DNA from: Baekduia alba
GTDB taxonomy: Bacteria; Actinomycetota; Thermoleophilia; Solirubrobacterales; Solirubrobacteraceae
Reading direction: 5' to 3'
DNA length: 64,000 nucleotides
Assembly: GCF_028416635.1 (NCBI RefSeq)
Contig: NZ_CP114013.1
Span: 806,001 to 870,000, forward strand
The translations under genes were made by a program, and so were the position numbers. The notes beneath the pieces are model-generated. The model was not told where the DNA came from. It saw only the letters and a list, made by a program, of their open reading frames with translations, and made no database searches. Below are positions 1-64,000 of this stretch, piece by piece; within the stretch, counting starts at the first letter, position 1; each line of letters begins with the position of its first letter.

Positions 1-828
1 GACCGTATGTGTGTAGTCGCCACGCGCCCCCATGAACGCGGTGCCACCGAGGATCACCGCCGTCAGACCTTCGAACAGGTATGGGTCGCCGAGCGTCTGG
101 GTGGCGCCGGAGAACCCCGCGAGCAGGATTCCCACGAGCGCGGACATCGTCGCGCTGGCGGCGAAGACCGCCGCCCAGACGCCCCCTGTCGGAACGAGCG
201 CCAGCGACGCAGCTCGCGAGCTGGCACCGGTCGCATAGGTCCAACGCCCGGCCCTGGTGCGGTGCAGCAGCACCGCCATCGCGCCCGCAAAGAGGACCCA
301 AATGGCGACGATCGGACTGACCGATAGTCCGAGCGTGGTCGCGTTCGGGCCGACGATGTCCGAGAGAAAAGCCGGCGGTGCGCCGGTCACGGTCCCGTGC
401 GTCCAGGCGACGACTCCACCCGCCGCGATCGACCCCATGGCGAGGGTCACGATCAGCGAAGCGATGCGGTAGCGGTAGCAAATCCATCCGGCTGCCCCGC
501 CAAGCGTGGCCGCGATCGCGACGATCAGCGCGAGCGCGAACGGGAAGGCCCAGTGGTACGTGCCACAGAGCTCGCTGACCATGATCGCTCCAAGCGCGAT
601 GAAGCCCGCCACCGAGAAGTCGAGGCCGCCGACGATGATCACGAGCGTCTGTCCGGCGGCCGCGAGACCGAGCAGTGCCGCGAGCACCAGCATCGGGCGG
701 ATGCTCTGGGTCCCGGCGAACCCGTCGAGCGTCGCCGAGCCGTAGACGAAGAGCAGCACGAGCGCCAGCAGCTGCAGCACCGGCCATCGCCGCTGCATGC
801 GCGCGATCGACGTCACGAGTGCGGTCAC
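1..828 (-). CDS. Sugar ABC transporter permease (RbsC/LsrD type), 3' end beyond window
   Basis: Second membrane permease of a simple-sugar ABC importer, cut off by the window edge after 276 codons. The last visible residues, GLTAVILGGTAFMGARGDYT, match the conserved cytoplasmic loop of RbsC-type permeases that contacts the ATPase. The GTG start at 828 overlaps the TGA of the upstream permease (825-827) as GTGA, which implies translational coupling; GTG at 816 and ATG at 798 are in-frame alternatives. It is the distal visible gene of the minus-strand operon reading leftward from about 5193. A pair of different permeases, rather than a homodimer, resembles the AI-2 (LsrC/LsrD) and YtfT/YjfF arrangement. 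Substrate cannot be read from the sequence. Confidence 0.85.
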   Translation of the reverse strand, partial: MTALVTSIARMQRRWPVLQLLALVLLFVYGSATLDGFAGTQSIRPMLVLAALLGLAAAGQTLVIIVGGLDFSVAGFIALGAIMVSELCGTYHWAFPFALALIVAIAATLGGAAGWICYRYRIASLIVTLAMGSIAAGGVVAWTHGTVTGAPPAFLSDIVGPNATTLGLSVSPIVAIWVLFAGAMAVLLHRTRAGRWTYATGASSRAASLALVPTGGVWAAVFAASATMSALVGILLAGFSGATQTLGDPYLFEGLTAVILGGTAFMGARGDYTHTV

Positions 829-1802
829 GCCGTCGCCGCCGTTTGCCTTGTCGCGATTCGAGGTGCCGCTGCTCTCGAGCCGACGACAACCCCGAGCAGA
901 AGCATGCCGCCGTAGACGACCGGGAGCCATTCCGGTGCCACGCTCAGCGCTCCCAGGAACGTCTGGATCAGGTACAGCACGATGGCGCCGAGAGCGGATC
1001 CGACCATGCCGCCGCGGCCGCCGTAGAGCGGGGTCCCGCCGAGCGCGACCGCCGTGATGCCAACGAGGGCGTAGCTCGCACTTGCTCCGGCTTCACTTGC
1101 TTGGACGAGTGCCGTGAGCGCGATCCCGGCGAAGGCGGCGAAGACGCCGCCGATCGCGTACGCGATGACCCGCGTCGCCGCCACGTTCACACCGGCCGAA
1201 AATGCGGTCGCGTCGTTGCCACCCACGGCGTACAGCGCGCGGTGGTAGGCCGTGCGCCCCAGCAGCAGCCAAATCACGACGGCAGCGCCGATCACGAGCA
1301 CGGCGCCAGGCACTGGCCCGACCTGATCGGCCAGCGACGTCGTCCAGTTGCTCCCGGCCGCCTTCGGAGTCGCGCCGACCTTGAGGTTGATGCCGTTGAT
1401 GACGAAGAACATGCAGAGGGTCGCGATCACCGGCTCGTAGCGCAGCACCGCAACGAGGAGACCGTTGATCGTCCCGACCGCGAGCCCGAACGCAGCAAGA
1501 ATCGCGACGTTCGCCCAGGCGGAGTCGATGCCGTGCGGCAGGAGGGTGTGGACGAGCAGGACGTTGCACAGCACCGCGAGTGGACCGACCGAGATGTCGA
1601 TTCCGCCGCCGCCGGACAAGATCGCCGGCGTCGAGGCGAGCGCCACCAGCATCACCGGCGCGAGGGTCGCCAACTGCTGAGGCCAGTTGTCCGGGTTCGC
1701 GAAGTGCGGCTGGGCGATCACGTTTGCGATGAAGAGCGCGATCGTGAGGAGCAGCGCAAACAGGTAGGACCTTCCCCGGAGGAACCCGAGCGCCTCAGTC
1801 AT
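825..1802 (-). CDS. Sugar ABC transporter permease (RbsC/LsrC type)
   Basis: Polytopic inner-membrane permease of 325 residues, the usual length for the BPD_transp_2 family. Hydrophobic segments run through the whole protein. The family loop GGTPLYGGRGGMVGSALGA lies near residue 257 and is where the ATP-binding subunit docks. The ATG at 1802 overlaps the 3' end of the ATPase gene by 8 nt, and its own stop overlaps the next permease start by 2 nt, so the three genes form a coupled unit. It should form a heterodimeric channel with the downstream permease. Confidence 0.88.
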   Translation of the reverse strand: MTEALGFLRGRSYLFALLLTIALFIANVIAQPHFANPDNWPQQLATLAPVMLVALASTPAILSGGGGIDISVGPLAVLCNVLLVHTLLPHGIDSAWANVAILAAFGLAVGTINGLLVAVLRYEPVIATLCMFFVINGINLKVGATPKAAGSNWTTSLADQVGPVPGAVLVIGAAVVIWLLLGRTAYHRALYAVGGNDATAFSAGVNVAATRVIAYAIGGVFAAFAGIALTALVQASEAGASASYALVGITAVALGGTPLYGGRGGMVGSALGAIVLYLIQTFLGALSVAPEWLPVVYGGMLLLGVVVGSRAAAPRIATRQTAATA

Positions 1803-3381
1803 GGCGGGCCTCGGAGCGGTTGTGCGCGAAGAACGCCGAGACGAGCGCCTCGCGCGTCAACGCGTCGCGCCCGATTTCGCAGGACAGCTCGTCCTCACGA
1901 AATACGAGGACGCGGTCCATGAGCTCGACGTGCTCGTCGACCTCCGTCGACACCATCACGATGGCGACGCCTTCGCCGGCCAGCGAGATCAGCAAGTCGT
2001 AGAGATCCCGCTTTGCGGCGATGTCGATGCCGCGGGTGGGGTCGTTGAGCAGCAGAACACGAGGATCGGAGGCCAACCAGCGGGCGATCACGACCTTCTG
2101 CTGGTTTCCGCCAGAGAGCGACGTGATCGGATCCTCCGCGTCGCCGAGCTTGATGTTCAAGCGGGCGATCCACGGTGCAAGCCGGGCGCGACTCAGAGAT
2201 GGCCAGACCAGCCCATGTCGAACATCGCGCCGAAGCGTTGGCAGCGCGAAGTTCTCGCGCACGGATTTCGACTCGAGGAGCGCTTCGGCGCGCCGTTCGC
2301 GAGGGACGAGGGCGACGCCCTCGCGCGCGGCCTCGCGGGACGAGGTCAGAGCGATGGTGCCATCGTCGCCCTCGCGCATCACCGCGCCGGCCACGGCCCC
2401 CGTGCCCCACAGCGCGGAGAGGAACGCCTCCTGTCCATGGCCTTCGAGTCCTGCGAGCCCAACCAACTCGCCCGCGCGGATCTCGACGTTGATCGGCGCA
2501 GCGCCGGGGCGGAGCACCAACCCGTTGGTGCGCAGCACGGTCGCGCCGTGCGGCCGTCTCGTCTCCTGGCGGGCCGACTTCTGCGTCAGATGATCAGCGC
2601 CCGTCATCAGACGGACGAGCTCGCCAGCCGACGCCTGATCACGGTCGAGCGTCGCAACGGTCTCTCCGGACCGCATCACCGTGCAGCGATCCGCGATCTC
2701 GGAGATCTCATCCATGCGGTGCGAGATGAAGATCACGGCGGCGCCCTGTGCAGCGAGCTGGCGGAGCAACCCGAAGAGCCGCTCGCGTGTGGCGATGTCG
2801 AGCGCGGATGTCGCCTCGTCGAGGATCAGCACGGCCGGGTCCCGGACGAGCGCGCGCGCGATGCAGCACGCTTGGCGCTCGCTCAAGGAGAGCGCTTCCA
2901 CCGGCAGGTTCAGCCGTGGCGGCACCTCCATGAGCTCGGCCAGAAGTTCGGTGGCGCGGCGCCGCTTGTCGCGCTCGGAGATCGTGCGGCGCAACAGCCC
3001 GTCCGTCCCAAGCCACACGTTCTCGAGCACGGAGCGTGGCTCGACGACCAACACCTCTTGGAAGACCGCGGCGATCCCGCTTTCCAACGCCGCGTTGGGA
3101 GTACGCGCCCAACCCACGTGAGCTCCATCGAGTTCCATGGATCCCGCGTCTGGACGATGAACGCCCGTGAGGATCTTGACGAGCGTGCTCTTGCCGGACC
3201 CGTTTTCGCCGACGATCGCGTGGACCTCGCCAGCGCGCAGCTCGAACGACGCCGAGCGCAGCGCCTGCGTCGCTCCGAATGACTTGGCGACGCCGGTTGC
3301 TCGCAGCAGGACCGGCTGCAGGACGGGCAGCGTGCGGCCGCCGCGGCTGGCTTCGCTCATCTGGGGTTCCATGAGTTCCAT
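1795..3381 (-). CDS. Sugar ABC transporter ATP-binding protein, double-domain (RbsA/MglA type)
   Basis: Energises uptake of a simple sugar. The 528-residue protein carries two fused nucleotide-binding domains, as in RbsA, MglA and LsrA. Domain 1 has Walker A GENGSGKST (58-66), a divergent signature LSLSERQ (164-170) and Walker B LILDEATSALD (185-195). Domain 2 has the typical degenerate Walker A (GLEGHGQEAF, no lysine), a normal LSGGNQQ signature and Walker B LLLNDPTRGID. One competent and one degenerate site is usual in this family. In-frame ATGs at 3381, 3372 and 3360 are possible starts. A strong hairpin at 3403-3432 lies just upstream and may lower its expression relative to the binding protein. 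Confidence 0.92.
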   Translation of the reverse strand: MELMEPQMSEASRGGRTLPVLQPVLLRATGVAKSFGATQALRSASFELRAGEVHAIVGENGSGKSTLVKILTGVHRPDAGSMELDGAHVGWARTPNAALESGIAAVFQEVLVVEPRSVLENVWLGTDGLLRRTISERDKRRRATELLAELMEVPPRLNLPVEALSLSERQACCIARALVRDPAVLILDEATSALDIATRERLFGLLRQLAAQGAAVIFISHRMDEISEIADRCTVMRSGETVATLDRDQASAGELVRLMTGADHLTQKSARQETRRPHGATVLRTNGLVLRPGAAPINVEIRAGELVGLAGLEGHGQEAFLSALWGTGAVAGAVMREGDDGTIALTSSREAAREGVALVPRERRAEALLESKSVRENFALPTLRRDVRHGLVWPSLSRARLAPWIARLNIKLGDAEDPITSLSGGNQQKVVIARWLASDPRVLLLNDPTRGIDIAAKRDLYDLLISLAGEGVAIVMVSTEVDEHVELMDRVLVFREDELSCEIGRDALTREALVSAFFAHNRSEARHD

Positions 3382-3402
3382 CCCATTGCCAAAGGAGTCC
3401 GG

Positions 3403-3432
3403 GACGGCCCCGCGGGGGAACGCGGGGCCGTC
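3403..3432 (-). terminator. Intra-operon hairpin (attenuator or partial terminator)
   Basis: Perfect 12-bp arms GACGGCCCCGCG (3403-3414) and CGCGGGGCCGTC (3421-3432) with a 6-nt loop, and no clear T run. It sits between the small secreted protein gene and the ATPase gene. In ABC import operons a hairpin here commonly gives more binding protein than membrane components; that role is inferred from position. Confidence 0.6.
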
Positions 3433-3438
3433 GCGCGT

Positions 3439-3855
3439 CTAATAGGTCAGGGTGCCCACGTGGCGGAAGTCGCCGGTCACGATGCTCCCGGTCGTCTTGC
3501 CCTTCCCGCGGATGCGCTTGTACTTCCCGGTTCCCTTGATCCACTGGTAGGTCGCCGTGAACGTCGTGCCGGACACCTTCCCGGCGTACCTCAGCGTCGC
3601 CGTGCACTTGCAGGACTTGATGTGGAAGGTCATCGTGACCACCGGAACGACCAGCGTGCCGGTGAGCTTGCCCTTCCCCCACGGCATGCCGCTGTAGGTC
3701 CCCGTGAACTTCGTCGACCCCTTTGCGGTGGGGTTGACGTGCCCCTTGATGTCGACCTTCTGCGTGCGCGTCGCCGCGTTCGCGGGCACGGTGCTGAGCC
3801 CCGCGACCAGCGCAAGCGCGACGACAGCCTTGATCCCTCGATTCGCATTCACCAT
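3439..3855 (-). CDS. Small secreted barrel-like protein of unknown function
   Basis: 138 residues. A signal peptide (basic start, hydrophobic AVVALALVAGLS, probable cleavage after ANA) is followed by a Gly/Thr/Lys-rich body alternating short hydrophobic strands with GKGKLTGT-like turns, which suggests a beta-barrel or beta-sandwich. The start is fixed by the strong ribosome binding site GGGAGGAGAA (3861-3870), 5 nt before ATG 3855; an upstream in-frame ATG at 3894 lacks one. Two close cysteines (SCKC) sit mid-protein. It lies between the binding-protein and ATPase genes, so it is probably co-expressed with the importer. No family recognised. Confidence 0.7.
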   Translation of the reverse strand: MVNANRGIKAVVALALVAGLSTVPANAATRTQKVDIKGHVNPTAKGSTKFTGTYSGMPWGKGKLTGTLVVPVVTMTFHIKSCKCTATLRYAGKVSGTTFTATYQWIKGTGKYKRIRGKGKTTGSIVTGDFRHVGTLTY

Positions 3856-3921
3856 CGAACTTCTCCTCCCGGACATGGTCCTGTTGGTTGACAAGCGGTT
3901 GGTGTTGTCGGCGCGAGGCGC

Positions 3922-5193
3922 CTAGTTCTTGGGGGCTTCCCCGTGCTCGAACAGACCGTCCAAGTACGTCTCAGGGAGATATGCGCTCCTCGGACCGGGT
4001 GCGTTGCCCGCGGTGCTGAGGGTCCAGCCCTCCTCCGCCCAATCCTCGAGATTCTTGTTCGTGATGAGCGTGACCGGCGGGACGAAGGAGTTCACCTTGG
4101 GTCCTTGGCCCTGCAGCGTGCGCAACGCGATGCTCACCGCGGCCGCGGCGTTGCTCTGGGCGGACTCGCCGACGCCGGCGGTCTGGTAGCGCTCACGGTG
4201 CTCCTGCCAGTAGGAGACCATGGCCTTCTCGGCGCCGATCGCGCCGATGATCGGAACCGGCCGGCCGGTCGACGTGAACGCGTTGAGTACGCCCGTGCTC
4301 ATGCCGCCGGTCTGCTGCACCGCCGCGATCGGGGCCGGATGCGTCGCGAGGAACTTGAACGTCTCGGACTTGGCCGTTGCGTTGACGAACGCGCCGTCGA
4401 TGTCACCGACCAGCTTGATGCCGGGACAGTTCTTGAGGACCACCTTCGTCGCGGCGAACGTCGCTTGGTCGGCGGAGACGGTCCGATAGCCGTGCACATA
4501 GAGCAACTGACCCTTGCCACCGAGGAGCCGCGCGATGACCGACGTCGTCTGCGCACCCATCTGGAAGGCGTTCTCGGTGACGTTCAGCGACTCCGGAATG
4601 TCGATGTGGCCGATCAGCGACACGGTCGGGATGCCCGCGGCGGCGGCCTTGCGCACCGGCCCGTAGAAGGCCTCGGCCTGTAGCGGCGCCGTGATGATGA
4701 GGTCGGGCTTACGCGCGACCGCGGCGTTGTACTGCTGCAACTGCAGCGGGACGTTGAGGTCCTGCCCCGTCGTTGATACGACGACATCGCCGACGAGCGG
4801 ACTACGCGCCAGCTGCAACTTCAGGTCGTCGAGCAACTCGACTGCGAACTGGTTGACCGTTCCGGCGAAGACGATGGCGATCGTGTAGGGCGGCTGCTTC
4901 GCCTTGAAGCCGTGCCACGCGCTCTCGCGAACTTCGCCAAAGCCCCGGTACGCGTCTTGGTAGGCCTCAGGGAACGCTGCGACGACGCCGTCCGGATCGG
5001 AGACGGGGGGAGCGGCATAGCTTCCGCAGCCGCTGCTGGGTGCCTGCGCTGCGACGGCGGCCGCGACGTCTGATCCCGGCTGGCTGGATGGCTTGGACGA
5101 GTCGCCGCATGCGCTGAGGCCCCCCACAAGTGCCGCGACCGTGAGCAGCCAGCGAAGCGTTCGCGTCGTCCTCCCACTAGAACAGCGTTTCAT
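3922..5193 (-). CDS. Sugar ABC transporter substrate-binding lipoprotein
   Basis: 423 residues, exported and lipid-anchored: the N-terminus ends in the lipobox LSAC with the modified Cys at residue 29. The mature part has the two-lobed Peripla_BP_4 fold of simple-sugar or AI-2 binding proteins, opening with IAIVFAGTVNQFAVELLDDL and continuing with PDLIITAPLQ and GIPTVSLIGH. It delivers ligand to the permease pair. I chose ATG 5193 because a -35/-10 pair lies immediately upstream (5200-5229), which would make the transcript leaderless; the longer frame from TTG 5229 would overlap that promoter. First gene of the importer operon. Confidence 0.88.
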   Translation of the reverse strand: MKRCSSGRTTRTLRWLLTVAALVGGLSACGDSSKPSSQPGSDVAAAVAAQAPSSGCGSYAAPPVSDPDGVVAAFPEAYQDAYRGFGEVRESAWHGFKAKQPPYTIAIVFAGTVNQFAVELLDDLKLQLARSPLVGDVVVSTTGQDLNVPLQLQQYNAAVARKPDLIITAPLQAEAFYGPVRKAAAAGIPTVSLIGHIDIPESLNVTENAFQMGAQTTSVIARLLGGKGQLLYVHGYRTVSADQATFAATKVVLKNCPGIKLVGDIDGAFVNATAKSETFKFLATHPAPIAAVQQTGGMSTGVLNAFTSTGRPVPIIGAIGAEKAMVSYWQEHRERYQTAGVGESAQSNAAAAVSIALRTLQGQGPKVNSFVPPVTLITNKNLEDWAEEGWTLSTAGNAPGPRSAYLPETYLDGLFEHGEAPKN

Positions 5194-5199
5194 TGAGCG

Positions 5200-5229
5200 A
5201 ACGTAACACCACGCCGCGACCGTTGTCAA
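5200..5229 (-). promoter_or_regulatory. Probable leaderless promoter of the sugar importer operon
   Basis: On the minus strand TTGACA (5229-5224) is followed after 18 nt by TACGTT (5205-5200), matching the actinobacterial -10 pattern TANNNT. The ATG starts only 6 nt further on, so transcription would begin at or next to the start codon. No Shine-Dalgarno sequence is visible, consistent with a leaderless mRNA. Confidence 0.5.
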
Positions 5230-5283
5230 CTCGCGGCTTGACGGTGTGGTTTGCTCGGGCTACGTTCCTTAGGTTCCGAGTTG

Positions 5284-5855
5284 ATGACGTCCCACGGCGA
5301 ACCGCACCTGAAGGTCGAGCGACCGGCGCCATGCGTGCTGCGGTTGACGCTCAACCGACCGCGAGTCTTGAGCGCGATCAGCGAAGCGCTGCGCGACTCA
5401 GTGATCACCACGCTGCGCGAGGTCAACGACGATCGGAGCTGATGAGCGATCTCCGCATCGCCAGTGACCGCGCGTCGTTCCGGGTCGGGCAGGTCGCGCG
5501 CGGGCTCGTCCCGGACGTCGGGCTGACCTGGGTGTTGCCGCGTGTCGTTGGGACCGCCAGGGATGCTGCTCAACGAGGCGCTGACAGCCGACGTCGCCGA
5601 GCGCACCGGGCTCGTCAATCGCGTCGTCCCCCACGCGCAGGTCGGCGACGCCGCGCGCGCGATGGCGACAAAGCTCGCGGGGTCGTCGCGCACGTCGCTT
5701 GAGTGGATCAAGCGCACGACCTACATGAACCTCGACTTCGGGATGGAGGCCGCCTTCGCTTCGAGGCGATGGCGCAGGCGCTGCTCAGCGCGACCGATGA
5801 CTTCGAGGAAGGGCTGCGCGCGTTCAAGGACAAGCGTGCCGGCTCGTTCAGCTAG
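5284..5855 (+). pseudogene. Decayed enoyl-CoA hydratase (crotonase) gene
   Basis: Fragments of one crotonase lie in order but in different frames. 5284-5442 encodes the N-terminus (LTLNRPRVLSAISEALRD) and stops. A second frame at 5441-5575 carries DLRIASDRASFRVGQVARGL and GLTWVLPRVVG, the region after the active site. A third at about 5569-5750 gives LTADVAERTGLVNRVVPHAQ. A further one-base shift near 5753 recovers the C-terminus DDFEEGLRAFKDKRAGSFS to the stop at 5855. About 55 residues of the oxyanion-hole region between the first two pieces are missing. It cannot make an active enzyme. Its start lies close to the divergent sugar-importer promoter. Confidence 0.82.
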
Positions 5856-5867
5856 GGGTGCAGCGCG

Positions 5868-6330
5868 GTGAACGGCATCGACGACTTCGACGTCCTGCAG
5901 ATCCTGCGCATCAAGGGCGCACCGACGGCAGCGCCGTCGCTGCCGCGCTCGGAACCGCGACAGAGATCGTCGCGCAGCGCTTGGTGCTGCTCGAGGCGGA
6001 CAACCGGGTGTGGCGGGTCGCCACCCCACCCGGGGTCTGGGCGCTCACCCCCGAGGGAGTCGCTGCGCATGCCGAGCCGTCCGAACGTCGTCGTGCCTCG
6101 ACGCTGACCGATGTTCGCGCTGGCTATGAGGTGTTCTTGGCGCTCAACCAGGACGTCAAGCAGCTGACCAGCGAGTGGCAGGCTGCGGGCGCACGGCATC
6201 TCGATCTGATCGAGGAGCTCGCGGAGATCCACGAGCAGGCCGCCGAGGGCTTTGCGATCGCGGCGCGCGACGTTCCGCGCTTTGCGATCTACGCGCAGCG
6301 GCTCGACGCGGCGCGCGCGCATGCGCGCGC
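5868..6330 (+). pseudogene. Decayed winged-helix regulator of the type found beside PPDK
   Basis: Begins GTG 5868 with IDDFDVLQILRIKG, then shifts frame near 5915 to RTDGSAVAAALGTATEIVAQ, LTPEGVAAHA and FLALNQDVKQLTSEWQ. The order (helix-turn-helix, wing, long helical part with LTSEWQ) resembles actinobacterial regulators encoded next to pyruvate phosphate dikinase; that comparison is from memory and not searched. The reading then runs in frame straight into a PPDK-like fragment at about 6331, so a deletion has removed the C-terminus. 13 nt separate it from the crotonase remnant. Confidence 0.6.
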
Positions 6331-6720
6331 GGGAGTGCGCAGTGCCGGGATCAGCGTCCTGCCGGCGTTCATCGTGTCGACCGAGCTGTGCCGCCGCTAC
6401 TCCCGCGACCGAGCCCTCCCTCGCGAGGCGTGGGAGGAGATCGTGGACGGAGTCGGGGCGCTCGGCGAGGTCGTCGGACGGAGCTTCGGCGGCGCCGATG
6501 CGCCGCCGCCGCGAGGTCGAGCAGCTTGTGCAGCGCGCTCGCGCCGACGTGCCCATCGGTCACACCACCCGCGACGAGGACCTCCTGTGGATCTCTGGAC
6601 CCTGCGCGCGTCAGCGTGGAAGACACCTACATGGAAGCCGACCGCGCCGAGCTCACCGAGGCCTTCGAACAGGTCCTGAGCCTGCTGCTACCGACCGCTG
6701 GCAGGAACGCGGCGGGTTGA
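6331..6720 (+). pseudogene. Fragment of pyruvate phosphate dikinase N-terminus plus unidentified tail
   Basis: ISVLPAFIVSTELCRRYS...LPREAWEEIVDGV...GRSFGGAD matches the start of the PPDK nucleotide-binding domain (pattern PPGF.ISTE.C..Y...LP...W.E), in the same frame as the regulator remnant before it. After about 6500 the frame changes twice (EVEQLVQRARADVPIGHTTR, then VSVEDTYMEADRAELTEAFE) and stops at 6720; I do not recognise that tail. None of it could encode a working dikinase. Confidence 0.55.
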
Positions 6721-6878
6721 CCAAGGCCCTGGACTACCGCCAGTGGCTGCATATCGACCAGTACGAGATCGGCGTACTGGCCCGTCGTCAGGGCCGCAAG
6801 CGCCTCAAGATCACCCGCGCCGCCAAGGGCATCGGCTCCGGTGGCAAGAAGGCTGCCTGGATGCGTGCCGGGGCGTAG
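6717..6878 (+). CDS. Unrecognised short basic open frame, possibly a remnant
   Basis: From TTG 6717 a 53-residue frame reads TKALDYRQWLHIDQYEIGVL followed by a Lys/Arg/Gly-rich tail ending WMRAGA. No ribosome binding site is evident, and it overlaps the end of the decayed block by 4 nt. It may be another gene relic rather than a gene. I do not recognise a family. Confidence 0.2.
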   Translation: MTKALDYRQWLHIDQYEIGVLARRQGRKRLKITRAAKGIGSGGKKAAWMRAGA

Positions 6879-7153
6879 TCCTGGGCGCCTCCTATTTGCT
6901 GGGCGTGGCGAATCCCCCGGTCAGGCACGGGCGCTGATGCTGTCGAACGACTAGCGGTTGCGCCCCGACGCGGGGGCAACAACGGGGCAACACGCACCAC
7001 GAAATCCAGCGAAGATCGCTCGACTCGACCAGCGGGCGAATTGCGCTCTGGAAACCCCGCACTCCGGGGGTTTCTGCGTTCGCGGACCTGCACGTCGGTA
7101 CAGGTCGCGCCGGATTGCGTCACATCGCGTCTCGCCGGGACTCCTAGCGAGAC
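6879..7153. other. Gene-free stretch before the SIR2 gene
   Basis: No gene seen. It holds a tandem pair GGGGCAACA at 6973-6981 and 6984-6992 and a perfect 8-bp hairpin GAAACCCC/GGGGTTTC (7051-7058 and 7067-7074, loop 8 nt). The hairpin could stop transcription from the graveyard side. It marks the left edge of the SIR2 gene; no integrase or direct-repeat att pair is visible. Confidence 0.5.
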
Positions 7154-9181
7154 ATGGCCCAGTCCGACCTCCCGGGGAGCGACAACCTCGAGCTCCTGGC
7201 GCAGAAGCTCCTGGCTCGCCACCTCCGCGTGTCGGTGCCCGACAGCGCGGTGCGCGATCGCGTCGCGCAGGCGCAGGATCCGTCGGTGTACCCGTCCGGT
7301 CTCGTCGAGCGTCAGATGCGCTGCGTGGCGGTGGTCGGGGCGGGCGCCAGCGTGCCGTTGTCCAAGCGGGGCGCCGACCTCGCGGACTTCCTGGAGTCGC
7401 GGTTCGGCCGCGACGAGGCAGAGCTCGATCGCCTCGAACAGGTCAACGGCTTGGATCGCGACGAGCTCGAGACGCGGCTCATCGCGCTCAGCAGCACTCG
7501 GGACACCGCGCGCGAGGTGCGCGAGACGATCGCGACCGAGTACAGCATCCGGCACCCGACGCTGCTGGCCTACGAGCTGCTCGCCCACCTGCTCAAGCAC
7601 CGCTTCCTCGACGCGATCGTCAGCTTCAACTTCGACGAGCTGCTGGATCAGTCGCTCGACGACGAGCTCGACCCCGACGAGTACACGGCGGTCGTCTCCG
7701 AGCGCGACTGCGCCGCGGCACCGCCGCTGCCGGACGCGCCCAACTACGTCCCGTTGTACATCAAGTTGCACGGCACGGCGAGCGAGCCGGCGAGCCTGCG
7801 CTTCACGCGCGACGCGTACTTCGCGCTGCCGCCGAGGGTCGTCGGCCTGGTGCGCGACCTGCTGCACACCGACGACTGCATCATCCTGAACCTCGGCTTC
7901 GGGCTGGGGAGCTTCGACTTCCAGCGCCTGCTCGCCATTCCCAAGCGCCTGCAGGTGTTCAACCTCAGCCACGGTCCGGTCGACGGCAAGGTCGTGGAGC
8001 GGATCGACCACGAGCGCGGGGCGCCCGAGGACGAGCCCGGCGCCTGGCTGCACGAGGTGACCGCGGCGGAGGACGGGGCCTGCGACACGCTGATGCAGCG
8101 TCTGACGGGCGAGATCAAGCGCCTCTCGCGCGCCGCGGGCCCCGGCGCCCATCCGCGCAGCGGCGTGCCCGGCCGCCTCGTGCACTTCCGGTCGGTGCGG
8201 CGCCACGAGACGGTGGCCCACCTGCTGGGCTCCGACACCAGCCGGCCGGGCTGGGCGGCGGAGGAGGAGTGGCGTCGCGAAGAGCACATCGACTACCTGC
8301 GCCGGCGGGCGATCCTCGAACTGGCGTTCGCGGGCGCGAAGTCCCGCGGCCTGCTCTCGCTCGGCCCGCTGGCCACCGACCGCCCGTCGCGCTACTACGA
8401 CCGCTACCGCCGCCTGACCAACGGCCGCGGCGACGACTGGCGCGCGTTCTGCTCGGCGGCGGGGCTCATCGAGAGCGAGACGGTGCCCGACATCCTCGTC
8501 AGCCTGCCGAGCCTGCGCAAGAAGCGCGACCGTGGCGAGGAGACCCAGGTCCTGCACGAGTTCGCGCCGTCCAAGCTCGCACACCACGTCCTGGCCCGGG
8601 TGCGCAACCCGGCGTCGGACGAGGACTTCGACATCCTCCGCAGGACGCTGCGCGGCCTGCAGCGCCAGAACGACGTCGAGATCCACACCAATGACGACCG
8701 CGTGTGCTCCAAGGCGTTCCGGCGGCCGGTGACGCTCGCGACCTCCACCGCGATGCTCGTCTACACGTGGCTGATGCTCGACGGCGTGAAGCCAAAGGAC
8801 CGCATCTACGTGAGCTCGGAGACGGGAGCCTGGCTGCTGAAGGAGCCGATCCGCACGCTGCTGAGCAAGCAGGAGCACATCCACCTGCTGATGGCGTTCG
8901 CGATCGAGGACGACGACCTCGTCGACGTCTACGGCCGCACCCGGTTGCAGAAGCGCGTCGTCGACCCGTGGCGCCACAACCGCCACATGACGATCGTGTG
9001 CAACGGCGACCGGCCGGCGCGGGCCGTGTACTTCGCCCGCCGCCTCCGCACGCCCGTCATCAACCCGGTCTACCTCGACGGCGTTCGCGATGTCGGTCGC
9101 CTCTGGACCACCTACCAGGTGCGCTGGGCCGAAGCCCGCCCGCTCGACGCGGACGCGATGCCTCACAAATCGACGACCTGA
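7154..9181 (+). CDS. Large SIR2-domain protein, candidate anti-phage NADase effector
   Basis: 675 residues. The N-terminal third is a SIR2-like NAD-binding fold: VVGAGAS (60-66, NAD phosphate loop), SFNFDELLD (157-165, catalytic Asn), KLHGT (204-208, catalytic His) and LGFGLGSFDF (247-256). It lacks the zinc-binding cysteines of true sirtuin deacetylases, as do SIR2 NADases of defence systems such as Thoeris ThsA and DSR. Residues ~320-450 are charged and helical. The last ~200 residues (ETGAWLLKEPIRTLLSKQ, HIHLLMAFAIEDDDLVDVY, HNRHMTIVCNGDRPARAVYF) form a separate alpha/beta domain I cannot assign. No signal peptide or membrane segment, so cytoplasmic. It stands alone, downstream of decayed genes, and overlaps a metallophosphoesterase tail to tail by 19 nt. 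NAD cleavage on infection is inference. Confidence 0.75.
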   Translation: MAQSDLPGSDNLELLAQKLLARHLRVSVPDSAVRDRVAQAQDPSVYPSGLVERQMRCVAVVGAGASVPLSKRGADLADFLESRFGRDEAELDRLEQVNGLDRDELETRLIALSSTRDTAREVRETIATEYSIRHPTLLAYELLAHLLKHRFLDAIVSFNFDELLDQSLDDELDPDEYTAVVSERDCAAAPPLPDAPNYVPLYIKLHGTASEPASLRFTRDAYFALPPRVVGLVRDLLHTDDCIILNLGFGLGSFDFQRLLAIPKRLQVFNLSHGPVDGKVVERIDHERGAPEDEPGAWLHEVTAAEDGACDTLMQRLTGEIKRLSRAAGPGAHPRSGVPGRLVHFRSVRRHETVAHLLGSDTSRPGWAAEEEWRREEHIDYLRRRAILELAFAGAKSRGLLSLGPLATDRPSRYYDRYRRLTNGRGDDWRAFCSAAGLIESETVPDILVSLPSLRKKRDRGEETQVLHEFAPSKLAHHVLARVRNPASDEDFDILRRTLRGLQRQNDVEIHTNDDRVCSKAFRRPVTLATSTAMLVYTWLMLDGVKPKDRIYVSSETGAWLLKEPIRTLLSKQEHIHLLMAFAIEDDDLVDVYGRTRLQKRVVDPWRHNRHMTIVCNGDRPARAVYFARRLRTPVINPVYLDGVRDVGRLWTTYQVRWAEARPLDADAMPHKSTT

Positions 9182-9714
9182 TGGCCCACGACGTGGATGA
9201 CGCGCGTCGCTCCGACCCGCGTCGCCGCTCGCGGCGGGGCCGGAGTGTGGCCGTGCAGGTGGATGCGCGGGCTCACCCGCTCGAGGTAGTCCCGCAGGCC
9301 GTCGAAGCCCTCGTGCGCGCGGTCGTCCGGCTCCTCGTGGACGCCGCGCGGGGGAGCGTGGCTGATGAGGATGTCGGCCCGGGGCAGCCTGCGGGCCAGC
9401 TTCGACGCCTGCTTCTGCGTGTACTGCAGCGCCGCCCCCGGGGTGTACCGCACGCAGCCCTCGAAGCCGGCGAACGTCAGGCCGCCCACGTCCGCGGACG
9501 TCAGGTGCAGGTTGGTGGTGTTGGCGGCATCGAGGTAGCGCCCGTCGTCGTGGTTGCCGTAGACCCCGAGCACGGGGAGCGGGAACCGGCCGAGCGGGTC
9601 CAGCACGTCGGGCTCCAGGTCGCCGAGCGTGATGACCGCGTCGGGCTGGTGGGACTCGATCAGCGCCGGCAGTGGGAGCCAGGACTCCTCGTCGGCGAGC
9701 ACGAGCAACCGCAT
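9163..9714 (-). CDS. Calcineurin-like metallophosphoesterase
   Basis: 183 residues, cytoplasmic. Metal-binding motifs appear in order: GDLEPD (~32), GNHDD (~56), SHAPP (~118) and HGHT (~152), the usual blocks of small metallophosphoesterases. The first block, normally DxH, reads LADEES, so metal site 1 is atypical. ATG 9714 gives MRLLVLADEES, the normal family N-terminus; the frame extends upstream to 9783 without a better start. Its 3' end overlaps the SIR2 gene's 3' end by 19 nt, so the two mRNAs are antisense at their tails. Substrate unknown. Confidence 0.8.
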   Translation of the reverse strand: MRLLVLADEESWLPLPALIESHQPDAVITLGDLEPDVLDPLGRFPLPVLGVYGNHDDGRYLDAANTTNLHLTSADVGGLTFAGFEGCVRYTPGAALQYTQKQASKLARRLPRADILISHAPPRGVHEEPDDRAHEGFDGLRDYLERVSPRIHLHGHTPAPPRAATRVGATRVIHVVGHQVVDL

Positions 9715-9792
9715 GGTCAACGGGACACGGCGAGCGGCACGCGCGACGAGAGCATCTCCGCGCAGTGTCGCAACCGCCGCCACCCGCCGCGC

Positions 9793-10227
9793 TCAGTCGT
9801 CCGAGCCGTGACCGCCGGAGCCGTGGTCGTCGGCGCCCGCGTCGTCGGACCCGCCGCCGCCGCTGCTGTCGTCGTCGCCGTTGGGGTGCTCGGCCGCGGC
9901 CGGCTCCACCGCGCGCGCGGTCCAGCGCCCGTCGACCTTCCGGGCCTTGACCTCGATCGACCGGCCGGCGCGCAGCGCGCCCAGCCCGCCGCCGAGGCGC
10001 TCGAACTTCGTGGTGCTCGTGACGCGGAACGTCAGCGTCGTGCCGCTCGGCCGCTTGATCTTCAGCGACTTGCTTGCGCTCGACGCCGACACGACCGTGC
10101 CGTGGAAGTTCGTCAGCCCCGCGGAGCTCGAGGACTTCGCGCCGGCGCCCGCCGCGGGCACGACGGCGATCGCCGCCACCGCACCCGTCACGACGATCTT
10201 GTTGAGGTGCTTCGTCAGGATGTCCAT
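9793..10227 (-). CDS. Secreted DUF5666-like protein with acidic tail
   Basis: 144 residues. A signal peptide ends near AGAGA. One small beta domain follows (FHGTVVSASSASKSLKIKRP, TLTFRVTSTTKFERL, LRAGRSIEVKARKV), resembling DUF5666 repeats. The last ~35 residues are low complexity (Asp, Gly, Ser, His), possibly metal or wall binding. It lies between the metallophosphoesterase and a TetR gene on the same strand, about 78 bp from the first and 43 bp from the second. Function unknown. Confidence 0.65.
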   Translation of the reverse strand: MDILTKHLNKIVVTGAVAAIAVVPAAGAGAKSSSSAGLTNFHGTVVSASSASKSLKIKRPSGTTLTFRVTSTTKFERLGGGLGALRAGRSIEVKARKVDGRWTARAVEPAAAEHPNGDDDSSGGGGSDDAGADDHGSGGHGSDD

Positions 10228-10270
10228 GACGCAGAGGCTCCCCTGCCGCGCGTCGCAATTGCACTGGGAC

Positions 10271-10819
10271 TTAAGTCTTTGGCAGCAGCGCGCGCAGCGC
10301 GTCCAGCCCGCGGACCCACAGCGCCTCGACGTCGGTCTGCGGCGGGAACCGATCGGTCAGCTCCAGGTTGACCATGCCGTGCGCGAACGCCCAGATCACG
10401 CGGGCGGTGACGAGGTCGCCGCCGCACATCTCGCGCAGCGGCGCGCCCGCGAACAGCTCTTCCGTGGCGACGGCGTCGTCGCTGCGGTCCAGGTCGCGCG
10501 CGTAGATCAGGCCGTACACGTGGGGATGCTCGTGCGCCCAGCGGCGCCACGCCTGGGTGATCGCGGTCAGCGGGTCGGCGCGGCCGTCGGCCTCGAGCGC
10601 CGCGCGCAGCGCCACGCCCTGCTCGTGCAGCCCGGCCGCGATGATCGCGCTCTCCAGCGCGCGCTTGTCGGCGACGTGCTCGTACAGCGACGGCGCGCGG
10701 ATGCCGATCTCGGCCGCGACGTTGCGCATCGACAACGCCTCCGGCCCGTCGTCCTCGAGCAGGCGACGGGCCGCGGAGACGATCTGCGCACGACGGCCGG
10801 AGGGGGCAGCGGCGGACAT
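10271..10819 (-). CDS. TetR/AcrR transcriptional regulator
   Basis: 182 residues. The N-terminal DNA-binding domain shows IVSAARRLLEDDGPEALSMR and VAAEIGIRAPSLYEHVADKR, the TetR helix-turn-helix. The C-terminal ligand domain has a TetR_C_33-like pattern (HPHVYGLIY, WAFAHGMVNLELTDRFP). ATG 10819 is preferred over GTG 10840 because the homology starts just after it. It lies downstream of the ABC exporter genes on the same strand (31-bp gap), so it may report on the exported compound. A 6-4-6 palindrome at 12603-12618 before the exporter is a candidate target. Confidence 0.85.
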   Translation of the reverse strand: MSAAAPSGRRAQIVSAARRLLEDDGPEALSMRNVAAEIGIRAPSLYEHVADKRALESAIIAAGLHEQGVALRAALEADGRADPLTAITQAWRRWAHEHPHVYGLIYARDLDRSDDAVATEELFAGAPLREMCGGDLVTARVIWAFAHGMVNLELTDRFPPQTDVEALWVRGLDALRALLPKT

Positions 10820-10850
10820 GGTGCGCCGATGCTCCCACACCCGGCCGACC

Positions 10851-11588
10851 CTACGCGCGCTCCGTGTCGGCGCGGTAGGCGCGGGCGGCCAGGAACGTCA
10901 GGGCGACGCTCCAGACCGCGACGACGACCCACCCGCGCAGCGGCCAGCCGCCGCCGCCGAGCGCGACGCGGTTGGCCTGGACCAGCCAGTAGGACGGCAG
11001 GTCGACCGCGATGTCGTGCAGGAACCCGGAGCTGTCGAGCGGGAACCACGTGCCCGACACCAGCGCCAGGATCGCGGTGCCGCCGCCGAGCGCCGGTCCG
11101 ATGGTGTCGGTGTTGAGCTTGTGGCCCATGAAGATCCCCGCTGCGGCGAACGGGATCAACCCGACCAGGATGAGCCCGGTCATGCCCAGCCACTCGTCGG
11201 CCGGCAGCCGCACGCCCAGGATCGTGCCCGAGGTGTACAACATCACGATCGCCAGGCCCGCCAGCAGGTAGGAGATCGCGACCTTCGCGCGCAGGTAGGC
11301 GAACGCGCTCAGCGGGCTGATGCGCAGCTGCCGGTTCCAGCCGACCTCGCGCTCGCCCGCGATCCGCGCGCCGGTGCCGAGCATCGCGGTCATCGTGCCC
11401 CACGAGGCCATCGACACCATGAAGTACAGGGGTGCGCTGAGCCCGGTGCCCTGCAGGTTGGTCTCGTCCTTGTTCGGGGCCGCCGTGATGAAGTACAACA
11501 ACAGCGGGAAGCCGAGCGAGAAGAAGAAGAAGCGCTTGTTGCGGAACGCCCGCAGCAGCTCGTAGCGCGTGTAGGCCAGGGAGTTCAT
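10851..11588 (-). CDS. ABC-2 type exporter permease (DrrB-like)
   Basis: 245 residues with about six membrane segments, the usual ABC-2 permease architecture. N-terminal MNSLAYTRYELLRAFRNKRF is the cytosolic coupling region; GEREVGWNRQLRISPLS is the conserved inter-helix loop. The ATG at 11588 overlaps the ATPase stop as ATGA, so the two are co-translated. Together they form a half-transporter pair like daunorubicin DrrAB. Exported compound unknown. Confidence 0.87.
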   Translation of the reverse strand: MNSLAYTRYELLRAFRNKRFFFFSLGFPLLLYFITAAPNKDETNLQGTGLSAPLYFMVSMASWGTMTAMLGTGARIAGEREVGWNRQLRISPLSAFAYLRAKVAISYLLAGLAIVMLYTSGTILGVRLPADEWLGMTGLILVGLIPFAAAGIFMGHKLNTDTIGPALGGGTAILALVSGTWFPLDSSGFLHDIAVDLPSYWLVQANRVALGGGGWPLRGWVVVAVWSVALTFLAARAYRADTERA

Positions 11589-12544
11589 GCCGCCACCTCG
11601 GAGTCGTCGTCTGCTTCGCCGCCGGTCAGCTCGAGGAAGGCCTCTTCGAGCCCCGCGCCGCTGATCTCGATGTCGCTGGCGCTCGTGTACTGGGCGAGCA
11701 GCGCGCGAATCGCGACGTCGGAGTCGCTGCACCGCAGCGTCACCGCCGCGCCGCGCCGCTCGGCCGACGTCACGCCCACCAGCGAGGAGAGGTGCTCGAT
11801 CGCCACGCCCGGCAGCGTCGCCCGGATCGTCCGCGACCCGACGCGCGCCTTGATCTCGGTCGTCGGACCGTCGGCCACGACGCGCCCGCGCGCCATCAGG
11901 ACGGCGCGGTCGGCGAAGTCGTCGGCCTCTTCGAGGTAGTGCGTGGCGAAGACGATCGTCGTGCCGCGCGAGGCGAACTCGCGCATCGTCGCCCAGAACG
12001 CGTGACGGCCCTCGACGTCCATCGCGACCGTCGGCTCGTCGAGCACCAGCAACTCGGGGTTGGACACCAGCGCGCAGGCGAAGCGGACGCGCTGGGACTG
12101 GCCGCCGGAGAGCTTCTCGGTGCGCTGCTCGGCCGTCCCCTGCAGCCCGCAGAGGTCGAGCACCTCGTCGACGCCGAGCGGGTTGGGGTACAACGACGCC
12201 ATCATCGCGATGAGCTCGCGGACGGTCAGGTAGCGCAGCAGCGACCCGGTCTGGAGCATCGCCCCGACCCGGCCGGCGGCGATCGCGTCCGCCGGCGTCC
12301 CGCTGAACAGCGAGACGGTGCCGGCGTCGGGTGCGGTCAGCCCGAGCAGCATGTCGATGGTGGTGGACTTGCCCGCGCCGTTGGGGCCGAGCAGGGCGAC
12401 GGTCTCGCCCGGCTCGATCGCGATGTCGACGCCGCGGACCGCCCGGACGGGGCCGTTCGGCGTGCTGAACGTCTTGACCAGCCCCTGCAGCCGGATCCCC
12501 GCGGACGTCGGCGCCGCGGCGGTCTTGGTCATGGTGAGCGCCAT
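11585..12544 (-). CDS. ABC-2 type exporter ATP-binding protein (DrrA-like)
   Basis: About 319 residues from ATG 12544 (alternatives 12532 and 12589). Walker A LLGPNGAGKST, Q-loop in GAMLQTGSLL, signature LSGGQSQR, Walker B LLVLDEPTVAMD and a switch His in FATHYLEEAD. The C-terminal ~90 residues (SRTIRATLPGVAIEHLSSLV onward) are the accessory domain typical of DrrA-type ATPases. Its ATGA overlap with the permease gene shows a two-gene operon, followed by the TetR gene. Confidence 0.9.
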   Translation of the reverse strand: MALTMTKTAAAPTSAGIRLQGLVKTFSTPNGPVRAVRGVDIAIEPGETVALLGPNGAGKSTTIDMLLGLTAPDAGTVSLFSGTPADAIAAGRVGAMLQTGSLLRYLTVRELIAMMASLYPNPLGVDEVLDLCGLQGTAEQRTEKLSGGQSQRVRFACALVSNPELLVLDEPTVAMDVEGRHAFWATMREFASRGTTIVFATHYLEEADDFADRAVLMARGRVVADGPTTEIKARVGSRTIRATLPGVAIEHLSSLVGVTSAERRGAAVTLRCSDSDVAIRALLAQYTSASDIEISGAGLEEAFLELTGGEADDDSEVAA

Positions 12545-12602
12545 GGCCCAGACGATGCCGGATCGTCGCCCGAGCGGCGATGCGGCCACCTCCCGACGCG
12601 CG

Positions 12603-12618
12603 CGTGACGTCTGTCACG
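12603..12618. promoter_or_regulatory. Inverted repeat CGTGAC-N4-GTCACG before the ABC exporter
   Basis: Perfect 6-4-6 palindrome in the 92-bp gap between the SDR stop and the exporter ATPase start. A second repeat, CCGTCACG-N7-CGTGACGG at 12634-12656, shares the GTCACG core and overlaps the SDR stop. The form fits TetR-type dimers, and the TetR gene at the end of the same operon is the obvious candidate. Confidence 0.5.
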
Positions 12619-12636
12619 ACGCGCCCGTCACGCCCG

Positions 12637-13539
12637 TCACGGCGCGGTCGTGACGGACTGCTCGCGCTCCTCCAGGCCGGCGGTCCGGGCGCTCATCGAG
12701 CGGCCGAGCGCCAGCACCTCCTGATCCATCAGCGGCACGATCTCCGCCGCCCGGCGCGCGGTCTCCCGCTCGCCGAGCCTGGTCGTCAACGCCGGCTTGA
12801 GCCAGCGGATCGCGTTGACCCACTTCGGCACGCTGATGCGCCGGGCGCGCCGCTCGATGCCGGCCACGAACGCGTCGGCGCACGACTCGACCGACGTCGT
12901 CTGGCCGAGCGGGCCGGGCAGCGCGTCCAGCATCTTGCGGAACGCTGAGAGGTCCTTCTTGGCGTCCTGGACCAGCGGCGTGTCGATCCACGACATGTGC
13001 GCGCTGCCGACCTTGACGCCCATGGAGGCCACCTCGGGCGCCAGCGCGTTGGCGAAGTGCTCGGCGCCGGCCTTCGACGCGTGGTAGGCGACGAGCCCCG
13101 GCCCGGCCGCGTAGGCGGCCAGCGACGAGACGACCAACACGTAGCCCTTGCGTTCGATCAGCGCCGGCAGCGCGGCGCGCACCGTGTGGAAGACGCCGTT
13201 GACGTTGACGTCGATGACGCGCCGGAACGTCTCCGGGTCCACCGCGAGCACCGAGCCGTAGGACGCGATCCCGGCGTTGGCCATGACGACGTCGACGCCG
13301 CCGAACGTGCTGACCGCGTGCGCGACCGCCGCCTCCATGTCCTCCAACTCGACGACGTCGCCGGCGATCGACGTCGCGTTGGCGGGACCGAGCTCGGCCT
13401 CCAGCGCTGCCAGCGGCGCGCGGTCGAGGTCGACCAGGACGACCTTCGCGCCCTTGGCCACCAACCGCCGCGCGGTCTCGGCGCCGACGCCGCGCGCGCC
13501 GCCGGTGATCAGGACGACCTGGCCCTTGAGCTTGCTCAT
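12637..13539 (-). CDS. Short-chain dehydrogenase/reductase
   Basis: 300 residues, Rossmann oxidoreductase. Cofactor loop TGGARGVG (~13-20), DLDRAP after the second strand (an acidic residue favouring NAD), NAGIA (~89) and active-site YHASK. The extra C-terminal ~60 residues after the core are common in the actinobacterial subgroup. ATG 13539 gives MSKLKGQVVLITGG, the expected N-terminus; a GTG 9 nt upstream is also possible. It is transcribed toward the exporter with about 92 bp between. Substrate not predictable. Confidence 0.85.
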   Translation of the reverse strand: MSKLKGQVVLITGGARGVGAETARRLVAKGAKVVLVDLDRAPLAALEAELGPANATSIAGDVVELEDMEAAVAHAVSTFGGVDVVMANAGIASYGSVLAVDPETFRRVIDVNVNGVFHTVRAALPALIERKGYVLVVSSLAAYAAGPGLVAYHASKAGAEHFANALAPEVASMGVKVGSAHMSWIDTPLVQDAKKDLSAFRKMLDALPGPLGQTTSVESCADAFVAGIERRARRISVPKWVNAIRWLKPALTTRLGERETARRAAEIVPLMDQEVLALGRSMSARTAGLEEREQSVTTAP

Positions 13540-13555
13540 GAACGCCACCGTACCC

Positions 13556-13930
13556 TCAACTGCGCCGGACCGCCCCCATGATCGTGGCGGCGAACCCGGC
13601 GAGCCGGTCGGGCGGGTACTTGGCCGGGTCGCTGAGCACGAGCTTGGCGCCCTCCTCGCCGAAGGACACCAGGAACCGCGAGAACAGCTCGGGGTCCAGG
13701 CCCCGCGGGCCGCCGCGGCGCGCGATCCCGGTCTCGGCCACCGGCTGCAGCAGGCCGACGAGCCCGGCGCGCACGCGGCCGAGCGTCTCGCGCAGCTCGG
13801 GCGGCGCGCCCTCGACGGGGAAGAGCGCCAGGCGCCACGTGTCGGGCTCGGCGTGGACCATCGTCAGGAACGTGCGGACGGCCTCGATCAGGACGACGTC
13901 GCGGCCGTCGCCGGTCGCGCTGAACGTCCC
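13556..13930 (-). pseudogene. TetR-family regulator, only the C-terminal ligand domain remains
   Basis: The frame reads GTFSATGDGRDVVLIEAVRT, FLTMVHAEPDTWRLALFPVE and a typical TetR C-terminal helix bundle to the stop at 13556. The N-terminal DNA-binding domain (~70 residues) is absent. Similarity ends at about 13930, exactly where the oppositely oriented membrane-protein gene also begins abruptly. An ATG at 13861 could still express about 101 residues, but without an HTH. Confidence 0.7.
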
Positions 13931-13935
13931 GGGCG

Positions 13936-15160
13936 TCGAGGGCCCTGGCCGTGCCCGTCGGCGGGGCGCTGCTGATCGCCTGCGGCGCGTTCGCGCTGAC
14001 CGGCTTCCCGCTCGACGACTTCTGGCACCGCATGTTCGGCCAGGACGTGACGCTCTGGGGCCCGACCCACCTCGTGATGATCAACGGCGCGATCCTGTCG
14101 GTGCCGGTGCTCGCCGTGCTGGCGTTGGAGGCGCGCCGCGCCCGTCGCGCAGGCGAAGAGGCGCCCGACGCCGCCGCGCCGGACCTCGCGCCGCGATCGC
14201 TCAGCCTCGCCGAGCAGATCGTCCGCACGCTGCTGCCGGCCGCGCGGCTGTTCGCGATCGCGTTCTGGGCGACGGAGTTCGACTGGGGCGTGCCGCAGTA
14301 CCGCGTGGTCTGGCACCCGTTGTTGTTGGCCTTGGCCGGTGGCCTGGCGCTGACGACCGGGCGGATCGTCCTGGGCCGCGGCGACGCCGTCCGCGTCTTG
14401 TTGGTGTACCTGCTCATCCGCGGCGCCGCCGGGCTGCTGTGCGGGACCGTCGGCTTCGCGGCGCAGTACGCCTGGACGCAGGTCTGGGCGCCCGTGCCGT
14501 GGACGCCGTCGCTGCTGGGCGAGGGCCTGCCGACCGCGGTGCTCGCCGGCCTGGCCGGCGGCCTGCTCGGCGGGCTGCTCGGCGCCGGCCTGCGCCGCGA
14601 GCTGCCGGCGCGCGCGGTCCGCCGCCGCGTCGGGGTCGGCGCCGCCGCGTTGTTGGTGGTCTTGGGCGCCAACGCGCTGTGGACGAGCAACCCGGACACC
14701 TTGACGCTCACGCCCGTCGCCGGGAAGGCCGACGCCGCGCACCGCGATCGCGACCGTCCGCTTCAGCGACGCCGGCCTCGCCAAGCACGCGCAGATGCGC
14801 CAGGTGCTCGCGTGGCAGGGCGGCAACCGCGTCTCGCGCCAGCTCGACGAGGTCGCGCCCGGCGTCTACCGCACCGACGACCCGGTCCCGCTCTACGGCG
14901 ACTACAAGACGAACCTGCGGCTGCAATCCGGCCGGGCCTTCGTGGCGCTGCCGCTGCACCTGCCGCGCGAGCCGTCGATCCCGACGCCCGGCGTCACCCG
15001 CCCGGCGCAGTTCACCGCGCCGTTCGTGAGCGACGTCGAGGCGATGCAGACCGAGCGGCGCGACTACGTGCCCGGTTGGCTGTGGACGCCGGCGACGCCG
15101 GCGGCGCGCGGACGCCAGACCGTCATCTCGACGGCCCGGGGCGCGTTCCAACCCACATGA
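13936..15160 (+). pseudogene. Multi-span membrane protein, 5'-truncated and frameshifted
   Basis: Coding similarity starts abruptly near 13936 (RALAVPVGGALLIACGAFAL) with GTG 13951 the only visible start. About seven hydrophobic segments follow, with GFPLDDFWHRMFGQDVTLWG and THLVMINGA. At about 14738 one base has been lost: downstream coding continues in another frame as TAIATVRFSDAGLAKHAQMR and a non-membrane domain (LHLPREPSIPTPGVTRPAQF) to TGA 15158-15160. The N-terminal membrane part and the C-terminal domain are thus separated. Family unknown. The stop overlaps the next gene's ATG as ATGA. Confidence 0.65.
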
Positions 15161-15597
15161 CCCCGCGCCCGCTCGCCGCTGCCCTGATCGCCACGACGGC
15201 GCTGGCGGCGAGCGCCGCGACCGCGGCCATCGCCGCCCAGGCCCCGACCTTCCACCTGGTCGGCCAGCCGATCCTCTACACGATCAAGGCGCCGCGCCTG
15301 GGCGGGCCGTCGGCCTACGTCGTCTTCGCCGGGGACCGCCACCTGCACGAGCCGCGGCAGGTGGTCGCCCAGGTCGCCGGCCACACCGGCCGGACCTACC
15401 TCGTCAGCGATCGCTGCTACCGCTCCGCGATCGTGAACGAGACCGCCGCCGGCCGGCCGCAGCCGGTCGTCAAGGCGGGCAACACCTACACCATCACGTT
15501 CTCGGTCCGTCCCGGCGCCACCGGCAAGAAGACGCGCATCGGCACGCGCAGGCTCGTCGCGCGCACCTGGGCGTCCGCCAAGACGCCGCGTTGCTAG
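15157..15597 (+). CDS. Small secreted protein of unknown function
   Basis: 146 residues. Signal peptide with probable cleavage at AIAAQA, then a beta-rich domain (FHLVGQPILYTIKAPRLGGP, YTITFSVRPGATGKKTRIGT) and two cysteines, one in SDRCYRS and the other the last residue. ATG 15157 overlaps the stop of the broken membrane protein by 4 nt, so they were one operon. Converges on the hydrolase gene, overlapping its stop by 4 nt. Confidence 0.65.
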   Translation: MTPRPLAAALIATTALAASAATAAIAAQAPTFHLVGQPILYTIKAPRLGGPSAYVVFAGDRHLHEPRQVVAQVAGHTGRTYLVSDRCYRSAIVNETAAGRPQPVVKAGNTYTITFSVRPGATGKKTRIGTRRLVARTWASAKTPRC

Positions 15598-16469
15598 GCC
15601 GCCGTCGCCGCCGCTTCCGGGTCGCCCGCCGCGGGCGCCGGCGCGGAGGACTCGGCGTGCTGGGCCGCGAAGTCGCCGATCGTGGTGGCGATCAGGCCCG
15701 GGTCGTCCCACATCGGCGTGTGGCCGATGCCCGGGTGCACGCGGAACTCGAGCCCCGGGATCTCCTCGCGCAGGCGCGGCGAGTGGACGTGCATCGGCAG
15801 GATGCGGTCCTTGCTGCCCCAGGTGACCAACACGGGGACCTTGATCTGGTCCAGGTCGCGCGCGCCCGCCTCGCCGGCGCGCAGGATGGAGAAGACGTCG
15901 TCGACGATCGCGCAGTTCACGGCCGACCGCGCCAGCCCGATTGCCTCGGCCGCCGGCACCTGATGGCCGCGTGTCATCACGTCGCGCAGCGCCAGGCGGC
16001 GCAGCCCCGGCCGCGCCATCACGCGCGGCAGGATCGGCAGCGCCTGCTTGGTCGTCTTCTGCATGCGCGAGAAGACCTTGATGATCTTCTGGGCCGCGGC
16101 GTCGTCGCCCGGGCGGATGCCGCCGGCCGGCGAGATCCCGACGACCGACCGCGCGCGGCCGCGCTTGGCCAGCTCGAAGGCCAGCGCGCCGCCGAGCGAG
16201 TTGCCCGCGAGGTGCGCGGTCCCGACGCCCAGCGCGTCCAGGTGCTCCTCCAGGAAGTCCGCCGCGCGCGCGATCGAGTGCGGCTCGCCGTGCCGGGGCA
16301 GCTCGGCGCCGCCGTCGTGGCCGTGCAGCGTGGGCGCGATGACCTCGAAGCGCGGCACGAGCTCGCCCAGCACCGGCAGCCAGCAGCGCCACGTCGCGGT
16401 GAAGCCATGGATCAGGACGAGCGGCTCGCCCTCGCCGGCGCGGTACAGAGCAGGGGAGATCTCGGGCAT
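15594..16469 (-). CDS. Alpha/beta hydrolase
   Basis: About 291 residues, cytoplasmic. [14 protein letters not shown] gives the oxyanion-loop [14 protein letters not shown] contains the nucleophile elbow (G-N-S-L-G, Ser), VTWGSKDRI supplies the acid and [13 protein letters not shown] the catalytic His. The order and the lid insert match epoxide-hydrolase/haloperoxidase-like hydrolases. Start is ATG 16469 or GTG 16493. Divergent from purU with about 107 bp between. Substrate unknown. Confidence 0.85.
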
Positions 16470-16576
16470 CGTCGTCAGATCGTACGCGTTCACACGAGGC
16501 CGCGCGCAAGACCTGCCAGGCGGCAGGCGGCAGGGCCTGGGCGGCGGACCCGCCGCGCCCTACGATCACCCGCGCC

Positions 16577-17449
16577 GTGTCCGTGCCTTCGCCACCGCCC
16601 ATCACCATGCGCTTGCTGGTCGCCTGCGCCGACCGGCCGGGCATCGTCGCCGCGGTCTCGCGCTTCCTGCTGGAGGCCGGCGCGAACATCATCCACTCAG
16701 ACCAGCACTCGACAGACCCGTGGGGCGGCGAGTTCTTCCTGCGGATGGAGTTCGCGCTCCCGCCCGGCGTCGACCCCGACGCGCTGCGCGCCGCCTTCGC
16801 GCGCGGCGTGGCCGAGCCGTTCGTCATGGACTGGTCGCTGTGGGACGTGCAGCGCCGCAAGCGCGTCGCGATCCTCGTCTCCAAGTACGACCACGGGCTG
16901 CAGGAGCTGCTGTGGCGCTGGCGGCGCGCCGAGCTGCACGCCGACGTCGTCCTCGTCGCCTCCAACCACGACGAGCTGCGGGCCGACGTCGAGAACCTCG
17001 GCGTCGCCTACCACCACGTGCCGGTCGCGCCGGACGCCAAGCCCCAGGCCGAGCAGCGGCTGCTCGAGCTGCTGGGCGCCGCGCAGCCCGACCTCGTCGT
17101 CCTGGCCCGCTACATGCAGATCCTGTCCGGGGACTTCCTCGACCGCGTCGGCGCGCCGGTGATCAACATCCATCACTCGTTCCTGCCGGCGTTCGCCGGC
17201 GCGGGCCCGTACGAGCAGGCCAAGGCGCGCGGCGTCAAGCTGATCGGCGCGACCGCCCACTACGTGACCGAGGAGCTGGACGCCGGCCCGATCATCGAGC
17301 AGGACGTCATCCGGGTCAGCCATCGCGACGACGCCGCGGCCATGGCGCGCCGCGGCGCGGACATCGAGCGGGCCGTGCTGGCGCGCGCCGTGGCGTGGCA
17401 CTGCGAGGACCGGGTCCTGCGCCACGGCTCGACGACCGTGGTGTTCTAG
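16577..17449 (+). CDS. purU: Formyltetrahydrofolate deformylase
   Basis: Hydrolyses 10-formyl-THF to THF and formate, balancing one-carbon pools. 290 residues: an ACT-like sensing domain ([20 protein letters not shown] onward, residues ~10-90) followed by the formyl-transferase fold. [10 protein letters not shown] with [19 protein letters not shown] carries the conserved Asn-His and Asp of the active site. The length is normal for PurU and longer than PurN, and the N-terminal ACT part separates the two. GTG start at 16577. Monocistronic. Confidence 0.93.
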
Positions 17450-17470
17450 TACTTCCGGCGGTCGACGCGC

Positions 17471-17683
17471 TCAGGCCGCGGCGGCCGGGTCATGGTCGTC
17501 CTCGCCGAACGGATCCGCGATGACGTCGCGGAAGCGCTCGTCGTCGCGCAGCGCGTCGATGAACGCTGCGCCGAGCGCGGTGAGGCCGAGCTCCTGCGTC
17601 TCTGGGACGTGCGGCTCGCCCTCTGGGGTCGCGCGGCGGAAGCGGGCGCCGCAGCGGTCGTCGCGTCGTGGTGCCATGTCCAT
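17471..17683 (-). CDS. Small hypothetical protein
   Basis: 70 residues from ATG 17683 (ATG 17677 also possible). N-terminal half basic, C-terminal half acidic with LGAAFIDALRDDERFRDVIA, an amphipathic helix, ending in a run of alanines. No recognised family. It lies 21 bp from the purU stop (convergent) and just beyond a large hairpin that follows the ArsR-type gene. Confidence 0.4.
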   Translation of the reverse strand: MDMAPRRDDRCGARFRRATPEGEPHVPETQELGLTALGAAFIDALRDDERFRDVIADPFGEDDHDPAAAA

Positions 17684-17711
17684 TAGGACACGCGTCGCCC
17701 GATCCTGTGAC

Positions 17712-17763
17712 CACATCCTCAGGCCCCCGCGGGATCCTGGACCCTTGGGGGGCCTGGGATGTG
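17712..17763 (-). terminator. Long hairpin after the ArsR-type regulator gene
   Basis: Arms CACATCCTCAGGCCCCC (17712-17728) and GGGGGGCCTGGGATGTG (17747-17763) pair apart from one bulge, with an 18-nt loop. A smaller repeat CTTGAC-N5-GTCAAG (17776-17792) overlaps the regulator's stop. Together they probably end its transcript. Confidence 0.5.
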
Positions 17764-17787
17764 ACAGCGCCTACGCTTGACGTTCCG

Positions 17788-18429
17788 TCAAGCCGCCGCG
17801 CGACGGCGCGGCTTGCGCGGCTTCTGCGTCGGCTCCGGCCGGCCCGCGCTCGGGTCGGGCGCGCCGACGGCGTCGAAGAGCATCGCGACGAGCGCGGTGT
17901 CCGTGGTCCGGGCGCCGTTGCTGCTGCCCTGGCGCTTGGTCGCGGCGTCCTGGATCTTGCGCGCCTCGTCGACCAGCTTGACGACGGCCTTGGACAGCTG
18001 CTCGACGCCCTTGGCGTCCAGCGACAGGCGCAGGCGCTCGAGGCGCGCGTGGTCGCTGTCGAACCCGCCGACGCCCGCGGCGCGGGTGGCGACCTCGGTC
18101 GTCTGCGCCAGCTCGGCGCCGATGACGGCCTGCTTGGCGATGACCGAGACGCTGTCCCAGGCCGCGCCCCCAGACTTCGGCCGGGGCTTGGCTCGGTAGT
18201 GATGCTCGATCGCGCCGCGGCGCGGGGTCTCGCGCACCAGCTCGAGGAGCCCGAGCTCGTTGAGCTGGCGCACGTGGTAGGAGATCGTTCCGAGCGTGGC
18301 GTCGAGCACCTGGCTCAACTCAACAGGACTCGCCGGCTGCTCTTCGAGGATCCCGAGGATCCGGACGCGCAACGGATGCGAAAGCGCTTTGACGTACCGC
18401 TGGTCGTCGACACTCGTGATGGAGGGCAT
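17788..18429 (-). CDS. ArsR-like winged-helix transcriptional regulator
   Basis: 213 residues. YVKALSHPLRVRILGILEEQ and LSQVLDATLGTISYHVRQLN form the HTH of ArsR/HTH_20 regulators, followed by the wing (GLLELVRETPRRGAIEHHYR). No metal-binding ELCVC motif, so it is unlikely to sense arsenite. The C-terminal ~100 residues are helical, and the tail is basic (KPRKPRRRAAA). It diverges from the SDR gene at 18617 across a 187-bp intergenic region, so that SDR is its likeliest target. Confidence 0.82.
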   Translation of the reverse strand: MPSITSVDDQRYVKALSHPLRVRILGILEEQPASPVELSQVLDATLGTISYHVRQLNELGLLELVRETPRRGAIEHHYRAKPRPKSGGAAWDSVSVIAKQAVIGAELAQTTEVATRAAGVGGFDSDHARLERLRLSLDAKGVEQLSKAVVKLVDEARKIQDAATKRQGSSNGARTTDTALVAMLFDAVGAPDPSAGRPEPTQKPRKPRRRAAA

Positions 18430-18616
18430 GGCTTCCTCTGAGGTGTGGGAATGTTACTGCTCGAATCATCGCTCAGATTTGCGAACCGTGCGACGTTTCT
18501 TTCGCTGCAACGCGCCAACTGAGCCCCACTTACGCGGAATATCCAACTTAATAAGAGCAAGTGGTACATGCAGGTCCTGGATCGCGCAGATCGCGCGTCC
18601 GTTTAGGATCCGTCGC

Positions 18617-19447
18617 GTGTCCCGAACGCTCGCAGGCAAGACCCTGTTCATCTCCGGTGCCTCACGGGGCATCGGGCTCGCAATCGCCGTTCGCGCCGCG
18701 CGCGACGGCGCGAACGTCGCGCTGATCGCCAAGACCGCGGAGCCGCACCCCAAGCTCGAGGGCACCGTGTACACGGCCGCCGAGGAGATCGAGAAGGCCG
18801 GCGGCCAGGCGCTGCCGATCGTGGGCGACATCCGCGACGACCAGTCGGTCGCCGGCGCGGTCGCCGCCACCGTCGAGAAGTTCGGCGGCATCGACATCTG
18901 CATCAACAACGCCAGCGCGATCAACCTGTCCGGCACCGAGGCCATGGACATGAAGCGCTACGACCTGATGCAGAGCATCAACACGCGCGGGACCTACGTC
19001 GTCAGCAAGGCGTGCGTCCCGCACCTCAAGCAGGGCGACAACCCGCACGTGCTGACGCTCTCGCCGCCGATCAGCCTCAAGCCGCAGTGGCTCGGCGGGC
19101 ACATCGGCTACACGATCGCCAAGTACGGCATGAGCCTCTGCACGCTGGGCATGGCCGAGGAGTTCAAGCCCGACGGCGTCGCGTTCAACGCGCTGTGGCC
19201 CAAGACCCTCGTCGCGACCGCCGCGGTCCAGAACCTGCTCGGCGGCGACACGGCGATGGCCAAGTCCCGCAAGCCGGAGATCGTGGCCGACGCGGCCTAC
19301 ATCATGCTCACGCGCGACAGCCGCGCGTACACCGCCAACCTCGCGCTGGTCGAGGACGTGCTCGCCGAGGAGGGCATCACGGACCTCAGCCAGTACAGCT
19401 ACGGCGGCGACGACGCCGAGCTGCAGGCCGACCTCTTCGTCGACTAG
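18617..19447 (+). CDS. SDR oxidoreductase, hydroxysteroid-dehydrogenase-like (HSDL2 type)
   Basis: 276 residues. TLFISGASRGIGLAIAVRAA is the cofactor loop; KTAEPHPKLEGTVYTAAEEI is the longer second-strand region characteristic of the HSDL2-type subgroup; NNASA and YTIAK (Y-x3-K) complete the active site with Ser in TLSPPISL. GTG 18617 gives the expected N-terminus. HSDL2-like proteins are linked to lipid metabolism, but substrate is not predictable. Divergent from the ArsR-like gene. Confidence 0.85.
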   Translation: MSRTLAGKTLFISGASRGIGLAIAVRAARDGANVALIAKTAEPHPKLEGTVYTAAEEIEKAGGQALPIVGDIRDDQSVAGAVAATVEKFGGIDICINNASAINLSGTEAMDMKRYDLMQSINTRGTYVVSKACVPHLKQGDNPHVLTLSPPISLKPQWLGGHIGYTIAKYGMSLCTLGMAEEFKPDGVAFNALWPKTLVATAAVQNLLGGDTAMAKSRKPEIVADAAYIMLTRDSRAYTANLALVEDVLAEEGITDLSQYSYGGDDAELQADLFVD

Positions 19448-19524
19448 CGACACGCCGATCCGGCGCGCCCGCGTTCTGTGAACGCGGACGTTTCGCGACG
19501 GTGCGCCGGGGTACATCTTCCGGT

Positions 19525-22500
19525 GTGCTGGCAGGGGACCTGGGCTCTGGGAGAACGACGCGCGCGCTGATCGCCGCGCTGATGGCCGTGGCGCTCGCGC
19601 TGGCCGTCGCGCCGGGCGCGCGGGCCATCGGGATCAGCGACATCAGCCTCACGTCGGTCGACCCGTCGGCGGGCGCGCACTCGAACTTCACGCTGAACGT
19701 CGCGTTCTCCGACGCCGACGAGGACCTCAAGGACGTCACGGTCAACCTGCCGACCGGCCTGCTCGGCAACCCGCGCGCGGTGCCGCAGTGCACCGAGGCG
19801 CAGCTCAACGCCGACGCGTGCCCGGCGGACAGCGAGGTCGGGACGACGACGGTCATGGCCCAGGCCGCCGGCCTCCCGCTCAACGTGCCGTCGACGGGCA
19901 CGGTCTACAACGTGGTCCCGCCGGCCAACCGGCCGGCGCGGCTGGGCATCGTCGTGCGGCCCCTCGGCGGCGCGCTGGGCAAGATCGTGCTGCCGGTCGA
20001 CATCGACGTCCGCGACGACAGCGACTACGGGCTGGTCAACATCATCAAGGACATCCCGAACAAGCTCGGCGTCGTCCCGCTGACGATCACCTCGATGGCC
20101 CTGACGCTGGACGGGCGGACGCCCTCGGGTGGGTTCTTCATCGTCAACCCGACCTCGTGCGCGCCCAACTCCGTCAGCGCGACGATCGACTCCTACGCCT
20201 CGAGCAAGCCGGTGACGGCGAAGGCGCCGTACCGCGCGACCAGCTGCGACTCGGTGCCCTACGCGCCCCAGCAGGTCGCGGACTTCGACTCCCACGGCAT
20301 CGACCAGCCGACGGGCGCGACGATCGGCCTGACGCTGCCCGAGAACGTCAACGACCGCGCGCCGTCGCACACGTCCAAGGCGGTGGTGCGCCTGCCGGCG
20401 GGCATCGCCTTCAACCCGTCGGTCGCCGACGACGGCCTCCAGCTGTGCTCGCCGGCGCAGTTCGGCAAGCAGGGCGACGACCCGATCAAGTGCCCTGCCC
20501 GGTCACAGCTCGGCACGGTCACGTTCGACAACCCGCTGCTCGGCGTGGTGTCGGGCAAGGTGTTCTTCGCGCGGACGACCGACCACCCGTACCAGATCTA
20601 CTTCTTCGCCCAAAAGCAGGGCGTGACGGTCAAGCTCGTCGGCAACATCACGCTCGACGAGGACACCGGGCAGATCACGACGGTGCTCGACGGCTTGCCG
20701 CAGGTGCCGTACACGCGCTTCCTGCTGATGTTCTTCGGCGGGCCGCGCGGGGTCCTCTCGACGCCGCCGGCCTGCGGCAGCTACACGACCTCGACCGTCG
20801 CGACCCCGTTCAGCACCGGCCAGTCGACGACGACGTCGCTGACGACGACGTTCTCCGATGACGGCCAGGGCGGCTGCGCGCCCAAGGAGACGCCGACGAT
20901 CAGCGGCGACACCGACAACCACAAGGCGCTGGCGAGCCCGATGCTCGCCGTCGACGTCCAGCGCGACGCCGCGTCGCGACGGCCCAGCAGGCTCGACATC
21001 GTGATGCCCAAGGGCCTGGTCGGCAAGCTCGCCGGCCAGACGGCATGCGAGACGAGCAAGGCGCTCGCCGCCAACTGCCCGTCCAACACGCAGATCGGCA
21101 CGGTCAAGGTCGCGGCCGGGTCCGGCCCGTTGCCGATCTCGCTGAGCGGCACCCTGTACCTCGGCACCGGCACGTCGACGGCCGCCGCGCGGATCTGGCT
21201 CGTCCTGCCGGTGAAGGTCGGCCCGATCGACCTCGGGAACTTCGTGCTGGCCAACAACCTCACGTTGGGCAAGACCGACGGCCGCGTCCACGTCACGGCG
21301 GCGCTGCCGGCGGCGTTCAAGGGCTTCCCGCTCGGCCTGCGCCGGCTGCAGCTGAGCATCGCCAAGAAGGGCTTCCTGCTCAACCCGTCGGGCTGCGATG
21401 CGCGCTCGTTCGGCGTCTCGATGACCGGCACCGACGGCACGCAGGGCTCGGGCAGCGGGCCGTACCAGGCGCGCGCCTGCGACCAGCTGAAGTTCACGCC
21501 CGACGTGTTCACCTCGGTCGAGGACCCCGGCGTCAAGGCTGCCAACTCGCAGCCGCCGTTCCAGACCGAGATCGTGCCGCGCACGACCGACTCGGCGCTC
21601 GACGACGTCACGATCCTCGTCAGCGCCGCGATGCAGCCCAACCCGGCGGCGCTCAGCGACGGCGCATGCGCGCCCGCGCAGCTCAACGCCGACGCGTGCC
21701 CGGCGTCGTCGAAGATCGGCGTCGCCGAGGCAGCCACGCCGTTGTTGGAGGACAAGCTCTCCGGCTCCGTGTACCTGAGCGACACCGGGACGCCCGCGCC
21801 CGACGAGGAGGGCGTCGAGCTGCCCTACGTGAGCGTCTTCCTCAAGGCGCCCGGCGTCGCGCTGCGCCTCGACGGCGAGCTGCGGCTGAGCCCGAACGCG
21901 GGCCGGCTGGAGGCCCGCTTCAAGGGCCTGCCGGACGTGCCGCTGTCGGACTTCAAGTTGTCGTTCTACGGGGCGCGCACCGGCCGCGCCGGGCCGTTCA
22001 CGAACGTGACGGACCTGTGCGCGGCGGAGTTCGCGCCGTCCGACGCGACGGTGCTGAGCCAGGCCGGCCAGCGCAGCGTCAAGCAGCCGGTGCTCGACGC
22101 GGCGGCGTGCCGCACGGGCGCGCTGGTGCGCGCCGACGTCTCCGGCCTCGGCTCCTCCAGGCCACAGGCGCTGATCAACGTCGCCCGCTCGCCGGGCAAC
22201 CGCAACCCGTTCCGCCAGGTGACGATCGCGATCCCCAAGGGGTTGAGCGCGCGGCCCGACCGCGCCGCCAAGGGCATCGCGGTGCGCGTGGACGGCAAGC
22301 GCCTGTCAAAGAAGCACTGGGCGCTGTCGCGGTCCGGCAAGCTCACCGTGCGCATCCCCGGCAAGCTGGGCGCCGGCCGCGTGCTGGCGACGTTCGAGAG
22401 CGGCGCGCTCGTCCCATCCGCCACCGTGCGCAAGAAGGCGCGCGACCGCATGTCGGACCTCAGCGGCGCGCGCCCGGTCCCGCTGAAGCTGTCGGTCTAC

Positions 22501-22560
22501 ACGACCGAGCTGAAGGGCCGCAAGGCCAAGACGACGATCGACGTCGACGGCCGACCGTAG
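19525..22560 (+). CDS. Giant secreted protein with repeated C..CP modules
   Basis: 1011 residues from GTG 19525. A signal peptide ends at ARA. The rest alternates two module types. Type 1, with two Cys and CP..S.IG.V, starts at 19789, 20446, 21046 and 21667 (examples CTEAQLNADACPADSEVGTT and CAPAQLNADACPASSKIGVA). Type 2 has NPTSC/NPSGC followed by a second Cys (about 20150 and 21385). Paired cysteines suggest disulfide-stabilised beta-sandwiches outside the cell. A C-terminal basic part (ARSPGNRNPFRQVTIAIPKG) lacks an anchor. Such proteins seem common in Thermoleophilia (from memory); role unknown, perhaps surface layer or adhesion. Confidence 0.75.
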   Translation: MLAGDLGSGRTTRALIAALMAVALALAVAPGARAIGISDISLTSVDPSAGAHSNFTLNVAFSDADEDLKDVTVNLPTGLLGNPRAVPQCTEAQLNADACPADSEVGTTTVMAQAAGLPLNVPSTGTVYNVVPPANRPARLGIVVRPLGGALGKIVLPVDIDVRDDSDYGLVNIIKDIPNKLGVVPLTITSMALTLDGRTPSGGFFIVNPTSCAPNSVSATIDSYASSKPVTAKAPYRATSCDSVPYAPQQVADFDSHGIDQPTGATIGLTLPENVNDRAPSHTSKAVVRLPAGIAFNPSVADDGLQLCSPAQFGKQGDDPIKCPARSQLGTVTFDNPLLGVVSGKVFFARTTDHPYQIYFFAQKQGVTVKLVGNITLDEDTGQITTVLDGLPQVPYTRFLLMFFGGPRGVLSTPPACGSYTTSTVATPFSTGQSTTTSLTTTFSDDGQGGCAPKETPTISGDTDNHKALASPMLAVDVQRDAASRRPSRLDIVMPKGLVGKLAGQTACETSKALAANCPSNTQIGTVKVAAGSGPLPISLSGTLYLGTGTSTAAARIWLVLPVKVGPIDLGNFVLANNLTLGKTDGRVHVTAALPAAFKGFPLGLRRLQLSIAKKGFLLNPSGCDARSFGVSMTGTDGTQGSGSGPYQARACDQLKFTPDVFTSVEDPGVKAANSQPPFQTEIVPRTTDSALDDVTILVSAAMQPNPAALSDGACAPAQLNADACPASSKIGVAEAATPLLEDKLSGSVYLSDTGTPAPDEEGVELPYVSVFLKAPGVALRLDGELRLSPNAGRLEARFKGLPDVPLSDFKLSFYGARTGRAGPFTNVTDLCAAEFAPSDATVLSQAGQRSVKQPVLDAAACRTGALVRADVSGLGSSRPQALINVARSPGNRNPFRQVTIAIPKGLSARPDRAAKGIAVRVDGKRLSKKHWALSRSGKLTVRIPGKLGAGRVLATFESGALVPSATVRKKARDRMSDLSGARPVPLKLSVYTTELKGRKAKTTIDVDGRP

Positions 22561-22566
22561 CCGGGA

Positions 22567-23583
22567 CTAGATGACGCCGACCAGGGCGGCGCAGACCCAG
22601 TTCGACGCGCCGGCGCCGCCGTTCCACAGCTTGGCGGCGAGGCGGTCCTGCTCGGCCTTTGAGGCCTTGTAGGCGTCGGCGGTCGAGCCGCCCAGGCCCT
22701 TCCAGGTCGCGGGCATCATCTGGTAGTAGCCCGAAGCGCCGGCGCTGTTGGGCGGCAGGTTCTGGCCGCCGGACTCGCACTGCACGATCGCCCACGGGAT
22801 CGCCCACGGGCCTCCGGGGCCGCTCACGTTCGCGGCCGCGCGGGCGCGCTGGGCCAGCAGCTTCGTCAGGGTCTTCTCCGCCGCGACGCGGCTGGCGCGC
22901 GTGGCGCGCAGCGCGGCCAGGCGCGCGGCGTGGGCGCTGGCCAGCGCGTCGCGACGCGCCTGCGCGGCGGCCTCCATCCCGGCCAGCGCGTTGCGCTCGC
23001 GCTGGACGGCCAGCGTCTGGGCCTGGCGCTCGGCCTGAAGCCTGGTCAGGACGACGGTCTCGTGGCCGGCGTCGCGGCGCGCGTCGCGCACGATGTCGAG
23101 GATCTGGGTGTCGGAGTGCTCGACGCGCTTGAGGAACTCCATGCGGTCGAGCAGGTCCGCGAAGCCGTGCGCGTCGAGGACGACCGAGACGATGTCCGGC
23201 TCGTCGCTCATGTAGCGCTCGCGCAACAGCTCGGTGAGCAGGGCCCGCGACTCCGCAAGCCGCTTCTTCAGGCGCGCGAGCCGCCGGCGCTCGGCGGCGA
23301 GGTCGGTCTGCGTCCTGGTCAGCCGGGCCTGGGAGACCGCGAGCTCGTTCTGGGCGTCGGCGAGGCGGCCGTCGATGATCGCGACCTCCTTGGCGCTGGC
23401 CCGCTCCAGCCGGCCGAGGTGCGCGGCCGCGTCGCTCAGCGCCTGCTCGCGCGCCTTGCCGGCGTGGATCGTCGAGCGCAGCTTGCCCTCGCTCGCGCCG
23501 TGCGCGCGCGTGGCGACGACCGTCAGCGCGAGCAGCGCGAGGAGCAGGGGCAACGCGGCATGGGGAAGGCGACGGCCAGGCAC
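22567..23583 (-). CDS. Secreted coiled-coil protein with lytic-transglycosylase-like domain
   Basis: 338 residues. Signal peptide (residues 1-~30), then a long coiled coil (~35-250, heptads rich in Ala, Arg, Leu, Glu) like the regulatory arms of EnvC/PcsB-type proteins. The C-terminal ~80 residues IPWAIVQCESGGQNLPPNSA, GYYQMMPATWKGLGG and AAKLWNGGAGASNWVCA form a transglycosylase/Rpf-like fold with catalytic Glu in CESGG. It probably cleaves peptidoglycan during growth or division. Start is GTG 23583. It converges on the giant secreted protein gene, 6 bp between stops. Confidence 0.82.
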   Translation of the reverse strand: MPGRRLPHAALPLLLALLALTVVATRAHGASEGKLRSTIHAGKAREQALSDAAAHLGRLERASAKEVAIIDGRLADAQNELAVSQARLTRTQTDLAAERRRLARLKKRLAESRALLTELLRERYMSDEPDIVSVVLDAHGFADLLDRMEFLKRVEHSDTQILDIVRDARRDAGHETVVLTRLQAERQAQTLAVQRERNALAGMEAAAQARRDALASAHAARLAALRATRASRVAAEKTLTKLLAQRARAAANVSGPGGPWAIPWAIVQCESGGQNLPPNSAGASGYYQMMPATWKGLGGSTADAYKASKAEQDRLAAKLWNGGAGASNWVCAALVGVI

Positions 23584-23692
23584 GGCGGCCGCGTCACGCT
23601 AGCGAGCCAAAGCCCTTCAACTTGCAGGCGGAATTGCAGGCGGCTCCAGCGCGCGCAGCTGCGCGAAGGAGGCGCTCTCGCGTCCCAGCGCC

Positions 23693-25195
23693 TCAGTCGG
23701 CCAGACGTCTCAGCTGCGAGAACGCGGGCCCGAGCGCGTCGTAGAGCGCGTCGAACACCGGCAGCATCCGCGCGTAGGTCGCGGCCGCCGCGGGGTCCGG
23801 CGTGCGGACCTCGTCGACCGCGATCAGCTCGGCGGCGCGGTCGAACGACGCGATCACGCCGAGCGCCTCCATCCCGAGCAGGGCCGCGCCGAAGCCGGAG
23901 CCCTGGTGGCCCTCGGGGAAGCCGACGTCCTGGCCGAGCGCGTCGCACAGCATCTGGCGCCACAGCTCGCTGCGCGCGAAGCCGCCGGTCGCGCGGATCT
24001 CGCGGACGTCGTTGCCGGCGTCGCGCAGCGACGCGAGGACCAGCGCGAGCTGCTGGCAGACGCCCTCCAGCGCGGCGCGGACCAGGTGCTCGCGCCGGTG
24101 GGCGCGCGTGAGCCCGACGTAGGCGCCGCGCGCCAGCGTCGACCAGTGCGGCGCGCGCTCGCTGAGCAGGTAGGGGAGCATCACCAGCGCGTCGCTGCCC
24201 GGCGGCGCCTGCGCGGCGATCGCCATCAGCTCGGGCTCGGCGTGCGCGCCGAGCCCGGGTGCCAGCGCGTCGTGCGCCCACTGCAGGACGACGCCGCCGT
24301 TGTTGATGGCGCCGCCGACGACCCAGCGGCCCTCGCTCAACATGTAGCAGAACACCCGGCCGCGCTCGTCGACGACCGGGCGCTCGACCATCAGCCGCAG
24401 CGCGCCCGACGTCCCGATCGAGCACGCCGCGACGCCGGGCGCGACCGCGCCGACGCCGAGGTTGGCCAGCGGCCCGTCGCCGGCGCCGAGGACCAGCGGC
24501 AGGTCGTCGGAGCAGCCGAGCGCGCGGGCGCCCGCGGCCGTGAGCGACATGGTGTGCTTGGTCGGCGCCAGCGGGCACAGCTGCCCGCGCGCGATGCCGG
24601 CGACCTCCAGCGCCTCGTCGTGCCACGCCAGCGTGTGGAGGTCCATGAGCCCGGTCCCCGAGCCCGACGAGGGCTCGGTGATCCACGCGCCGGTGAGGCG
24701 GAAGACGACCAGCTCCTTGATCTGGCACCAGCGCGCGACGCGCGCGAACAGCTCCGGCCGCTCCTCGCGGAACCACACCAACTTGGTCAACGGCGACATC
24801 GGGTGCAGTGGCGTGCCGGTCTGGCCGTGCAGGTGCGGGCGCTCCGCTCGCAGGCGCTCGGCTTGCGGCGCCGCGCGCTGGTCGGCCCAGGTGACGAGGT
24901 CGGTGAGGGGCGCGCCGCCGGCGTCGGTGCCGACGAGCGAGTGCATCGCGGTGGAGAACGACAGGCCCGCGACGTCCAGCCCCGCCGCGTGCGCGGCCGC
25001 GATCGCGTCGCGCGTCGCCGCGACCACGGCGTCGACCACGACCAGCGGCTCCTGCACCGCCCAGCCCGCCTCGGGCTCGAGCAGCGGGTAGGCGACCTCG
25101 GACGCGCCGGTCTCGCGCCCGTCCGCGTCGAAGGCGCCCGCCTTCGCGCTCGTCGTGCCGATGTCGATCCCGATGACGACCTGCGCGCTGCTCAC
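23693..25195 (-). CDS. gntK: FGGY-family carbohydrate kinase, probable gluconokinase
   Basis: 500 residues, normal for FGGY kinases. IGIDIGTTSAKAGAFDADGR is the N-terminal phosphate loop, LVTWADQRA and MSPLTKLVWF are sugar-site motifs of gluconokinases, and ATGGFARSELWRQMLCDALG is the C-terminal nucleotide site. It would phosphorylate gluconate to 6-phosphogluconate. The GTG start at 25195 overlaps the stop of a gluconate permease (GntP) remnant immediately upstream, which independently supports the substrate. Alternative: xylulokinase. Confidence 0.8.
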   Translation of the reverse strand: MSSAQVVIGIDIGTTSAKAGAFDADGRETGASEVAYPLLEPEAGWAVQEPLVVVDAVVAATRDAIAAAHAAGLDVAGLSFSTAMHSLVGTDAGGAPLTDLVTWADQRAAPQAERLRAERPHLHGQTGTPLHPMSPLTKLVWFREERPELFARVARWCQIKELVVFRLTGAWITEPSSGSGTGLMDLHTLAWHDEALEVAGIARGQLCPLAPTKHTMSLTAAGARALGCSDDLPLVLGAGDGPLANLGVGAVAPGVAACSIGTSGALRLMVERPVVDERGRVFCYMLSEGRWVVGGAINNGGVVLQWAHDALAPGLGAHAEPELMAIAAQAPPGSDALVMLPYLLSERAPHWSTLARGAYVGLTRAHRREHLVRAALEGVCQQLALVLASLRDAGNDVREIRATGGFARSELWRQMLCDALGQDVGFPEGHQGSGFGAALLGMEALGVIASFDRAAELIAVDEVRTPDPAAAATYARMLPVFDALYDALGPAFSQLRRLAD

Positions 25196-25318
25196 ACGAT
25201 CACGGACAGGATCATGACGCCCGCCATGTCGAAGTACTGGTTGACGAGCCAGAAGCCGGCGTCGTTGACGTGGGGACAGCGAGCCGCAGCCGATCGCCCG
25301 GCGGACCAGCCTCGCCAC
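25192..25318 (-). pseudogene. Remnant of gluconate permease GntP C-terminus
   Basis: RAIGCGSLSP then, after a frameshift near 25270, HVNDAGFWLVNQYFDMAGVM match the conserved GntP segment IGxGSLxxSHVNDxGFWLVxxYF. The normal C-terminal helices are replaced by ILSVIV and a stop at 25192-25194, and the remaining ~400 upstream residues are gone; rpsD begins only about 90 bp away. The stop overlaps the kinase start (GTGTGAGC), so permease and kinase were one operon. Confidence 0.75.
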
Positions 25319-25362
25319 CAGCCAGCCGAGCAGCAGCCACCGCCCCGCCGCCCGACGCTGTG

Positions 25363-25376
25363 TTAGGGTCCCCTAA
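25363..25376. promoter_or_regulatory. Palindrome TTAGGG-TC-CCCTAA upstream of rpsD
   Basis: Perfect 6-bp arms with a 2-nt centre, 32 bp before the rpsD start. The half-site TTAGG recalls DtxR/IdeR-type metalloregulator boxes, although the 19-bp iron box is longer. A metal link would make sense for a zinc-free S4 paralogue. Operator function is inferred. Confidence 0.4.
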
Positions 25377-25408
25377 GTCAAAGCCAACCGTGCGAGTAGG
25401 AGATGCGA

Positions 25409-26038
25409 GTGGGACGCTACACGGGGCCGGTCGAGCGGCTCTCGCGACGCGAAGGCGTCGAGCTGTACCTGAAGGGCCTGCGGGCGATCAACGGCAAGTC
25501 GGCGCTGACCCGGCGCGGCCCGCTCCCGCCCGGCCAGCACGGCAACCGCCGCCCGAACAAGCCGTCGGTCTTCAGCACGCAGCTGCGGGCCAAGCAGCTG
25601 GCCAAGCGCTACTACGGCGTCCGCGAGCGCCAGTTCCGCCGCTACGTCGAGGCCGCCGAGCGCCGCGCCGGCCTGACCGGCGAGGAGCTGTTGATCGCGC
25701 TCGAGCGCCGCCTCGACAACGTGATCTACCGGCTGGGCTTCGCCTCGACCCGCGCGCAGGCGCGGCAGTTCGTCGGCCACGGGCACATCCTGGTCGACGG
25801 GCGGCGCGTCGACATCGCGTCCTACGCGGTCAAGCCGGGGCAGGTCATCACGCTGCGCGAGAACGCGCCGGTCGAGCCGCTCGTCCGCGAGGCGACCGAG
25901 CTGACCGCCGGCGTCGGGGCGTGGCTCCAGACCGACTTCGACGGGCTGAGCGGCAAGGTGCTGCGCCTCCCCGAGCGGCGGGAGATCCCGTCGCCGATCG
26001 AGGAGCAGCTGATCGTCGAGTTCTACTCGCGCCGCTGA
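25409..26038 (+). CDS. rpsD: 30S ribosomal protein S4, cysteine-free form
   Basis: Primary 16S rRNA-binding protein that nucleates the 30S body. 209 residues starting [20 protein letters not shown]; the S4 RNA-binding domain is [20 protein letters not shown]...[12 protein letters not shown]. The four zinc-binding Cys usual near the N-terminus are all replaced ([13 protein letters not shown]), so it is a zinc-independent (C-) variant. The start is decided by AGGAG at 25398-25402: GTG 25409 is 6 nt away, whereas ATG 25403 directly abuts it. It stands apart from any ribosomal operon. The TGA overlaps the next gene's ATG by 1 nt. Confidence 0.95.
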
Positions 26039-26661
26039 TGAGCGACTTCGCGCGGTTGGCCGGGCAGCAGTGCCCGCCGCAGGAGGCGCTGGCGATGGAG
26101 CTCGCGGTCGAGCTCGGCGCCGGCGGCGGGGTGGACGCGGCGCGGCGCTCGCTTGCCGTGCTGGCCCGCGCCCTGCCCGACGTGAGCGAGCCGCTCGCGC
26201 AGCTCGAGGCGCTGCGCGTGCTGGCGGTCCGGGCGCTGCGCCCCCGGCGCGACGGCCGCTACCTGCTGCCGGAGATCCTGCGCGAGGGCAAGGGGCATCC
26301 TGTAGGCGTTGCCGTGGCGCTCGGCGCGCTGGGCCAGCGCGTGGGGTGGCAGACCGCGCTCGTCGGCCACGACATGAAGCTCTACCTCGGACACCGCGAG
26401 CTGGCGCCGGTGGCGGTCGTCGACCCCGGGCAGCCCGACGCGCTGGTCGACCCGCGCACGCTCGACGTCGACCTGGCCTGGCGCTGCGCGCACGAGGCGA
26501 CCGGCGTCGTGCTGCGCCACGTGACCGTCGCCGCGGAGCGCTCCGGCGACCTGACGCGGAGCCTCGGGGCCAGCGCGCTGCTGCTCGCGCTGCCGGTCGA
26601 CGAGGGCTCGCGCGCGGGGCAGACGGCGATGCACCAGCGGCTGCTGTCGCGCCTGAACTGA
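26038..26661 (+). CDS. SirB1-like transglutaminase-core protein
   Basis: 207 residues. LPEILREGKGHPVGVAVALG and WQTALVGHDMKLYLGHRELA match the Transglut_core2/SirB1 pattern (GNPISLA...LG...G.....VGFPGHFLLR...), although the usual active-site Cys is not evident, so catalysis is doubtful. Its ATG overlaps the rpsD stop (TGATG), so it is translationally coupled to S4. Role unknown; coupling suggests a link with ribosome supply or growth. Confidence 0.6.
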   Translation: MSDFARLAGQQCPPQEALAMELAVELGAGGGVDAARRSLAVLARALPDVSEPLAQLEALRVLAVRALRPRRDGRYLLPEILREGKGHPVGVAVALGALGQRVGWQTALVGHDMKLYLGHRELAPVAVVDPGQPDALVDPRTLDVDLAWRCAHEATGVVLRHVTVAAERSGDLTRSLGASALLLALPVDEGSRAGQTAMHQRLLSRLN

Positions 26662-26739
26662 CGCCGGCGGTGCCGGCCGGTGCCTCTGCGCGGCGCGGCG
26701 GCGCGGGGCCTGCGCGCGGCGCTCGGTACCGTGCAGGCC

Positions 26740-27075
26740 ATGCTGTCGCGCACGTCCGCCTGGCCCACCTGGCCCGTTGCCGCCGGCTCGCTGGCCCTCG
26801 GCTTCGCGGTCGCGCAGGCCACCGGGGTCCGGCCGCTCGGCGGCGTCGTCCTGGCCACGGGCTGCGGCTGGTGCGCCCTGCGCTGGCGCGAGCGGGTCGG
26901 CGCCGGCCGCGCGGCAGGGCTGGTCGGGCTCTACCTCGCGGCCTTCGCCGGGTCCCACGTGCTGGCGCACAGCATCGGCGCCTGGCCGTCCGTGGCCGTC
27001 GTCGGCGCCGTCGTCGCTGCCGGCAGCTATGCCGTCGCGGACGCCGCGCCGGCCAGGCGCGTCGTCAACGCCTAG
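26740..27075 (+). CDS. Small integral membrane protein
   Basis: 111 residues with about four hydrophobic segments (WPVAAGSLALGFAVAQATGV, LGGVVLATGCGWCALRW, AAGLVGLYLAAFAGSHVLAH, VAVVGAVVAAGSYAVADAA) and a basic end (ARRVVNA). ATG 26740 lies after a GC-rich spacer; no good ribosome binding site. Its TAG stop is the TAG of the CCTAGG target at which the insertion sequence has inserted. Family unknown. Confidence 0.65.
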   Translation: MLSRTSAWPTWPVAAGSLALGFAVAQATGVRPLGGVVLATGCGWCALRWRERVGAGRAAGLVGLYLAAFAGSHVLAHSIGAWPSVAVVGAVVAAGSYAVADAAPARRVVNA

Positions 27076-27104
27076 GCTGAACAGACTCCATGTTCTCGCG
27101 ACAG
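27071..27104 (+). repeat. Left terminal inverted repeat of the IS
   Basis: Matches 28209-28242 in inverted orientation at 27 of 34 positions, with the first 12 identical and GACTCC shared at 14-19. Includes the duplicated CTAG. Confidence 0.85.
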
Positions 27105-27138
27105 TTGTCTGTCGTTTGAGATCTATGCCTTGACCTCA

Positions 27139-27165
27139 GACGGGCCCGCCGAAGGCGGGCCCGTC
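27139..27165 (+). terminator. Hairpin inside the IS ahead of the transposase gene
   Basis: Perfect 12-bp arms GACGGGCCCGCC (27139-27150) and GGCGGGCCCGTC (27154-27165) with a GAA loop and no T run. Placed 52 bp before the transposase start, it could block transcription entering from outside, a known way of limiting transposase. Confidence 0.6.
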
Positions 27166-27217
27166 CGGGTTGCGACTCAGGCTCCGAAGTCGCCAAACCA
27201 AGGAGTCGAGGAGTCGC

Positions 27218-28201
27218 ATGACCAAGGATGACGTGCTGTTCGGCTATCGCCTGCAGCTGTTCTCGCTGGCCGCTGAGCGCGGAGTCTCAGAGGCCTGCCG
27301 TCTGATGGGTGTTCATCGTTCGACCTACTACCGCTGGAAGCAGCAGGTCCAGAAGTCCGGCCTCGAGATGCTGCGGCCCCGAGAACGACGCTCGCCGCAG
27401 ATGCCCAACCAGCTCTCGCCGATGGTCGAACAACGGATCGTCGCCTTCGCGCTGGGCCATCCCGGGCTCGGCCCGCGGCGGATCGCTACGCGCCTGGCCC
27501 GACCGCAGTGGGGCGGGCTGATCGTCTCGCCCAACGGCGTCTACAAGACCCTGGTTCGCCACGGCCTGAACACGCGGGCTAAGCGCCTGGCGTTGGTCGC
27601 CGGCTACCGCGCTCCGTTTGAGCCGCCGCGCGAGCCCGAGCCCGAGCCCCACATCGACAGCAACCGTCCCGGCGAGCTGGTCGGCATCGACTGCTTCTTT
27701 GTCGGGCGCCTGCATGGCAGCGCCGGCCCGGTCTGGCAGATCACCGCCTGCGACACCTACAGCTCCTTTGCCTGGGCCGACCTGGTCGTCTGCCCACCGA
27801 GCGGGCCGACCGTCGAACACACCTCAAAACTCGCCCACCGCATCGCCAAAGAGCTCTCGGCCGCCGGCTGGCAACTGGAGCGGGTCCTGACCGACAACGG
27901 CAACGAATTCGGCCGGCGCGCCTTCGCCGCGGCCCTGCCCGACGGCGTCGCTCACACCCAGACCCGCTCCGGACGCCCACAGACCAACGGCCACGTCGAA
28001 CGCCTACACCGCACCGTCCTGGAAGAGTGCTGGCGACCGGCCTTCGCCCGCTTCTTACAGGTCCGCTTCACCGGCCTACGCCGCCACCTCAACACCTACA
28101 TCAACGAATACAACTACGAGCGAGATCACCACGGACGACACACGGCCGGGCGCTGCCCGGCCGAGCTCGTCTACGGTGCCAAAAAGATGGAGCCCCGATG
28201 A
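27218..28201 (+). CDS. IS481-family transposase
   Basis: 327 residues. The N-terminal HTH (SEACRLMGVHRSTYYRWKQQ) is followed by an rve DDE core: first Asp in GIDCFFVGRL, second in TDNGNEF, Glu in TNGHVERLHRT. GAGGAG (27208-27213) precedes ATG 27218 by 4 nt. The frame is complete from HTH to the C-terminal VYGAKKMEPR, so the enzyme is probably functional. The catalytic spacing fits IS481/IS3-like transposases. Confidence 0.92.
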   Translation: MTKDDVLFGYRLQLFSLAAERGVSEACRLMGVHRSTYYRWKQQVQKSGLEMLRPRERRSPQMPNQLSPMVEQRIVAFALGHPGLGPRRIATRLARPQWGGLIVSPNGVYKTLVRHGLNTRAKRLALVAGYRAPFEPPREPEPEPHIDSNRPGELVGIDCFFVGRLHGSAGPVWQITACDTYSSFAWADLVVCPPSGPTVEHTSKLAHRIAKELSAAGWQLERVLTDNGNEFGRRAFAAALPDGVAHTQTRSGRPQTNGHVERLHRTVLEECWRPAFARFLQVRFTGLRRHLNTYINEYNYERDHHGRHTAGRCPAELVYGAKKMEPR

Positions 28202-28208
28202 GCCACAC

Positions 28209-28242
28209 CCGTCGGCACAACTCGGAGTCCGTTCAGCCTAGG
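28209..28242 (-). repeat. Right terminal inverted repeat of the IS
   Basis: Inverted copy of the left end. The TIR body starts directly after the transposase stop region and ends at CCTAGG (28237-28242), which includes the second CTAG. Confidence 0.85.
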
Positions 28243-28247
28243 CCGGC

Positions 28248-28406
28248 TCAGCGGGAGGCCCGCGCCTGCACGCGACCGCCGGCAGCAATCCCCGAGCTGC
28301 GCGGCGGCACGGACAGCAGGCTGGCGCGGACGAGCTGCACCTGACGAGCGTGGAGGTCCAGCTCCCGAGCCAAGATGGCCTGGATGTGATGCGCGTGCGA
28401 CTGCAT
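28248..28406 (-). CDS. Possible short gene or gene remnant beside the IS
   Basis: 52-residue frame from ATG 28406 reading MQSHAHHIQAILARELDLHA and RQVQLVRASLLSVPPRSS. The first half faintly resembles the extreme N-terminus of Tex-type RNA-binding proteins, which would make this a truncated relic; that is a weak impression. It ends 6 bp before the IS right end. Confidence 0.25.
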   Translation of the reverse strand: MQSHAHHIQAILARELDLHARQVQLVRASLLSVPPRSSGIAAGGRVQARASR

Positions 28407-28512
28407 GGGCGCATCCTCCACTTCGCCTAGGCGCCGGGCAGCCGAGGTGGCTCCCGAACGCAGGTACGGTCCGCCGCACCTCGGCGTTTCGCAAATGTGA
28501 ACGCGCCAGGCT

Positions 28513-29541
28513 TCAGCCGGCCGACGACTGCGACCAGATGTTGATGCCGGCGTCCACCGCGTGGCGGTCGATCTGGGCCAGCTCGTCGTCGGTGAACTCG
28601 AGGTTGTCGAGGGCCGCGAGGTTCTCGTCGAGCTGCGCGACCGACGACGCGCCGATGAGCGCCGAGGTGACGCGCGGGTCGCGCAGCGTCCACGCGACCG
28701 CCATCTGGGCGAGCGACTGGCCGCGGTCCCGGGCCATCCGGTTCAGCGCCTCGATGTGGGCCAGCGCGTCGGGCGTGAGCATGTCGGCGGTGAGGAACCG
28801 GCCCTCCGCCGCGCGCGAGCCGGCCGGGACGTTGCCGCCGAGGTACTTGTCGGTGAGCATGCCCTGGGCCAGCGGCGAGAACGCGATGCAGCCGATGCCC
28901 TCGCGCTCGAGGACGTCGAGCAGGTCCTCCTCGATCCAGCGGTTGAGCAGGCTGTAGGACGGCTGGTGGATCAGCACCGGCGTGCCGAGGTCGCGCAGGA
29001 TCTGGGCCGCCTCCTCGGTGCGCTGGCCGGAGTAGGACGAGATCCCGACGTACTGCGTCTTGCCCTGCCGGACGGCGGCGTCGAGCGCCGAGCACGTCTC
29101 GTACAGCGGCGTGTCGGGGTCGAAGCGGTGGCTGTAGAAGACGTCGACGTAGTCCAGGCCCATGCGGGTCAGGGACTGGTCGAGGCTCGACATGAGGTAC
29201 TTGCGCGAGCCCCACTCGCCGTAGGGGCCGGGCCACATGTCGTAGCCGGCCTTGGTCGAGACGACGAGCTCGTCGCGGTAGGGCTTCAGGTCGGTCTTCA
29301 GCAGCGTGCCGAAGTTCGTCTCGGCGCTGCCCGGCGGCGGGCCGTAGTTGTTGGCCAGGTCGAAGTGGGTGATCCCGCGGTCGAACGCGCGGCGGACGAT
29401 CGCGCGCTGGGAGTCCAGCGTGCGGTCGTCGCCGAAGTTGTGCCAGAGGCCGAGCGAGATCGCCGGCAGCTTCAGGCCGGAGCGGCCGCTGCGGCGATAG
29501 GCGATCTGGTCGTAGCGGTCGTCGGCGGGCACGTAGGGCAT
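28513..29541 (-). CDS. yghZ: Aldo/keto reductase of the YghZ (L-glyceraldehyde 3-phosphate reductase) type
   Basis: 342 residues, NADPH-dependent TIM-barrel reductase. The N-terminus YRRSGRSGLKLPAISLGLWH, FDLANNYGPPPGSAETNFG and KAGYDMWPGPYGEWGSRKYL are diagnostic of the YghZ/Gpr subgroup. Tetrad members are visible: Asp in THFDLANNY, Tyr of that block, Lys in VSTKAGYD, His in FYSHRFD. Ends INIWSQSSAG. Third gene of a minus-strand run with the thioesterase and deacetylase (gap 9 bp). It may detoxify short aldehydes such as methylglyoxal. Confidence 0.88.
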   Translation of the reverse strand: MPYVPADDRYDQIAYRRSGRSGLKLPAISLGLWHNFGDDRTLDSQRAIVRRAFDRGITHFDLANNYGPPPGSAETNFGTLLKTDLKPYRDELVVSTKAGYDMWPGPYGEWGSRKYLMSSLDQSLTRMGLDYVDVFYSHRFDPDTPLYETCSALDAAVRQGKTQYVGISSYSGQRTEEAAQILRDLGTPVLIHQPSYSLLNRWIEEDLLDVLEREGIGCIAFSPLAQGMLTDKYLGGNVPAGSRAAEGRFLTADMLTPDALAHIEALNRMARDRGQSLAQMAVAWTLRDPRVTSALIGASSVAQLDENLAALDNLEFTDDELAQIDRHAVDAGINIWSQSSAG

Positions 29542-29550
29542 GCCGACACC

Positions 29551-29985
29551 CTACGACGACGCCGGCTCGCCGATGTACGGCTCCAGCACGCCGCGGAAGG
29601 CGTCCGGCCAGGCCGTCTTCTTGTAGTTCTTGCTGTCGACGCAGACGTGGCGCAGGAAGCCGGTCGCGATCGGGTCCCCGTCGCGGACGACGGCGAAGCG
29701 GCTGGTCAGCGACGACGCCGTCAGCGGCTCGAAGGTGACCGCGATCTCCAGGAGGTCGTCGTAGTAGGCCGGCGCGAGGTAGCGCACGCCCGACTCGGCG
29801 ACCACGAAGTCCACGCCGTGGGCCTGGACGAGCTCGGGGTAGGTGAGCCCGGACGCCGACCGTAGCGCCTCGGTGTGCGCGAGGTCGAAGTACATGAGGT
29901 AGTGCCCGTTGAAGACGTGGCCCTGCATATCGCACTCGACGAAGCGGACGCGCAGGGCGGTGATCAGCGGCGTGGGGCCGGGCAT
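29551..29985 (-). CDS. Acyl-CoA thioesterase, 4HBT hotdog fold
   Basis: 144 residues. RVRFVECDMQGHVFNGHYLM is the 4HBT signature (x-D-xx-GHVNN-x-Y; catalytic Asp in ECDMQGH). VDFVVAESGVRYLAPAYYDD and the strand pairing fit 4-hydroxybenzoyl-CoA thioesterase/YbgC-like enzymes. Cytoplasmic. 9 bp from the aldo/keto reductase and 19 bp from the deacetylase gene upstream, so probably co-transcribed. Acyl substrate unknown. Confidence 0.85.
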   Translation of the reverse strand: MPGPTPLITALRVRFVECDMQGHVFNGHYLMYFDLAHTEALRSASGLTYPELVQAHGVDFVVAESGVRYLAPAYYDDLLEIAVTFEPLTASSLTSRFAVVRDGDPIATGFLRHVCVDSKNYKKTAWPDAFRGVLEPYIGEPASS

Positions 29986-30004
29986 GGGCCTGGAGCCTAT
30001 GGGC

Positions 30005-30829
30005 TCAGCGGTTCTGCCAGGCCGCGACGGCGGCCTCCGCGGTGACGAAGCGGGCGCCGCGTCCCACCAGCGCGTCGACGAACGCCTCGAGGGCGAGCAG
30101 CCGATGTCCGCGCCCGATGATGTAGGGGTGCATGGTGATCGTCAGGACGCCGCGGTCGAGCTCGCGCTGCATCCAGGTGAAGTCGCCGAGCGCGTTGTCG
30201 AACAGCGTGCTCGGCGAGAACGTCGGCAGCTGCACGCCGTCGGGCGTCTTGAGGTACTCGAGGTGCGGGAAGTCGTCCAGCGCCCAGCTGACCGGGAGCT
30301 CGGCGACGGCCGACGCGCGGCCGGGGCGCAGCGGCTCGCCGAGCGCGACGCGGTCGCCGACGCGCGCGGGGTAGGGCGTGAAGTCGTTGCCCATCATGCT
30401 GCTGTCGTAGGCGAAGCCGTGGCGCTCGAGCAGCTCGATCGTCACCGGGCTGAGGTCCCACGACGGCGAGCGGTAGCCGCGCGGCGCGCGGCCGCTGAGG
30501 TCTTCGAGCAGCGCGCTGGCCTCGACCAGCTCGCGCTCCTCGTCGGCGGGCGCGAGCTGCGCGGGCGGGACGTGCGACCAGCCGTGGTTGCCGATCTCGT
30601 GGCCGGCGGCCGCGACCGCGCGGACCGCGTCCGGGTAGGTCGCGGCGGTGTAGCCGGGGACGAACCAGGTCGACGCGAGGCCGCGGCGCTCCAGCAGCCG
30701 CAGGATCCGCGGCGCGGCGACGGCGCCGAACTCGCCGCGCGAGACCGGCGTGGGGCTGGTCAGCCCCCGGGCGATCATCCCGGCGGACGTGTCGAAGTCG
30801 AAGGTCAGGCAGACGAGGTGCCGTGTCAC
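30005..30829 (-). CDS. Polysaccharide deacetylase-family hydrolase (NodB fold)
   Basis: 274 residues from GTG 30829. CLTFDFDTSAG supplies the catalytic and metal-binding Asp; HEIGNHGWSH is the H-x3-H metal motif; GYRSPSWDLSPVTIELLERH and HPYIIGRGHRL complete NodB blocks 3-5. No signal peptide, so the substrate is cytoplasmic; the pattern resembles the peptidoglycan-deacetylase/allantoinase (PuuE) branch. Its start lies only 22 bp from the divergent phosphatase gene at 30852. First of three likely co-transcribed genes. Confidence 0.8.
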   Translation of the reverse strand: MTRHLVCLTFDFDTSAGMIARGLTSPTPVSRGEFGAVAAPRILRLLERRGLASTWFVPGYTAATYPDAVRAVAAAGHEIGNHGWSHVPPAQLAPADEERELVEASALLEDLSGRAPRGYRSPSWDLSPVTIELLERHGFAYDSSMMGNDFTPYPARVGDRVALGEPLRPGRASAVAELPVSWALDDFPHLEYLKTPDGVQLPTFSPSTLFDNALGDFTWMQRELDRGVLTITMHPYIIGRGHRLLALEAFVDALVGRGARFVTAEAAVAAWQNR

Positions 30830-30851
30830 GCGTTCGCGATGATAGGCGGCG

Positions 30852-31340
30852 ATGCGTCTGCTCTTCGTCTGCATGGGGAACATCTGCCGGTCGCCGACCG
30901 CCGAGGCCGTGATGCGCGCGGTCGTCGCGCGCGAGGGCCTGGACGGCGAGGTCACGATCGACTCTGCCGGCACCGGCGCGTGGCACGTCGGCAACCCGCC
31001 GGACCGGCGCTCGACCGCCGCCGCGCAGGCGCGCGGCATCGTCCTGGAGGGCGCGGCGCGTCAGGTGACCGCCGCGGACTTCGAGGACTACGACCTGCTG
31101 CTCGCCGCCGACGCCGAGAACGTCGCGGCGCTGCGCCGGGTCGCGCCCGACGCGGCGGCCGCGGAGAAGGTCGTGCTGCTGCGGTCCTACGACGCCGCGG
31201 CGGTCGCGGCCGGCGACCTCGACGTCCCAGACCCGTACTACGGCGGGGAGCAGGGCTTCGAGGACGTGCTCGACCTGATCGCGGCGGCCTGCGACGGGTT
31301 GTTGTCCGCCTTGCGTGCGGAGGGCCGCGTCGCCTCGTGA
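30852..31340 (+). CDS. Low-molecular-weight protein-tyrosine-phosphatase family enzyme
   Basis: 162 residues. FVCMGNICRSPTAEAV holds the P-loop C-x5-R-S, and VPDPYYGG the general-acid Asp. Its GTGA-overlapping partner encodes a fructosamine/ketosamine kinase. LMW-PTPs linked this way are known to dephosphorylate ketosamine (e.g. ribulosamine) 5-phosphates on proteins, rather than phosphotyrosine. That role is inferred from context. Confidence 0.9.
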   Translation: MRLLFVCMGNICRSPTAEAVMRAVVAREGLDGEVTIDSAGTGAWHVGNPPDRRSTAAAQARGIVLEGAARQVTAADFEDYDLLLAADAENVAALRRVAPDAAAAEKVVLLRSYDAAAVAAGDLDVPDPYYGGEQGFEDVLDLIAAACDGLLSALRAEGRVAS

Positions 31341-32188
31341 AGGAGGCGCTCGCCGTCGCGCTGGGCCAGGAGGTCGCCGGCCTGGCGCCGATCGCCGGCG
31401 GCGACCTCAACCGCGCCTTCCGCGCGACGCTGGGCGACGGCACCGCGGTGTTCGTCAAGACCGCCGACGACGCCGCGCCGGGCGCGTATGCGGCGGAGGC
31501 CGCGGGCCTGCGCTGGCTCGGCGCCGTCGAGGACGGCCTCCCGGTGCCGGAGGTGCTCGCGGTCGATCCCGACCGGTGGATCGCCCTGGCATGGGTCGAC
31601 GGCGGCGGTCGCGCCGACGAGGCGGCGCTGGGTCGCGGGCTGGCGGCGGTGCACCGCGCCGGCGCCGAGCTCGCCGGCGCGCTGCCGGGCGGGCGCGGCG
31701 CCTACGTCCTCGGTCCGCTCACGCTGCCCAACGCGCCGCGTCCCGAGTGGCCGGCGTTCTACGCGGAGTCGCGGCTGCTCCCGCTGGCCCGGATGGCGGC
31801 GGAGCGCGGGGCGCTCGACGGCGCCGGCGTCCGGGCGGTCGCGGCCGTCGCGGAGCGCATCGACGATCTCGCCGGTCCGGTGGAGCCGCCCGCGCGGCTC
31901 CATGGCGACCTGTGGTCCGGCAACGTCCATGCCGCGGCTGACGGCCGGCCGTACCTGATCGACCCCGCGGCCTACGGCGGCCATCGGGAGGTCGACCTCG
32001 CGATGTTGTCGCTCTTCGGCGCGCCGTCGGCCGAGTTCTATGACAACTATGACGAGGTCTGGCCGCGGGCCGAAGGACACCAACAACGCGTCGCGCTCTA
32101 CCAGCTGCTCCCGCTCCTGGTCCACGCCGTCCTGTTCGGCGGCGGCTACGGCGCGTCGGCCGCGCGCGCCGCCCGGAACTACGTCTGA
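31337..32188 (+). CDS. Fructosamine/ketosamine-3-kinase family protein
   Basis: 283 residues from GTG 31337, overlapping the phosphatase stop as GTGA. GGDLNRAFRATLGDGTAVFV K-type N-lobe, LHGDLWSGNVH (catalytic Asp and Asn) and LIDPAAYGGHREVDLAML (Mg-binding Asp, with the family GHREVDLA) are diagnostic of FN3K-related kinases. It would phosphorylate glycated lysines so they decompose, a protein-repair step. Bacterial members act mostly on ribulosamines and erythrulosamines. Confidence 0.9.
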   Translation: MKEALAVALGQEVAGLAPIAGGDLNRAFRATLGDGTAVFVKTADDAAPGAYAAEAAGLRWLGAVEDGLPVPEVLAVDPDRWIALAWVDGGGRADEAALGRGLAAVHRAGAELAGALPGGRGAYVLGPLTLPNAPRPEWPAFYAESRLLPLARMAAERGALDGAGVRAVAAVAERIDDLAGPVEPPARLHGDLWSGNVHAAADGRPYLIDPAAYGGHREVDLAMLSLFGAPSAEFYDNYDEVWPRAEGHQQRVALYQLLPLLVHAVLFGGGYGASAARAARNYV

Positions 32189-32207
32189 GTTCGGGTACGG
32201 TCCGCGC

Positions 32208-32654
32208 ATGGGCAACATCACCGGAGAGCGGTCCGTCGAGATCGACGCGCCGATCCAGCGCGTGTTCGACATCGCGGCCGACATCGAGAACGCGCCGGAC
32301 TGGCAGGGGTCGCTGAAGGACGTCGAGATCCTGGAGCGCGACGCGGAGGGTCGGGCCTCGCTGGTCGACACCGTCAACGACGCCAAGGTCAAGACGGTGA
32401 AGACCAAGCTGAGTTTCACCTACAACTCGCCCACGGAGATCCGCTGGCGCCAGGAGAAGGGCGACGTCAAGGCGCTCGACGGCCACTGGGCGCTCGAGGA
32501 CCTGGGCGGCGACCGCACCCGCGCGACCTACGCGCTGGAGGTCGATCCGGGCCGCATGCTGGGCATGCTCATCCGCGGGCCGGTCGAGGGTCAGGTGCGT
32601 GACTTCCTGCTCGGCAACGCTGCCGACGGGCTGAAGCGCACGGCCGAAGGCTGA
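32208..32654 (+). CDS. SRPBCC/polyketide-cyclase-like lipid-binding protein
   Basis: 148 residues. RSVEIDAPIQRVFDIAADIE, NAPDWQGSLKDVEILERDAE and a C-terminal long helix (EGQVRDFLLGNAADGLKRTA) give the START-like SRPBCC fold with a hydrophobic pocket. ATG 32208 lies 19 bp after the kinase stop. Such proteins bind lipids or act as cyclases or aromatases; the ligand is unknown. It may be the third gene of the phosphatase-kinase operon. Confidence 0.78.
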   Translation: MGNITGERSVEIDAPIQRVFDIAADIENAPDWQGSLKDVEILERDAEGRASLVDTVNDAKVKTVKTKLSFTYNSPTEIRWRQEKGDVKALDGHWALEDLGGDRTRATYALEVDPGRMLGMLIRGPVEGQVRDFLLGNAADGLKRTAEG

Positions 32655-32704
32655 CGCCGCCCCGGGGGTCCGGGCGCGTCCGCGTTCGCTAGCGTCGGAC
32701 GCCG

Positions 32705-33475
32705 ATGGCCTCGGGATCCCCGCCGCAGGAGACGACGGGCGGGTCGAGTGGGATCGAGCTGACGACGCTGTTCCTCAGCGCGATCGCCTCGGCCACCGCC
32801 GCGTACGTGACGTCCAAGATCTGGGCAGCCGGCACGCTCTTCAGCGCGGCGATGTCCCCTGTCATCGTCGCGCTCGTCAAGGAGGGCCTGCGCAAGCCGA
32901 CCGAGGTCGTCGCGAACGTCGCCGCGCCCTCGCGGTGGACCCGGACGGGCGCCGACGAGCCCGGTCTGGTCCCGGACCCCGGCGCGATCCCCGCGCCTGC
33001 GGACGACGCGCCGGTCGTCGATCCCGACGCGCCGCACGTCGTCCTGCCGCCGGTCGTGGCCACCGAGCACAGCGCGGTCAACGTCTACTCGACGCGCTCG
33101 AGCCGCCTGCGCTGGCGGGTGGCGGTCCTCACCGGCCTGCTCGGCTTCGTCATCTGCGTCGTGGTCTTCACGGTGCCGGAGCTGATCGCCGGCCAGTCGC
33201 TCGGCCGTCACTCCGACAACGCCACGACGATCTTCGGCGGGCGCCACCGGGGCCACAAGACGTCGACGACGTCGACCACGACGACGACGACGACGTCCAC
33301 GACCAAGAGCAGGACGACGCCGACGACCACCACCGACCAGCCGGCGCCGTCGCGCGCCACGCCGGCGCCGTCGACCGCGACGCCCGCACCGTCGACCGCG
33401 GCGCCACAGGCGACCACGACCGCGACGCCGGGCTCGTCCTCGGCACCGTCGTCGACGGCGCCGGCGACGCCCTAG
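32705..33475 (+). CDS. Membrane protein with long Thr/Pro-rich extracellular tail
   Basis: 256 residues. A weakly hydrophobic stretch (~20-60), an acidic/proline linker (~75-120), one clear transmembrane helix (VAVLTGLLGFVICVVVFTVP, ~143-162) and a low-complexity tail of Thr, Ser, Pro, Ala to the end, probably outside and possibly glycosylated. The ACG/ACC repeats at 33262-33330 encode a run of threonines. It converges on a small gene, overlapping its stop by 4 nt. Function unknown. Confidence 0.65.
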   Translation: MASGSPPQETTGGSSGIELTTLFLSAIASATAAYVTSKIWAAGTLFSAAMSPVIVALVKEGLRKPTEVVANVAAPSRWTRTGADEPGLVPDPGAIPAPADDAPVVDPDAPHVVLPPVVATEHSAVNVYSTRSSRLRWRVAVLTGLLGFVICVVVFTVPELIAGQSLGRHSDNATTIFGGRHRGHKTSTTSTTTTTTTSTTKSRTTPTTTTDQPAPSRATPAPSTATPAPSTAAPQATTTATPGSSSAPSSTAPATP

Positions 33476-33747
33476 CCCTTCTCGGCGCGCTCGGCCTCGG
33501 CGAGCTTGTCGGAGAGGTACGCGGCCTTCTCGGACCGGCGCCGGTGCGCGCGCTCCTCGGCGGGCTGCTCGGCCTCGCGGGCGAAGCGCGACTCATCGCG
33601 GGCGCGCCCGGCCTGCTGGAGCTTGAGCTCGCGGGTGTCGGGGTCGTCGTCGGAGCGGGCGGAAGCCATCTCGGTCCGGTAGTACCCGTCGACGATCTGG
33701 GCAAGCAGCCACGCGTGGTCGTAGCTGTGGGGCAGGGAGTCCCGCAT
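33472..33747 (-). CDS. Small charged protein encoded after the ECF sigma factor
   Basis: 91 residues, very rich in Ala, Glu, Arg, Asp; N-terminal SYDHAWLLAQIVDGYYRTEM followed by helical, coiled-coil-like sequence (RDESRFAREAEQPAEERAHR). No membrane segment, so not a standard membrane anti-sigma factor. Starts 3 bp after the sigma factor stop and is clearly co-transcribed, so a soluble partner is possible. No family recognised. Confidence 0.5.
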   Translation of the reverse strand: MRDSLPHSYDHAWLLAQIVDGYYRTEMASARSDDDPDTRELKLQQAGRARDESRFAREAEQPAEERAHRRRSEKAAYLSDKLAEAERAEKG

Positions 33748-33750
33748 GGG

Positions 33751-34335
33751 CTAGGCGACCGCCACCAGCGCGGTCAGGTTGCGGCGGGCACGGTGGACGA
33801 GCTGGACCGCGGCGTTCTCGCTCAGGGTGAAGTGCGCGGCGAGCTCGTCGTAGCCGGCGCCGTCGAGCGCGCGGAGGGCGAGCGCCTCGCGCTGGCGCGG
33901 CGGCAGCTCGCCCATGCGCGCCAGCGCGGAGCGCAGGTGCTCGTTGCGCGCGGCGACGTCGGAGCAGTCGGCGCCGCCCGCGGCGATCGGCTCGGGGCCG
34001 AGCTCGTCGCAGCGGCGGTTCGCGGCGCGGTCGAGCTCGGAGAGGCAGGCGTTGCGGACGCAGCGGAAGAGCCACGGGCGCAGCTCGACGACGCGGCCGC
34101 GGCCGAGCAGCGCCATGTGCGTGCGGGCGATCGCGTCGTGGACGGCGTCCTCGGCGAGCGTGGCGTCGACGTAGCGGTGGGCGTAGCGCCGCAGCGCCGG
34201 CGCGTGGCGGCGGTACACGGCGTCGAGGGCTCCGCGGTCGCCGTCGGCGAGGCGCTGGGCGAGGGCGGCGTCGCTCATGTCGGCGACGCGGACGGGGGCG
34301 GCGAAGGTGGGGCTGGAGAGCTGCACCGGAGTCAT
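33751..34335 (-). CDS. ECF-type RNA polymerase sigma factor
   Basis: 194 residues. Region 2: LAQRLADGDRGALDAVYRRH, YVDATLAEDAVHDAIARTHM and RPWLFRCVRNACLSELDRA (core binding and -10 recognition). Region 4: LPPRQREALALRALDGAGYD and ELAAHFTLSENAAVQLVHRA (HTH for -35). The linker has two Cys (RRCDELG, ADCSDV) that could sense redox. Its cognate regulator is not obvious; the co-transcribed 91-residue protein is the only candidate. Divergent from the carotenoid oxygenase across 122 bp. Confidence 0.87.
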   Translation of the reverse strand: MTPVQLSSPTFAAPVRVADMSDAALAQRLADGDRGALDAVYRRHAPALRRYAHRYVDATLAEDAVHDAIARTHMALLGRGRVVELRPWLFRCVRNACLSELDRAANRRCDELGPEPIAAGGADCSDVAARNEHLRSALARMGELPPRQREALALRALDGAGYDELAAHFTLSENAAVQLVHRARRNLTALVAVA

Positions 34336-34457
34336 GGGCCGAACCTAGGCGCGGGTCTCCGGCTTTCCAGTATCAGTGTGGTCTCACGGGGGCGACTTGG
34401 CCTGCTGGCCGCACCAGGGGGTGCGGGAGGCCGTACCTGCGGTTAGGGTCGGCCCCC

Positions 34458-35972
34458 ATGGCGCGGACCCGGAGAGAGCTGTTGCAGGACGGCGCGCGCC
34501 TGGGCGCGGCCGCCGTCGTGGGCGGTGCCTACCTGGGAACGGCGCCCGCGGGCGCCGCGACCGCCGCGCCCTATGCCACCGGGTTCCGGTCCTTGACGTC
34601 CGAGGTGCGGGTACCCGCCCTCCACGTCGACGGCGCGCTGCCCCGCTGGCTCAACGGCGTCCTGGTCCGCAACGGCCCGGCGCTGTTCGAGATCGGCGAG
34701 CAGCAGCTCAACCACTGGTTCGACGGGCTGGCGATGCTGCACGGCTTCGCGTTCGGCGACGGGCGCGTCTCCTACGCCAACCGCTTCCTGCGCTCCAGCC
34801 AGCACGACGCCTGGAAGCGCACGGGCAAGATGAAGTACTCGGAGTTCGGGACGGACCCGTGCCGCGCGATCTTCAGCGGCGTCACGACGCTGCCGGTGCT
34901 GGGGACGGTCCCGAACGCCAACGTCTCGATCGAGCGCCTCGGCACGCGTTTCCGGGCGCTGACCGAGCTGCCGGTGCCGGTGCGCTTCGACCCGCGGTCG
35001 CTCAAGACCCTGGGCGCCGACGCCGAGGCCGCGCCCAACGGCCGGCTCGGGACCGCGCATCCGCACCACGACCCCCGGACCGGCCAGCGCTTCTCCTACG
35101 AGCTGGAGCTCGTGCCCCCGTCGGGGCTGCGCGTCCTGGTGCAAGGGCGGGACGGCACGCGCCGCGAGCTGGCGTTCGTCCCGCAGGACCGCCCGGGCTA
35201 CCTGCACTCGTTCGCGCTCACGCCGCGCTACGTCGCGGTCTTCACGCAGCCCTTCGGCTTCGACCTCACGAAGTTCCTGTCGCCGCAGCGCGGGCCGATC
35301 GTGACGAACTTCGCGTGGGACGCGCGGCAGCCGTCGCGCGTCGTGCTGGTCGACCGCGCGCGCGGCGGGGTGGCGGCGACGATCGAGGTCGACCCATTCT
35401 TCGTGTTCCACAACATCAACGCGTTCGAGGACGCGCGCGGCCGCGTCGTGGTCGACGTCTGCGCGCACCACGACGACGGGATCGTCCAGGCGTTGTACCT
35501 CAAGAACCTGCGGCGGGCGGGCGTGCGGGTCCCGCAGGCGACGCCGCGGCGGCTGACCCTGGACCCGGCGTCGGGCAAGGCCGAGGTGCGCGACCTCGCC
35601 GAGGGCAACTTCGAGCTGCCGCGCACCGACTACGACCGCATGAACGCACGCGAGTACCGCTATGCCTACGGCGTGGGCGTGAAGGACCCGGCGCGCAGCG
35701 GCTTCATCGACCGCATCAGCAAGTTGGACATCAAGGCCGAGCGGCTGACGCACTGGGACGAGCGGGGCGCGTATCCGGGCGAGCCGGTGTTCGTCCGGCG
35801 ACCGGGCGGCGGACGCGGCGAGGACGACGGCGTCCTGCTCTCGGTCGTCCTCGACGCGCCGGCGCGCACGTCCTACCTGCTGGTGCTCGACGCGCGCGAC
35901 CTGCGCGAGATCGCCCGCGCGCGCGTGCCGCACCACATCCCGTTCGGGTTCCACGGGTTGTACGCGTCGTAG
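34458..35972 (+). CDS. Tat-exported carotenoid cleavage oxygenase (RPE65 family)
   Basis: 504 residues. The N-terminus RTRRELLQDGARLGAAAVVG is a twin-arginine signal, so the folded iron enzyme would act outside the membrane. The family's four iron-binding His appear in TAHPHHDP (~201-204), YLHSFALTP (~253), FVFHNINAFED (~317) and GFHGLY (499). RNGPALFEIGEQQLNHWFDG and LHGFAFGDGRVSYANRF are family blocks. It cleaves a carotenoid or related alkene (stilbene/lignostilbene activity also possible). Divergent from the ECF sigma factor. Confidence 0.88.
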   Translation: MARTRRELLQDGARLGAAAVVGGAYLGTAPAGAATAAPYATGFRSLTSEVRVPALHVDGALPRWLNGVLVRNGPALFEIGEQQLNHWFDGLAMLHGFAFGDGRVSYANRFLRSSQHDAWKRTGKMKYSEFGTDPCRAIFSGVTTLPVLGTVPNANVSIERLGTRFRALTELPVPVRFDPRSLKTLGADAEAAPNGRLGTAHPHHDPRTGQRFSYELELVPPSGLRVLVQGRDGTRRELAFVPQDRPGYLHSFALTPRYVAVFTQPFGFDLTKFLSPQRGPIVTNFAWDARQPSRVVLVDRARGGVAATIEVDPFFVFHNINAFEDARGRVVVDVCAHHDDGIVQALYLKNLRRAGVRVPQATPRRLTLDPASGKAEVRDLAEGNFELPRTDYDRMNAREYRYAYGVGVKDPARSGFIDRISKLDIKAERLTHWDERGAYPGEPVFVRRPGGGRGEDDGVLLSVVLDAPARTSYLLVLDARDLREIARARVPHHIPFGFHGLYAS

Positions 35973-35982
35973 ACTTCGGGAC

Positions 35983-36504
35983 CTGCCGCCCGCGAGCAAG
36001 TCCATCACCATCCGCCGCGCCGATCCCGGCGACGCCGCACGCATCGCGACGATCTACAACGAGGGGATCGCCGAGCGCCAGGCCACGTTCGAGACGCGGC
36101 CGCGTGGCACCGCGGAGGTCGCGGGGTGGACGGTCCGCGCGCTCCCGGTGCTCGTCGCCGAGCACGAGGGCCGCGTGGTCGGCTTCGGCCGGATCGGCCC
36201 CTACTCCGAGCGCGAGGTCTACTCCGGCATCGGCGAGCACGCCGTCTACGTCGGGTCCGACGCCCGCCGCCTCGGGGTCGGCCACGCGTTGTTGGAGGCC
36301 TTGGCCGTCGCCGCGGAGGAGATCGGGCTGTACAAGCTGACCTCCCGGATCTTCTCGACCAACACCGCCTCGATCGAGCTGCACCGCACCAGCGGCTTCA
36401 CGATCGTGGGCATCCAACGACATCACGGGCAGCTGGACGGGGCGTGGCGCGACTGCGTGCTGGTGGAGCGGCTGGTGGGGGAAGCGGCGCGGGACGTGGG
36501 GTGA
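35983..36504 (+). CDS. GNAT acetyltransferase, phosphinothricin-acetyltransferase-like
   Basis: About 170 residues. ITIRRADPGDAARIATIYNE, GIAERQATFETRPR, VYVGSDARRLGVGHALLEAL (acetyl-CoA loop R-x2-G-x-G/A) and IFSTNTASIELHRTSGFTIV are the blocks of the Pat/ArsN subgroup, which acetylates small amino-acid-like toxins. No ATG, GTG or TTG lies in frame before the homology: only CTG 35983 or AAG 35998, where a start would normally be. It follows the oxygenase by 10 bp, so it may use a rare start or be silenced. Confidence 0.7.
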   Translation: MPPASKSITIRRADPGDAARIATIYNEGIAERQATFETRPRGTAEVAGWTVRALPVLVAEHEGRVVGFGRIGPYSEREVYSGIGEHAVYVGSDARRLGVGHALLEALAVAAEEIGLYKLTSRIFSTNTASIELHRTSGFTIVGIQRHHGQLDGAWRDCVLVERLVGEAARDVG

Positions 36505-36913
36505 GGGCTGGGCGCGGGCGCGGGCGCGGGCGCGGGCGTTGGTTGGTCACCAGTACGGCGCGCGTGTGGTGCTGCGGCGCGTGGTTCGTTCCTCATCAAG
36601 GGCGTGAAGGCGTGTTGGCGGCGCGACCGGGATCGGTGTGGCTCGTCGGTGGTCGTGCTCCGGGGCGGGCGGTTCGGGGCCGAATGGTGCTCGATCGCGT
36701 CAAGTCCGCGACTTACGCGGACTTCACGCGATCCATAGCGCCTGACCCGACGATTCGGCCCCGAACTCGCCCGCCGCGCTGCCACGAGGTCGAGCCACAC
36801 CGACCGCGTGGAGCGCCGCCACCACACTCGCACGCCCTTGATGACGGACGCACCACTCCCCGCAGCACGACCCGCGCGCCGCACTGAACACCAACCGGCG
36901 CCGACGCCCACCC
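36505..36913. repeat. Gene-free region holding a ~355-bp imperfect inverted repeat
   Basis: Left arm about 36541-36710, right arm about 36716-36896. Paired blocks include GATCGCGTCAAGTCCGCG (36693-36710) with 36716-36733 (17 of 18, 5-nt loop), GTTCGGGGCCGAAT (36672-36685) with 36753-36766, CGGTGTGGCTCG (36634-36645) with 36791-36802, ATCAAGGGCG (36595-36604) with 36833-36842, and GGTTGGT (36541-36547) with 36890-36896. A 12-nt indel separates the central and outer registers. A CGGGCG microsatellite (36511-36540) abuts the left arm. No coding role seen; it is an inverted duplication able to form a very long hairpin. Confidence 0.85.
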
Positions 36914-38128
36914 TCACCCCGCCAGCGCCAGCGTCACCCGATCCGCCAGCAGCCGCCCCCGCAGCGTCAGCACCGCCCGCCCATCCCGCGTCAGCGGGTC
37001 GTCCTGCAGCAGCCCGTCCGCGGCGAGCTGCGCCGCGACGCCGCGCGCGTGGCCGTTGAGGCCCTCGAGCGCCAGGCCCTCCTTCAGCCGCACGCCCAGC
37101 ATCACGTGCTCCAGCCGCGTCGCGTCCGCGTCGGGCTCCTCTCGGCCCGCCGCCGGCGACGAGCCCTCGGCCAGCAGCGCCATCCAGCGCGATGGGTGCA
37201 GGACGTTCCACCAGCGCACGCCGCCGATGTGGGAGTGCGCGCCGGGGCCGATGCCCCACCAGTCGCCGCCCGCCCAGTAGCCGAGGTTGTGGCGGCAGCG
37301 GTCGGCGTCGGTGCGGGCCCAGTTGGCGACCTCGTACCAGCGCAGGCCGGCGGCGCCGAGGACGGTCTCGGTCGTCTCGTAGCGGTCGGCGAGCACGTCG
37401 TCGTCCGGGGCCGGAAGCTCGCCGCGGCGGACCCGCGCCGCCAGCTTCGTGCCGGGCTCGACGATCAGGGAGTAGGCCGAGACGTGGTCGGGCTCGGCCT
37501 CCAGCGCCGTCTCCAGCGACACGCGCCAGTCCTCCGCGCGCTCGCCCGGGGTGCCGTAGATGAGGTCGAGCGAGACGTGCTCGAAGCCGGCGGCGCGCGC
37601 CTCGCGCGCGGCGGCCACGGCGCGGCCCGGCGTGTGATGGCGGTCGAGCGTCTCGAGGACGTGCGGCGCCGCGCTCTGCATGCCAAGCGAGATGCGGGTG
37701 AAGCCGGCCTCGCGCAGCGCGGCGAGCGCGACGGGGTCGACCGACTCCGGGTTGGCCTCGGTCGTGACCTCGGCGCCGGGCGCGATGCCGACGTGCTCGC
37801 GGATCGCGTCCAGGATGCGGGCCAGCTCGTCGGGCGCCAGGAGCGTCGGCGTCCCGCCGCCGACGAAGACGGTCTGGGCGGGCGGCGTGGCGTCGCCGAG
37901 GACGCCACGCGCGAGCGCCAGCTCGGCCCGGACCGCGGCGCCGAACCCGTCCTGCGACGCCTCGGTCCCGATGTAGGTGTTGTAGTCGCAGTAGCCGCAG
38001 CGCGCAGCGCAGTACGGCACGTGGACGTAGACGCCGAACGGCCGATCGGCGGCGCCGAGGCCGTGCAGGGCCGTCGGCGGCAGCGCGCCGTCGGCGGGGG
38101 GACGTTCGCCGTCGGGCAGCCGCGCCAT
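36914..38128 (-). CDS. hemW: Radical SAM haem chaperone / coproporphyrinogen oxidase-like protein
   Basis: 404 residues. VHVPYCAARCGYCDYNTYIG gives the C-x3-C-x2-C cluster (C40, C44, C47). FVGGGTPTLL, EVTTEANPESVD and FTRISLGMQS follow as in HemN/HemW. The C-terminal HemN_C domain starts around RWWNVLHPSRWMALL. The N-terminus lacks the extra features of true HemN, so haem transfer is likelier than coproporphyrinogen decarboxylation. ATG 38128 chosen. Its 3' end lies against the large inverted repeat. Confidence 0.88.
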   Translation of the reverse strand: MARLPDGERPPADGALPPTALHGLGAADRPFGVYVHVPYCAARCGYCDYNTYIGTEASQDGFGAAVRAELALARGVLGDATPPAQTVFVGGGTPTLLAPDELARILDAIREHVGIAPGAEVTTEANPESVDPVALAALREAGFTRISLGMQSAAPHVLETLDRHHTPGRAVAAAREARAAGFEHVSLDLIYGTPGERAEDWRVSLETALEAEPDHVSAYSLIVEPGTKLAARVRRGELPAPDDDVLADRYETTETVLGAAGLRWYEVANWARTDADRCRHNLGYWAGGDWWGIGPGAHSHIGGVRWWNVLHPSRWMALLAEGSSPAAGREEPDADATRLEHVMLGVRLKEGLALEGLNGHARGVAAQLAADGLLQDDPLTRDGRAVLTLRGRLLADRVTLALAG

Positions 38129-38261
38129 CGCAGGGAAGGGTAGGCCGTCGGCCCGAGCCTCGCGCGCACGCGCGCGCGAGAGGCTTAGCCGGCCCAAGCG
38201 CCTTCGTCCCGTCGACCACCTGCGTATGGTCGTCGATGATGCCCGCTATGGTCGCTGCCGC

Positions 38262-38720
38262 ATGTTCGCTCGTGCGGCCGTCCTCATCGCGCTCGTCCTC
38301 GCTCTCGCGGCCGCCGGCTGCGGCGGCTCCGACGACGGCCGCGACACCTACGTCAAGTCGTTGAACAAGGCGCAGACAGGGCTGCAGCAGCGCTTCACGC
38401 AGCTCGGCGCCAGGATCACGCCGACGAGCTCGGCCAAGCAGGACCAGCGCACCCTCGAGGCGTATGAGAGCGCTGTGGGCACGACCGTGAAGGACCTGCG
38501 CGCCATCGATCCGCCAAGCGGCTTCGAGACGCTGCACAGCCGGTTCATCGGCCAGGTCGCCGGCTACGGCGCCGCGCTGCGCACCGCGCGCAGCCGCATC
38601 GACAGCGACGACCCGCGCGCGATCCTCGCCGCGCAGGGCCGGTTGAAGACCGCGGTCCAGCAGACGGGCCAGCGGCTCAACGCCACGATCGAGGCCATCA
38701 ACAAGAAGCTCAAGGGCTAG
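38262..38720 (+). CDS. Putative lipoprotein
   Basis: 152 residues. MFARAAVLIALVLALAAAGC has a lipobox AAGC (Cys 20) followed by GGSDDG. The mature part is helical (YVKSLNKAQTGLQQRFTQLG, LRAIDPPSGFETLHSRFIGQ, ALRTARSRIDSDDPRAILAA), a small helical bundle seen in actinobacterial surface lipoproteins of unknown role. It precedes the Wzy-like gene by 7 bp and is probably co-transcribed, suggesting a link with polysaccharide export. Confidence 0.72.
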   Translation: MFARAAVLIALVLALAAAGCGGSDDGRDTYVKSLNKAQTGLQQRFTQLGARITPTSSAKQDQRTLEAYESAVGTTVKDLRAIDPPSGFETLHSRFIGQVAGYGAALRTARSRIDSDDPRAILAAQGRLKTAVQQTGQRLNATIEAINKKLKG

Positions 38721-38727
38721 GGCGATC

Positions 38728-40752
38728 GTGCTCCTGAGCCGGTTGCGCGCGGCGCCGATCACGGCGCCGACCCTCCTCGCCGTCGCCGTCTTCCTCGTCT
38801 GGATCCCGCTCGACGGCGGCCAGGCCCTCACGCGCTGGGCGCCGGGCGCGATCGTCCTGCTCGCGCTGCTCGCGGTGGCGATCTTCGGCCTGCCGTTCGC
38901 GTGGCGGACGCAGCCCGTCCCGGTCCGGATCGCGGTGCTGGCGCTGGCCGCGTTCACGGCCTGGAGCTACCTCTCGATCACGTGGGCCGACGACCAGGGC
39001 GCCGCGCTGGAGGGCGCGAACCGCACGCTGCTCTACCTGGCCGCGTTCGCGCTGTTCGCCCTCTGGCCGCAGCGGCCCGCGACCGCGGCGTGGGTCATCG
39101 GCCTGTGGACGTTCGGCGTCGGCATGATCGCGCTCGTCACCCTGATCCGGGTCGGCGCGGGCAGCGATCCCCGCGCGCTGTTCAGCGACGGGCGCCTCGT
39201 CGACCCCGCCGGGTACGCGAACGCCGACGCGGCGACGTTCATGATGCCCTTCTGGACGGCGGTGGCATTCGTGGCCAGCCCGCGGGTCCCGTTCGCGCTG
39301 CGGGGGATCGCCGCCGCGCTGGGCGTCGTGCTGCTCGACGTCGCGCTGCTGTGCCAGAGCCGCGGGATGGTCCTGTCGCTGCCCGTCTGCGCGCTGGTGA
39401 TGGTCGCGATCGTCCCCGGCCGGCTGCGCACGCTCGCGGCGTTCGTCCCGATCGTCGGCCTCGGCGCCGTGGCGCTGCCCAAGATCCTCGACCTGACCGA
39501 CGCCGTCGACGCCTTCCACCCGAACGTCCCGGCCGAGCTGACCGCCGCGGACGCGGTCGTGCGCTGGGTGCTGGTCGCGGCGGTGCTCGCCGGGCTGGTC
39601 GTCGCCGCGGTCGCCGCCTGGGAGACGCTGCGACCCCCGGCGCCCGCGTTCGCGGCGCGGGTCCGGCGCGGCTGGACCGCGATCGTCGTGGGCTGCGCGG
39701 TCATCGGCGTGGTCGGCGGCCTGGTCGCCGTCGGCAACCCGGTCCACCGGGTCGACCGCGCCTGGCACTCGTTCAAGGGTGGCTACGACGACAACACGGG
39801 CTCCGACAACCGGTTGACGGCCGGGCTGGGGTCCAACCGCTATGACTTCTACCGGGTCGCGGTCAACGTCTTCGAGGACCACCCGATCGTCGGCGTCGGC
39901 GCCGACAACTTCTTCCAGGACTACCTGCAGCACGGCGACAGCTACGAGACGCCGCGCTATCCGCACAACCTCGCCCTGCGGACGCTCGAGCAGACCGGGA
40001 TCATCGGCGCGCTGCTGCTGCTCGGCGCGTTCGCGTCCGCGCTGGTCGCCGCGTGGGGCGGCATGCGCGCGCTGCGCGACCCGCTGGCGGCGACGGTCGC
40101 CGGCGGCGCGACGCTGGCCTTCGTCTACTGGGTCGCGCACGGCATGACCGACTGGTTCTGGGAGTGGGCGGGCCTCGGCGCGCCCGCGTTCGCGTTCCTC
40201 GGCCTGGCGTGCGCGCTGGCGCCGCGACGCGCGCCGGAGCCCGCCGCCGAGGCCCCGGCGCGGGCCCGCAACCCGTTCGTCCTCGTGCCGGTCGGGGCGG
40301 CGCTGGTGCTCGGCGCGCTGGTCCTCGCCGGACCGTGGCTGGCCGACCGCGACGTCGAGCAGGCGAGCAAGGTGTACGCCTCGCGACCCTTCGAGGCGTA
40401 CTCGCGGCTGGATCGCGCGGCCGACCTCGACCCGCTCACCGACACCCCGGCGCTGATCAAGGGCTCGATCGCGCTGCGCTACGGCGACCTGGCGCGCGCA
40501 CGCGCGGCGTTCCAGGACGCGCTCGACCGCAACCCGCGCGACCAGTACGCCACGCTCGAGCTCGGCGCGATCGCTTCGGTGCAGGGCGACAAGGCGCGCG
40601 CACGCCGCCTGCTGGACCGCGCCCGGCGCCTCGCGCCGCGCGATCCGACCACCCGCGAAGCGGCCGAGATCGTCGCCAAGGGCGGCACCGTGGACCTCGA
40701 CGTCCTGAACGCACGGCTGCTCACCAAGGGCGAGGCGATCACTCATGGGTGA
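38728..40752 (+). CDS. O-antigen ligase/polymerase-like membrane protein with TPR tail
   Basis: 674 residues from GTG 38728. About 12 membrane helices with the Wzy_C signature NVFEDHPIVGVGADNFFQDY and RYPHNLALRTLEQTGIIGAL on the large extracellular loop. The last ~110 residues form TPR-like repeats (LIKGSIALRYGDLARARAAF, YATLELGAIASVQGDKARAR). It would join or ligate undecaprenyl-linked glycan repeats outside the membrane. It lies before a surface-protein gene and a glycosylphosphotransferase, forming an exopolysaccharide set. Confidence 0.82.
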   Translation: MLLSRLRAAPITAPTLLAVAVFLVWIPLDGGQALTRWAPGAIVLLALLAVAIFGLPFAWRTQPVPVRIAVLALAAFTAWSYLSITWADDQGAALEGANRTLLYLAAFALFALWPQRPATAAWVIGLWTFGVGMIALVTLIRVGAGSDPRALFSDGRLVDPAGYANADAATFMMPFWTAVAFVASPRVPFALRGIAAALGVVLLDVALLCQSRGMVLSLPVCALVMVAIVPGRLRTLAAFVPIVGLGAVALPKILDLTDAVDAFHPNVPAELTAADAVVRWVLVAAVLAGLVVAAVAAWETLRPPAPAFAARVRRGWTAIVVGCAVIGVVGGLVAVGNPVHRVDRAWHSFKGGYDDNTGSDNRLTAGLGSNRYDFYRVAVNVFEDHPIVGVGADNFFQDYLQHGDSYETPRYPHNLALRTLEQTGIIGALLLLGAFASALVAAWGGMRALRDPLAATVAGGATLAFVYWVAHGMTDWFWEWAGLGAPAFAFLGLACALAPRRAPEPAAEAPARARNPFVLVPVGAALVLGALVLAGPWLADRDVEQASKVYASRPFEAYSRLDRAADLDPLTDTPALIKGSIALRYGDLARARAAFQDALDRNPRDQYATLELGAIASVQGDKARARRLLDRARRLAPRDPTTREAAEIVAKGGTVDLDVLNARLLTKGEAITHG

Positions 40753-40764
40753 GAAATCTCACCC
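40747..40764 (+). terminator. Hairpin overlapping the stop of the Wzy-like gene
   Basis: GGGTGAG (40747-40753) and CTCACCC (40758-40764) pair perfectly around AAAT; the TGA stop is in the left arm. It probably ends or attenuates the transcript before the 203-bp spacer to the next gene. Confidence 0.45.
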
Positions 40765-40955
40765 TCTGTAGTCCTCGAACAGACCGCGAGAACCTCCCCG
40801 AACTACCAGGGAGCGGTGATACGTTCAGGGCACACTTCTCCTTGCGGGAGATGTCGGCCAGCGGACGGGGAACCAGGATGAAGTTCAAGCAGGGATCGGC
40901 AGGGAATGCCCATGGAGATCGCGGCGGATGCCCAGGCACGCCGCGTGTCCTCTCC

Positions 40956-41591
40956 ATGACCTCCCGCTCCTCACTGCTCCACGCGTTCCTGCTCTCGGTG
41001 GCCCTCGCGGCCGTCCCCGCGACCGCGCACGCGGGCGACCCGCGGCTCAGCGGCTACGCCGGTCCGGGGGCGGGCGAGCAGACCCTGCTCGGCGGCGGCC
41101 TGGTCGGTGGTGGCGGCGGCGGTGGGGGCAGCAGCAACAACAACTCGGGCGCGTCCGGCGCGACGGCGCAGAACAGCCTGAGCGCCAACGCGACGCCTTC
41201 GACCGCGTCGTCGGCCGCCAACTCGACGTCGAGCTCCAGCAGCACGTCCTCGGCGTCCGGCTCGTCGTCGACCATCACGCGTAAGCCACACCGCAACAAG
41301 ACGTCTTCCAGTTCGTCCACGTCGAAGAAGCAGTCGAAGACCGGATCCAGCACGTCGACCAGCACCACCCACTCCGCGTCGTCCACCACGGCCCCGCCCG
41401 CCGGCGCGCCGCGTGTGATCGCCTACCCGACCCACGCCGGCGAAGTGGGCGGCTTCCCGCTCTCGGCGGGCGGCGTCCTGCTCGTCGTGCTCGGCCTGAC
41501 CGCGCTCGTGCTCGCCGTGCTCGGGCTCCGGCGGGTCACGCTCCCAGGATCCGGCGAACCGCCGGCGTTTCCTCAAGTCTCGGTGCGTTGA
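40956..41591 (+). CDS. Surface protein with Gly/Ser/Thr stalk and C-terminal membrane helix
   Basis: 211 residues from ATG 40956. Signal peptide cut near AHAGD, a short Gly run, about 100 residues of Ser/Thr/Asn/Lys low complexity (a glycosylatable stalk), then GGFPLSAGGVLLVVLGLTAL as a C-terminal membrane helix followed by arginines. No LPxTG sorting motif. An upstream in-frame ATG at 40878 would add an unlikely N-terminal extension. It sits between polysaccharide genes, so wall spanning or attachment is plausible. Confidence 0.6.
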   Translation: MTSRSSLLHAFLLSVALAAVPATAHAGDPRLSGYAGPGAGEQTLLGGGLVGGGGGGGGSSNNNSGASGATAQNSLSANATPSTASSAANSTSSSSSTSSASGSSSTITRKPHRNKTSSSSSTSKKQSKTGSSTSTSTTHSASSTTAPPAGAPRVIAYPTHAGEVGGFPLSAGGVLLVVLGLTALVLAVLGLRRVTLPGSGEPPAFPQVSVR

Positions 41592-41622
41592 GGCCGACGA
41601 GACCGAGTAGTCGGGTATCACC

Positions 41623-43140
41623 GTGAGTCGCATCGAGCTCAGCAGCAGCACCAGCGCGGAAGCCGTGCCCTTGCACGCGCCGCTCCCTGGCCTGCCCGCG
41701 ACCGCGACCGCGCCCGACGTCCCGCTTCTCCGCCCGCGCCACGATTCCACCGGCCTGCGCCGCGCGCTGCAGTCGCGCTTCCTGCGCCCGGCGCTCGACG
41801 CGGCGTGCCTCACCGGCTCGCTCGTGCTGGCGCTGCGCTGGCCAGGCGAGCCCGTCTGGCTCGGCGACGGCTGGCCGCTGCTGCTCTTCCCGCCGCTGGT
41901 GATGCTCCTGCTGCTGCTCCGCGGCATGTACGAGCGGCGCCTGCGGCCGACGATCCTCGACGGCGTCATCCCGATCGCCGGCTCGGTCTCGATCGCCGCG
42001 ATGTTCGTGGTGATCATGCAGATCTACGTCGGCGGGGCGGACTCGTTCTCGTCGATGACGGCCCATCTGTGGGCCGCGTCGATGCTGACGGTCGGCGGCG
42101 AGCGTGTCGCGCTGCTCGGCGTCCAGCGGATCGCCCGGACGCGCGGCCTGGCTGGCGCGCCGACGCTGATCGTGGGCGCCGGCACCGTCGGCATGCGCCT
42201 CGCGCGGCGACTCGAGCAGAACCCCGAGTACGGGCTGACGCCCGTCGGCTTCCTCGACGCCGACCCGATGGAGCTCGGCACGCACGAGAGCCCCGGCATC
42301 CCGGTGCTCGGCTCGCCCGACGAGCTCGACTGGATCGCCCAGCTCACCGGCGCCGAGCACGTGATCATCGCGTTCTCGTCGGAGCCCGACGAGCGCCTCG
42401 TCGACCTCGTGCGCCGCTGCGAGGCGCTGGGGCTCGAGGTGTCGCTGGTCCCGCGCCTGTTCGAGTCGCTCAACCACCGCGCGACGTACGAGCCGCTGGG
42501 CGGCACGCCGCTCATGGGCCTGCGCAGCGTGCACCCCAAGGGCTGGCAGTTCACGGTCAAGCATGCGTTCGACCGCATCGGCGCCGCGCTCCTCATCCTC
42601 GCCTTCGCGCCGCTGATGGCCGCGATCGCGATCACCGTGCGGCTGTCCTCGCCCGGCCCCGTCATCTTCCGCCAGCGCCGCGTCGGCCGCGACGGCACGG
42701 TCTTCGACCTCTTCAAGTTCCGCTCGATGCGCCTGCCCGACCCGGCGGCCGAGGGCTTCAGGCCCGGCGTCGACAGCGCGCCCGGCGGCGTCGAGGGCAC
42801 CGATCGCCGGACGTGGATCGGGCGCGTGCTGCGCCGGACGTCGCTCGACGAGCTGCCGCAGTTCTTCAACGTGCTGCTCGGCGAGATGAGCCTGGTGGGC
42901 CCGCGCCCGGAGCGGCCCGAGTTCGTCGAGCTCTTCGAGACCGACATCCGCCGCTACGGCGACCGTCACCGCGTGAAGTCCGGCGTGACCGGCTGGGCGC
43001 AGGTGCACGGCCTCCGCGGCCAGACGTCCCTGAGCGACCGCGTCGAGTGGGACAACTACTACATCGAGCACTGGACCCTGGGCTTGGACTTCAAGATCCT
43101 GGCCTTGACGATGCTCGAAGTGCTGCGCCCGGCCGAGTAG
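41623..43140 (+). CDS. Polyprenyl glycosylphosphotransferase (WbaP/WcaJ type)
   Basis: 505 residues from GTG 41623. Four N-terminal membrane helices, a Rossmann-like middle (LIVGAGTVGMRLARRLEQNP) and a C-terminal Bac_transf domain: SSPGPVIFRQRRVGRDGTVF, FKFRSM, RRTSLDELPQFFNVLLGEMS and LVGPRPERPEF. It transfers a sugar-1-phosphate to undecaprenyl phosphate, the first step of exopolysaccharide assembly. Complete and of family length. Confidence 0.92.
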   Translation: MSRIELSSSTSAEAVPLHAPLPGLPATATAPDVPLLRPRHDSTGLRRALQSRFLRPALDAACLTGSLVLALRWPGEPVWLGDGWPLLLFPPLVMLLLLLRGMYERRLRPTILDGVIPIAGSVSIAAMFVVIMQIYVGGADSFSSMTAHLWAASMLTVGGERVALLGVQRIARTRGLAGAPTLIVGAGTVGMRLARRLEQNPEYGLTPVGFLDADPMELGTHESPGIPVLGSPDELDWIAQLTGAEHVIIAFSSEPDERLVDLVRRCEALGLEVSLVPRLFESLNHRATYEPLGGTPLMGLRSVHPKGWQFTVKHAFDRIGAALLILAFAPLMAAIAITVRLSSPGPVIFRQRRVGRDGTVFDLFKFRSMRLPDPAAEGFRPGVDSAPGGVEGTDRRTWIGRVLRRTSLDELPQFFNVLLGEMSLVGPRPERPEFVELFETDIRRYGDRHRVKSGVTGWAQVHGLRGQTSLSDRVEWDNYYIEHWTLGLDFKILALTMLEVLRPAE

Positions 43141-43156
43141 CCGTACCCTGTAGGTC

Positions 43157-43243
43157 GTGAGCCCGTTCTGGATCTGGATGCAGGCGCTGATCGTCGTCTG
43201 CGTGGTGGCAAGCATGATCATCGCCACGATCAAGCTCGTCTGA
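43157..43243 (+). CDS. Tiny single-helix membrane protein
   Basis: 28 residues: GTG 43157, MSPFWIWMQALIVVCVVASM then a short basic end, TGA 43241-43243. It is almost one transmembrane helix. It begins 16 bp after the glycosylphosphotransferase stop and ends 25 bp before the universal stress protein gene, filling the gap. Similar short single-helix frames occur in related genomes to my recollection; not verified. Confidence 0.45.
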   Translation: MSPFWIWMQALIVVCVVASMIIATIKLV

Positions 43244-43268
43244 GCGCCATCGCCCTAGACTGCCGGCC

Positions 43269-43712
43269 ATGTTCCAGCAGATCGTTGTGGGCACCGACGG
43301 CTCCGAGACCGCCGGCAAGGCCGTGGCGCAGGCGGCCGAGCTGGCCGCGGCGGTGAACGCGACGCTGCTGGTCGTGTCCGCGTTCGAGCCGGTCAGCGGC
43401 ACGCGGCTGCGCGAGGAGGCCTCGCACGCCCCCGACGACGTGCGCTGGATGGTCAACCCGCGCGAGGACGTCGACGCGACGCTCGAGTCCGCCGTCGAGG
43501 TCGCGGCCGATCATGGCGCGCAGTCCAAGACGTTCGCGCGTCAGGGCGACCCGGCCGACGCGATCCTCGACGTCGCCGAGGAGCAGGGCGCCGACCTCAT
43601 CGTGGTCGGCAACAAGGGCATGACGGGCGCGAAGCGCTTCCTGCTGGGCTCGGTGCCCAACAAGGTGTCGCACCACGCGCCGTGCAGCGTGCTGATCGTC
43701 CGGACGACGTAG
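43269..43712 (+). CDS. Universal stress protein
   Basis: 147 residues, one UspA domain. IVVGTDGSETAGKAVAQAAE starts the fold and VGNKGMTGAKRFLLGSVPNK carries the ATP-binding G-x2-G-x9-G(S/T) motif, so it belongs to the ATP-binding class. Cytoplasmic dimer in stress and growth arrest. It converges on the subtilase gene, 12 bp between stops. Confidence 0.9.
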   Translation: MFQQIVVGTDGSETAGKAVAQAAELAAAVNATLLVVSAFEPVSGTRLREEASHAPDDVRWMVNPREDVDATLESAVEVAADHGAQSKTFARQGDPADAILDVAEEQGADLIVVGNKGMTGAKRFLLGSVPNKVSHHAPCSVLIVRTT

Positions 43713-43724
43713 CCGACGTCGCCG

Positions 43725-45002
43725 CTACGCGACCGGCACGGTCGGGTCGGTCGCCGCCCCGGCGTTGACCAGGCCGTAGCCGTAGCGCGTGTCGTAGCCG
43801 GGCGGGCCGAGGTCGCGCGCGGTGGCCTCGAGCCGGCGCTCGACGGCGTCGGGCGACGGGTCCGGGCCGAGGATGCCGGAGGCGATGACGAGCGCCGCGG
43901 TCGCGCTGACATGAGGGACCGCCATCGACGTGCCCTGGTAGCCGCGCGGGATCCCGATCCGCGTCTTGTGGACGCCGACCAGCGTCATCTGCGCGATGTT
44001 GCGGCCGGCCGGGCCGCTGTGGTCGCAGCCGGCGTCGTCGAGCGGGGCGTCCTGTCCGCCGCCGGGGGCGACGAGGTCCAGGCCCGTGCCCTGGTTGGAG
44101 AAGTCCGACAGGCAGCCGTGCTCGGTCGTCGAGCCGACCGAGAGGACGTTGCTGTTGCGCGCGGGGTAGGCGACCGCGGTGTCGGCCTCGTTGCCGGAGG
44201 CCGCGACGACCACCGCGCCCTGCGAGCGCGCCTCGCTGATCGCGTCGATCAGCTGCGGGATCTGCCGCCAGCTGATGTCGGAGCCGAACTCCAGGCTCAG
44301 GTTGATGACCTTCGCGCCGTGCTTGACCGCGAAGCGCACGCCGTCGGCGATGACCGACGCGTCGCCCTCGCCGGTGTCGTCGAGCACCTTGACCGGCATG
44401 ATCGACGCGCCGTAGGCGAGGCCGGTGAGGCCGACGTCGTTGTTGGTGGCCTCGGCGATCGTCGAGGCGACGTGCGTGCCGTGGCCGTTGCGGTCGTTGG
44501 CGTAGGGGTCGTGGCCGACGAAGTCGTAGCCGCCGACGACCTTCGTGCTCGCCAGATCCGGGGACGCCGGCGTCTTGCCGAACCGCCGGTAGGCGACGCC
44601 GGTGTCGAGCACGGCGATCTTCACGCCCTGGCCGCCGGGGTGGCCGTCGGCGATCAGGTGGCCCCACGCATCGGGCGCGTTGACGCCCGCCGGGCCCGCG
44701 AAGTTCCACTGCACGGCCGACCAGCGCCCGGGCGTGGAGCCGCGGCCGGGGTCGTCGGGGACGTAGGCGCCCGCGGCGTGGGCGACGACGTTGCGGACCG
44801 CGTAGCGGACGTCGGGCCGCGCGCGCAGCTTCGCGATCGTCGCGGCCACTCGCGTGGTGTGGACCACGTGGGGATGCGCCCCCGCGTAGGCCACGACGAC
44901 CTCGTTCGGGACCGTCTCGGCGTGCGCGGTGGCGGCGCAGGCAGAGGCCAGCGCGGCCGCGGCGGCGACGACAGCGAGGATGCGTGGGGACAGTGCGGGC
45001 AA
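43725..45002 (-). CDS. Secreted subtilisin-like serine protease (S8)
   Basis: 425 residues from TTG 45002. A signal peptide ends near AHA; a short propeptide (VPNEVVVAYAGAHPHVVHTT) is followed by the catalytic domain with Asp133 in AVLDTGV, His174 in RNGHGTHVAS, oxyanion Asn in AASGNEAD and Ser in QGTSMAVPH. Extra Cys pairs may stabilise it. No C-terminal anchor, so it is released. Divergent from tadA across 59 bp. Confidence 0.92.
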   Translation of the reverse strand: MPALSPRILAVVAAAAALASACAATAHAETVPNEVVVAYAGAHPHVVHTTRVAATIAKLRARPDVRYAVRNVVAHAAGAYVPDDPGRGSTPGRWSAVQWNFAGPAGVNAPDAWGHLIADGHPGGQGVKIAVLDTGVAYRRFGKTPASPDLASTKVVGGYDFVGHDPYANDRNGHGTHVASTIAEATNNDVGLTGLAYGASIMPVKVLDDTGEGDASVIADGVRFAVKHGAKVINLSLEFGSDISWRQIPQLIDAISEARSQGAVVVAASGNEADTAVAYPARNSNVLSVGSTTEHGCLSDFSNQGTGLDLVAPGGGQDAPLDDAGCDHSGPAGRNIAQMTLVGVHKTRIGIPRGYQGTSMAVPHVSATAALVIASGILGPDPSPDAVERRLEATARDLGPPGYDTRYGYGLVNAGAATDPTVPVA

Positions 45003-45061
45003 AGGCGGTTCTTTGGATGAACCCTCGCTGCGGCGAGAAGTTCCACCATGATGACGCTTCG

Positions 45062-45523
45062 ATGAGGATGCAGCAGCAGGATGAAGCCTTCATGAGGATT
45101 GCGTTGGAGGAGGCGCGATCGGCCGTCGCGCACGACGACGTGCCGATCGGCGCGGTCGTCGTGGCCGACGACGGCCGGGTGCTCGGACGCGGGCGCAACG
45201 AGCGCGAGCTGCACGAGGATCCGACCGCGCACGCCGAGGTCCTGGCGCTGCGCGAGGCCGCCGCGGCGCTCGGCTCCTGGCGCGTGCTCGGCGCCACGCT
45301 GTATGTGACGCTGGAGCCCTGCACGATGTGCGCCGGCGCGATCGTCCTCTCCCGCGTGCCCCGCGTCGTGTTCGCGACGACCGACCCGAAGGCCGGCGCG
45401 GCCGGCAGCGTGCTGGACGTCCTGGCCGACACGCGCCTGAACCACCGGCCCGAGGTCATCGGCGGCGTCCTGGCCGACGAGGCCGCGGAGCTGCTGCGGT
45501 CCTTTTTCCGAGCGCGACGCTGA
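45062..45523 (+). CDS. tadA: tRNA-specific adenosine-34 deaminase
   Basis: 153 residues. Converts A34 to inosine in tRNA-Arg(ACG). The zinc site is TAHAEVLALREA (H57, catalytic E59) and EPCTMCAGAI (C87, C90). VPIGAVVVADDGRV and the C-terminal ELLRSFFRARR separate TadA from free cytidine deaminases. Start could be ATG 45062, 45068 or 45092; the first is used. A tRNA-Ser gene follows 84 bp downstream on the same strand. Confidence 0.92.
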   Translation: MRMQQQDEAFMRIALEEARSAVAHDDVPIGAVVVADDGRVLGRGRNERELHEDPTAHAEVLALREAAAALGSWRVLGATLYVTLEPCTMCAGAIVLSRVPRVVFATTDPKAGAAGSVLDVLADTRLNHRPEVIGGVLADEAAELLRSFFRARR

Positions 45524-45607
45524 GGGGACCCGTCCGGAGGATCGCCGCGCGATACGGGGGCGGATCCGCCGCGCGGATCCACTACTCTCTCACCTTCCGC
45601 CGTACCC

Positions 45608-45695
45608 GGAGGGGTGCCGGAGTGGTTGAACGGGGCGGTCTCGAAAACCGTTGTACGGCTTCGTCGTACCGAGGGTTCGAATCCCTCCCCCTCCG
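45608..45695 (+). tRNA. tRNA-Ser, anticodon CGA
   Basis: 88 nt. Acceptor stem GGAGGGG (45608-45614) pairs with CCCCTCC (45688-45694), discriminator G45695; the CCA end is not encoded. Anticodon loop CTCGAAA reads CGA, decoding UCG serine. A long variable arm (about TTGTACGGCTTCGTCGTACC) is typical of class II serine tRNAs, and the T arm is GAGGG-TTCGAAT-CCCTC. Confidence 0.96.
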
Positions 45696-45706
45696 CTGAA
45701 CACGAC

Positions 45707-45732
45707 GAAGGGCGCCCGCCGGGGCGCCCTTC
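45707..45732 (+). terminator. Bidirectional hairpin between tRNA-Ser and the cupredoxin-protein gene
   Basis: Perfect 11-bp arms GAAGGGCGCCC (45707-45717) and GGGCGCCCTTC (45722-45732) with a 4-nt loop. It starts 12 nt after the tRNA and lies 29 nt beyond the convergent gene's stop, so it can end both transcripts. Confidence 0.75.
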
Positions 45733-45760
45733 GCCGTTCGAGGCTGGTGTGCAGCGTCGA

Positions 45761-47401
45761 TCAGGTCTTCTTGGCCTTGCTCTTCTTCGTGACGCTGCCC
45801 TTCCCGTTCGCGCCGACGACGCGGAAGGCGCCGCGCATGAACGGGTGGATGCGGCAGAAGTAGGTGTAGGTGCCGGCCGAGAGGTCCTTCGGCGTCTTCC
45901 ACGTGTTGCGGTTGGCCGCCGGCGTGAACTTGCCGCCGAAGCCCGCGAGCGGGAGGTCCGGGCCGTAGCCGAGCTCGCCGGAGTCGAACTGGACCGAGCC
46001 GTTGGCGATCGGGTAGGCGATGCCGGTCGTGGCCGCGCACGGGGCCTTGCACGCGGTGATCGTGTGGTAGGCGGAGCCGGTCGGGGTCATGGCCCGCGTC
46101 GCGTCCAGGTTGGTGAACTTGAGCGACCGGCCGGCGCGGACGACCGGGGGGCGGCCGGTGGAGCCGGTGAGGCTCAGGTCGCCCTGGCCGTAGATGTAGC
46201 CCTTGATGTCGACGTTGGACGGGCTCGTGCCGTCGAGGACGTCGCGCGCGTCGGGCAGCCCGCTCTCCGGGTCGCCGCCGTGGTTGTCGTTCTCCTTGAG
46301 GTGCCCGTGCGTGACCAGCCCGTGCCAGTCGATCGCCTGCGTGAACGGGTCCTTGGCGCCGGGCAGGATGCCGTCGGCGTAGAAGACCACCATGATGCCC
46401 ATCGACTCGTACCACGAGGCCTTGCTCGTGTCGTAGGTGACGGTGGTGTTGATGGTGTCGCCGGCCTTCAGCGCGATCCGCCAGTCGGGCTTGGCGCCGG
46501 TCATCGACACGTCCCACGACACGGCGCCCGCGGGCTCGTAGTACTTGGCCTCGGAGCGGAACAGCTCCTTGGTCTGGCCGCTGCGCGTCGCGGTCAGGTC
46601 GTTGTACAACCCGCCCGGGTGCAGGTGGCCGGCGGTCGTGACCAAGGTCATGTCCTTGGGTGCGGTCCACTGGTGGGCCACGCCGATGTCCTTCTTCTGC
46701 GCGCCCTTGGCCTGCGTCGGGAACGTGAACTTGCCCTTGGTCCCGCTGCCCTTGAGGGCGTCGAAGACCGGGTAGGGCTTGATGCCCGCGACGTCCATCC
46801 ACAGCGGCTTGGCCTCGGTGATGCCGGCCGCCGCCGGCTCGCTGGCCGGCACGAAGTCGATCGTGTACTTGATGTACACGCTGTCGGGGTTCGGCGTCAG
46901 GTTGTGGATCATGTAGTTCATGATCCAGCCGTCGCTCGGGTCGTACTTGTAGCCGAAGCCCTGCGGGAAGTCGAAGATCGTCTTCTCCTCGCCGGCCGCG
47001 AACGTCGGGTACAGCCCGCCGTCGCGCGCGACGAGCCAGACGCCGTGGTGCAGGTGGATGACGTCCACGCGCGGGGTGTCGTGGCCGCCCTGCGCGTTGG
47101 TCTTGGCGTAGACCAGGTCCGGCTGGAACTTGGTGATGTAGCCCGGGACCGCCGGCTTGAGGTTGTTGGCCTGCGCCTCGATCGTGTTCTGGCCGGGGCT
47201 GATCTTGATCGGCCCGTAGAGGTAGGTGAGCTTCTGCATGCCGGGGTAGCTCGCCTCCGGCACGGTCTGGAGGGCAGAGATGTGCGCCCCGGGCAGCGCG
47301 CTGGAGGCGGAGGCGGACGCGGCGCCGAAGGCGGCGACCGCGAGCAGGGCGACCAGCGCGGTCAGGGCGCGGGTCGTGAGCATGGGGCGGCGGGACGGCA
47401 T
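45761..47401 (-). CDS. Secreted SURNod19-like protein with C-terminal cupredoxin domain
   Basis: 546 residues from ATG 47401 (47383 possible). Signal peptide, then a long beta-rich domain: SYPGMQKLTYLYGPIKISPG, VDVIHLHHGVWLVARDGGLY and DMTLVTTAGHLHPGGLYNDL, with many His, matching the stress-up-regulated Nod19 (SURNod19) pattern. The last ~120 residues form a cupredoxin with copper ligands His in AYHTITA and Cys, His, Met in YFCRIHPFM. Basic lysine-rich tail. Probably an extracellular copper protein, redox or metal handling. Divergent from a TetR gene, sharing two operators (47436-47495). Confidence 0.78.
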   Translation of the reverse strand: MPSRRPMLTTRALTALVALLAVAAFGAASASASSALPGAHISALQTVPEASYPGMQKLTYLYGPIKISPGQNTIEAQANNLKPAVPGYITKFQPDLVYAKTNAQGGHDTPRVDVIHLHHGVWLVARDGGLYPTFAAGEEKTIFDFPQGFGYKYDPSDGWIMNYMIHNLTPNPDSVYIKYTIDFVPASEPAAAGITEAKPLWMDVAGIKPYPVFDALKGSGTKGKFTFPTQAKGAQKKDIGVAHQWTAPKDMTLVTTAGHLHPGGLYNDLTATRSGQTKELFRSEAKYYEPAGAVSWDVSMTGAKPDWRIALKAGDTINTTVTYDTSKASWYESMGIMVVFYADGILPGAKDPFTQAIDWHGLVTHGHLKENDNHGGDPESGLPDARDVLDGTSPSNVDIKGYIYGQGDLSLTGSTGRPPVVRAGRSLKFTNLDATRAMTPTGSAYHTITACKAPCAATTGIAYPIANGSVQFDSGELGYGPDLPLAGFGGKFTPAANRNTWKTPKDLSAGTYTYFCRIHPFMRGAFRVVGANGKGSVTKKSKAKKT

Positions 47402-47435
47402 GGGACTGGGACGGGTCCTTGAGGCAGGCCGGTCT

Positions 47436-47495
47436 GTTGACCGGGCGGTCAGCGTGCGGCGACGAGGGTAACCCGTTGTTGACCATGCGGTCAAC
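47436..47495. promoter_or_regulatory. Double TetR-type operator GTTGACC-N4-GGTCAAC
   Basis: Site 1 GTTGACC-GGGC-GGTCAGC (47436-47453, one mismatch) and site 2 GTTGACC-ATGC-GGTCAAC (47478-47495, perfect 7-4-7). Starts are 42 bp apart, four helical turns, so dimers would bind the same face. The region lies between the cupredoxin-protein gene and the divergent TetR gene and probably controls both. Confidence 0.75.
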
Positions 47496-47516
47496 TGGGC
47501 GTAGCTTGCCCAACCG

Positions 47517-48200
47517 GTGACGACCTCCAAGAGCACGCGCCTCTCTCCCGACGCCCGCCGCGAGCAGCTGGTCGCGCTCGGCCTCGATCTGCTCGGCCGC
47601 ACGCCGCCCGATCAGGTCTCGATCGAGTCGATCGCCCGCGCCGCCGGGATCTCGAAGGGCCTGCTCTACCACTACTTCCCGACCAAGTCGGACTTCGTCG
47701 TCGCGGTCCTGCGGCGCTCTCGCGACGAGCTGGAGCGCCGGATGGCGCCGGACCTGACCGTCGAGCTCAGCGTCGGCGAGCGGCTCGACGCGTCGATCGA
47801 CGCGTTCCTCGGCTACGTCCGCGACCACGCCGTCGGCTTCCTCGCGATCGCGCACGCGCACGGGGGCGAGGACCCGGCGATCCGCGCGGTCATCGCCGAG
47901 AACCGCGCCCGGCGCGTGAGCGCGATGGTCGAGTTCGCCGCGGCGCTGTCGTGCGGCCCGCGCGAGGACGTCGAGTCGCCGGCGCTCGTCGTCGCGCTCG
48001 AGGGCTGGCTGTCGTTCTGCGAGGGCGTCGTGGCGCGCTGGCTGGAGCGCGACGACATCGGCCGCGCCGAGGTCCGCCACCTCATGCGCACCAACCTCCT
48101 GGCGACGCTGGCCTCGGTCGCCGACCTCGACCCGCGGCCGGCCGCGGGTCGCCTGGCGCGCGCGGCCGACGCGCTGCGCACCGGCCCGGTCGCGGCCTGA
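47517..48200 (+). CDS. TetR/AcrR transcriptional regulator
   Basis: 227 residues from GTG 47517. HTH: SIESIARAAGISKGLLYHYF with PTKSDFVVAVL. The C-terminal domain (VEFAAALSCGPREDVESPAL and WLSFCEGVVARWLERDD) fits ligand-binding TetR_C types. The perfect GTTGACC palindrome 22 bp upstream of its start suggests autoregulation together with control of the divergent SURNod19-cupredoxin gene. The inducer may relate to copper or oxidative stress (inference). Confidence 0.88.
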   Translation: MTTSKSTRLSPDARREQLVALGLDLLGRTPPDQVSIESIARAAGISKGLLYHYFPTKSDFVVAVLRRSRDELERRMAPDLTVELSVGERLDASIDAFLGYVRDHAVGFLAIAHAHGGEDPAIRAVIAENRARRVSAMVEFAAALSCGPREDVESPALVVALEGWLSFCEGVVARWLERDDIGRAEVRHLMRTNLLATLASVADLDPRPAAGRLARAADALRTGPVAA

Positions 48201-48212
48201 GCCTCCGGCGGT

Positions 48213-49400
48213 CTACGGGCGCGTCTCGGCCAGCGCGATCCCGGGCTTGTCGTCCGCCGGCGCCGCCGCGACGACGCGTCGCTCCCGCCGCGCGCCTGCG
48301 AAGACCCAGGTCTTGAGCGCGACGTAGCGCGTGACCGTCGCGACGAGGCTCGCCCCGACCAGCACCGCGAGCTCGACGGTGCGCGAGGCGCCGGGCGCGA
48401 CGCCGTGCAGGACGCCGAGCGCCCCCGCCGTCAGCGCGAGCGTGAGCACGTAGACCGCGCCGCCCGCCGCGTGCTGCTTGAGCAGCCCGCGCCGACCCAT
48501 CACGCCGAAGGTCAGCCGGCGGTTGGCCGCCGTGTTGGCGACCGCGGTCACCGCGAGCGCGATCGCGTTGGCCGCGCCCGCGCCGATCCCGCCCTCCCGC
48601 ATCAGGACGAACAGCAAGGCGTAGGCCATGGTCGACGCGATCCCGACCGCGACGAAGCGCGCGATCGGCGTCGCGAACGCGAGGCGGGCGACGCCCTGGA
48701 GGTCCTCGGCCGCCGTGCGCGCGACGTCCACGCGCGAGTCCGGGTCGTCGACCCAGTCGACGGGCACCTCGTGCGTGCGCAGGCCGGCGCGGCCGGCGAG
48801 GACGAGCAGCTCGGTGTCGAAGAACCAGCCGTCGTCGCGGATCTGCGGCAGCAGCTGCGCGGCCGCCGCGCGGGTGACGGCCTTGAAGCCGCACTGCGCG
48901 TCGGTGAACTGCACGCGCAGCGCGGCGTGCAGGATCTTGTTGTAGGACCTGCTGATGAGCTCGCGCTTGGGGCCGCGCGTGACGTTGGCCCCGCGCGCCA
49001 GGCGCGAGCCGATCGCGACGTCGCTGTGGCCGCTGAGCAGCGGCGCCACCAGCGGCAGCAGCCCGCGCAGGTCCGTCGACAGGTCGACGTCCATGTAGGA
49101 GACGACGCGCGCGTCCGACCGCGACCACGCCTCGCGCAACGCGAGGCCGCGCCCCTTGCGGTCCAGCCGCAGGTGCGCCACGTTCGGCAGCTCCCGCGCG
49201 AGATCGGCGGCGATGAACGGCGTGCCGTCGGTGCTGGCGTTGTCCGCGATGACGATGCGCCAGGAGAACGGGAAGCCGTCCGAGAGGAAGGCGTGAAGCC
49301 GGCGGATGCTGGTCTCCAGCGCCATCTGCTCGTTGTAGACGGGAACGACGACCTCGACATCTCGCCGAGGAGCTATGCGGCGGTCGGGGCAGCGGAACAT
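48213..49400 (-). CDS. GT2 glycosyltransferase fused to a GtrA-like membrane domain
   Basis: 395 residues. The N-terminal dolichol-phosphate-mannose-synthase-like GT-A domain has VEVVVPVYNEQMALETSIRR, ADNASTDGT and VSYMDVDLSTDL (metal DxD) and FTDAQCGFKAVTR. The C-terminal four-helix GtrA domain (ARFVAVGIASTMAYALLFVL to RYVALKTWVFAG) anchors or flips the polyprenyl-phosphate sugar. The product would feed lipid-linked sugars to GT-C enzymes such as the divergent gene at 49539. Convergent with the TetR gene (12 bp). Confidence 0.88.
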   Translation of the reverse strand: MFRCPDRRIAPRRDVEVVVPVYNEQMALETSIRRLHAFLSDGFPFSWRIVIADNASTDGTPFIAADLARELPNVAHLRLDRKGRGLALREAWSRSDARVVSYMDVDLSTDLRGLLPLVAPLLSGHSDVAIGSRLARGANVTRGPKRELISRSYNKILHAALRVQFTDAQCGFKAVTRAAAAQLLPQIRDDGWFFDTELLVLAGRAGLRTHEVPVDWVDDPDSRVDVARTAAEDLQGVARLAFATPIARFVAVGIASTMAYALLFVLMREGGIGAGAANAIALAVTAVANTAANRRLTFGVMGRRGLLKQHAAGGAVYVLTLALTAGALGVLHGVAPGASRTVELAVLVGASLVATVTRYVALKTWVFAGARRERRVVAAAPADDKPGIALAETRP

Positions 49401-49538
49401 GCCGAGAAGATCGACGGTGCCCGTCGGAACGCCGTGGGATCTGGCTGAGAGGACGCTGAGGGGTCCGAGCGCCAACGACTCAGCGACGTCCCAGGAAGCC
49501 CAGGGGACCGGCTCAGGTGCCGGGCCGATGCTGCTGGC

Positions 49539-51602
49539 ATGTCGACCGCGACCCCTGCCTCCGTACGCGCCCCGCGCACGTCTCCCGGCTCCTCCGCCCG
49601 GGAGCGCCTGCGCGCGCTCCGGATCCCCGTGCCCGCGCCCGAGCTGCTCGTGCTGCTCGCCGTCGCCGCCGTCCTGGACCTCTGGGCCTTGGACCGCAAC
49701 GGCTTCGCCAACACCTACTACTCGGCGGCCGTCCGGTCGATGGCCGGGAGCTGGCACAACTTCTTGTACAACTCGTTCGACGAGGCTGGTCTGCAGACGC
49801 TGGACAAGCCGCCGCTGGCCCTGTGGGTCCAGGCGCTCTCGGTCCGCGTGTTCGGGTTCTCGTCGTGGGCGATGCTCGTGCCGCAGGCGCTCATGGGCGT
49901 CGGCACGGTCGCGTTGGCCTATGACATGGTCAAGCGCGTCTTCGGCCGGCCGGCGGGCTTCGCCGCCGGGCTCGTGCTCGCGCTGACGCCGATCACGGTC
50001 GCGGTCTCGCGCCACAACAACCCCGACGCGCTGGTCGTGCTGTGCTCCACGGCGGCCCTGTGGTTCACGATCCGCGCGGCGCTCGACGGTCGCACCAAGT
50101 GGCTGGTCTGGGCCGGCGTGATGGTCGGCGCCGGCTTCGAGACGAAGATGGGCACCGGCCTGCTGGTCCTGCCGGCGCTGGCCGTCGCGTACTTCTGGGT
50201 CGCGCCGCGCGGCCGGCTCGTCGCCGTCCGCCAGCTCCTGGCCGGCGGCGTGGCGGCGGCGGTCGTCGGGCTCGCGTGGCCCGTGTTGATGTGGTTGACG
50301 CCGGCGGCCGGCCGCCCCTGGATCTCGGGCACGAGCGACAACTCGATCTGGTCGTTGATCCTCAACTACAACGGCGTCGGCCGCCTCGACGGCCAGGCCG
50401 GGGGGCCGGGCGGCGCGGCGGGCGGCGGGGGCCCGGGCGGCGGCGGAGGTGGCGGCGGCATGGGCTCGGTCTTCGGCGGCGACACCGGCCTCACGCGGCT
50501 GGTCGACGCGAGCCTCGGCGGCCAGGCCGGCTGGCTGCTCGGCATGGCGATCGTCGGCGGCCTCGGCGTCGCGGTCGTCAGCGGCCTGCGCCGGCGCGAC
50601 GCGCGGACCGGCTTCATCCTCGCCGCGGGCGGGGCGTTCCTGACCTGCGCCGTGGCGTTCTCCTTCGCCAAGGGCATCTTCCACCCCTACTACGTGTCGA
50701 TGCTCGCGCCCTTCACCGCGGTGCTGGTCGGCGCGACGGTCGGGACGGTGCTGCGCGGCGAGGTGGCCGCCCGGATCATCGGGCCGCTGGCGATCCTCGG
50801 CGGTCTCGTCACCGAGGTGATGGTCGTCCATCGCGGCGCGGCGGACGTCGACAGCCTGATCCCGCTGGCGATCGTCGCCGGCGTGGCGGGCGCGGCCGTG
50901 CTGGCCGCGAAGGTCCCGACGAAGGTGCGCGGCATCGCGCTGGCCGTCGCGCTGGGCGCCATGCTGATCGCGCCGGCGTCGTGGTCGGCGCAGACGCTGG
51001 GCCACGCCACGAGCACCACGTTCCCCGCGGGCGGCCCGTCGTCGCAGGGCGGCTTCGGCGGGGCCCCGGGCGGCGGCGGGCGCGCGATGGGCGGCGGCTT
51101 CGGCGGCGGCGGCCAGCCCCCGCCGATGCCGGGCGCGGCGACCGGCGGCCAGGTCTCCCCGCCCGCCGGGTTCTCGACCCAGGGCCAGAGCGCCGGTGCG
51201 GGCGGCGCCACCACCGGCGGCGCCGGCGGCATGTTCGGCGGCAACGCCAACCTGACCGAGGCGCTGACCTACGCCAACGCCCACGGCGGCGGCACCATCG
51301 GCGTCTCCAGCCAGCAGGGCGCGGCCGAGACGATCATCCAGAGCGGCGCCAAGGTCGCGGGCCTCGGCGGCTTCTCCGGCCGCGAGTCCGAGGTCACCGC
51401 GCAGTGGCTGGCGCAGGCCGTCGCGGACGGCCGGATCCGCTACGTCCTGACCGACGGCACCACCGGCGGGATGGGCAACGACGGCCGCGTCGGCTCGACC
51501 GCGCTGATGACGGTCGTGCAGAAGGTGGGCAAGGAGACGAGCGTGTCTGGCCTCTACGACCTACGGGGGCAGGCCGCCGCGATCCGGGCCGCGGCCGGGT
51601 AG
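49539..51602 (+). CDS. GT39/ArnT-like membrane glycosyltransferase
   Basis: 687 residues. SYY-like start FANTYYSAAVRSMAGSWHNF, TLDKPPLALWVQALSVRVFG (the acidic-Lys-Pro loop of GT-C donors) and about 12 helices match PMT_2/ArnT-type transferases that use polyprenyl-phosphate sugars. Two Gly-rich runs (~285-308 and ~505-575) interrupt the fold: the second is an extracellular linker to a C-terminal domain (TYANAHGGGTIGVSSQQGAA, VADGRIRYVLTDGTTGG) of unknown role. Paired with the divergent GT2-GtrA gene, which likely makes its donor. Confidence 0.87.
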   Translation: MSTATPASVRAPRTSPGSSARERLRALRIPVPAPELLVLLAVAAVLDLWALDRNGFANTYYSAAVRSMAGSWHNFLYNSFDEAGLQTLDKPPLALWVQALSVRVFGFSSWAMLVPQALMGVGTVALAYDMVKRVFGRPAGFAAGLVLALTPITVAVSRHNNPDALVVLCSTAALWFTIRAALDGRTKWLVWAGVMVGAGFETKMGTGLLVLPALAVAYFWVAPRGRLVAVRQLLAGGVAAAVVGLAWPVLMWLTPAAGRPWISGTSDNSIWSLILNYNGVGRLDGQAGGPGGAAGGGGPGGGGGGGGMGSVFGGDTGLTRLVDASLGGQAGWLLGMAIVGGLGVAVVSGLRRRDARTGFILAAGGAFLTCAVAFSFAKGIFHPYYVSMLAPFTAVLVGATVGTVLRGEVAARIIGPLAILGGLVTEVMVVHRGAADVDSLIPLAIVAGVAGAAVLAAKVPTKVRGIALAVALGAMLIAPASWSAQTLGHATSTTFPAGGPSSQGGFGGAPGGGGRAMGGGFGGGGQPPPMPGAATGGQVSPPAGFSTQGQSAGAGGATTGGAGGMFGGNANLTEALTYANAHGGGTIGVSSQQGAAETIIQSGAKVAGLGGFSGRESEVTAQWLAQAVADGRIRYVLTDGTTGGMGNDGRVGSTALMTVVQKVGKETSVSGLYDLRGQAAAIRAAAG

Positions 51603-51652
51603 GTGGGCCCAGCACTTGCGCCGGACCGGCGCCGTCGGCGAGCATCGGGGAC

Positions 51653-53263
51653 ATGGCCCCCGTGGACTACGTCGTCGTCGGCGCCGGCTCAGCCGGCTGC
51701 GTCCTCGCCAACCGGCTGACCGAGGACCCGAGCGTCCGGGTCCTCCTCGTCGAGGCCGGGGGCAAGGACCGGAGTCCGAACATCAAGATCCCGGCCGGCT
51801 TCGCCAAGCAGTTCCACACCAAGTTGGACTGGGACTTCGCGACCGAGCCGGAGCCCCACTGCGACGGCCGCTCGCTGTTCATCCCGCGGGGCAAGTCGCT
51901 CGGCGGCTCGAGCTCCATGAACGCGATGCTCTACGTCCGGGGTCGGCCACTGGACTACGACCTGTGGCAGGCGGAAGGCGCGGCGGGCTGGGGCTGGGAC
52001 GACGTGCGGCCCTACTTCCTCAAGGCGGAGAACAACGAGCGCGGCGCGTCCGAGCACCACGCGGTCGGCGGCCCGCTGAACGTCATGGACGAGCGGTCGC
52101 CGCGCAAGCTGACGCAGCGGTTCCTGGCGGCGGCCGAGCAGGTCGGGATCCCGCGGATCGCCGACTACAACGGGCCCGAGCAGGACGGCGCAGCGCTCGT
52201 GCAGGTCACGCAGCGCAACGGCCGGCGCTGGTCGACGGCCGACGCCTACCTGCGCCCGGCGTTGGAGCGGCCGAACCTCGAGGTGCGCACCAACGTGCAC
52301 GTCGCGCGCGTGGCCCTGGAGGGCGACCGCGCGGTCGGCGTCGTCCTGCGCGACGGCCGCGGACGCGAGGAGACGGTGCGCGCCGAGCGCGAGGTCGTCG
52401 TCAGCGCGGGCGCGATCGGCTCCCCGCAGTTGTTGATGTTGTCGGGCATCGGCCCGGCCGACCACTTGCGAGATGTAGGTGTCGACGTCGCCGTCGACAG
52501 CCCCGCGGTGGGTGCCAACCTCCAGGACCATCCCTACGTCGTGTGCGTGTGGGAGTCCACGGTCGCCGAGTCGCTGTACGGCGCCGACAAGCCCAAGCCG
52601 TTGTTGGAGTGGCTGCTGCGGCGCTCCGGCCCGCTGACCTCGACGGTGGCCGAGGCGTTCGCGTTCGTCCGGTCGCGCCCCGGGCTGCCCGCCGCCGACC
52701 TCCAATACCACTTCGCGCCCGCCTACTTCGTGGACAACGGCGCCGAGGAGTTCGAGGGCCACGCGTTCACGATGGGGCCCGTCCTGATCAGCCCGAAGTC
52801 GCGCGGCGAGATCCGGCTCGCGGCGGCCGACCCGGTCGCCAAGCCGCGGATCGTCACCAACACGTTGGCCGAGCCCGAGGACATGGCCGCGCTGGTCACC
52901 GGCGTCGAGCTGGCGCGCGAGCTCGCCCGCGCCGAGCCGCTGGCCTCCGCGCGCGGCCGCGAGATCTACCCGGGCGAGGACGTGCGCGACGACGGCGACG
53001 TGGAGGACTTCATCCGCCGCAACGTCGAGCTGCTCTACCACCCGTGCGGGACCTGCCGGATGGGCGGCGAGGACGCCGTGCTCGACGCCGAGCTCCGCGT
53101 TCGCGGGGTGGAAGGCCTGCGCGTGGTCGACGCGTCCGTCTTCCCGATCGTCCCCGGCGGCAACACCAACGCCCCGACGATCATGGTCGCCGAGCGCGCG
53201 GCGGACCTCCTGAAGGGCCGGGTCAGACCTTCGCGGGCGGACATGGTGCGCAACGGCAGCTAG
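51653..53263 (+). CDS. GMC-family FAD-dependent oxidoreductase (choline dehydrogenase-like)
   Basis: 536 residues. DYVVVGAGSAGCVLANRLTE is the FAD-binding loop, PRGKSLGGSSSMNAMLYVRG the GMC signature 1, GAIGSPQLLMLSGIGP signature 2, and LYHPCGTCRMGG with GGNTNAPTIMVAERAAD the active-site and C-terminal FAD blocks. It oxidises an alcohol; close relatives act on choline or aliphatic alcohols, but nothing here identifies the substrate. It follows the GT39 gene by 50 bp. Confidence 0.9.
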   Translation: MAPVDYVVVGAGSAGCVLANRLTEDPSVRVLLVEAGGKDRSPNIKIPAGFAKQFHTKLDWDFATEPEPHCDGRSLFIPRGKSLGGSSSMNAMLYVRGRPLDYDLWQAEGAAGWGWDDVRPYFLKAENNERGASEHHAVGGPLNVMDERSPRKLTQRFLAAAEQVGIPRIADYNGPEQDGAALVQVTQRNGRRWSTADAYLRPALERPNLEVRTNVHVARVALEGDRAVGVVLRDGRGREETVRAEREVVVSAGAIGSPQLLMLSGIGPADHLRDVGVDVAVDSPAVGANLQDHPYVVCVWESTVAESLYGADKPKPLLEWLLRRSGPLTSTVAEAFAFVRSRPGLPAADLQYHFAPAYFVDNGAEEFEGHAFTMGPVLISPKSRGEIRLAAADPVAKPRIVTNTLAEPEDMAALVTGVELARELARAEPLASARGREIYPGEDVRDDGDVEDFIRRNVELLYHPCGTCRMGGEDAVLDAELRVRGVEGLRVVDASVFPIVPGGNTNAPTIMVAERAADLLKGRVRPSRADMVRNGS

Positions 53264-53290
53264 ACGTCCAGCCAGGCCTCGATCCTGACT

Positions 53291-53315
53291 GGTTCGGAGC
53301 CAGGTTTGGGGGTAC
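53291..53315 (+). promoter_or_regulatory. SigB/SigF-like promoter before the RsbW-type gene
   Basis: GGTT (53291-53294), 15 nt, then GGGTAC (53310-53315) matches the actinobacterial stress-sigma pattern GNNT-N14-16-GGGTAY. The -10 is embedded in the palindrome GGGGGTACCCCC (53308-53319). The next gene encodes an anti-sigma-type kinase, the usual member of a SigB circuit. Confidence 0.5.
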
Positions 53316-53452
53316 CCCCCACGTGAGTCGTCCGGTCTCTGCCGATCGGAAAGCCTGGCTGCGAACGCCACCCTCAGGGACCAACGAGGCCGACGGACGT
53401 ACCGGACGAAACGGCGGTGGGCCGGAGGAACCCCTCCGAGAGTCGAGCTGCG

Positions 53453-53872
53453 ATGAGTGTCGTGCCGGACCCGATGTCGTGGTCGTGGCCAGCCGAGGTG
53501 AGCAGCGTCAGCACCGCCCGTCACACCGTGGTGGACTGGCTGCGCGGACACCGGATGCCGGATCCGCCGCTGAGCGACATCGCGCTGCTCGTCTCCGAGG
53601 CGGTGACCAACGCGGTCACGCACGCCTACGTCGGCCAGCCGCCCGGCGCCGTGCGCGTCCAGGTGATCGTCGACCAGGACGAGGTCATGGTCGCGGTCGA
53701 GGACGAAGGCCACGGCCTGCGCCCGCGGCCCGACTCGCCCGGCCTGGGCTACGGCCTGGCCTTGATGGTCGCGGTCTCCAAGCGCTTCGAGGCGCAGTCG
53801 GGCGACGACGAGGGCACGCGCCTGCGGGCCTGGTTCAGCCGCGATCCGGCGCAGGCGACGCTCCCCGAGTGA
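53453..53872 (+). CDS. RsbW-like anti-sigma/serine kinase (HATPase_c)
   Basis: 139 residues from ATG 53453 (GTG 53417 possible). SVSTARHTVVDWLRGHRMPD, LLVSEAVTNAVTHAYVGQPP (N-box with Mg-binding Asn), VAVEDEGHGLRPRP (G1) and GLGYGLALMVAVS (G2) form the single GHKL ATPase domain of anti-sigma kinases such as RsbW/RsbT-type proteins. It should bind a SigB-type sigma factor or phosphorylate an anti-anti-sigma factor. No partner gene is adjacent. A stress-sigma-like promoter lies about 140 bp upstream. Confidence 0.82.
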   Translation: MSVVPDPMSWSWPAEVSSVSTARHTVVDWLRGHRMPDPPLSDIALLVSEAVTNAVTHAYVGQPPGAVRVQVIVDQDEVMVAVEDEGHGLRPRPDSPGLGYGLALMVAVSKRFEAQSGDDEGTRLRAWFSRDPAQATLPE

Positions 53873-53890
53873 CGACCTAAGGTGTAGGTC

Positions 53891-54010
53891 TTGCTGGCGG
53901 CCGGCGCGGTGGTGGTGGCCGAGTTGGAGCGCCGCGTCGGGGTCGTCTTGTCCGATCGGGCGCTCGATCAGCTCGACACGACGATCGCGGGGCTGTGCGA
54001 CATAGGCTGA
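53891..54010 (+). CDS. Short frame, possibly the C-terminal relic of a regulator
   Basis: 39 residues from TTG 53891: LAAGAVVVAELERRVGVVLS, DRALDQLDTTIAGLCDIG. The helix-rich pattern recalls MarR-family C-termini, but no HTH precedes it and a stop lies two codons upstream. Probably a relic or non-coding. Ends 6 bp before malic enzyme. Confidence 0.25.
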   Translation: MLAAGAVVVAELERRVGVVLSDRALDQLDTTIAGLCDIG

Positions 54011-54015
54011 CGGGC

Positions 54016-55350
54016 ATGGCCATGGACTGCACCTACCGGCTCCGGATCCCGCACACGTCCGGACAGCTGGCGAAGGTCGCGACCAGGATCGCCGAGCACG
54101 GCGGCCTGATCGGCGACGTCAAGACGATCTCGGTCGCGCGCCACGAGGCGCTGCGCGAGATCACCGTCGAGCTGCGCGACAAGGATCACGCGCAGGCGCT
54201 GGCGACCGGGCTCGGTGAGCTGCCGGGCGTGAGCGTCGCGTGGTTCCACGACCGCGCGTTCCTCGCGCACGACGGCGGGAAGCTCGAGATCGTCGGCCGG
54301 CGCAAGATCGAGACCAACCAGGACGTCCGCGACGTCTACACGCCGGGCGTCGCGCGCGTGTGCACGGCGATCGCCGAGTTCCCGCAGATCGCCGGGCGCT
54401 TCACGTCGATCGGGCGCAGCGTCGCGATCTGCACCAACGGGACGCGGGTCCTGGGCCTCGGCGACATCGGGCCGCTGGCGTCGATGCCGGTGATGGAGGG
54501 CAAGGCCTTGTTCTACGCCCAGCTCGTCGGCATCAGCGCGATGCCGATCCTGATCGACACCAAGGACGTCGACGAGTTCGTCGAGACCGTCGTGCGCATC
54601 GCGCAGGGCTTCGGCGGGATCCACCTGGAGGACATCTCGGCGCCCGAGTGCTTCGAGATCGAGCGGCGGCTGATCGACGCGCTGCCCCAGCCGGTGATGC
54701 ACGACGACGTCCACGGCACGGCGGTCGTGACGTTCGCGGCGGCGATCGCGGCGTGCCGGCAGGTGGGGATCCGGCTCGACGAGGCGGTCGTCGGGCAGAT
54801 CGGGCTGGGCGCGGCCGGCTACGGGATCGCGTCGCTGATCCACGACGCCGGCGTCCGGCGAGTCATCGCCAGCGACCCGAACCCGCGCGCGCAGGAGCAG
54901 GCGCGGGCGCGGGGCATCGAGATCGGGACGCTGGAGGAGGTCATGGCGCAGGCCGACGTCGTCGTCGCGACCTCCGGCCGACCGGGCCTGATCGCACCGG
55001 CGCTCGTCCGGCCCGACCAGGTCATCCTCGCGCTGACCAACCCCGTCCCCGAGATCGAGCCCGACGCGGCGCTGGCCGCCGGCGCGGCGTTCGCGGCCGA
55101 CGGCACGAGCGTCAACAACGTCCTCGGCTACCCGGGCATCTTCCGCGGCGCGCTGCTCGCGGGCGCGACCGCGATCAACCTGGACATGAAGCGCGCGGCG
55201 GCCTGGGCGCTCGCAGGGCTGACCGTCGAGTCCGAGCTGGTGCCCGACGTGCTCGACGCCCACGTCCACGACACCGTCGCCCAGGCCGTGCGCCAGGCGG
55301 CGGTCGACAGCGGCGTCGCCGATCCGGCGCGGGCGTCGCAACAGCTCTAG
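54016..55350 (+). CDS. NAD-type malic enzyme with N-terminal ACT domain
   Basis: 444 residues. Oxidatively decarboxylates malate to pyruvate. Residues 1-~80 are an ACT domain ([20 protein letters not shown]) that probably binds an amino-acid effector. The catalytic part has [57 protein letters not shown] (metal ligands) and the Rossmann loop [14 protein letters not shown]. The ACT fusion is found in a subset of bacterial malic enzymes and implies allosteric control. No PTA domain is fused. Confidence 0.92.
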
Positions 55351-55352
55351 GC

Positions 55353-55820
55353 TCAGCCCGGCGCGGCGTCGCCGGCCAGCCCCGCGTTGAGCCGGGTGAG
55401 CAGCGCGCGGAGACGGGCGAAGTCGCTCTCGCCGAGCAGCGTCGTCCACTCCGCCTCGATCTCGGCGACGGCCGCGCGCATCGTCATCGCGACCTCGCGC
55501 CCGCGGGCGGTCAGGTGGACGCGGCGGGAGCGCTGGTCGTCGGGGTCGGGGCGGCGCTCGAGGTAGCCGAGCTGCTCGAGCTGGCCGAGCACGTAGTTGA
55601 CCGCCTGCTTGCTCATCTCCGACTGCGCCGCGATCTCGCTGGGGCGGCGGCCCTCCGGGCCCGGCCAGCGCAGCAGGACCATGTGGGCGCCGACGACGTC
55701 GGTGAACCCGCGTTCGTGCAGCGCGGCGAGCATGCGCGCGCGGACGACGTCGACCGGCATGCGCATGAGCGCGCCGATCAGCGGAGGCCCGAGCTCGGAG
55801 TCGGTGGTGGGGGCGGGCAT
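55353..55820 (-). CDS. MarR-family transcriptional regulator
   Basis: 155 residues. Winged helix RRPSEIAAQSEMSKQAVNYV, LGQLEQLGYLERRPDPDDQR, SRRVHLTARGREV is typical of MarR, with flanking dimerisation helices. It diverges from a cupin gene, and both starts face a pair of 17-bp inverted operator sites (55834-55891), indicating autoregulation and control of the cupin. The inducing ligand, perhaps the cupin's substrate, is unknown. Confidence 0.9.
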   Translation of the reverse strand: MPAPTTDSELGPPLIGALMRMPVDVVRARMLAALHERGFTDVVGAHMVLLRWPGPEGRRPSEIAAQSEMSKQAVNYVLGQLEQLGYLERRPDPDDQRSRRVHLTARGREVAMTMRAAVAEIEAEWTTLLGESDFARLRALLTRLNAGLAGDAAPG

Positions 55821-55833
55821 CGTTCGGGCAGAT

Positions 55834-55891
55834 GGTAAAGCGACTTGACGGCAAGAGTGATGTCGCGATAAGTTCGTCAAGTCACTTTACC
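55834..55891. promoter_or_regulatory. Paired operator for the MarR/cupin divergent promoter
   Basis: GGTAAAGCGACTTGACG (55834-55850) and its inverted copy CGTCAAGTCACTTTACC (55875-55891) differ at one base. Each contains a smaller palindrome AAG(T/C)GACTT, the usual size of a MarR dimer site. The arms are 24 bp apart, so two dimers could bind and block both promoters. Confidence 0.78.
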
Positions 55892-55916
55892 CTCGCACCC
55901 GGAGCACGCACACCCG

Positions 55917-56375
55917 ATGTCGAACCCCGCGCACGCGCCGATCCCGCTCGGCCCCATCACCGTCACGTTCTCCGTCGTCGCCGAGGAGTCCAACGGCACG
56001 GTCACCGTGCAACGCTGCGACGTGCGCGCCGGCGCCGGCATCCCGCTCGCCCACAGCCACGACGCGTTCGAGGAGACGATCCACGGCCTCGCGGGCCGGG
56101 CGACGTTCACGATCGACGGCGAGGAGGTCGTCATCGGCCCGGGCGACACGGTCTGCATTCGCCGCGGCGCCGTGCACAGCTTCATGGTCGACGACGCCGA
56201 CGACGACGCCTCGTTCCTCGCGATCGCGACGCCCGGCGTCTTCGGCCCGGAGTACTTCCACGACCTGGCCGACGTCCTCCGCGCCGCCGGCGGTCAGCGT
56301 CCGGATCCGGCGGCGATCGGCGCGGCGATGCAGCGCCACGGGCTGACGCCGGTGCCGCCCAAAGCCGTGGCCTAG
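55917..56375 (+). CDS. Cupin-domain protein (quercetinase-like)
   Basis: 152 residues, one cupin barrel. Motif 1 is HSHDAFEETIHGLAGRATFT (two His and Glu metal ligands) and motif 2 GDTVCIRRGAVHSFMVDD (His). The C-terminal GPEYFHDLADVL tail is shared with quercetin-2,3-dioxygenase-like cupins. Divergent from and probably repressed by the MarR protein, so it may degrade or sequester the MarR ligand. Its 3' end overlaps the carbonic anhydrase gene by 4 nt. Confidence 0.85.
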   Translation: MSNPAHAPIPLGPITVTFSVVAEESNGTVTVQRCDVRAGAGIPLAHSHDAFEETIHGLAGRATFTIDGEEVVIGPGDTVCIRRGAVHSFMVDDADDDASFLAIATPGVFGPEYFHDLADVLRAAGGQRPDPAAIGAAMQRHGLTPVPPKAVA

Positions 56376-56872
56376 CGCTCGCCCGCGACCTCGCGCAGCG
56401 ACCCGTCCTCGGGGTCGAAGACGAAGCCGCGGATGTGGTCGCGATGCGGCAGCTCGCGTGCCGCGCGGAGGCGGGACAGGGAGGCGCGCAGCGTGTCCTC
56501 GAGGTCGTCGAAGGCGCCGAGGCGCCAGGTCGGCAGGATGCCGTCGGCCGACAGCATCTGGCGGTAGCCATCCTCGGACGCGCCGTGCAGGCCGCAGCCC
56601 TCGTGCATGACGACGACGATGTCCTCGGTGCCGAGCAGGCGCTGGGACGCGCTCAAGGAGCGGATCGCGTCGTCGGTCGCCAGGCCGCCGGCGTTGCGGA
56701 TGATGTGCGCGTCGCCGCGCTCGAGCCCCAACATCGGGAACAGGTCGATCCGCGTGTCCATGCAGGACAGGACCGCGACCTTGCGGCGCGGGCGTGCGCT
56801 CAGGCCCGGGGCGGCGAGCTCGTCGGCTCGGCCGGCCGCGGCCTCCAGCATCTCATCGGCGTTCTTCGACAT
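56372..56872 (-). CDS. Beta-class carbonic anhydrase
   Basis: 166 residues, short for the family but complete. VAVLSCMDTRIDLFPMLGLE provides zinc Cys and the Asp-Arg dyad, HIIRNAGGLATDDAIRSL the dimer segment, and VVVMHEGCGLHG zinc His and Cys. It interconverts CO2 and bicarbonate. Short actinobacterial members of this type are usual. Converges on the cupin gene. Confidence 0.9.
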   Translation of the reverse strand: MSKNADEMLEAAAGRADELAAPGLSARPRRKVAVLSCMDTRIDLFPMLGLERGDAHIIRNAGGLATDDAIRSLSASQRLLGTEDIVVVMHEGCGLHGASEDGYRQMLSADGILPTWRLGAFDDLEDTLRASLSRLRAARELPHRDHIRGFVFDPEDGSLREVAGER

Positions 56873-56937
56873 CGCGCCGGATCGTATTCGAGCCGGCCGG
56901 AAGCGCTCTCCCGGCCGGCCCGCACCACCAGGTCCTA

Positions 56938-59136
56938 CTACGCGGCGACCGGGGTCCCCGCGTCGCTGTACGTCTCGCCGGCCTCGGCCTTCTCGACCAG
57001 CGACGCCGGCGGCGCGAAGCGCTCGCCGTACTGCTCGGCCAGCTCACGGGCGCGGGCCACGAAGCCGGCGACGCCGCCCTCGTAACCGTTGATGTACTGG
57101 AGCACGCCGCCCGACCAGGCCGGGAACCCGATGCCGAAGATCGAGCCGATGTTCGCGTCGGCGACCGACTCGATCACGCCCTCGTCACGGCACTTGACGG
57201 TCTCCAGCGCCTCGGCGAAGAGCATGCGCTCCTCCAGGTCCTTCAGCACGATCGTCGACGGATCGTCGACCGGCGGGAACAGCTCGCGCAGCCCCGGCCA
57301 GAGGCCGGCGCGCTTGCCGTCCTCGTAGTTGTAGAACCCGGCGCCGCGCAGCCGGCCCGCGCGACCCTCGGCCAGCATCTTGTCGATGACCGTGAACGCC
57401 GGGTGGTCGACCCACTCGCCGCCCGCGGCCTCGATCGCCTCGCGCGTCGCCTTGCGGACGCGGGCCATCAGCTCGAGGTTCAGCTCGTCGCTGAGCTGGA
57501 GCACGGGCGCGGGGTAGCCGGCCTGCGAGGACGCCTGCTCGATCGTCGGCGCAGGGACGCCCTCCGTCAGCATCGCGATGGCCTCGTTGATGAACGTGCC
57601 GATGACGCGCGAGGTGAAGAAGCCGCGCGAGTCGTTGACGACGATCGGCGTCTTCTTGATGACCTTGGCGACGTCGAGCGCGCGATAGAGCGTCTCGTCG
57701 CTGGTCTGCTCGCCCTTGATGATCTCCAGCAGCGGCATCTTGTCCACCGGGGAGAAGAAGTGCAGCCCGATGAAGTCGGCCGGGCGCGACACGCCTTCGG
57801 CCAGCGTCGTGATCGGCAGCGTCGAGGTGTTGGACCCCAACAACGCGCCCTCGGCGAGGTGCGGCTCGATCTCGGCGAAGACCTGGGCCTTGACGGCCGG
57901 GTCCTCGAAGACGGCCTCGACGACGAGGTCGGCGCCGGCCGCGGCGGCGGGGTCGGTCGTCGGGGTGATCCGCGCCAGCAGCGCGTCGGCGTCCTCCTGC
58001 GAGGACCGGCCGCGCGAGACGGCCTTGTCGACGAGCGTCTTGGAGTAGTCCTTGCCGCGCTCGGCCGCGGCCTGGTCGACGTCCTTGAGCACGACCTCGA
58101 TGCCGGCCTTCGCGCAGACGTAGGCGATCGCGGCGCCCATCATGCCGGCGCCCAGCACGACCGCCTTGGTGGGGGTGAAGCGCTCGACCGAGTCCGGCCG
58201 CCCGCGATCTCCGTTGACCTGCTGGAGGTCGAAGAAGAACGCCTGGATCATGTTCTTGGCCACCTGGCCGGTGGCCAGGTCGGTGAAGTACCGGCCCTCG
58301 ATCTCGATCGCGGTGTCGAAGTCGACCTGGGCGCCCTCGACCGCCGCCGCCATGATGTGGTGGGGCGCCGGGTAGTTCGCGCCCTTGAGCTGCTTGCGCA
58401 GGTTGGCCGGGAACGCCGGCAGGTTCATCGCCAGCTTCGGGTTGGACGGCGTGCCGCCCGGGATCTTGTAGCCCTTGACGTCCCACGGCTGCCCGGCGAA
58501 GTCCTCGCCCTGGGCGTTGATCCACGCCTTGGCGGCCGGCACGAGCTCGTCGCGCGTCGCGACGACCTCGTCGACGAGGCCCATCTCCTTGGCCTGCGCC
58601 GGGCGCTTCTCCTGACCCTGCAGCAGCAGCTGCATCATCGCGTCGACGATGCCGAACATGCGGACCGTGCGCACGACGCCGCCGCCGCCCGGCAGCAGCC
58701 CGAGCTTGACCTCGGGGAAGCCGAGCTTGGCCTTCGGGTCGTCGACGATCACGCGGTGGTGCGTGGCCAGCGCGATCTCCAGGCCGCCGCCCAGGGCGGC
58801 GCCGTTGATCGCCGCGGCGACCGGGACGCCGAGCGTCTCCAGCCGGCGCAGCTGGGCCTTGACCTCGCGGATGCCGACGGCGAACTCCGCGGACTGCTCG
58901 CGCGTGACCGTCTTGAGGTCGTTGAGGTCGCCGCCCGCGAAGAACGTCTTCTTGGCCGACGTCAGGACGACGCCCTTGATGTCGTCCTGCTCGGCCTCCA
59001 GGCGGTCGACGGTCGCGCCCATCGACTCGATGTAGGCGCGGTTCATCGTGTTGGCCGACTGGTTGGGGTCGTCCAGCGTCAGGACGACGATCCCGTCATC
59101 GCCCTTGTCGTACTTGATGGTCGTGGACTCGGCCAT
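56938..59136 (-). CDS. fadB: Multifunctional enoyl-CoA hydratase / 3-hydroxyacyl-CoA dehydrogenase
   Basis: 732 residues. The N-terminal crotonase (1-~200) has KTFFAGGDLNDLKT and AALGGGLEIALATHH with LGFPEVKLGLLPGGGG (two catalytic Glu). A linker is followed by the NAD domain AVVLGAGMMGAAIAYVCAKA and the dehydrogenase C-domain (GLHFFSPVDKMPLLEIIKGE, His-Glu dyad). It carries out the hydration and oxidation steps of fatty-acid beta-oxidation. The fadA stop lies 3 nt upstream, so they form one operon and one complex. Confidence 0.95.
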   Translation of the reverse strand: MAESTTIKYDKGDDGIVVLTLDDPNQSANTMNRAYIESMGATVDRLEAEQDDIKGVVLTSAKKTFFAGGDLNDLKTVTREQSAEFAVGIREVKAQLRRLETLGVPVAAAINGAALGGGLEIALATHHRVIVDDPKAKLGFPEVKLGLLPGGGGVVRTVRMFGIVDAMMQLLLQGQEKRPAQAKEMGLVDEVVATRDELVPAAKAWINAQGEDFAGQPWDVKGYKIPGGTPSNPKLAMNLPAFPANLRKQLKGANYPAPHHIMAAAVEGAQVDFDTAIEIEGRYFTDLATGQVAKNMIQAFFFDLQQVNGDRGRPDSVERFTPTKAVVLGAGMMGAAIAYVCAKAGIEVVLKDVDQAAAERGKDYSKTLVDKAVSRGRSSQEDADALLARITPTTDPAAAAGADLVVEAVFEDPAVKAQVFAEIEPHLAEGALLGSNTSTLPITTLAEGVSRPADFIGLHFFSPVDKMPLLEIIKGEQTSDETLYRALDVAKVIKKTPIVVNDSRGFFTSRVIGTFINEAIAMLTEGVPAPTIEQASSQAGYPAPVLQLSDELNLELMARVRKATREAIEAAGGEWVDHPAFTVIDKMLAEGRAGRLRGAGFYNYEDGKRAGLWPGLRELFPPVDDPSTIVLKDLEERMLFAEALETVKCRDEGVIESVADANIGSIFGIGFPAWSGGVLQYINGYEGGVAGFVARARELAEQYGERFAPPASLVEKAEAGETYSDAGTPVAA

Positions 59137-59139
59137 GGT

Positions 59140-60357
59140 CTAGATCGCCTCCACGACGGTCGCGATGCCCATGCCGCCGCCGACGCAGAGCGTGGCGAGG
59201 CCGTACTGGCCACCCGTTCGGTGAAGCTCGTCGACGAGCGTGCCGAGGATCATGCCGCCGGTCGCGCCGAGCGGGTGGCCCATGGCGATCGCGCCGCCGT
59301 TGACGTTGACCTTGTCCAGGTCGAGCTCCATGTCGCGCACGAAGCGCAGGACGACCGCAGCGAACGCCTCGTTGATCTCGACCAGGTCGAGGTCCTCGGC
59401 GGTGAGGCCGGCCTTGGCGAGCGCCTTCTTGGACGCCGGCGCCGGGCCGGTCAGCATGATCGTCGGGTCGGCGCCGCTCACGGCGGTGGCCAGGATCCGT
59501 GCGCGCGGCGTGAGGCCGAGGTCGTGGCCGACGGCCTCGTTGCCGATCGCCAGCAGCGAGGCGCCGTCGACGATGCCCGAGGAGTTGCCGGGCGTGTGGA
59601 CGTGGTCGATCTTCTCGACCCAGTGGTACTTCTGCAGCGCCACGGCGTCGAAGCCGCCCATCTCGCCCATCGCGGCGAACGAGGGCTTGAGCTTGCCCAG
59701 CGTCTCGACCGTCGTGCCGGCGCGGATGAACTCGTCGTTGTCGAGGACCACGTTCTCGTTGAGGTCCTTGACCGGGACGACCGAGCCGGCGAAGCGGCCC
59801 TCGGCCTGCGCGGTCGCGGCGCGCTCCTGCGAGCGGGCGGCGTAGGCGTCGACGTCGTCGCGCGAGAACTCCTCGATCGTCGCGATGAGGTCGGCGCCGA
59901 CGCCCTGCGGGATGAACGACGTGTCGTAGTTGGTCTCGGGGTCCATCGCCCAGGCGCCGCCGTCGGAGCCCATCGGGACGCGCGACATCGACTCGACGCC
60001 GCCGACGAAGACGAGGTCCTCCCAGCCGGAGGCGACCTTCTGGGCGCCGATGTTCACGGCCTCCAGGCCGGAGGCGCAGAAGCGGTTGAGCTGGACGCCG
60101 GCGACGGTGTCCGGCAGACCGGCCTTGATCGCGGCGGTCTTGGCGATGTCGGCGCCCTGGTCGCCGACGGGGGAGACGCAGCCGAGCACGACGTCGTCGA
60201 CCCGGTTGGGGTCGAGCTTCTCGTTGCGGACGAGCATCTCGTGCATCAGGCCGACCACGAGGTCGACGGGCTTGGTCCCGTGCAAGGAGCCATTGCTCTT
60301 GCCCTTGCCACGCGGGGTCCGGATGGCGTCGAAGACCAACGCCTCTGAGGCTGCCAT
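59140..60357 (-). CDS. fadA: Acetyl-CoA acyltransferase (thiolase)
   Basis: 405 residues. Nucleophile Cys in [16 protein letters not shown], then [16 protein letters not shown] (His) and [15 protein letters not shown] (second Cys) complete the thiolase active site. ATG 60357 follows GAGGA closely. It catalyses the last beta-oxidation step, and is the first gene of the fadA-fadB operon. A TetR gene diverges 85 bp away, and a CATTCA-N4-TGAACG repeat (60408-60423) lies between, suggesting repression lifted by acyl-CoA. Confidence 0.95.
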
Positions 60358-60407
60358 TCCTCGTTCTCCTCGAAGTCGAAAGCGGGGTCGGGAAGCTACC
60401 ACAGAAA

Positions 60408-60423
60408 CATTCAGTCGTGAACG
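60408..60423. promoter_or_regulatory. Candidate operator CATTCA-GTCG-TGAACG
   Basis: Imperfect 6-4-6 inverted repeat (one mismatch) centred 20-30 bp before the TetR start and about 60 bp before fadA. The TGAA/TTCA halves resemble those bound by TetR-type fatty-acid regulators. It probably controls both divergent genes. Confidence 0.5.
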
Positions 60424-60442
60424 CAAGTAGACTGCGCGCTCG

Positions 60443-61081
60443 ATGGCGACCACACCGTCCAGCCGGCGCAGCCAGGCCGAGCGCTCCGCCGCGACGCGCG
60501 AGGCGCTGCTCGACGCGACGCTCGAGTGCCTCGTCGAGGTCGGCTACGCCAACACGACGACGGCCCGCGTGGCCGAGCGCGCCGGGCTCAGCCGCGGCGC
60601 GCACCTCCATCACTTCCAGACGCGCGACACGCTCCTGGCCGCGGCCGCCGACCACCTCACGCGCCGCCGCGGCGAGCACCTGAGCACGGCCGTCGACGCG
60701 CTACCGCCCAGCGGCCCGGACCGCACGGCCCAGGGCCTGGACCTCATCTTCGACAGCTACAACAACCCGCTCTACCAGGCGACGCTCGACCTCTGGACCC
60801 ACGGCCGCACCGACGAGGAGCTGCGCGGCCACCTGATCCCGATCGAGCGCCAGCTCGACCGCCAGACGGTCGAGCTGTCCAAGCGCCTGTTCCCGGACGC
60901 CGCCGGGCGCCCGGACTTCGAGCGCCTCGTGGAGCTGGCGCTGGCCGCGATCCGCGGGCTCGTCGTGCTCGACACGCTGCACGCCGACGGCGCGCGCGCG
61001 TCCAAGCAGTGGCCCGCGTGCCGCGACCAGCTGGCCGCGCTCTTCGAGGCCTCGCCGCCGGCTACTCCAGCGGTCCGCTGA
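60443..61081 (+). CDS. TetR/AcrR regulator, probable fatty-acid degradation repressor
   Basis: 212 residues. [23 protein letters not shown] and [20 protein letters not shown]. The C-terminal domain ([40 protein letters not shown]) fits TetR_C-type ligand pockets. Its position divergent to fadAB suggests a repressor sensing acyl-CoA. Its 3' end overlaps the broken haloperoxidase gene by 20 nt, tail to tail. Confidence 0.85.
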
Positions 61082-62344
61082 CCCCGGCGGCCTTCAGCTC
61101 GGCCCGCGCGATCTGCCGCCCGAGCTCCGCGCTCGTCACGTCGGTCGAGCGCAGGTGGATGCCCTCCCACACGCGCGCGTCGATGTTGTCCTGGGTCGCT
61201 TCGGCCCACTCGGCGTAGGTCCGGTACACGCCGACCGCATTCGGGCTGGTGACCACGATCGGCTTCGCCGGATGCGGGCCGATCAGCGTGCGCAGCGTCT
61301 GCTCGGCCGCGCCCGCGAAGCCCGCGTGCCCGCTCGGGTACTCGGGGTGCAGCGGCGTGCTGATGAGCGGCTTGAACGACGGGTCGTACGGCGTCGCCGG
61401 GTTGCCGTCGTCGACCGTCAGCGCCGTCACCGGACGCCAGCGCAGGTACTTGTACTTGGCCCGTAGATCGCGATCTGCGCGTCGACCAGGACCTTGTTGA
61501 ACAGGGCCACCGTCTTGACGCGCGGGGCGACCGGCCGCGCGGCGCCGACGATCGTCGCGCGGAGGATGGGCGTGAAGCCGCCGACCGACGTCTGCGACCA
61601 GAACCTCGCGATGTCGGTCTGCTCGGGCGTGCGGACCTTCGAGCTCAGCGAGCCGACGGCGTCGATCTCCTGCAGGTCGGCGATCTCGGTCGGCGAGTCG
61701 ATCGCCGGGGGCGGCGGCGCCAGGAACTTCGCGGCGACGTCCTTGATGATGAACGGCTTGGCGTTGCCCTGGCCGGCCTGCACGGCCGGCCCGAAGCTCG
61801 GCGCCGTGGGCCGCCACACGCCGATCGCGGCCGGCGGCGGCGTGAACGGCGCGTTGACGGCCGAGACGTCGAGGCCGTCGCCCTTGCGCGCGGTGACCGC
61901 GGCGGCGGCCGCCTTCACGCCGGCCGCGATGCCGGCCGCCTTGGCCTTGCTGCCGGGCAGCGGGGCCAGCGTGCGGCGCCGCGCGTCGTCGGCGACGGGC
62001 TTGGACGCGGGCAGCAGCTCCACGAGCGCGTCGTGGACTGCGGCGGAGAGCGCGGCGCGCGTGGCGATCTCGCGTCCCGCGGGCGTGAGCGTCTTGGGCA
62101 GGGCGCCGATCGCGGTGTCGGCGGCGCCCCAGGCGATGGCCCAGGTGCGCGTCGCCGTGACCTGGGTGTTGCCGGCGGCGGGGTAGCCGGCGGCGGCGAT
62201 GGCCTGGGCGGACGCGTCGTACCAGACGCCGACGGGGTCCGACGAGGCGGGCGGCGACAACGCTTGGCCGTTGGCCGCGGGCACCGCGACGACCGCTAAG
62301 GCGGCCGCCGCGAGCAGGGGTGAGAGCAGGTGCGTGCGTGACAT
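61062..62344 (-). pseudogene. Vanadium-dependent haloperoxidase/PAP2 family gene with a frameshift
   Basis: The first frame (62344-61427) gives a signal peptide, the helical N-domain and ...RVKTVALFNKVLVDAQIAIY. At about 61462 one base is missing and coding continues in another frame as AKYKYLRWRPVTALTVDDGN, STPLHPEYPSGHAGFAGAAE and ...YAEWAEATQDNIDARVWEGI to the stop at 61062. YPSGHA with later R and H residues is the vanadate/phosphate site. The shift separates the two halves, so no active enzyme is made unless it is a sequencing error or programmed shift. Confidence 0.75.
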
Positions 62345-62369
62345 GGCGGTGCAGCGTAGAGCAAAGTCG

Positions 62370-62516
62370 ATAAAACTGATAGAGAATTAGGAGTTAGGTT
62401 CCGCCTTGACGGGCTTCGGCGCGCCTGGTCGACCGGGACGCTGACGGTCGCGCGCGCGAAGCTCGTCCTGCCCGCGGTGGAGCCGGACAAGTAGACAAAA
62501 CCCATAAAGACGATAG
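62370..62516. repeat. Two copies of ATAAA-N3-GATAG between haloperoxidase and metY
   Basis: ATAAAACTGATAG (62370-62382) and ATAAAGACGATAG (62504-62516) share 10 of 13 bases in an otherwise GC-rich region. The second is enclosed by AAACCC...GGGTTT arms just before metY. They may be binding sites for a sulfur/methionine regulator or paired -10-like elements. Confidence 0.4.
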
Positions 62517-62527
62517 GGTTTGGTGGT

Positions 62528-63841
62528 ATGTCCGACGACGCCGCCATCACCTACCGCCCCGAGACGGTCGCCCTGCACGGCGGCCAGTCGCCCGATCCGA
62601 CGACGAACGCCCGCGCGGTCCCGATCTACCAGACGACGTCCTACGTCTTCGACGACACCGAGCACGCCGCCGACCTGTTCGCGCTGAAGGTGCCGGGCAA
62701 CATCTACTCGCGGATCGCGAACCCGACCTGGGACGTCCTCGAGCAGCGCCTCGCGCAGCTCGAGGGCGGCGTCGGCGCGCTGGTCACCGCGTCCGGCCAG
62801 GCCGCGGTCACCTACTCGGTCCTGAACGTCGCGCGCGCCGGCGACAACATCATCTCGGTCTCGCAGCTCTACGGCGGGACCTACAACCTGTTCGCGCACA
62901 CGCTGCCGCAGTACGGGATCGAGGTGCGCTTCGTCGACGCCGACGACCCGGGCGCGGTCGCGGCGCTGGTCGACGACCGGACGCGACTGGTGTTCGGCGA
63001 GACGATCGGCAACCCGCGGCTCAACGTGCTCGACGTCCCGGCCTGGGCCGAGGCCGCGCACGCCCACGGCCTGCCGTTGATCATCGACAACACGGTCGCG
63101 ACGCCGATCGGCGCGCGCGTCCTGGACCTCGGCGCCGACATCGCGGTGCACTCGCTGACGAAGTTCATCGGCGGCCACGGCACGTCGATCGGCGGCGCGC
63201 TGGTCGACGCCGGGCGCTTCGACTGGGTCGCGCACGGGGCGCGGTTCCCGGGTCTGACGCAGCCGGACCCGTCCTACCACGGCGTGGTGTGGAGCGACGC
63301 GCTCGGCCCCGCCGCCTACATCGGCCGCGCGCGGACGGTCCTGCTGCGCAACACGGGCGCGGCGCTGTCGCCGTTCAACGCGTTCCTGTTCCTGCAGGGG
63401 GTCGAGACGCTGCCGCTGCGGATCGAGCGCCACAACGAGAACGCGCTCAAGATCGCGCGCTGGCTCAAGGAGCACGAGAGCGTCGCGTGGGTCTCCTACC
63501 CCGGGCTGGAGGACGACGCCTACCACGACGTCGCCGGCCGGGTGCTGCAGGGCGGCTACGGCGCGCTCGTGACCTTCGGCGTGGTCGGCGGCCTCGAGTC
63601 GGGCCGGAAGTTCATCGAGTCGCTCGGGCTGTTCAGCCACCTCGCGAACATCGGCGACGCCAAGTCGCTGGCGATCCACAACGCCACGACCACGCACTCC
63701 CAGCTCAACGCCGAGGAGCTCGCGGCGGCCGGCGTGACCGAGGACACCGTCCGACTGTCGGTCGGCATCGAGCACATCGACGACCTGATCGCCGACCTCG
63801 ACCAGGCACTCGCGCACGCGCGCGTGCCGGCGACGGCGTAG
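62528..63841 (+). CDS. metY: O-acetylhomoserine sulfhydrylase (aminocarboxypropyltransferase)
   Basis: 437 residues, PLP enzyme of the Cys/Met metabolism family. It makes homocysteine from O-acetylhomoserine and sulfide. [60 protein letters not shown] and [20 protein letters not shown] (PLP-binding Lys) are diagnostic of MetY rather than MetB/MetC. Start ATG 62528. The metX gene making its substrate begins 25 bp downstream, confirming the pathway. Confidence 0.95.
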
Positions 63842-63865
63842 ACCCTGCGCGGGGCGCGGGACGCA

Positions 63866-64000
63866 ATGGCGTCGACCGCGATCGAACGCGCGGGCCAGCG
63901 GGTCGTCCTCTACGGCGAGGACGACCCGCTGGCGCTGGCTTGCGGGCGGACGCTGGCGCCGGTGGAGGTCGCGTACGCGACGTACGGGACGCTGAACGCG
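63866..64000 (+). CDS. metX: Homoserine O-acetyltransferase, 5' end only
   Basis: 45 codons before the window ends: ATG 63866, then LYGEDDPLALACGRTLAPVE and VAYATYGTLNA, the conserved MetX beginning (L.l.sG..L..v.vaY.TyG.Lna). It acetylates homoserine for MetY. The active-site region lies outside the window. Operon with metY. Confidence 0.85.
   Translation, partial: MASTAIERAGQRVVLYGEDDPLALACGRTLAPVEVAYATYGTLNA

What the first reader, a model, noticed from the sequence alone, without database searches (positions are those of the whole stretch)
36541..36896. ~355-bp imperfect inverted repeat between an acetyltransferase and hemW
Two ~170-180-nt arms match over most of their length, with a nearly perfect 18-bp centre and a 12-nt indel. 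Such a long inverted duplication can form a cruciform or a double-stranded RNA-like transcript. It could be a non-autonomous mobile repeat or an inverted pair of intergenic repeat elements. It fits no standard feature type.
Basis: seen in the sequence. Interest (0 to 1): 0.65.

Follow-up and report, generated by a model that had tools for sequence, protein, structure and literature searches.

The report
Mobile giant hairpins at gene ends
This 370-base near-palindrome is one of about twenty scattered copies of an apparently mobile hairpin element, found so far only in a few related soil bacteria, that sits right behind the ends of genes, and whose small inner hairpin differs from copy to copy.

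Summary
Window 36534-36907 is a ~370-nt imperfect palindrome filling the gap between two convergent genes. It is a dispersed repeat: 19 places in this 5.86-Mb genome carry at least one long arm. Related families occur in three other genomes of the genus; the other 142 family genomes searched gave three weak single hits. Anatomy: two ~155-nt arms, each of a recognisable type, around one or more 40-57-nt mini-palindromes that differ between copies and species and also occur alone. 17 of 19 copies lie between convergent genes (background 66 of 422 pairs). Between species the arms change in step (18 of 84 paired columns changed in both arms to the same base), so pairing is preserved. No target duplication was seen and no partner transposase identified; RAYT-like genes exist, but their flanks mostly carry other palindromes. 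Best reading: a non-autonomous mobile palindrome, REP/MITE-like but larger and nested, tolerated or useful at gene 3' ends. The enzyme and any terminator role are inferred. A new variant of a known kind.

The parts
36148..36504 (+). GNAT acetyltransferase gene, 3' end faces the element (my caller's start; the true start is probably upstream)
   Evidence: Acetyltransf_1 PF00583 E 9e-14; gene call; homologous gene at the same place in L059-L062
36517..36533 (.). short GC-rich spacer with GCGGGC tandem units between the stop codon and the left arm
   Evidence: sequence
36534..36688 (+). left arm, ~155 nt
   Evidence: arm model R1 hit at 842534-842688 = window 36534-36688
36689..36735 (.). core mini-palindrome, type A (20-bp stem with 2 mismatches, 5-nt loop)
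   Evidence: the same core, degraded or solo, at 790743-790792
36747..36907 (-). right arm, ~155 nt; 36736-36746 before it is the unpaired asymmetric stretch
   Evidence: arm model R1 hit at 842747-842896 = window 36747-36896
   Evidence: Radical_SAM PF04055 E 4e-23; the name hemW itself was not tested

Best explanation
It is one copy of a non-autonomous mobile palindrome family (REP/MITE-like, but typically ~370-490 nt and nested) in a clade of Conexibacter-like bacteria. The unit of left arm, core mini-palindrome(s) and right arm has spread to new places; the small core also spreads alone and is exchanged between units. The route I think most likely is movement or copying as a folded single DNA strand by an enzyme not identified here. 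Copies persist almost only just behind stop codons, most often between convergent genes, where a strong two-way hairpin does no harm and may help to stop transcription from both sides. Shown: dispersal, unit structure, filled and empty sites, location bias, preserved pairing between species. Inferred: the enzyme, the single-strand route, core exchange as a process, any terminator effect.
For: 53 matches in 22 distinct places of the own genome, 19 of them with a long arm. Left arms resemble left arms and right arms resemble right arms. Similarity between copies fades near the element ends, so not segmental duplication. The GNAT/hemW site is filled in G000 and G071 and empty in G030, G080 and G045; the L022 site lacks the palindrome in G045 with both convergent genes kept. 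Four G030 copies at different sites are 91-95% alike. Type B core: 8 places inside long copies and 8 others, one of these in a decayed copy. 17 of 19 copies convergent against 66 of 422 pairs (Fisher p 1.4e-11). Arms change in step between species: 18 of 84, 15 of 71 and 17 of 64 columns, about 2-3 expected by a rough estimate.
Against: No target duplication and no autonomous relative were seen. At the L006 site G000 and G030 are both filled, which could also be vertical inheritance plus homogenisation within each genome. In G030 only 5 of 12 copies are convergent. RAYT-like genes: 22 of 146 family genomes, one each in G000 and G030 but none in G080, which has the arms (68% complete). No match in plasmids or phages.
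Confidence: 0.68

Rival explanations
1. Host-kept bidirectional transcription terminators or insulators: the hairpin stays between convergent genes because it stops RNA polymerase from either side. It can be true together with a mobile origin.
For: Position just behind stop codons and between convergent genes; pairing preserved between species.
Against: Two thirds of convergent gaps in the 464-kb sample are under 25 nt and have no room for such an element; orthologous sites do without it; tandem copies in G030; no T-run seen behind the hairpin (sequence).
Confidence: 0.3
2. MITE: a miniature derivative of a DNA transposon whose ~155-nt terminal inverted repeats are nearly all that is left.
For: Long inverted arms, several copies, conserved boxes inside the arms.
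Against: No target duplication seen; no copy with a transposase between the arms among those viewed; the family is confined to four genomes of the genus as far as searched.
Confidence: 0.2
3. REP moved by a RAYT (Y1 transposase): the cores are REPs and the long arms a large BIME-like composite.
For: One RAYT-like gene in each of G000 and G030, with HTHLL and YIASNPV motifs; a degenerate palindrome like the G030 core lies 3' of the G000 gene (by eye).
Against: No core of the family was found by the hairpin scan beside the Y1 genes of 33 loci; where palindromes occur they are mostly of the GGGGTCAGACCCC / GGGGACTGTCCCC kind. None found in G080.
Confidence: 0.15
4. A structured non-coding RNA gene.
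For: Very stable fold; preserved pairing.
Against: No Rfam match at E up to 1 in 36000-37400. G.U 79 against A.C 104 among arm transitions, p 0.076: no strand favoured, though a product of both strands would show none either. RNAalifold covariation term slightly unfavourable, +4.4.
Confidence: 0.07

Closest known systems
REP / BIME palindromes (GTAG and CGTC super-families, PMC3733652)
   Same: Dispersed, non-coding, palindromic, at gene 3' ends; the paper reports REPs between convergent genes mostly <20 bp from both 3' ends, dimers that may fold into one large structure, and CGTC REPs without a dedicated transposase (passages).
   Different: The paper gives REPs as 20-40 bp; here stems of the core alone are 18-26 bp, the full unit is ~370-490 nt, and copies are ~20, not hundreds. 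No GTAG or CGTC end tag was recognised by eye.
TIRYT-associated palindromes (GGGGWSAS motif, PMC3733652)
   Same: Palindromes beside Y1 transposase genes occur in this family too.
   Different: The cores of this element do not share that motif.
MITEs
   Same: Non-coding inverted repeats in several copies between genes.
   Different: No target duplication seen, no parent transposon known, exchangeable core.
ERIC/IRU elements (recalled)
   Same: Imperfect palindromes in intergenic DNA with size variants.
   Different: About 127 bp and enterobacterial, from memory; no sequence comparison was made.

Membership tests
REP (GTAG/CGTC) | short palindrome of 20-40 bp | tested here: not met
   cores about 40-57 nt, whole unit ~370-490 nt
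REP (GTAG/CGTC) | GTAG or CGTC tetranucleotide at one end | tested here: inconclusive
   not recognised by eye; no formal scan
REP (GTAG/CGTC) | intergenic, near 3' ends of genes | tested here: met
REP with RAYT | RAYT gene flanked by the same palindrome | tested here: inconclusive
   no family core found in the hairpin scan of 33 Y1 loci; one degenerate look-alike 3' of the G000 gene by eye
MITE | terminal inverted repeats | tested here: met
   two ~155-nt arms
MITE | target site duplication | tested here: inconclusive
   none seen by eye; GC-rich flanks and diverged empty sites blur the ends
MITE | related autonomous transposon with the same ends | tested here: inconclusive
Rfam RNA families | covariance-model match | tested here: not met
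   0 matches at E up to 1
Intrinsic terminator | hairpin that ends transcription | not testable with these tools
   needs RNA 3'-end data

The most novel reading that the evidence does not exclude
A two-tier mobile palindrome: long arms act as a platform at gene ends and keep their pairing over species divergence, while lineage-specific 40-57-nt hairpin cores (usually a 5-nt loop, often TATG/CATA) are swapped in and out and can be stacked. This would be a new class of nested single-strand-hairpin transposon with its own unidentified enzyme, doubling as a two-way transcription stop.
Probability: 0.25. Interest if true: 0.7.

Novelty: new variant of a known kind. Interest (0 to 1): 0.5.

Why it matters
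Long palindromes are described as break-prone in bacteria (abstract starts of PMC4245961 and PMC3315005, listing only), yet here about twenty long quasi-palindromes sit in one chromosome and keep their pairing between species. They would let one ask how a bacterium tolerates such DNA, how a small hairpin core is exchanged inside a larger one, and whether mobile hairpins supply terminators between convergent genes.

Tried and rejected
RNA-strand selection: G.U 79 against A.C 104, no excess for the left-arm-first strand; between convergent genes both strands may be transcribed, so this test is weak. Known RNA family: none. RAYT as the mover: kept only as a rival. Chance hairpin: excluded. Other convergent gaps over 60 nt in the window, 28202-28512 and 45524-45760, fold ordinarily. 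Sample of 20 stretches of 20 kb plus the window: at the hairpin threshold used, no further core of the family by eye. Plasmids and phages: no match. The gene beside copy L005 is 90% identical in G030 but its other neighbour is not found there, so that is no clean empty site.

Weak hits against genus limitation: the first DNA search matched 18 of 101 family genomes at E <= 1e-3, 13 of them outside the genus with one match each of 26-61 nt and E 4e-6 to 8e-4; the arm model gave three single hits outside the genus, E 3e-4 to 6e-4 (stricter filters). I take them as chance but did not inspect each.

Rows dropped before counts: L029 (decayed copy), L030 and L031 (fragments) from the G000 context count; L149, L255, L256 (a neighbour gene missing at the contig end) from the G071/G080 count; the hemW-site copy L060 was not among the 31 rows. 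In one search, 58-91 of 155 columns were skipped for gaps or no majority.

Papers: PMC3733652 seen as passages; the rest as search listings only. 'Conexibacter' occurred in none of the 12 papers listed of 1,427; one search listed 8 of 62, none with 'Solirubrobacter'. That this family is undescribed rests on those partial listings.

Full report
1. What is there. The window is G000:C1:806001-870000 of a 5.86-Mb single-contig genome. The best named relative of its hemW protein in genome contigs is Conexibacter sp. RYN_258, 76% identity (the window's own record may be left out there). Fold energy -300.5 kcal/mol, z -14.3, 0 of 100 shuffles.

2. It is a dispersed repeat. The own genome gave 53 matches, which I merge into 22 places. 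Nineteen hold at least one long arm; three are fragments (L029-L031), L029 looking like a decayed copy. By the count of identical arm positions 11 of 19 have both arms nearly complete (119 or more); eight have fewer (15-71), partly because an arm is cut or internally deleted (L010, L021, L023, L025, L026, L028, L032 by eye). Left arms of different copies resemble each other, and so do right arms, more than left resembles right: the unit spread as a whole.

3. The core differs. At the centre sit mini-palindromes of about 40-57 nt. Type A is in L001-L006, L010 and L022; type B in L007, L016, L021, L025-L028 and L032; L008, L022 and L024 have others (for B). Type B occurs in eight more places, one of them L029; 5 of those 8 are convergent, 2 '++', 1 '--'. 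G030 has its own two cores: two lie side by side in each of the five copies viewed, and a dozen more in ten other loci, of which L131 and L132 also hold arm sequence. In 394 kb of fetched loci, chosen for these elements, 38 strong hairpins passed my threshold; 37 are intergenic; 31 of the 37 have a 5-nt loop, and 22 of 37 have TATG, CATA or ATAC at the tip, a pattern picked after looking. One G080 copy carries about seven tandem inner hairpins by eye (L054).

4. Where it sits. By a codon-model gene caller of my own, 17 of 19 G000 copies lie between convergent genes; exceptions are L026 (tandem) and L032 (divergent). Background in 464 kb: 66 of 422 neighbour pairs convergent, 292 tandem, 64 divergent; two thirds of convergent gaps are under 25 nt. 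G030: 5 of 12 convergent, 7 tandem. G071 and G080: 10 convergent, 6 tandem, 3 unknown of 19. Fisher p 1.4e-11 for G000 and 1.1e-13 for 32 of 47 overall. The caller was trained on the window, so calls in other genomes are rougher, and copies are not fully independent. REPs of other bacteria are reported with the same habit (PMC3733652, passages).

5. Mobility. At the GNAT/hemW site G000 is filled; G071 holds another member of the same architecture (gap 329 nt); G030 and G080 have overlapping or nearly touching stop codons; G045 has a gap of some 20 nt (read by eye). The other four loci of that call lack the GNAT neighbour and say nothing. At the L022 site G045 keeps both convergent genes without a palindrome. 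At the L006 site G000 and G030 are both filled, yet the G030 element is 91-95% like three other G030 copies and matches L006 only over 112 nt. No target duplication was visible. The arm model finds the family in 4 of the 7 genus genomes among 146 family genomes; the rest gave three weak single hits.

6. Pairing is preserved. Consensus arms of G000 and G030: of 84 columns paired in G000, 19 changed in one arm, 18 in the other, and 18 in both to the same base, against about 2 by a rough independence estimate; 15 of 71 for G000/G071 and 17 of 64 for G030/G071. The consensus comes from few rows and both arms were aligned together, which leans towards agreement. Within G000, 15 pairs show double changes against 6.7 in shuffles, but nine of these lie in the core region where types differ, and the RNAalifold covariation term is +4.4, slightly unfavourable. 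Selection for pairing and self-correction of a palindrome cannot be told apart here.

7. Mechanism. I favour a hairpin-based non-autonomous mobile element. The enzyme is unknown. Y1 transposase genes occur in 22 of 146 family genomes and once each in G000 and G030. Around them the hairpin scan of 33 loci showed mostly GGGGTCAGACCCC- or GGGGACTGTCCCC-like palindromes or none, not the cores of this family; one degenerate look-alike of the G030 core lies 3' of the G000 gene (by eye). A terminator role fits the location but was not tested. A late hint: symmetry can reach over both stop codons (10 nt in this copy); partners shuffled between 21 copies reached the observed mean in 8 of 301 permutations.

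8. Verdict. Real, dispersed, mobile-looking and, as far as searched, limited to part of one genus. In kind it is a REP/MITE-like repeat; in size, nesting and core exchange it differs from those described in the passages I read.

Noticed in passing
L054/L260 (G080:C579, about 233-1223): A copy whose centre holds about seven tandem hairpin units of ~70 nt (GGTGGGCCCGA...GGGCCCACC).
   Followed up: no
L159, L164, L165, L276, L286 and others: Y1 (PF01797) transposase genes flanked by GGGGTCAGACCCC-like palindromes, matching the GGGGWSAS motif that PMC3733652 gives for TIRYTs.
   Followed up: partly
36505-36533 and L002, L007, L028 left flanks: Short tandem repeats between stop codon and left arm in several copies.
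   Followed up: no
window 36495-36924 and other copies: Palindrome symmetry extending over both flanking stop codons (8 of 301 permutations as high).
   Followed up: partly
window 45524-45760: Convergent gap that seems to hold a tRNA-Ser-like sequence (by eye, ARAGORN not run) and a 16-bp hairpin at 45702-45737.
   Followed up: no
window 34458-35972: Carotenoid-oxygenase-type protein (RPE65, PF03055, E 1.4e-114).
   Followed up: no
window 5128-6716: 1589 nt without a called gene between divergent genes; perhaps a missed gene.
   Followed up: no
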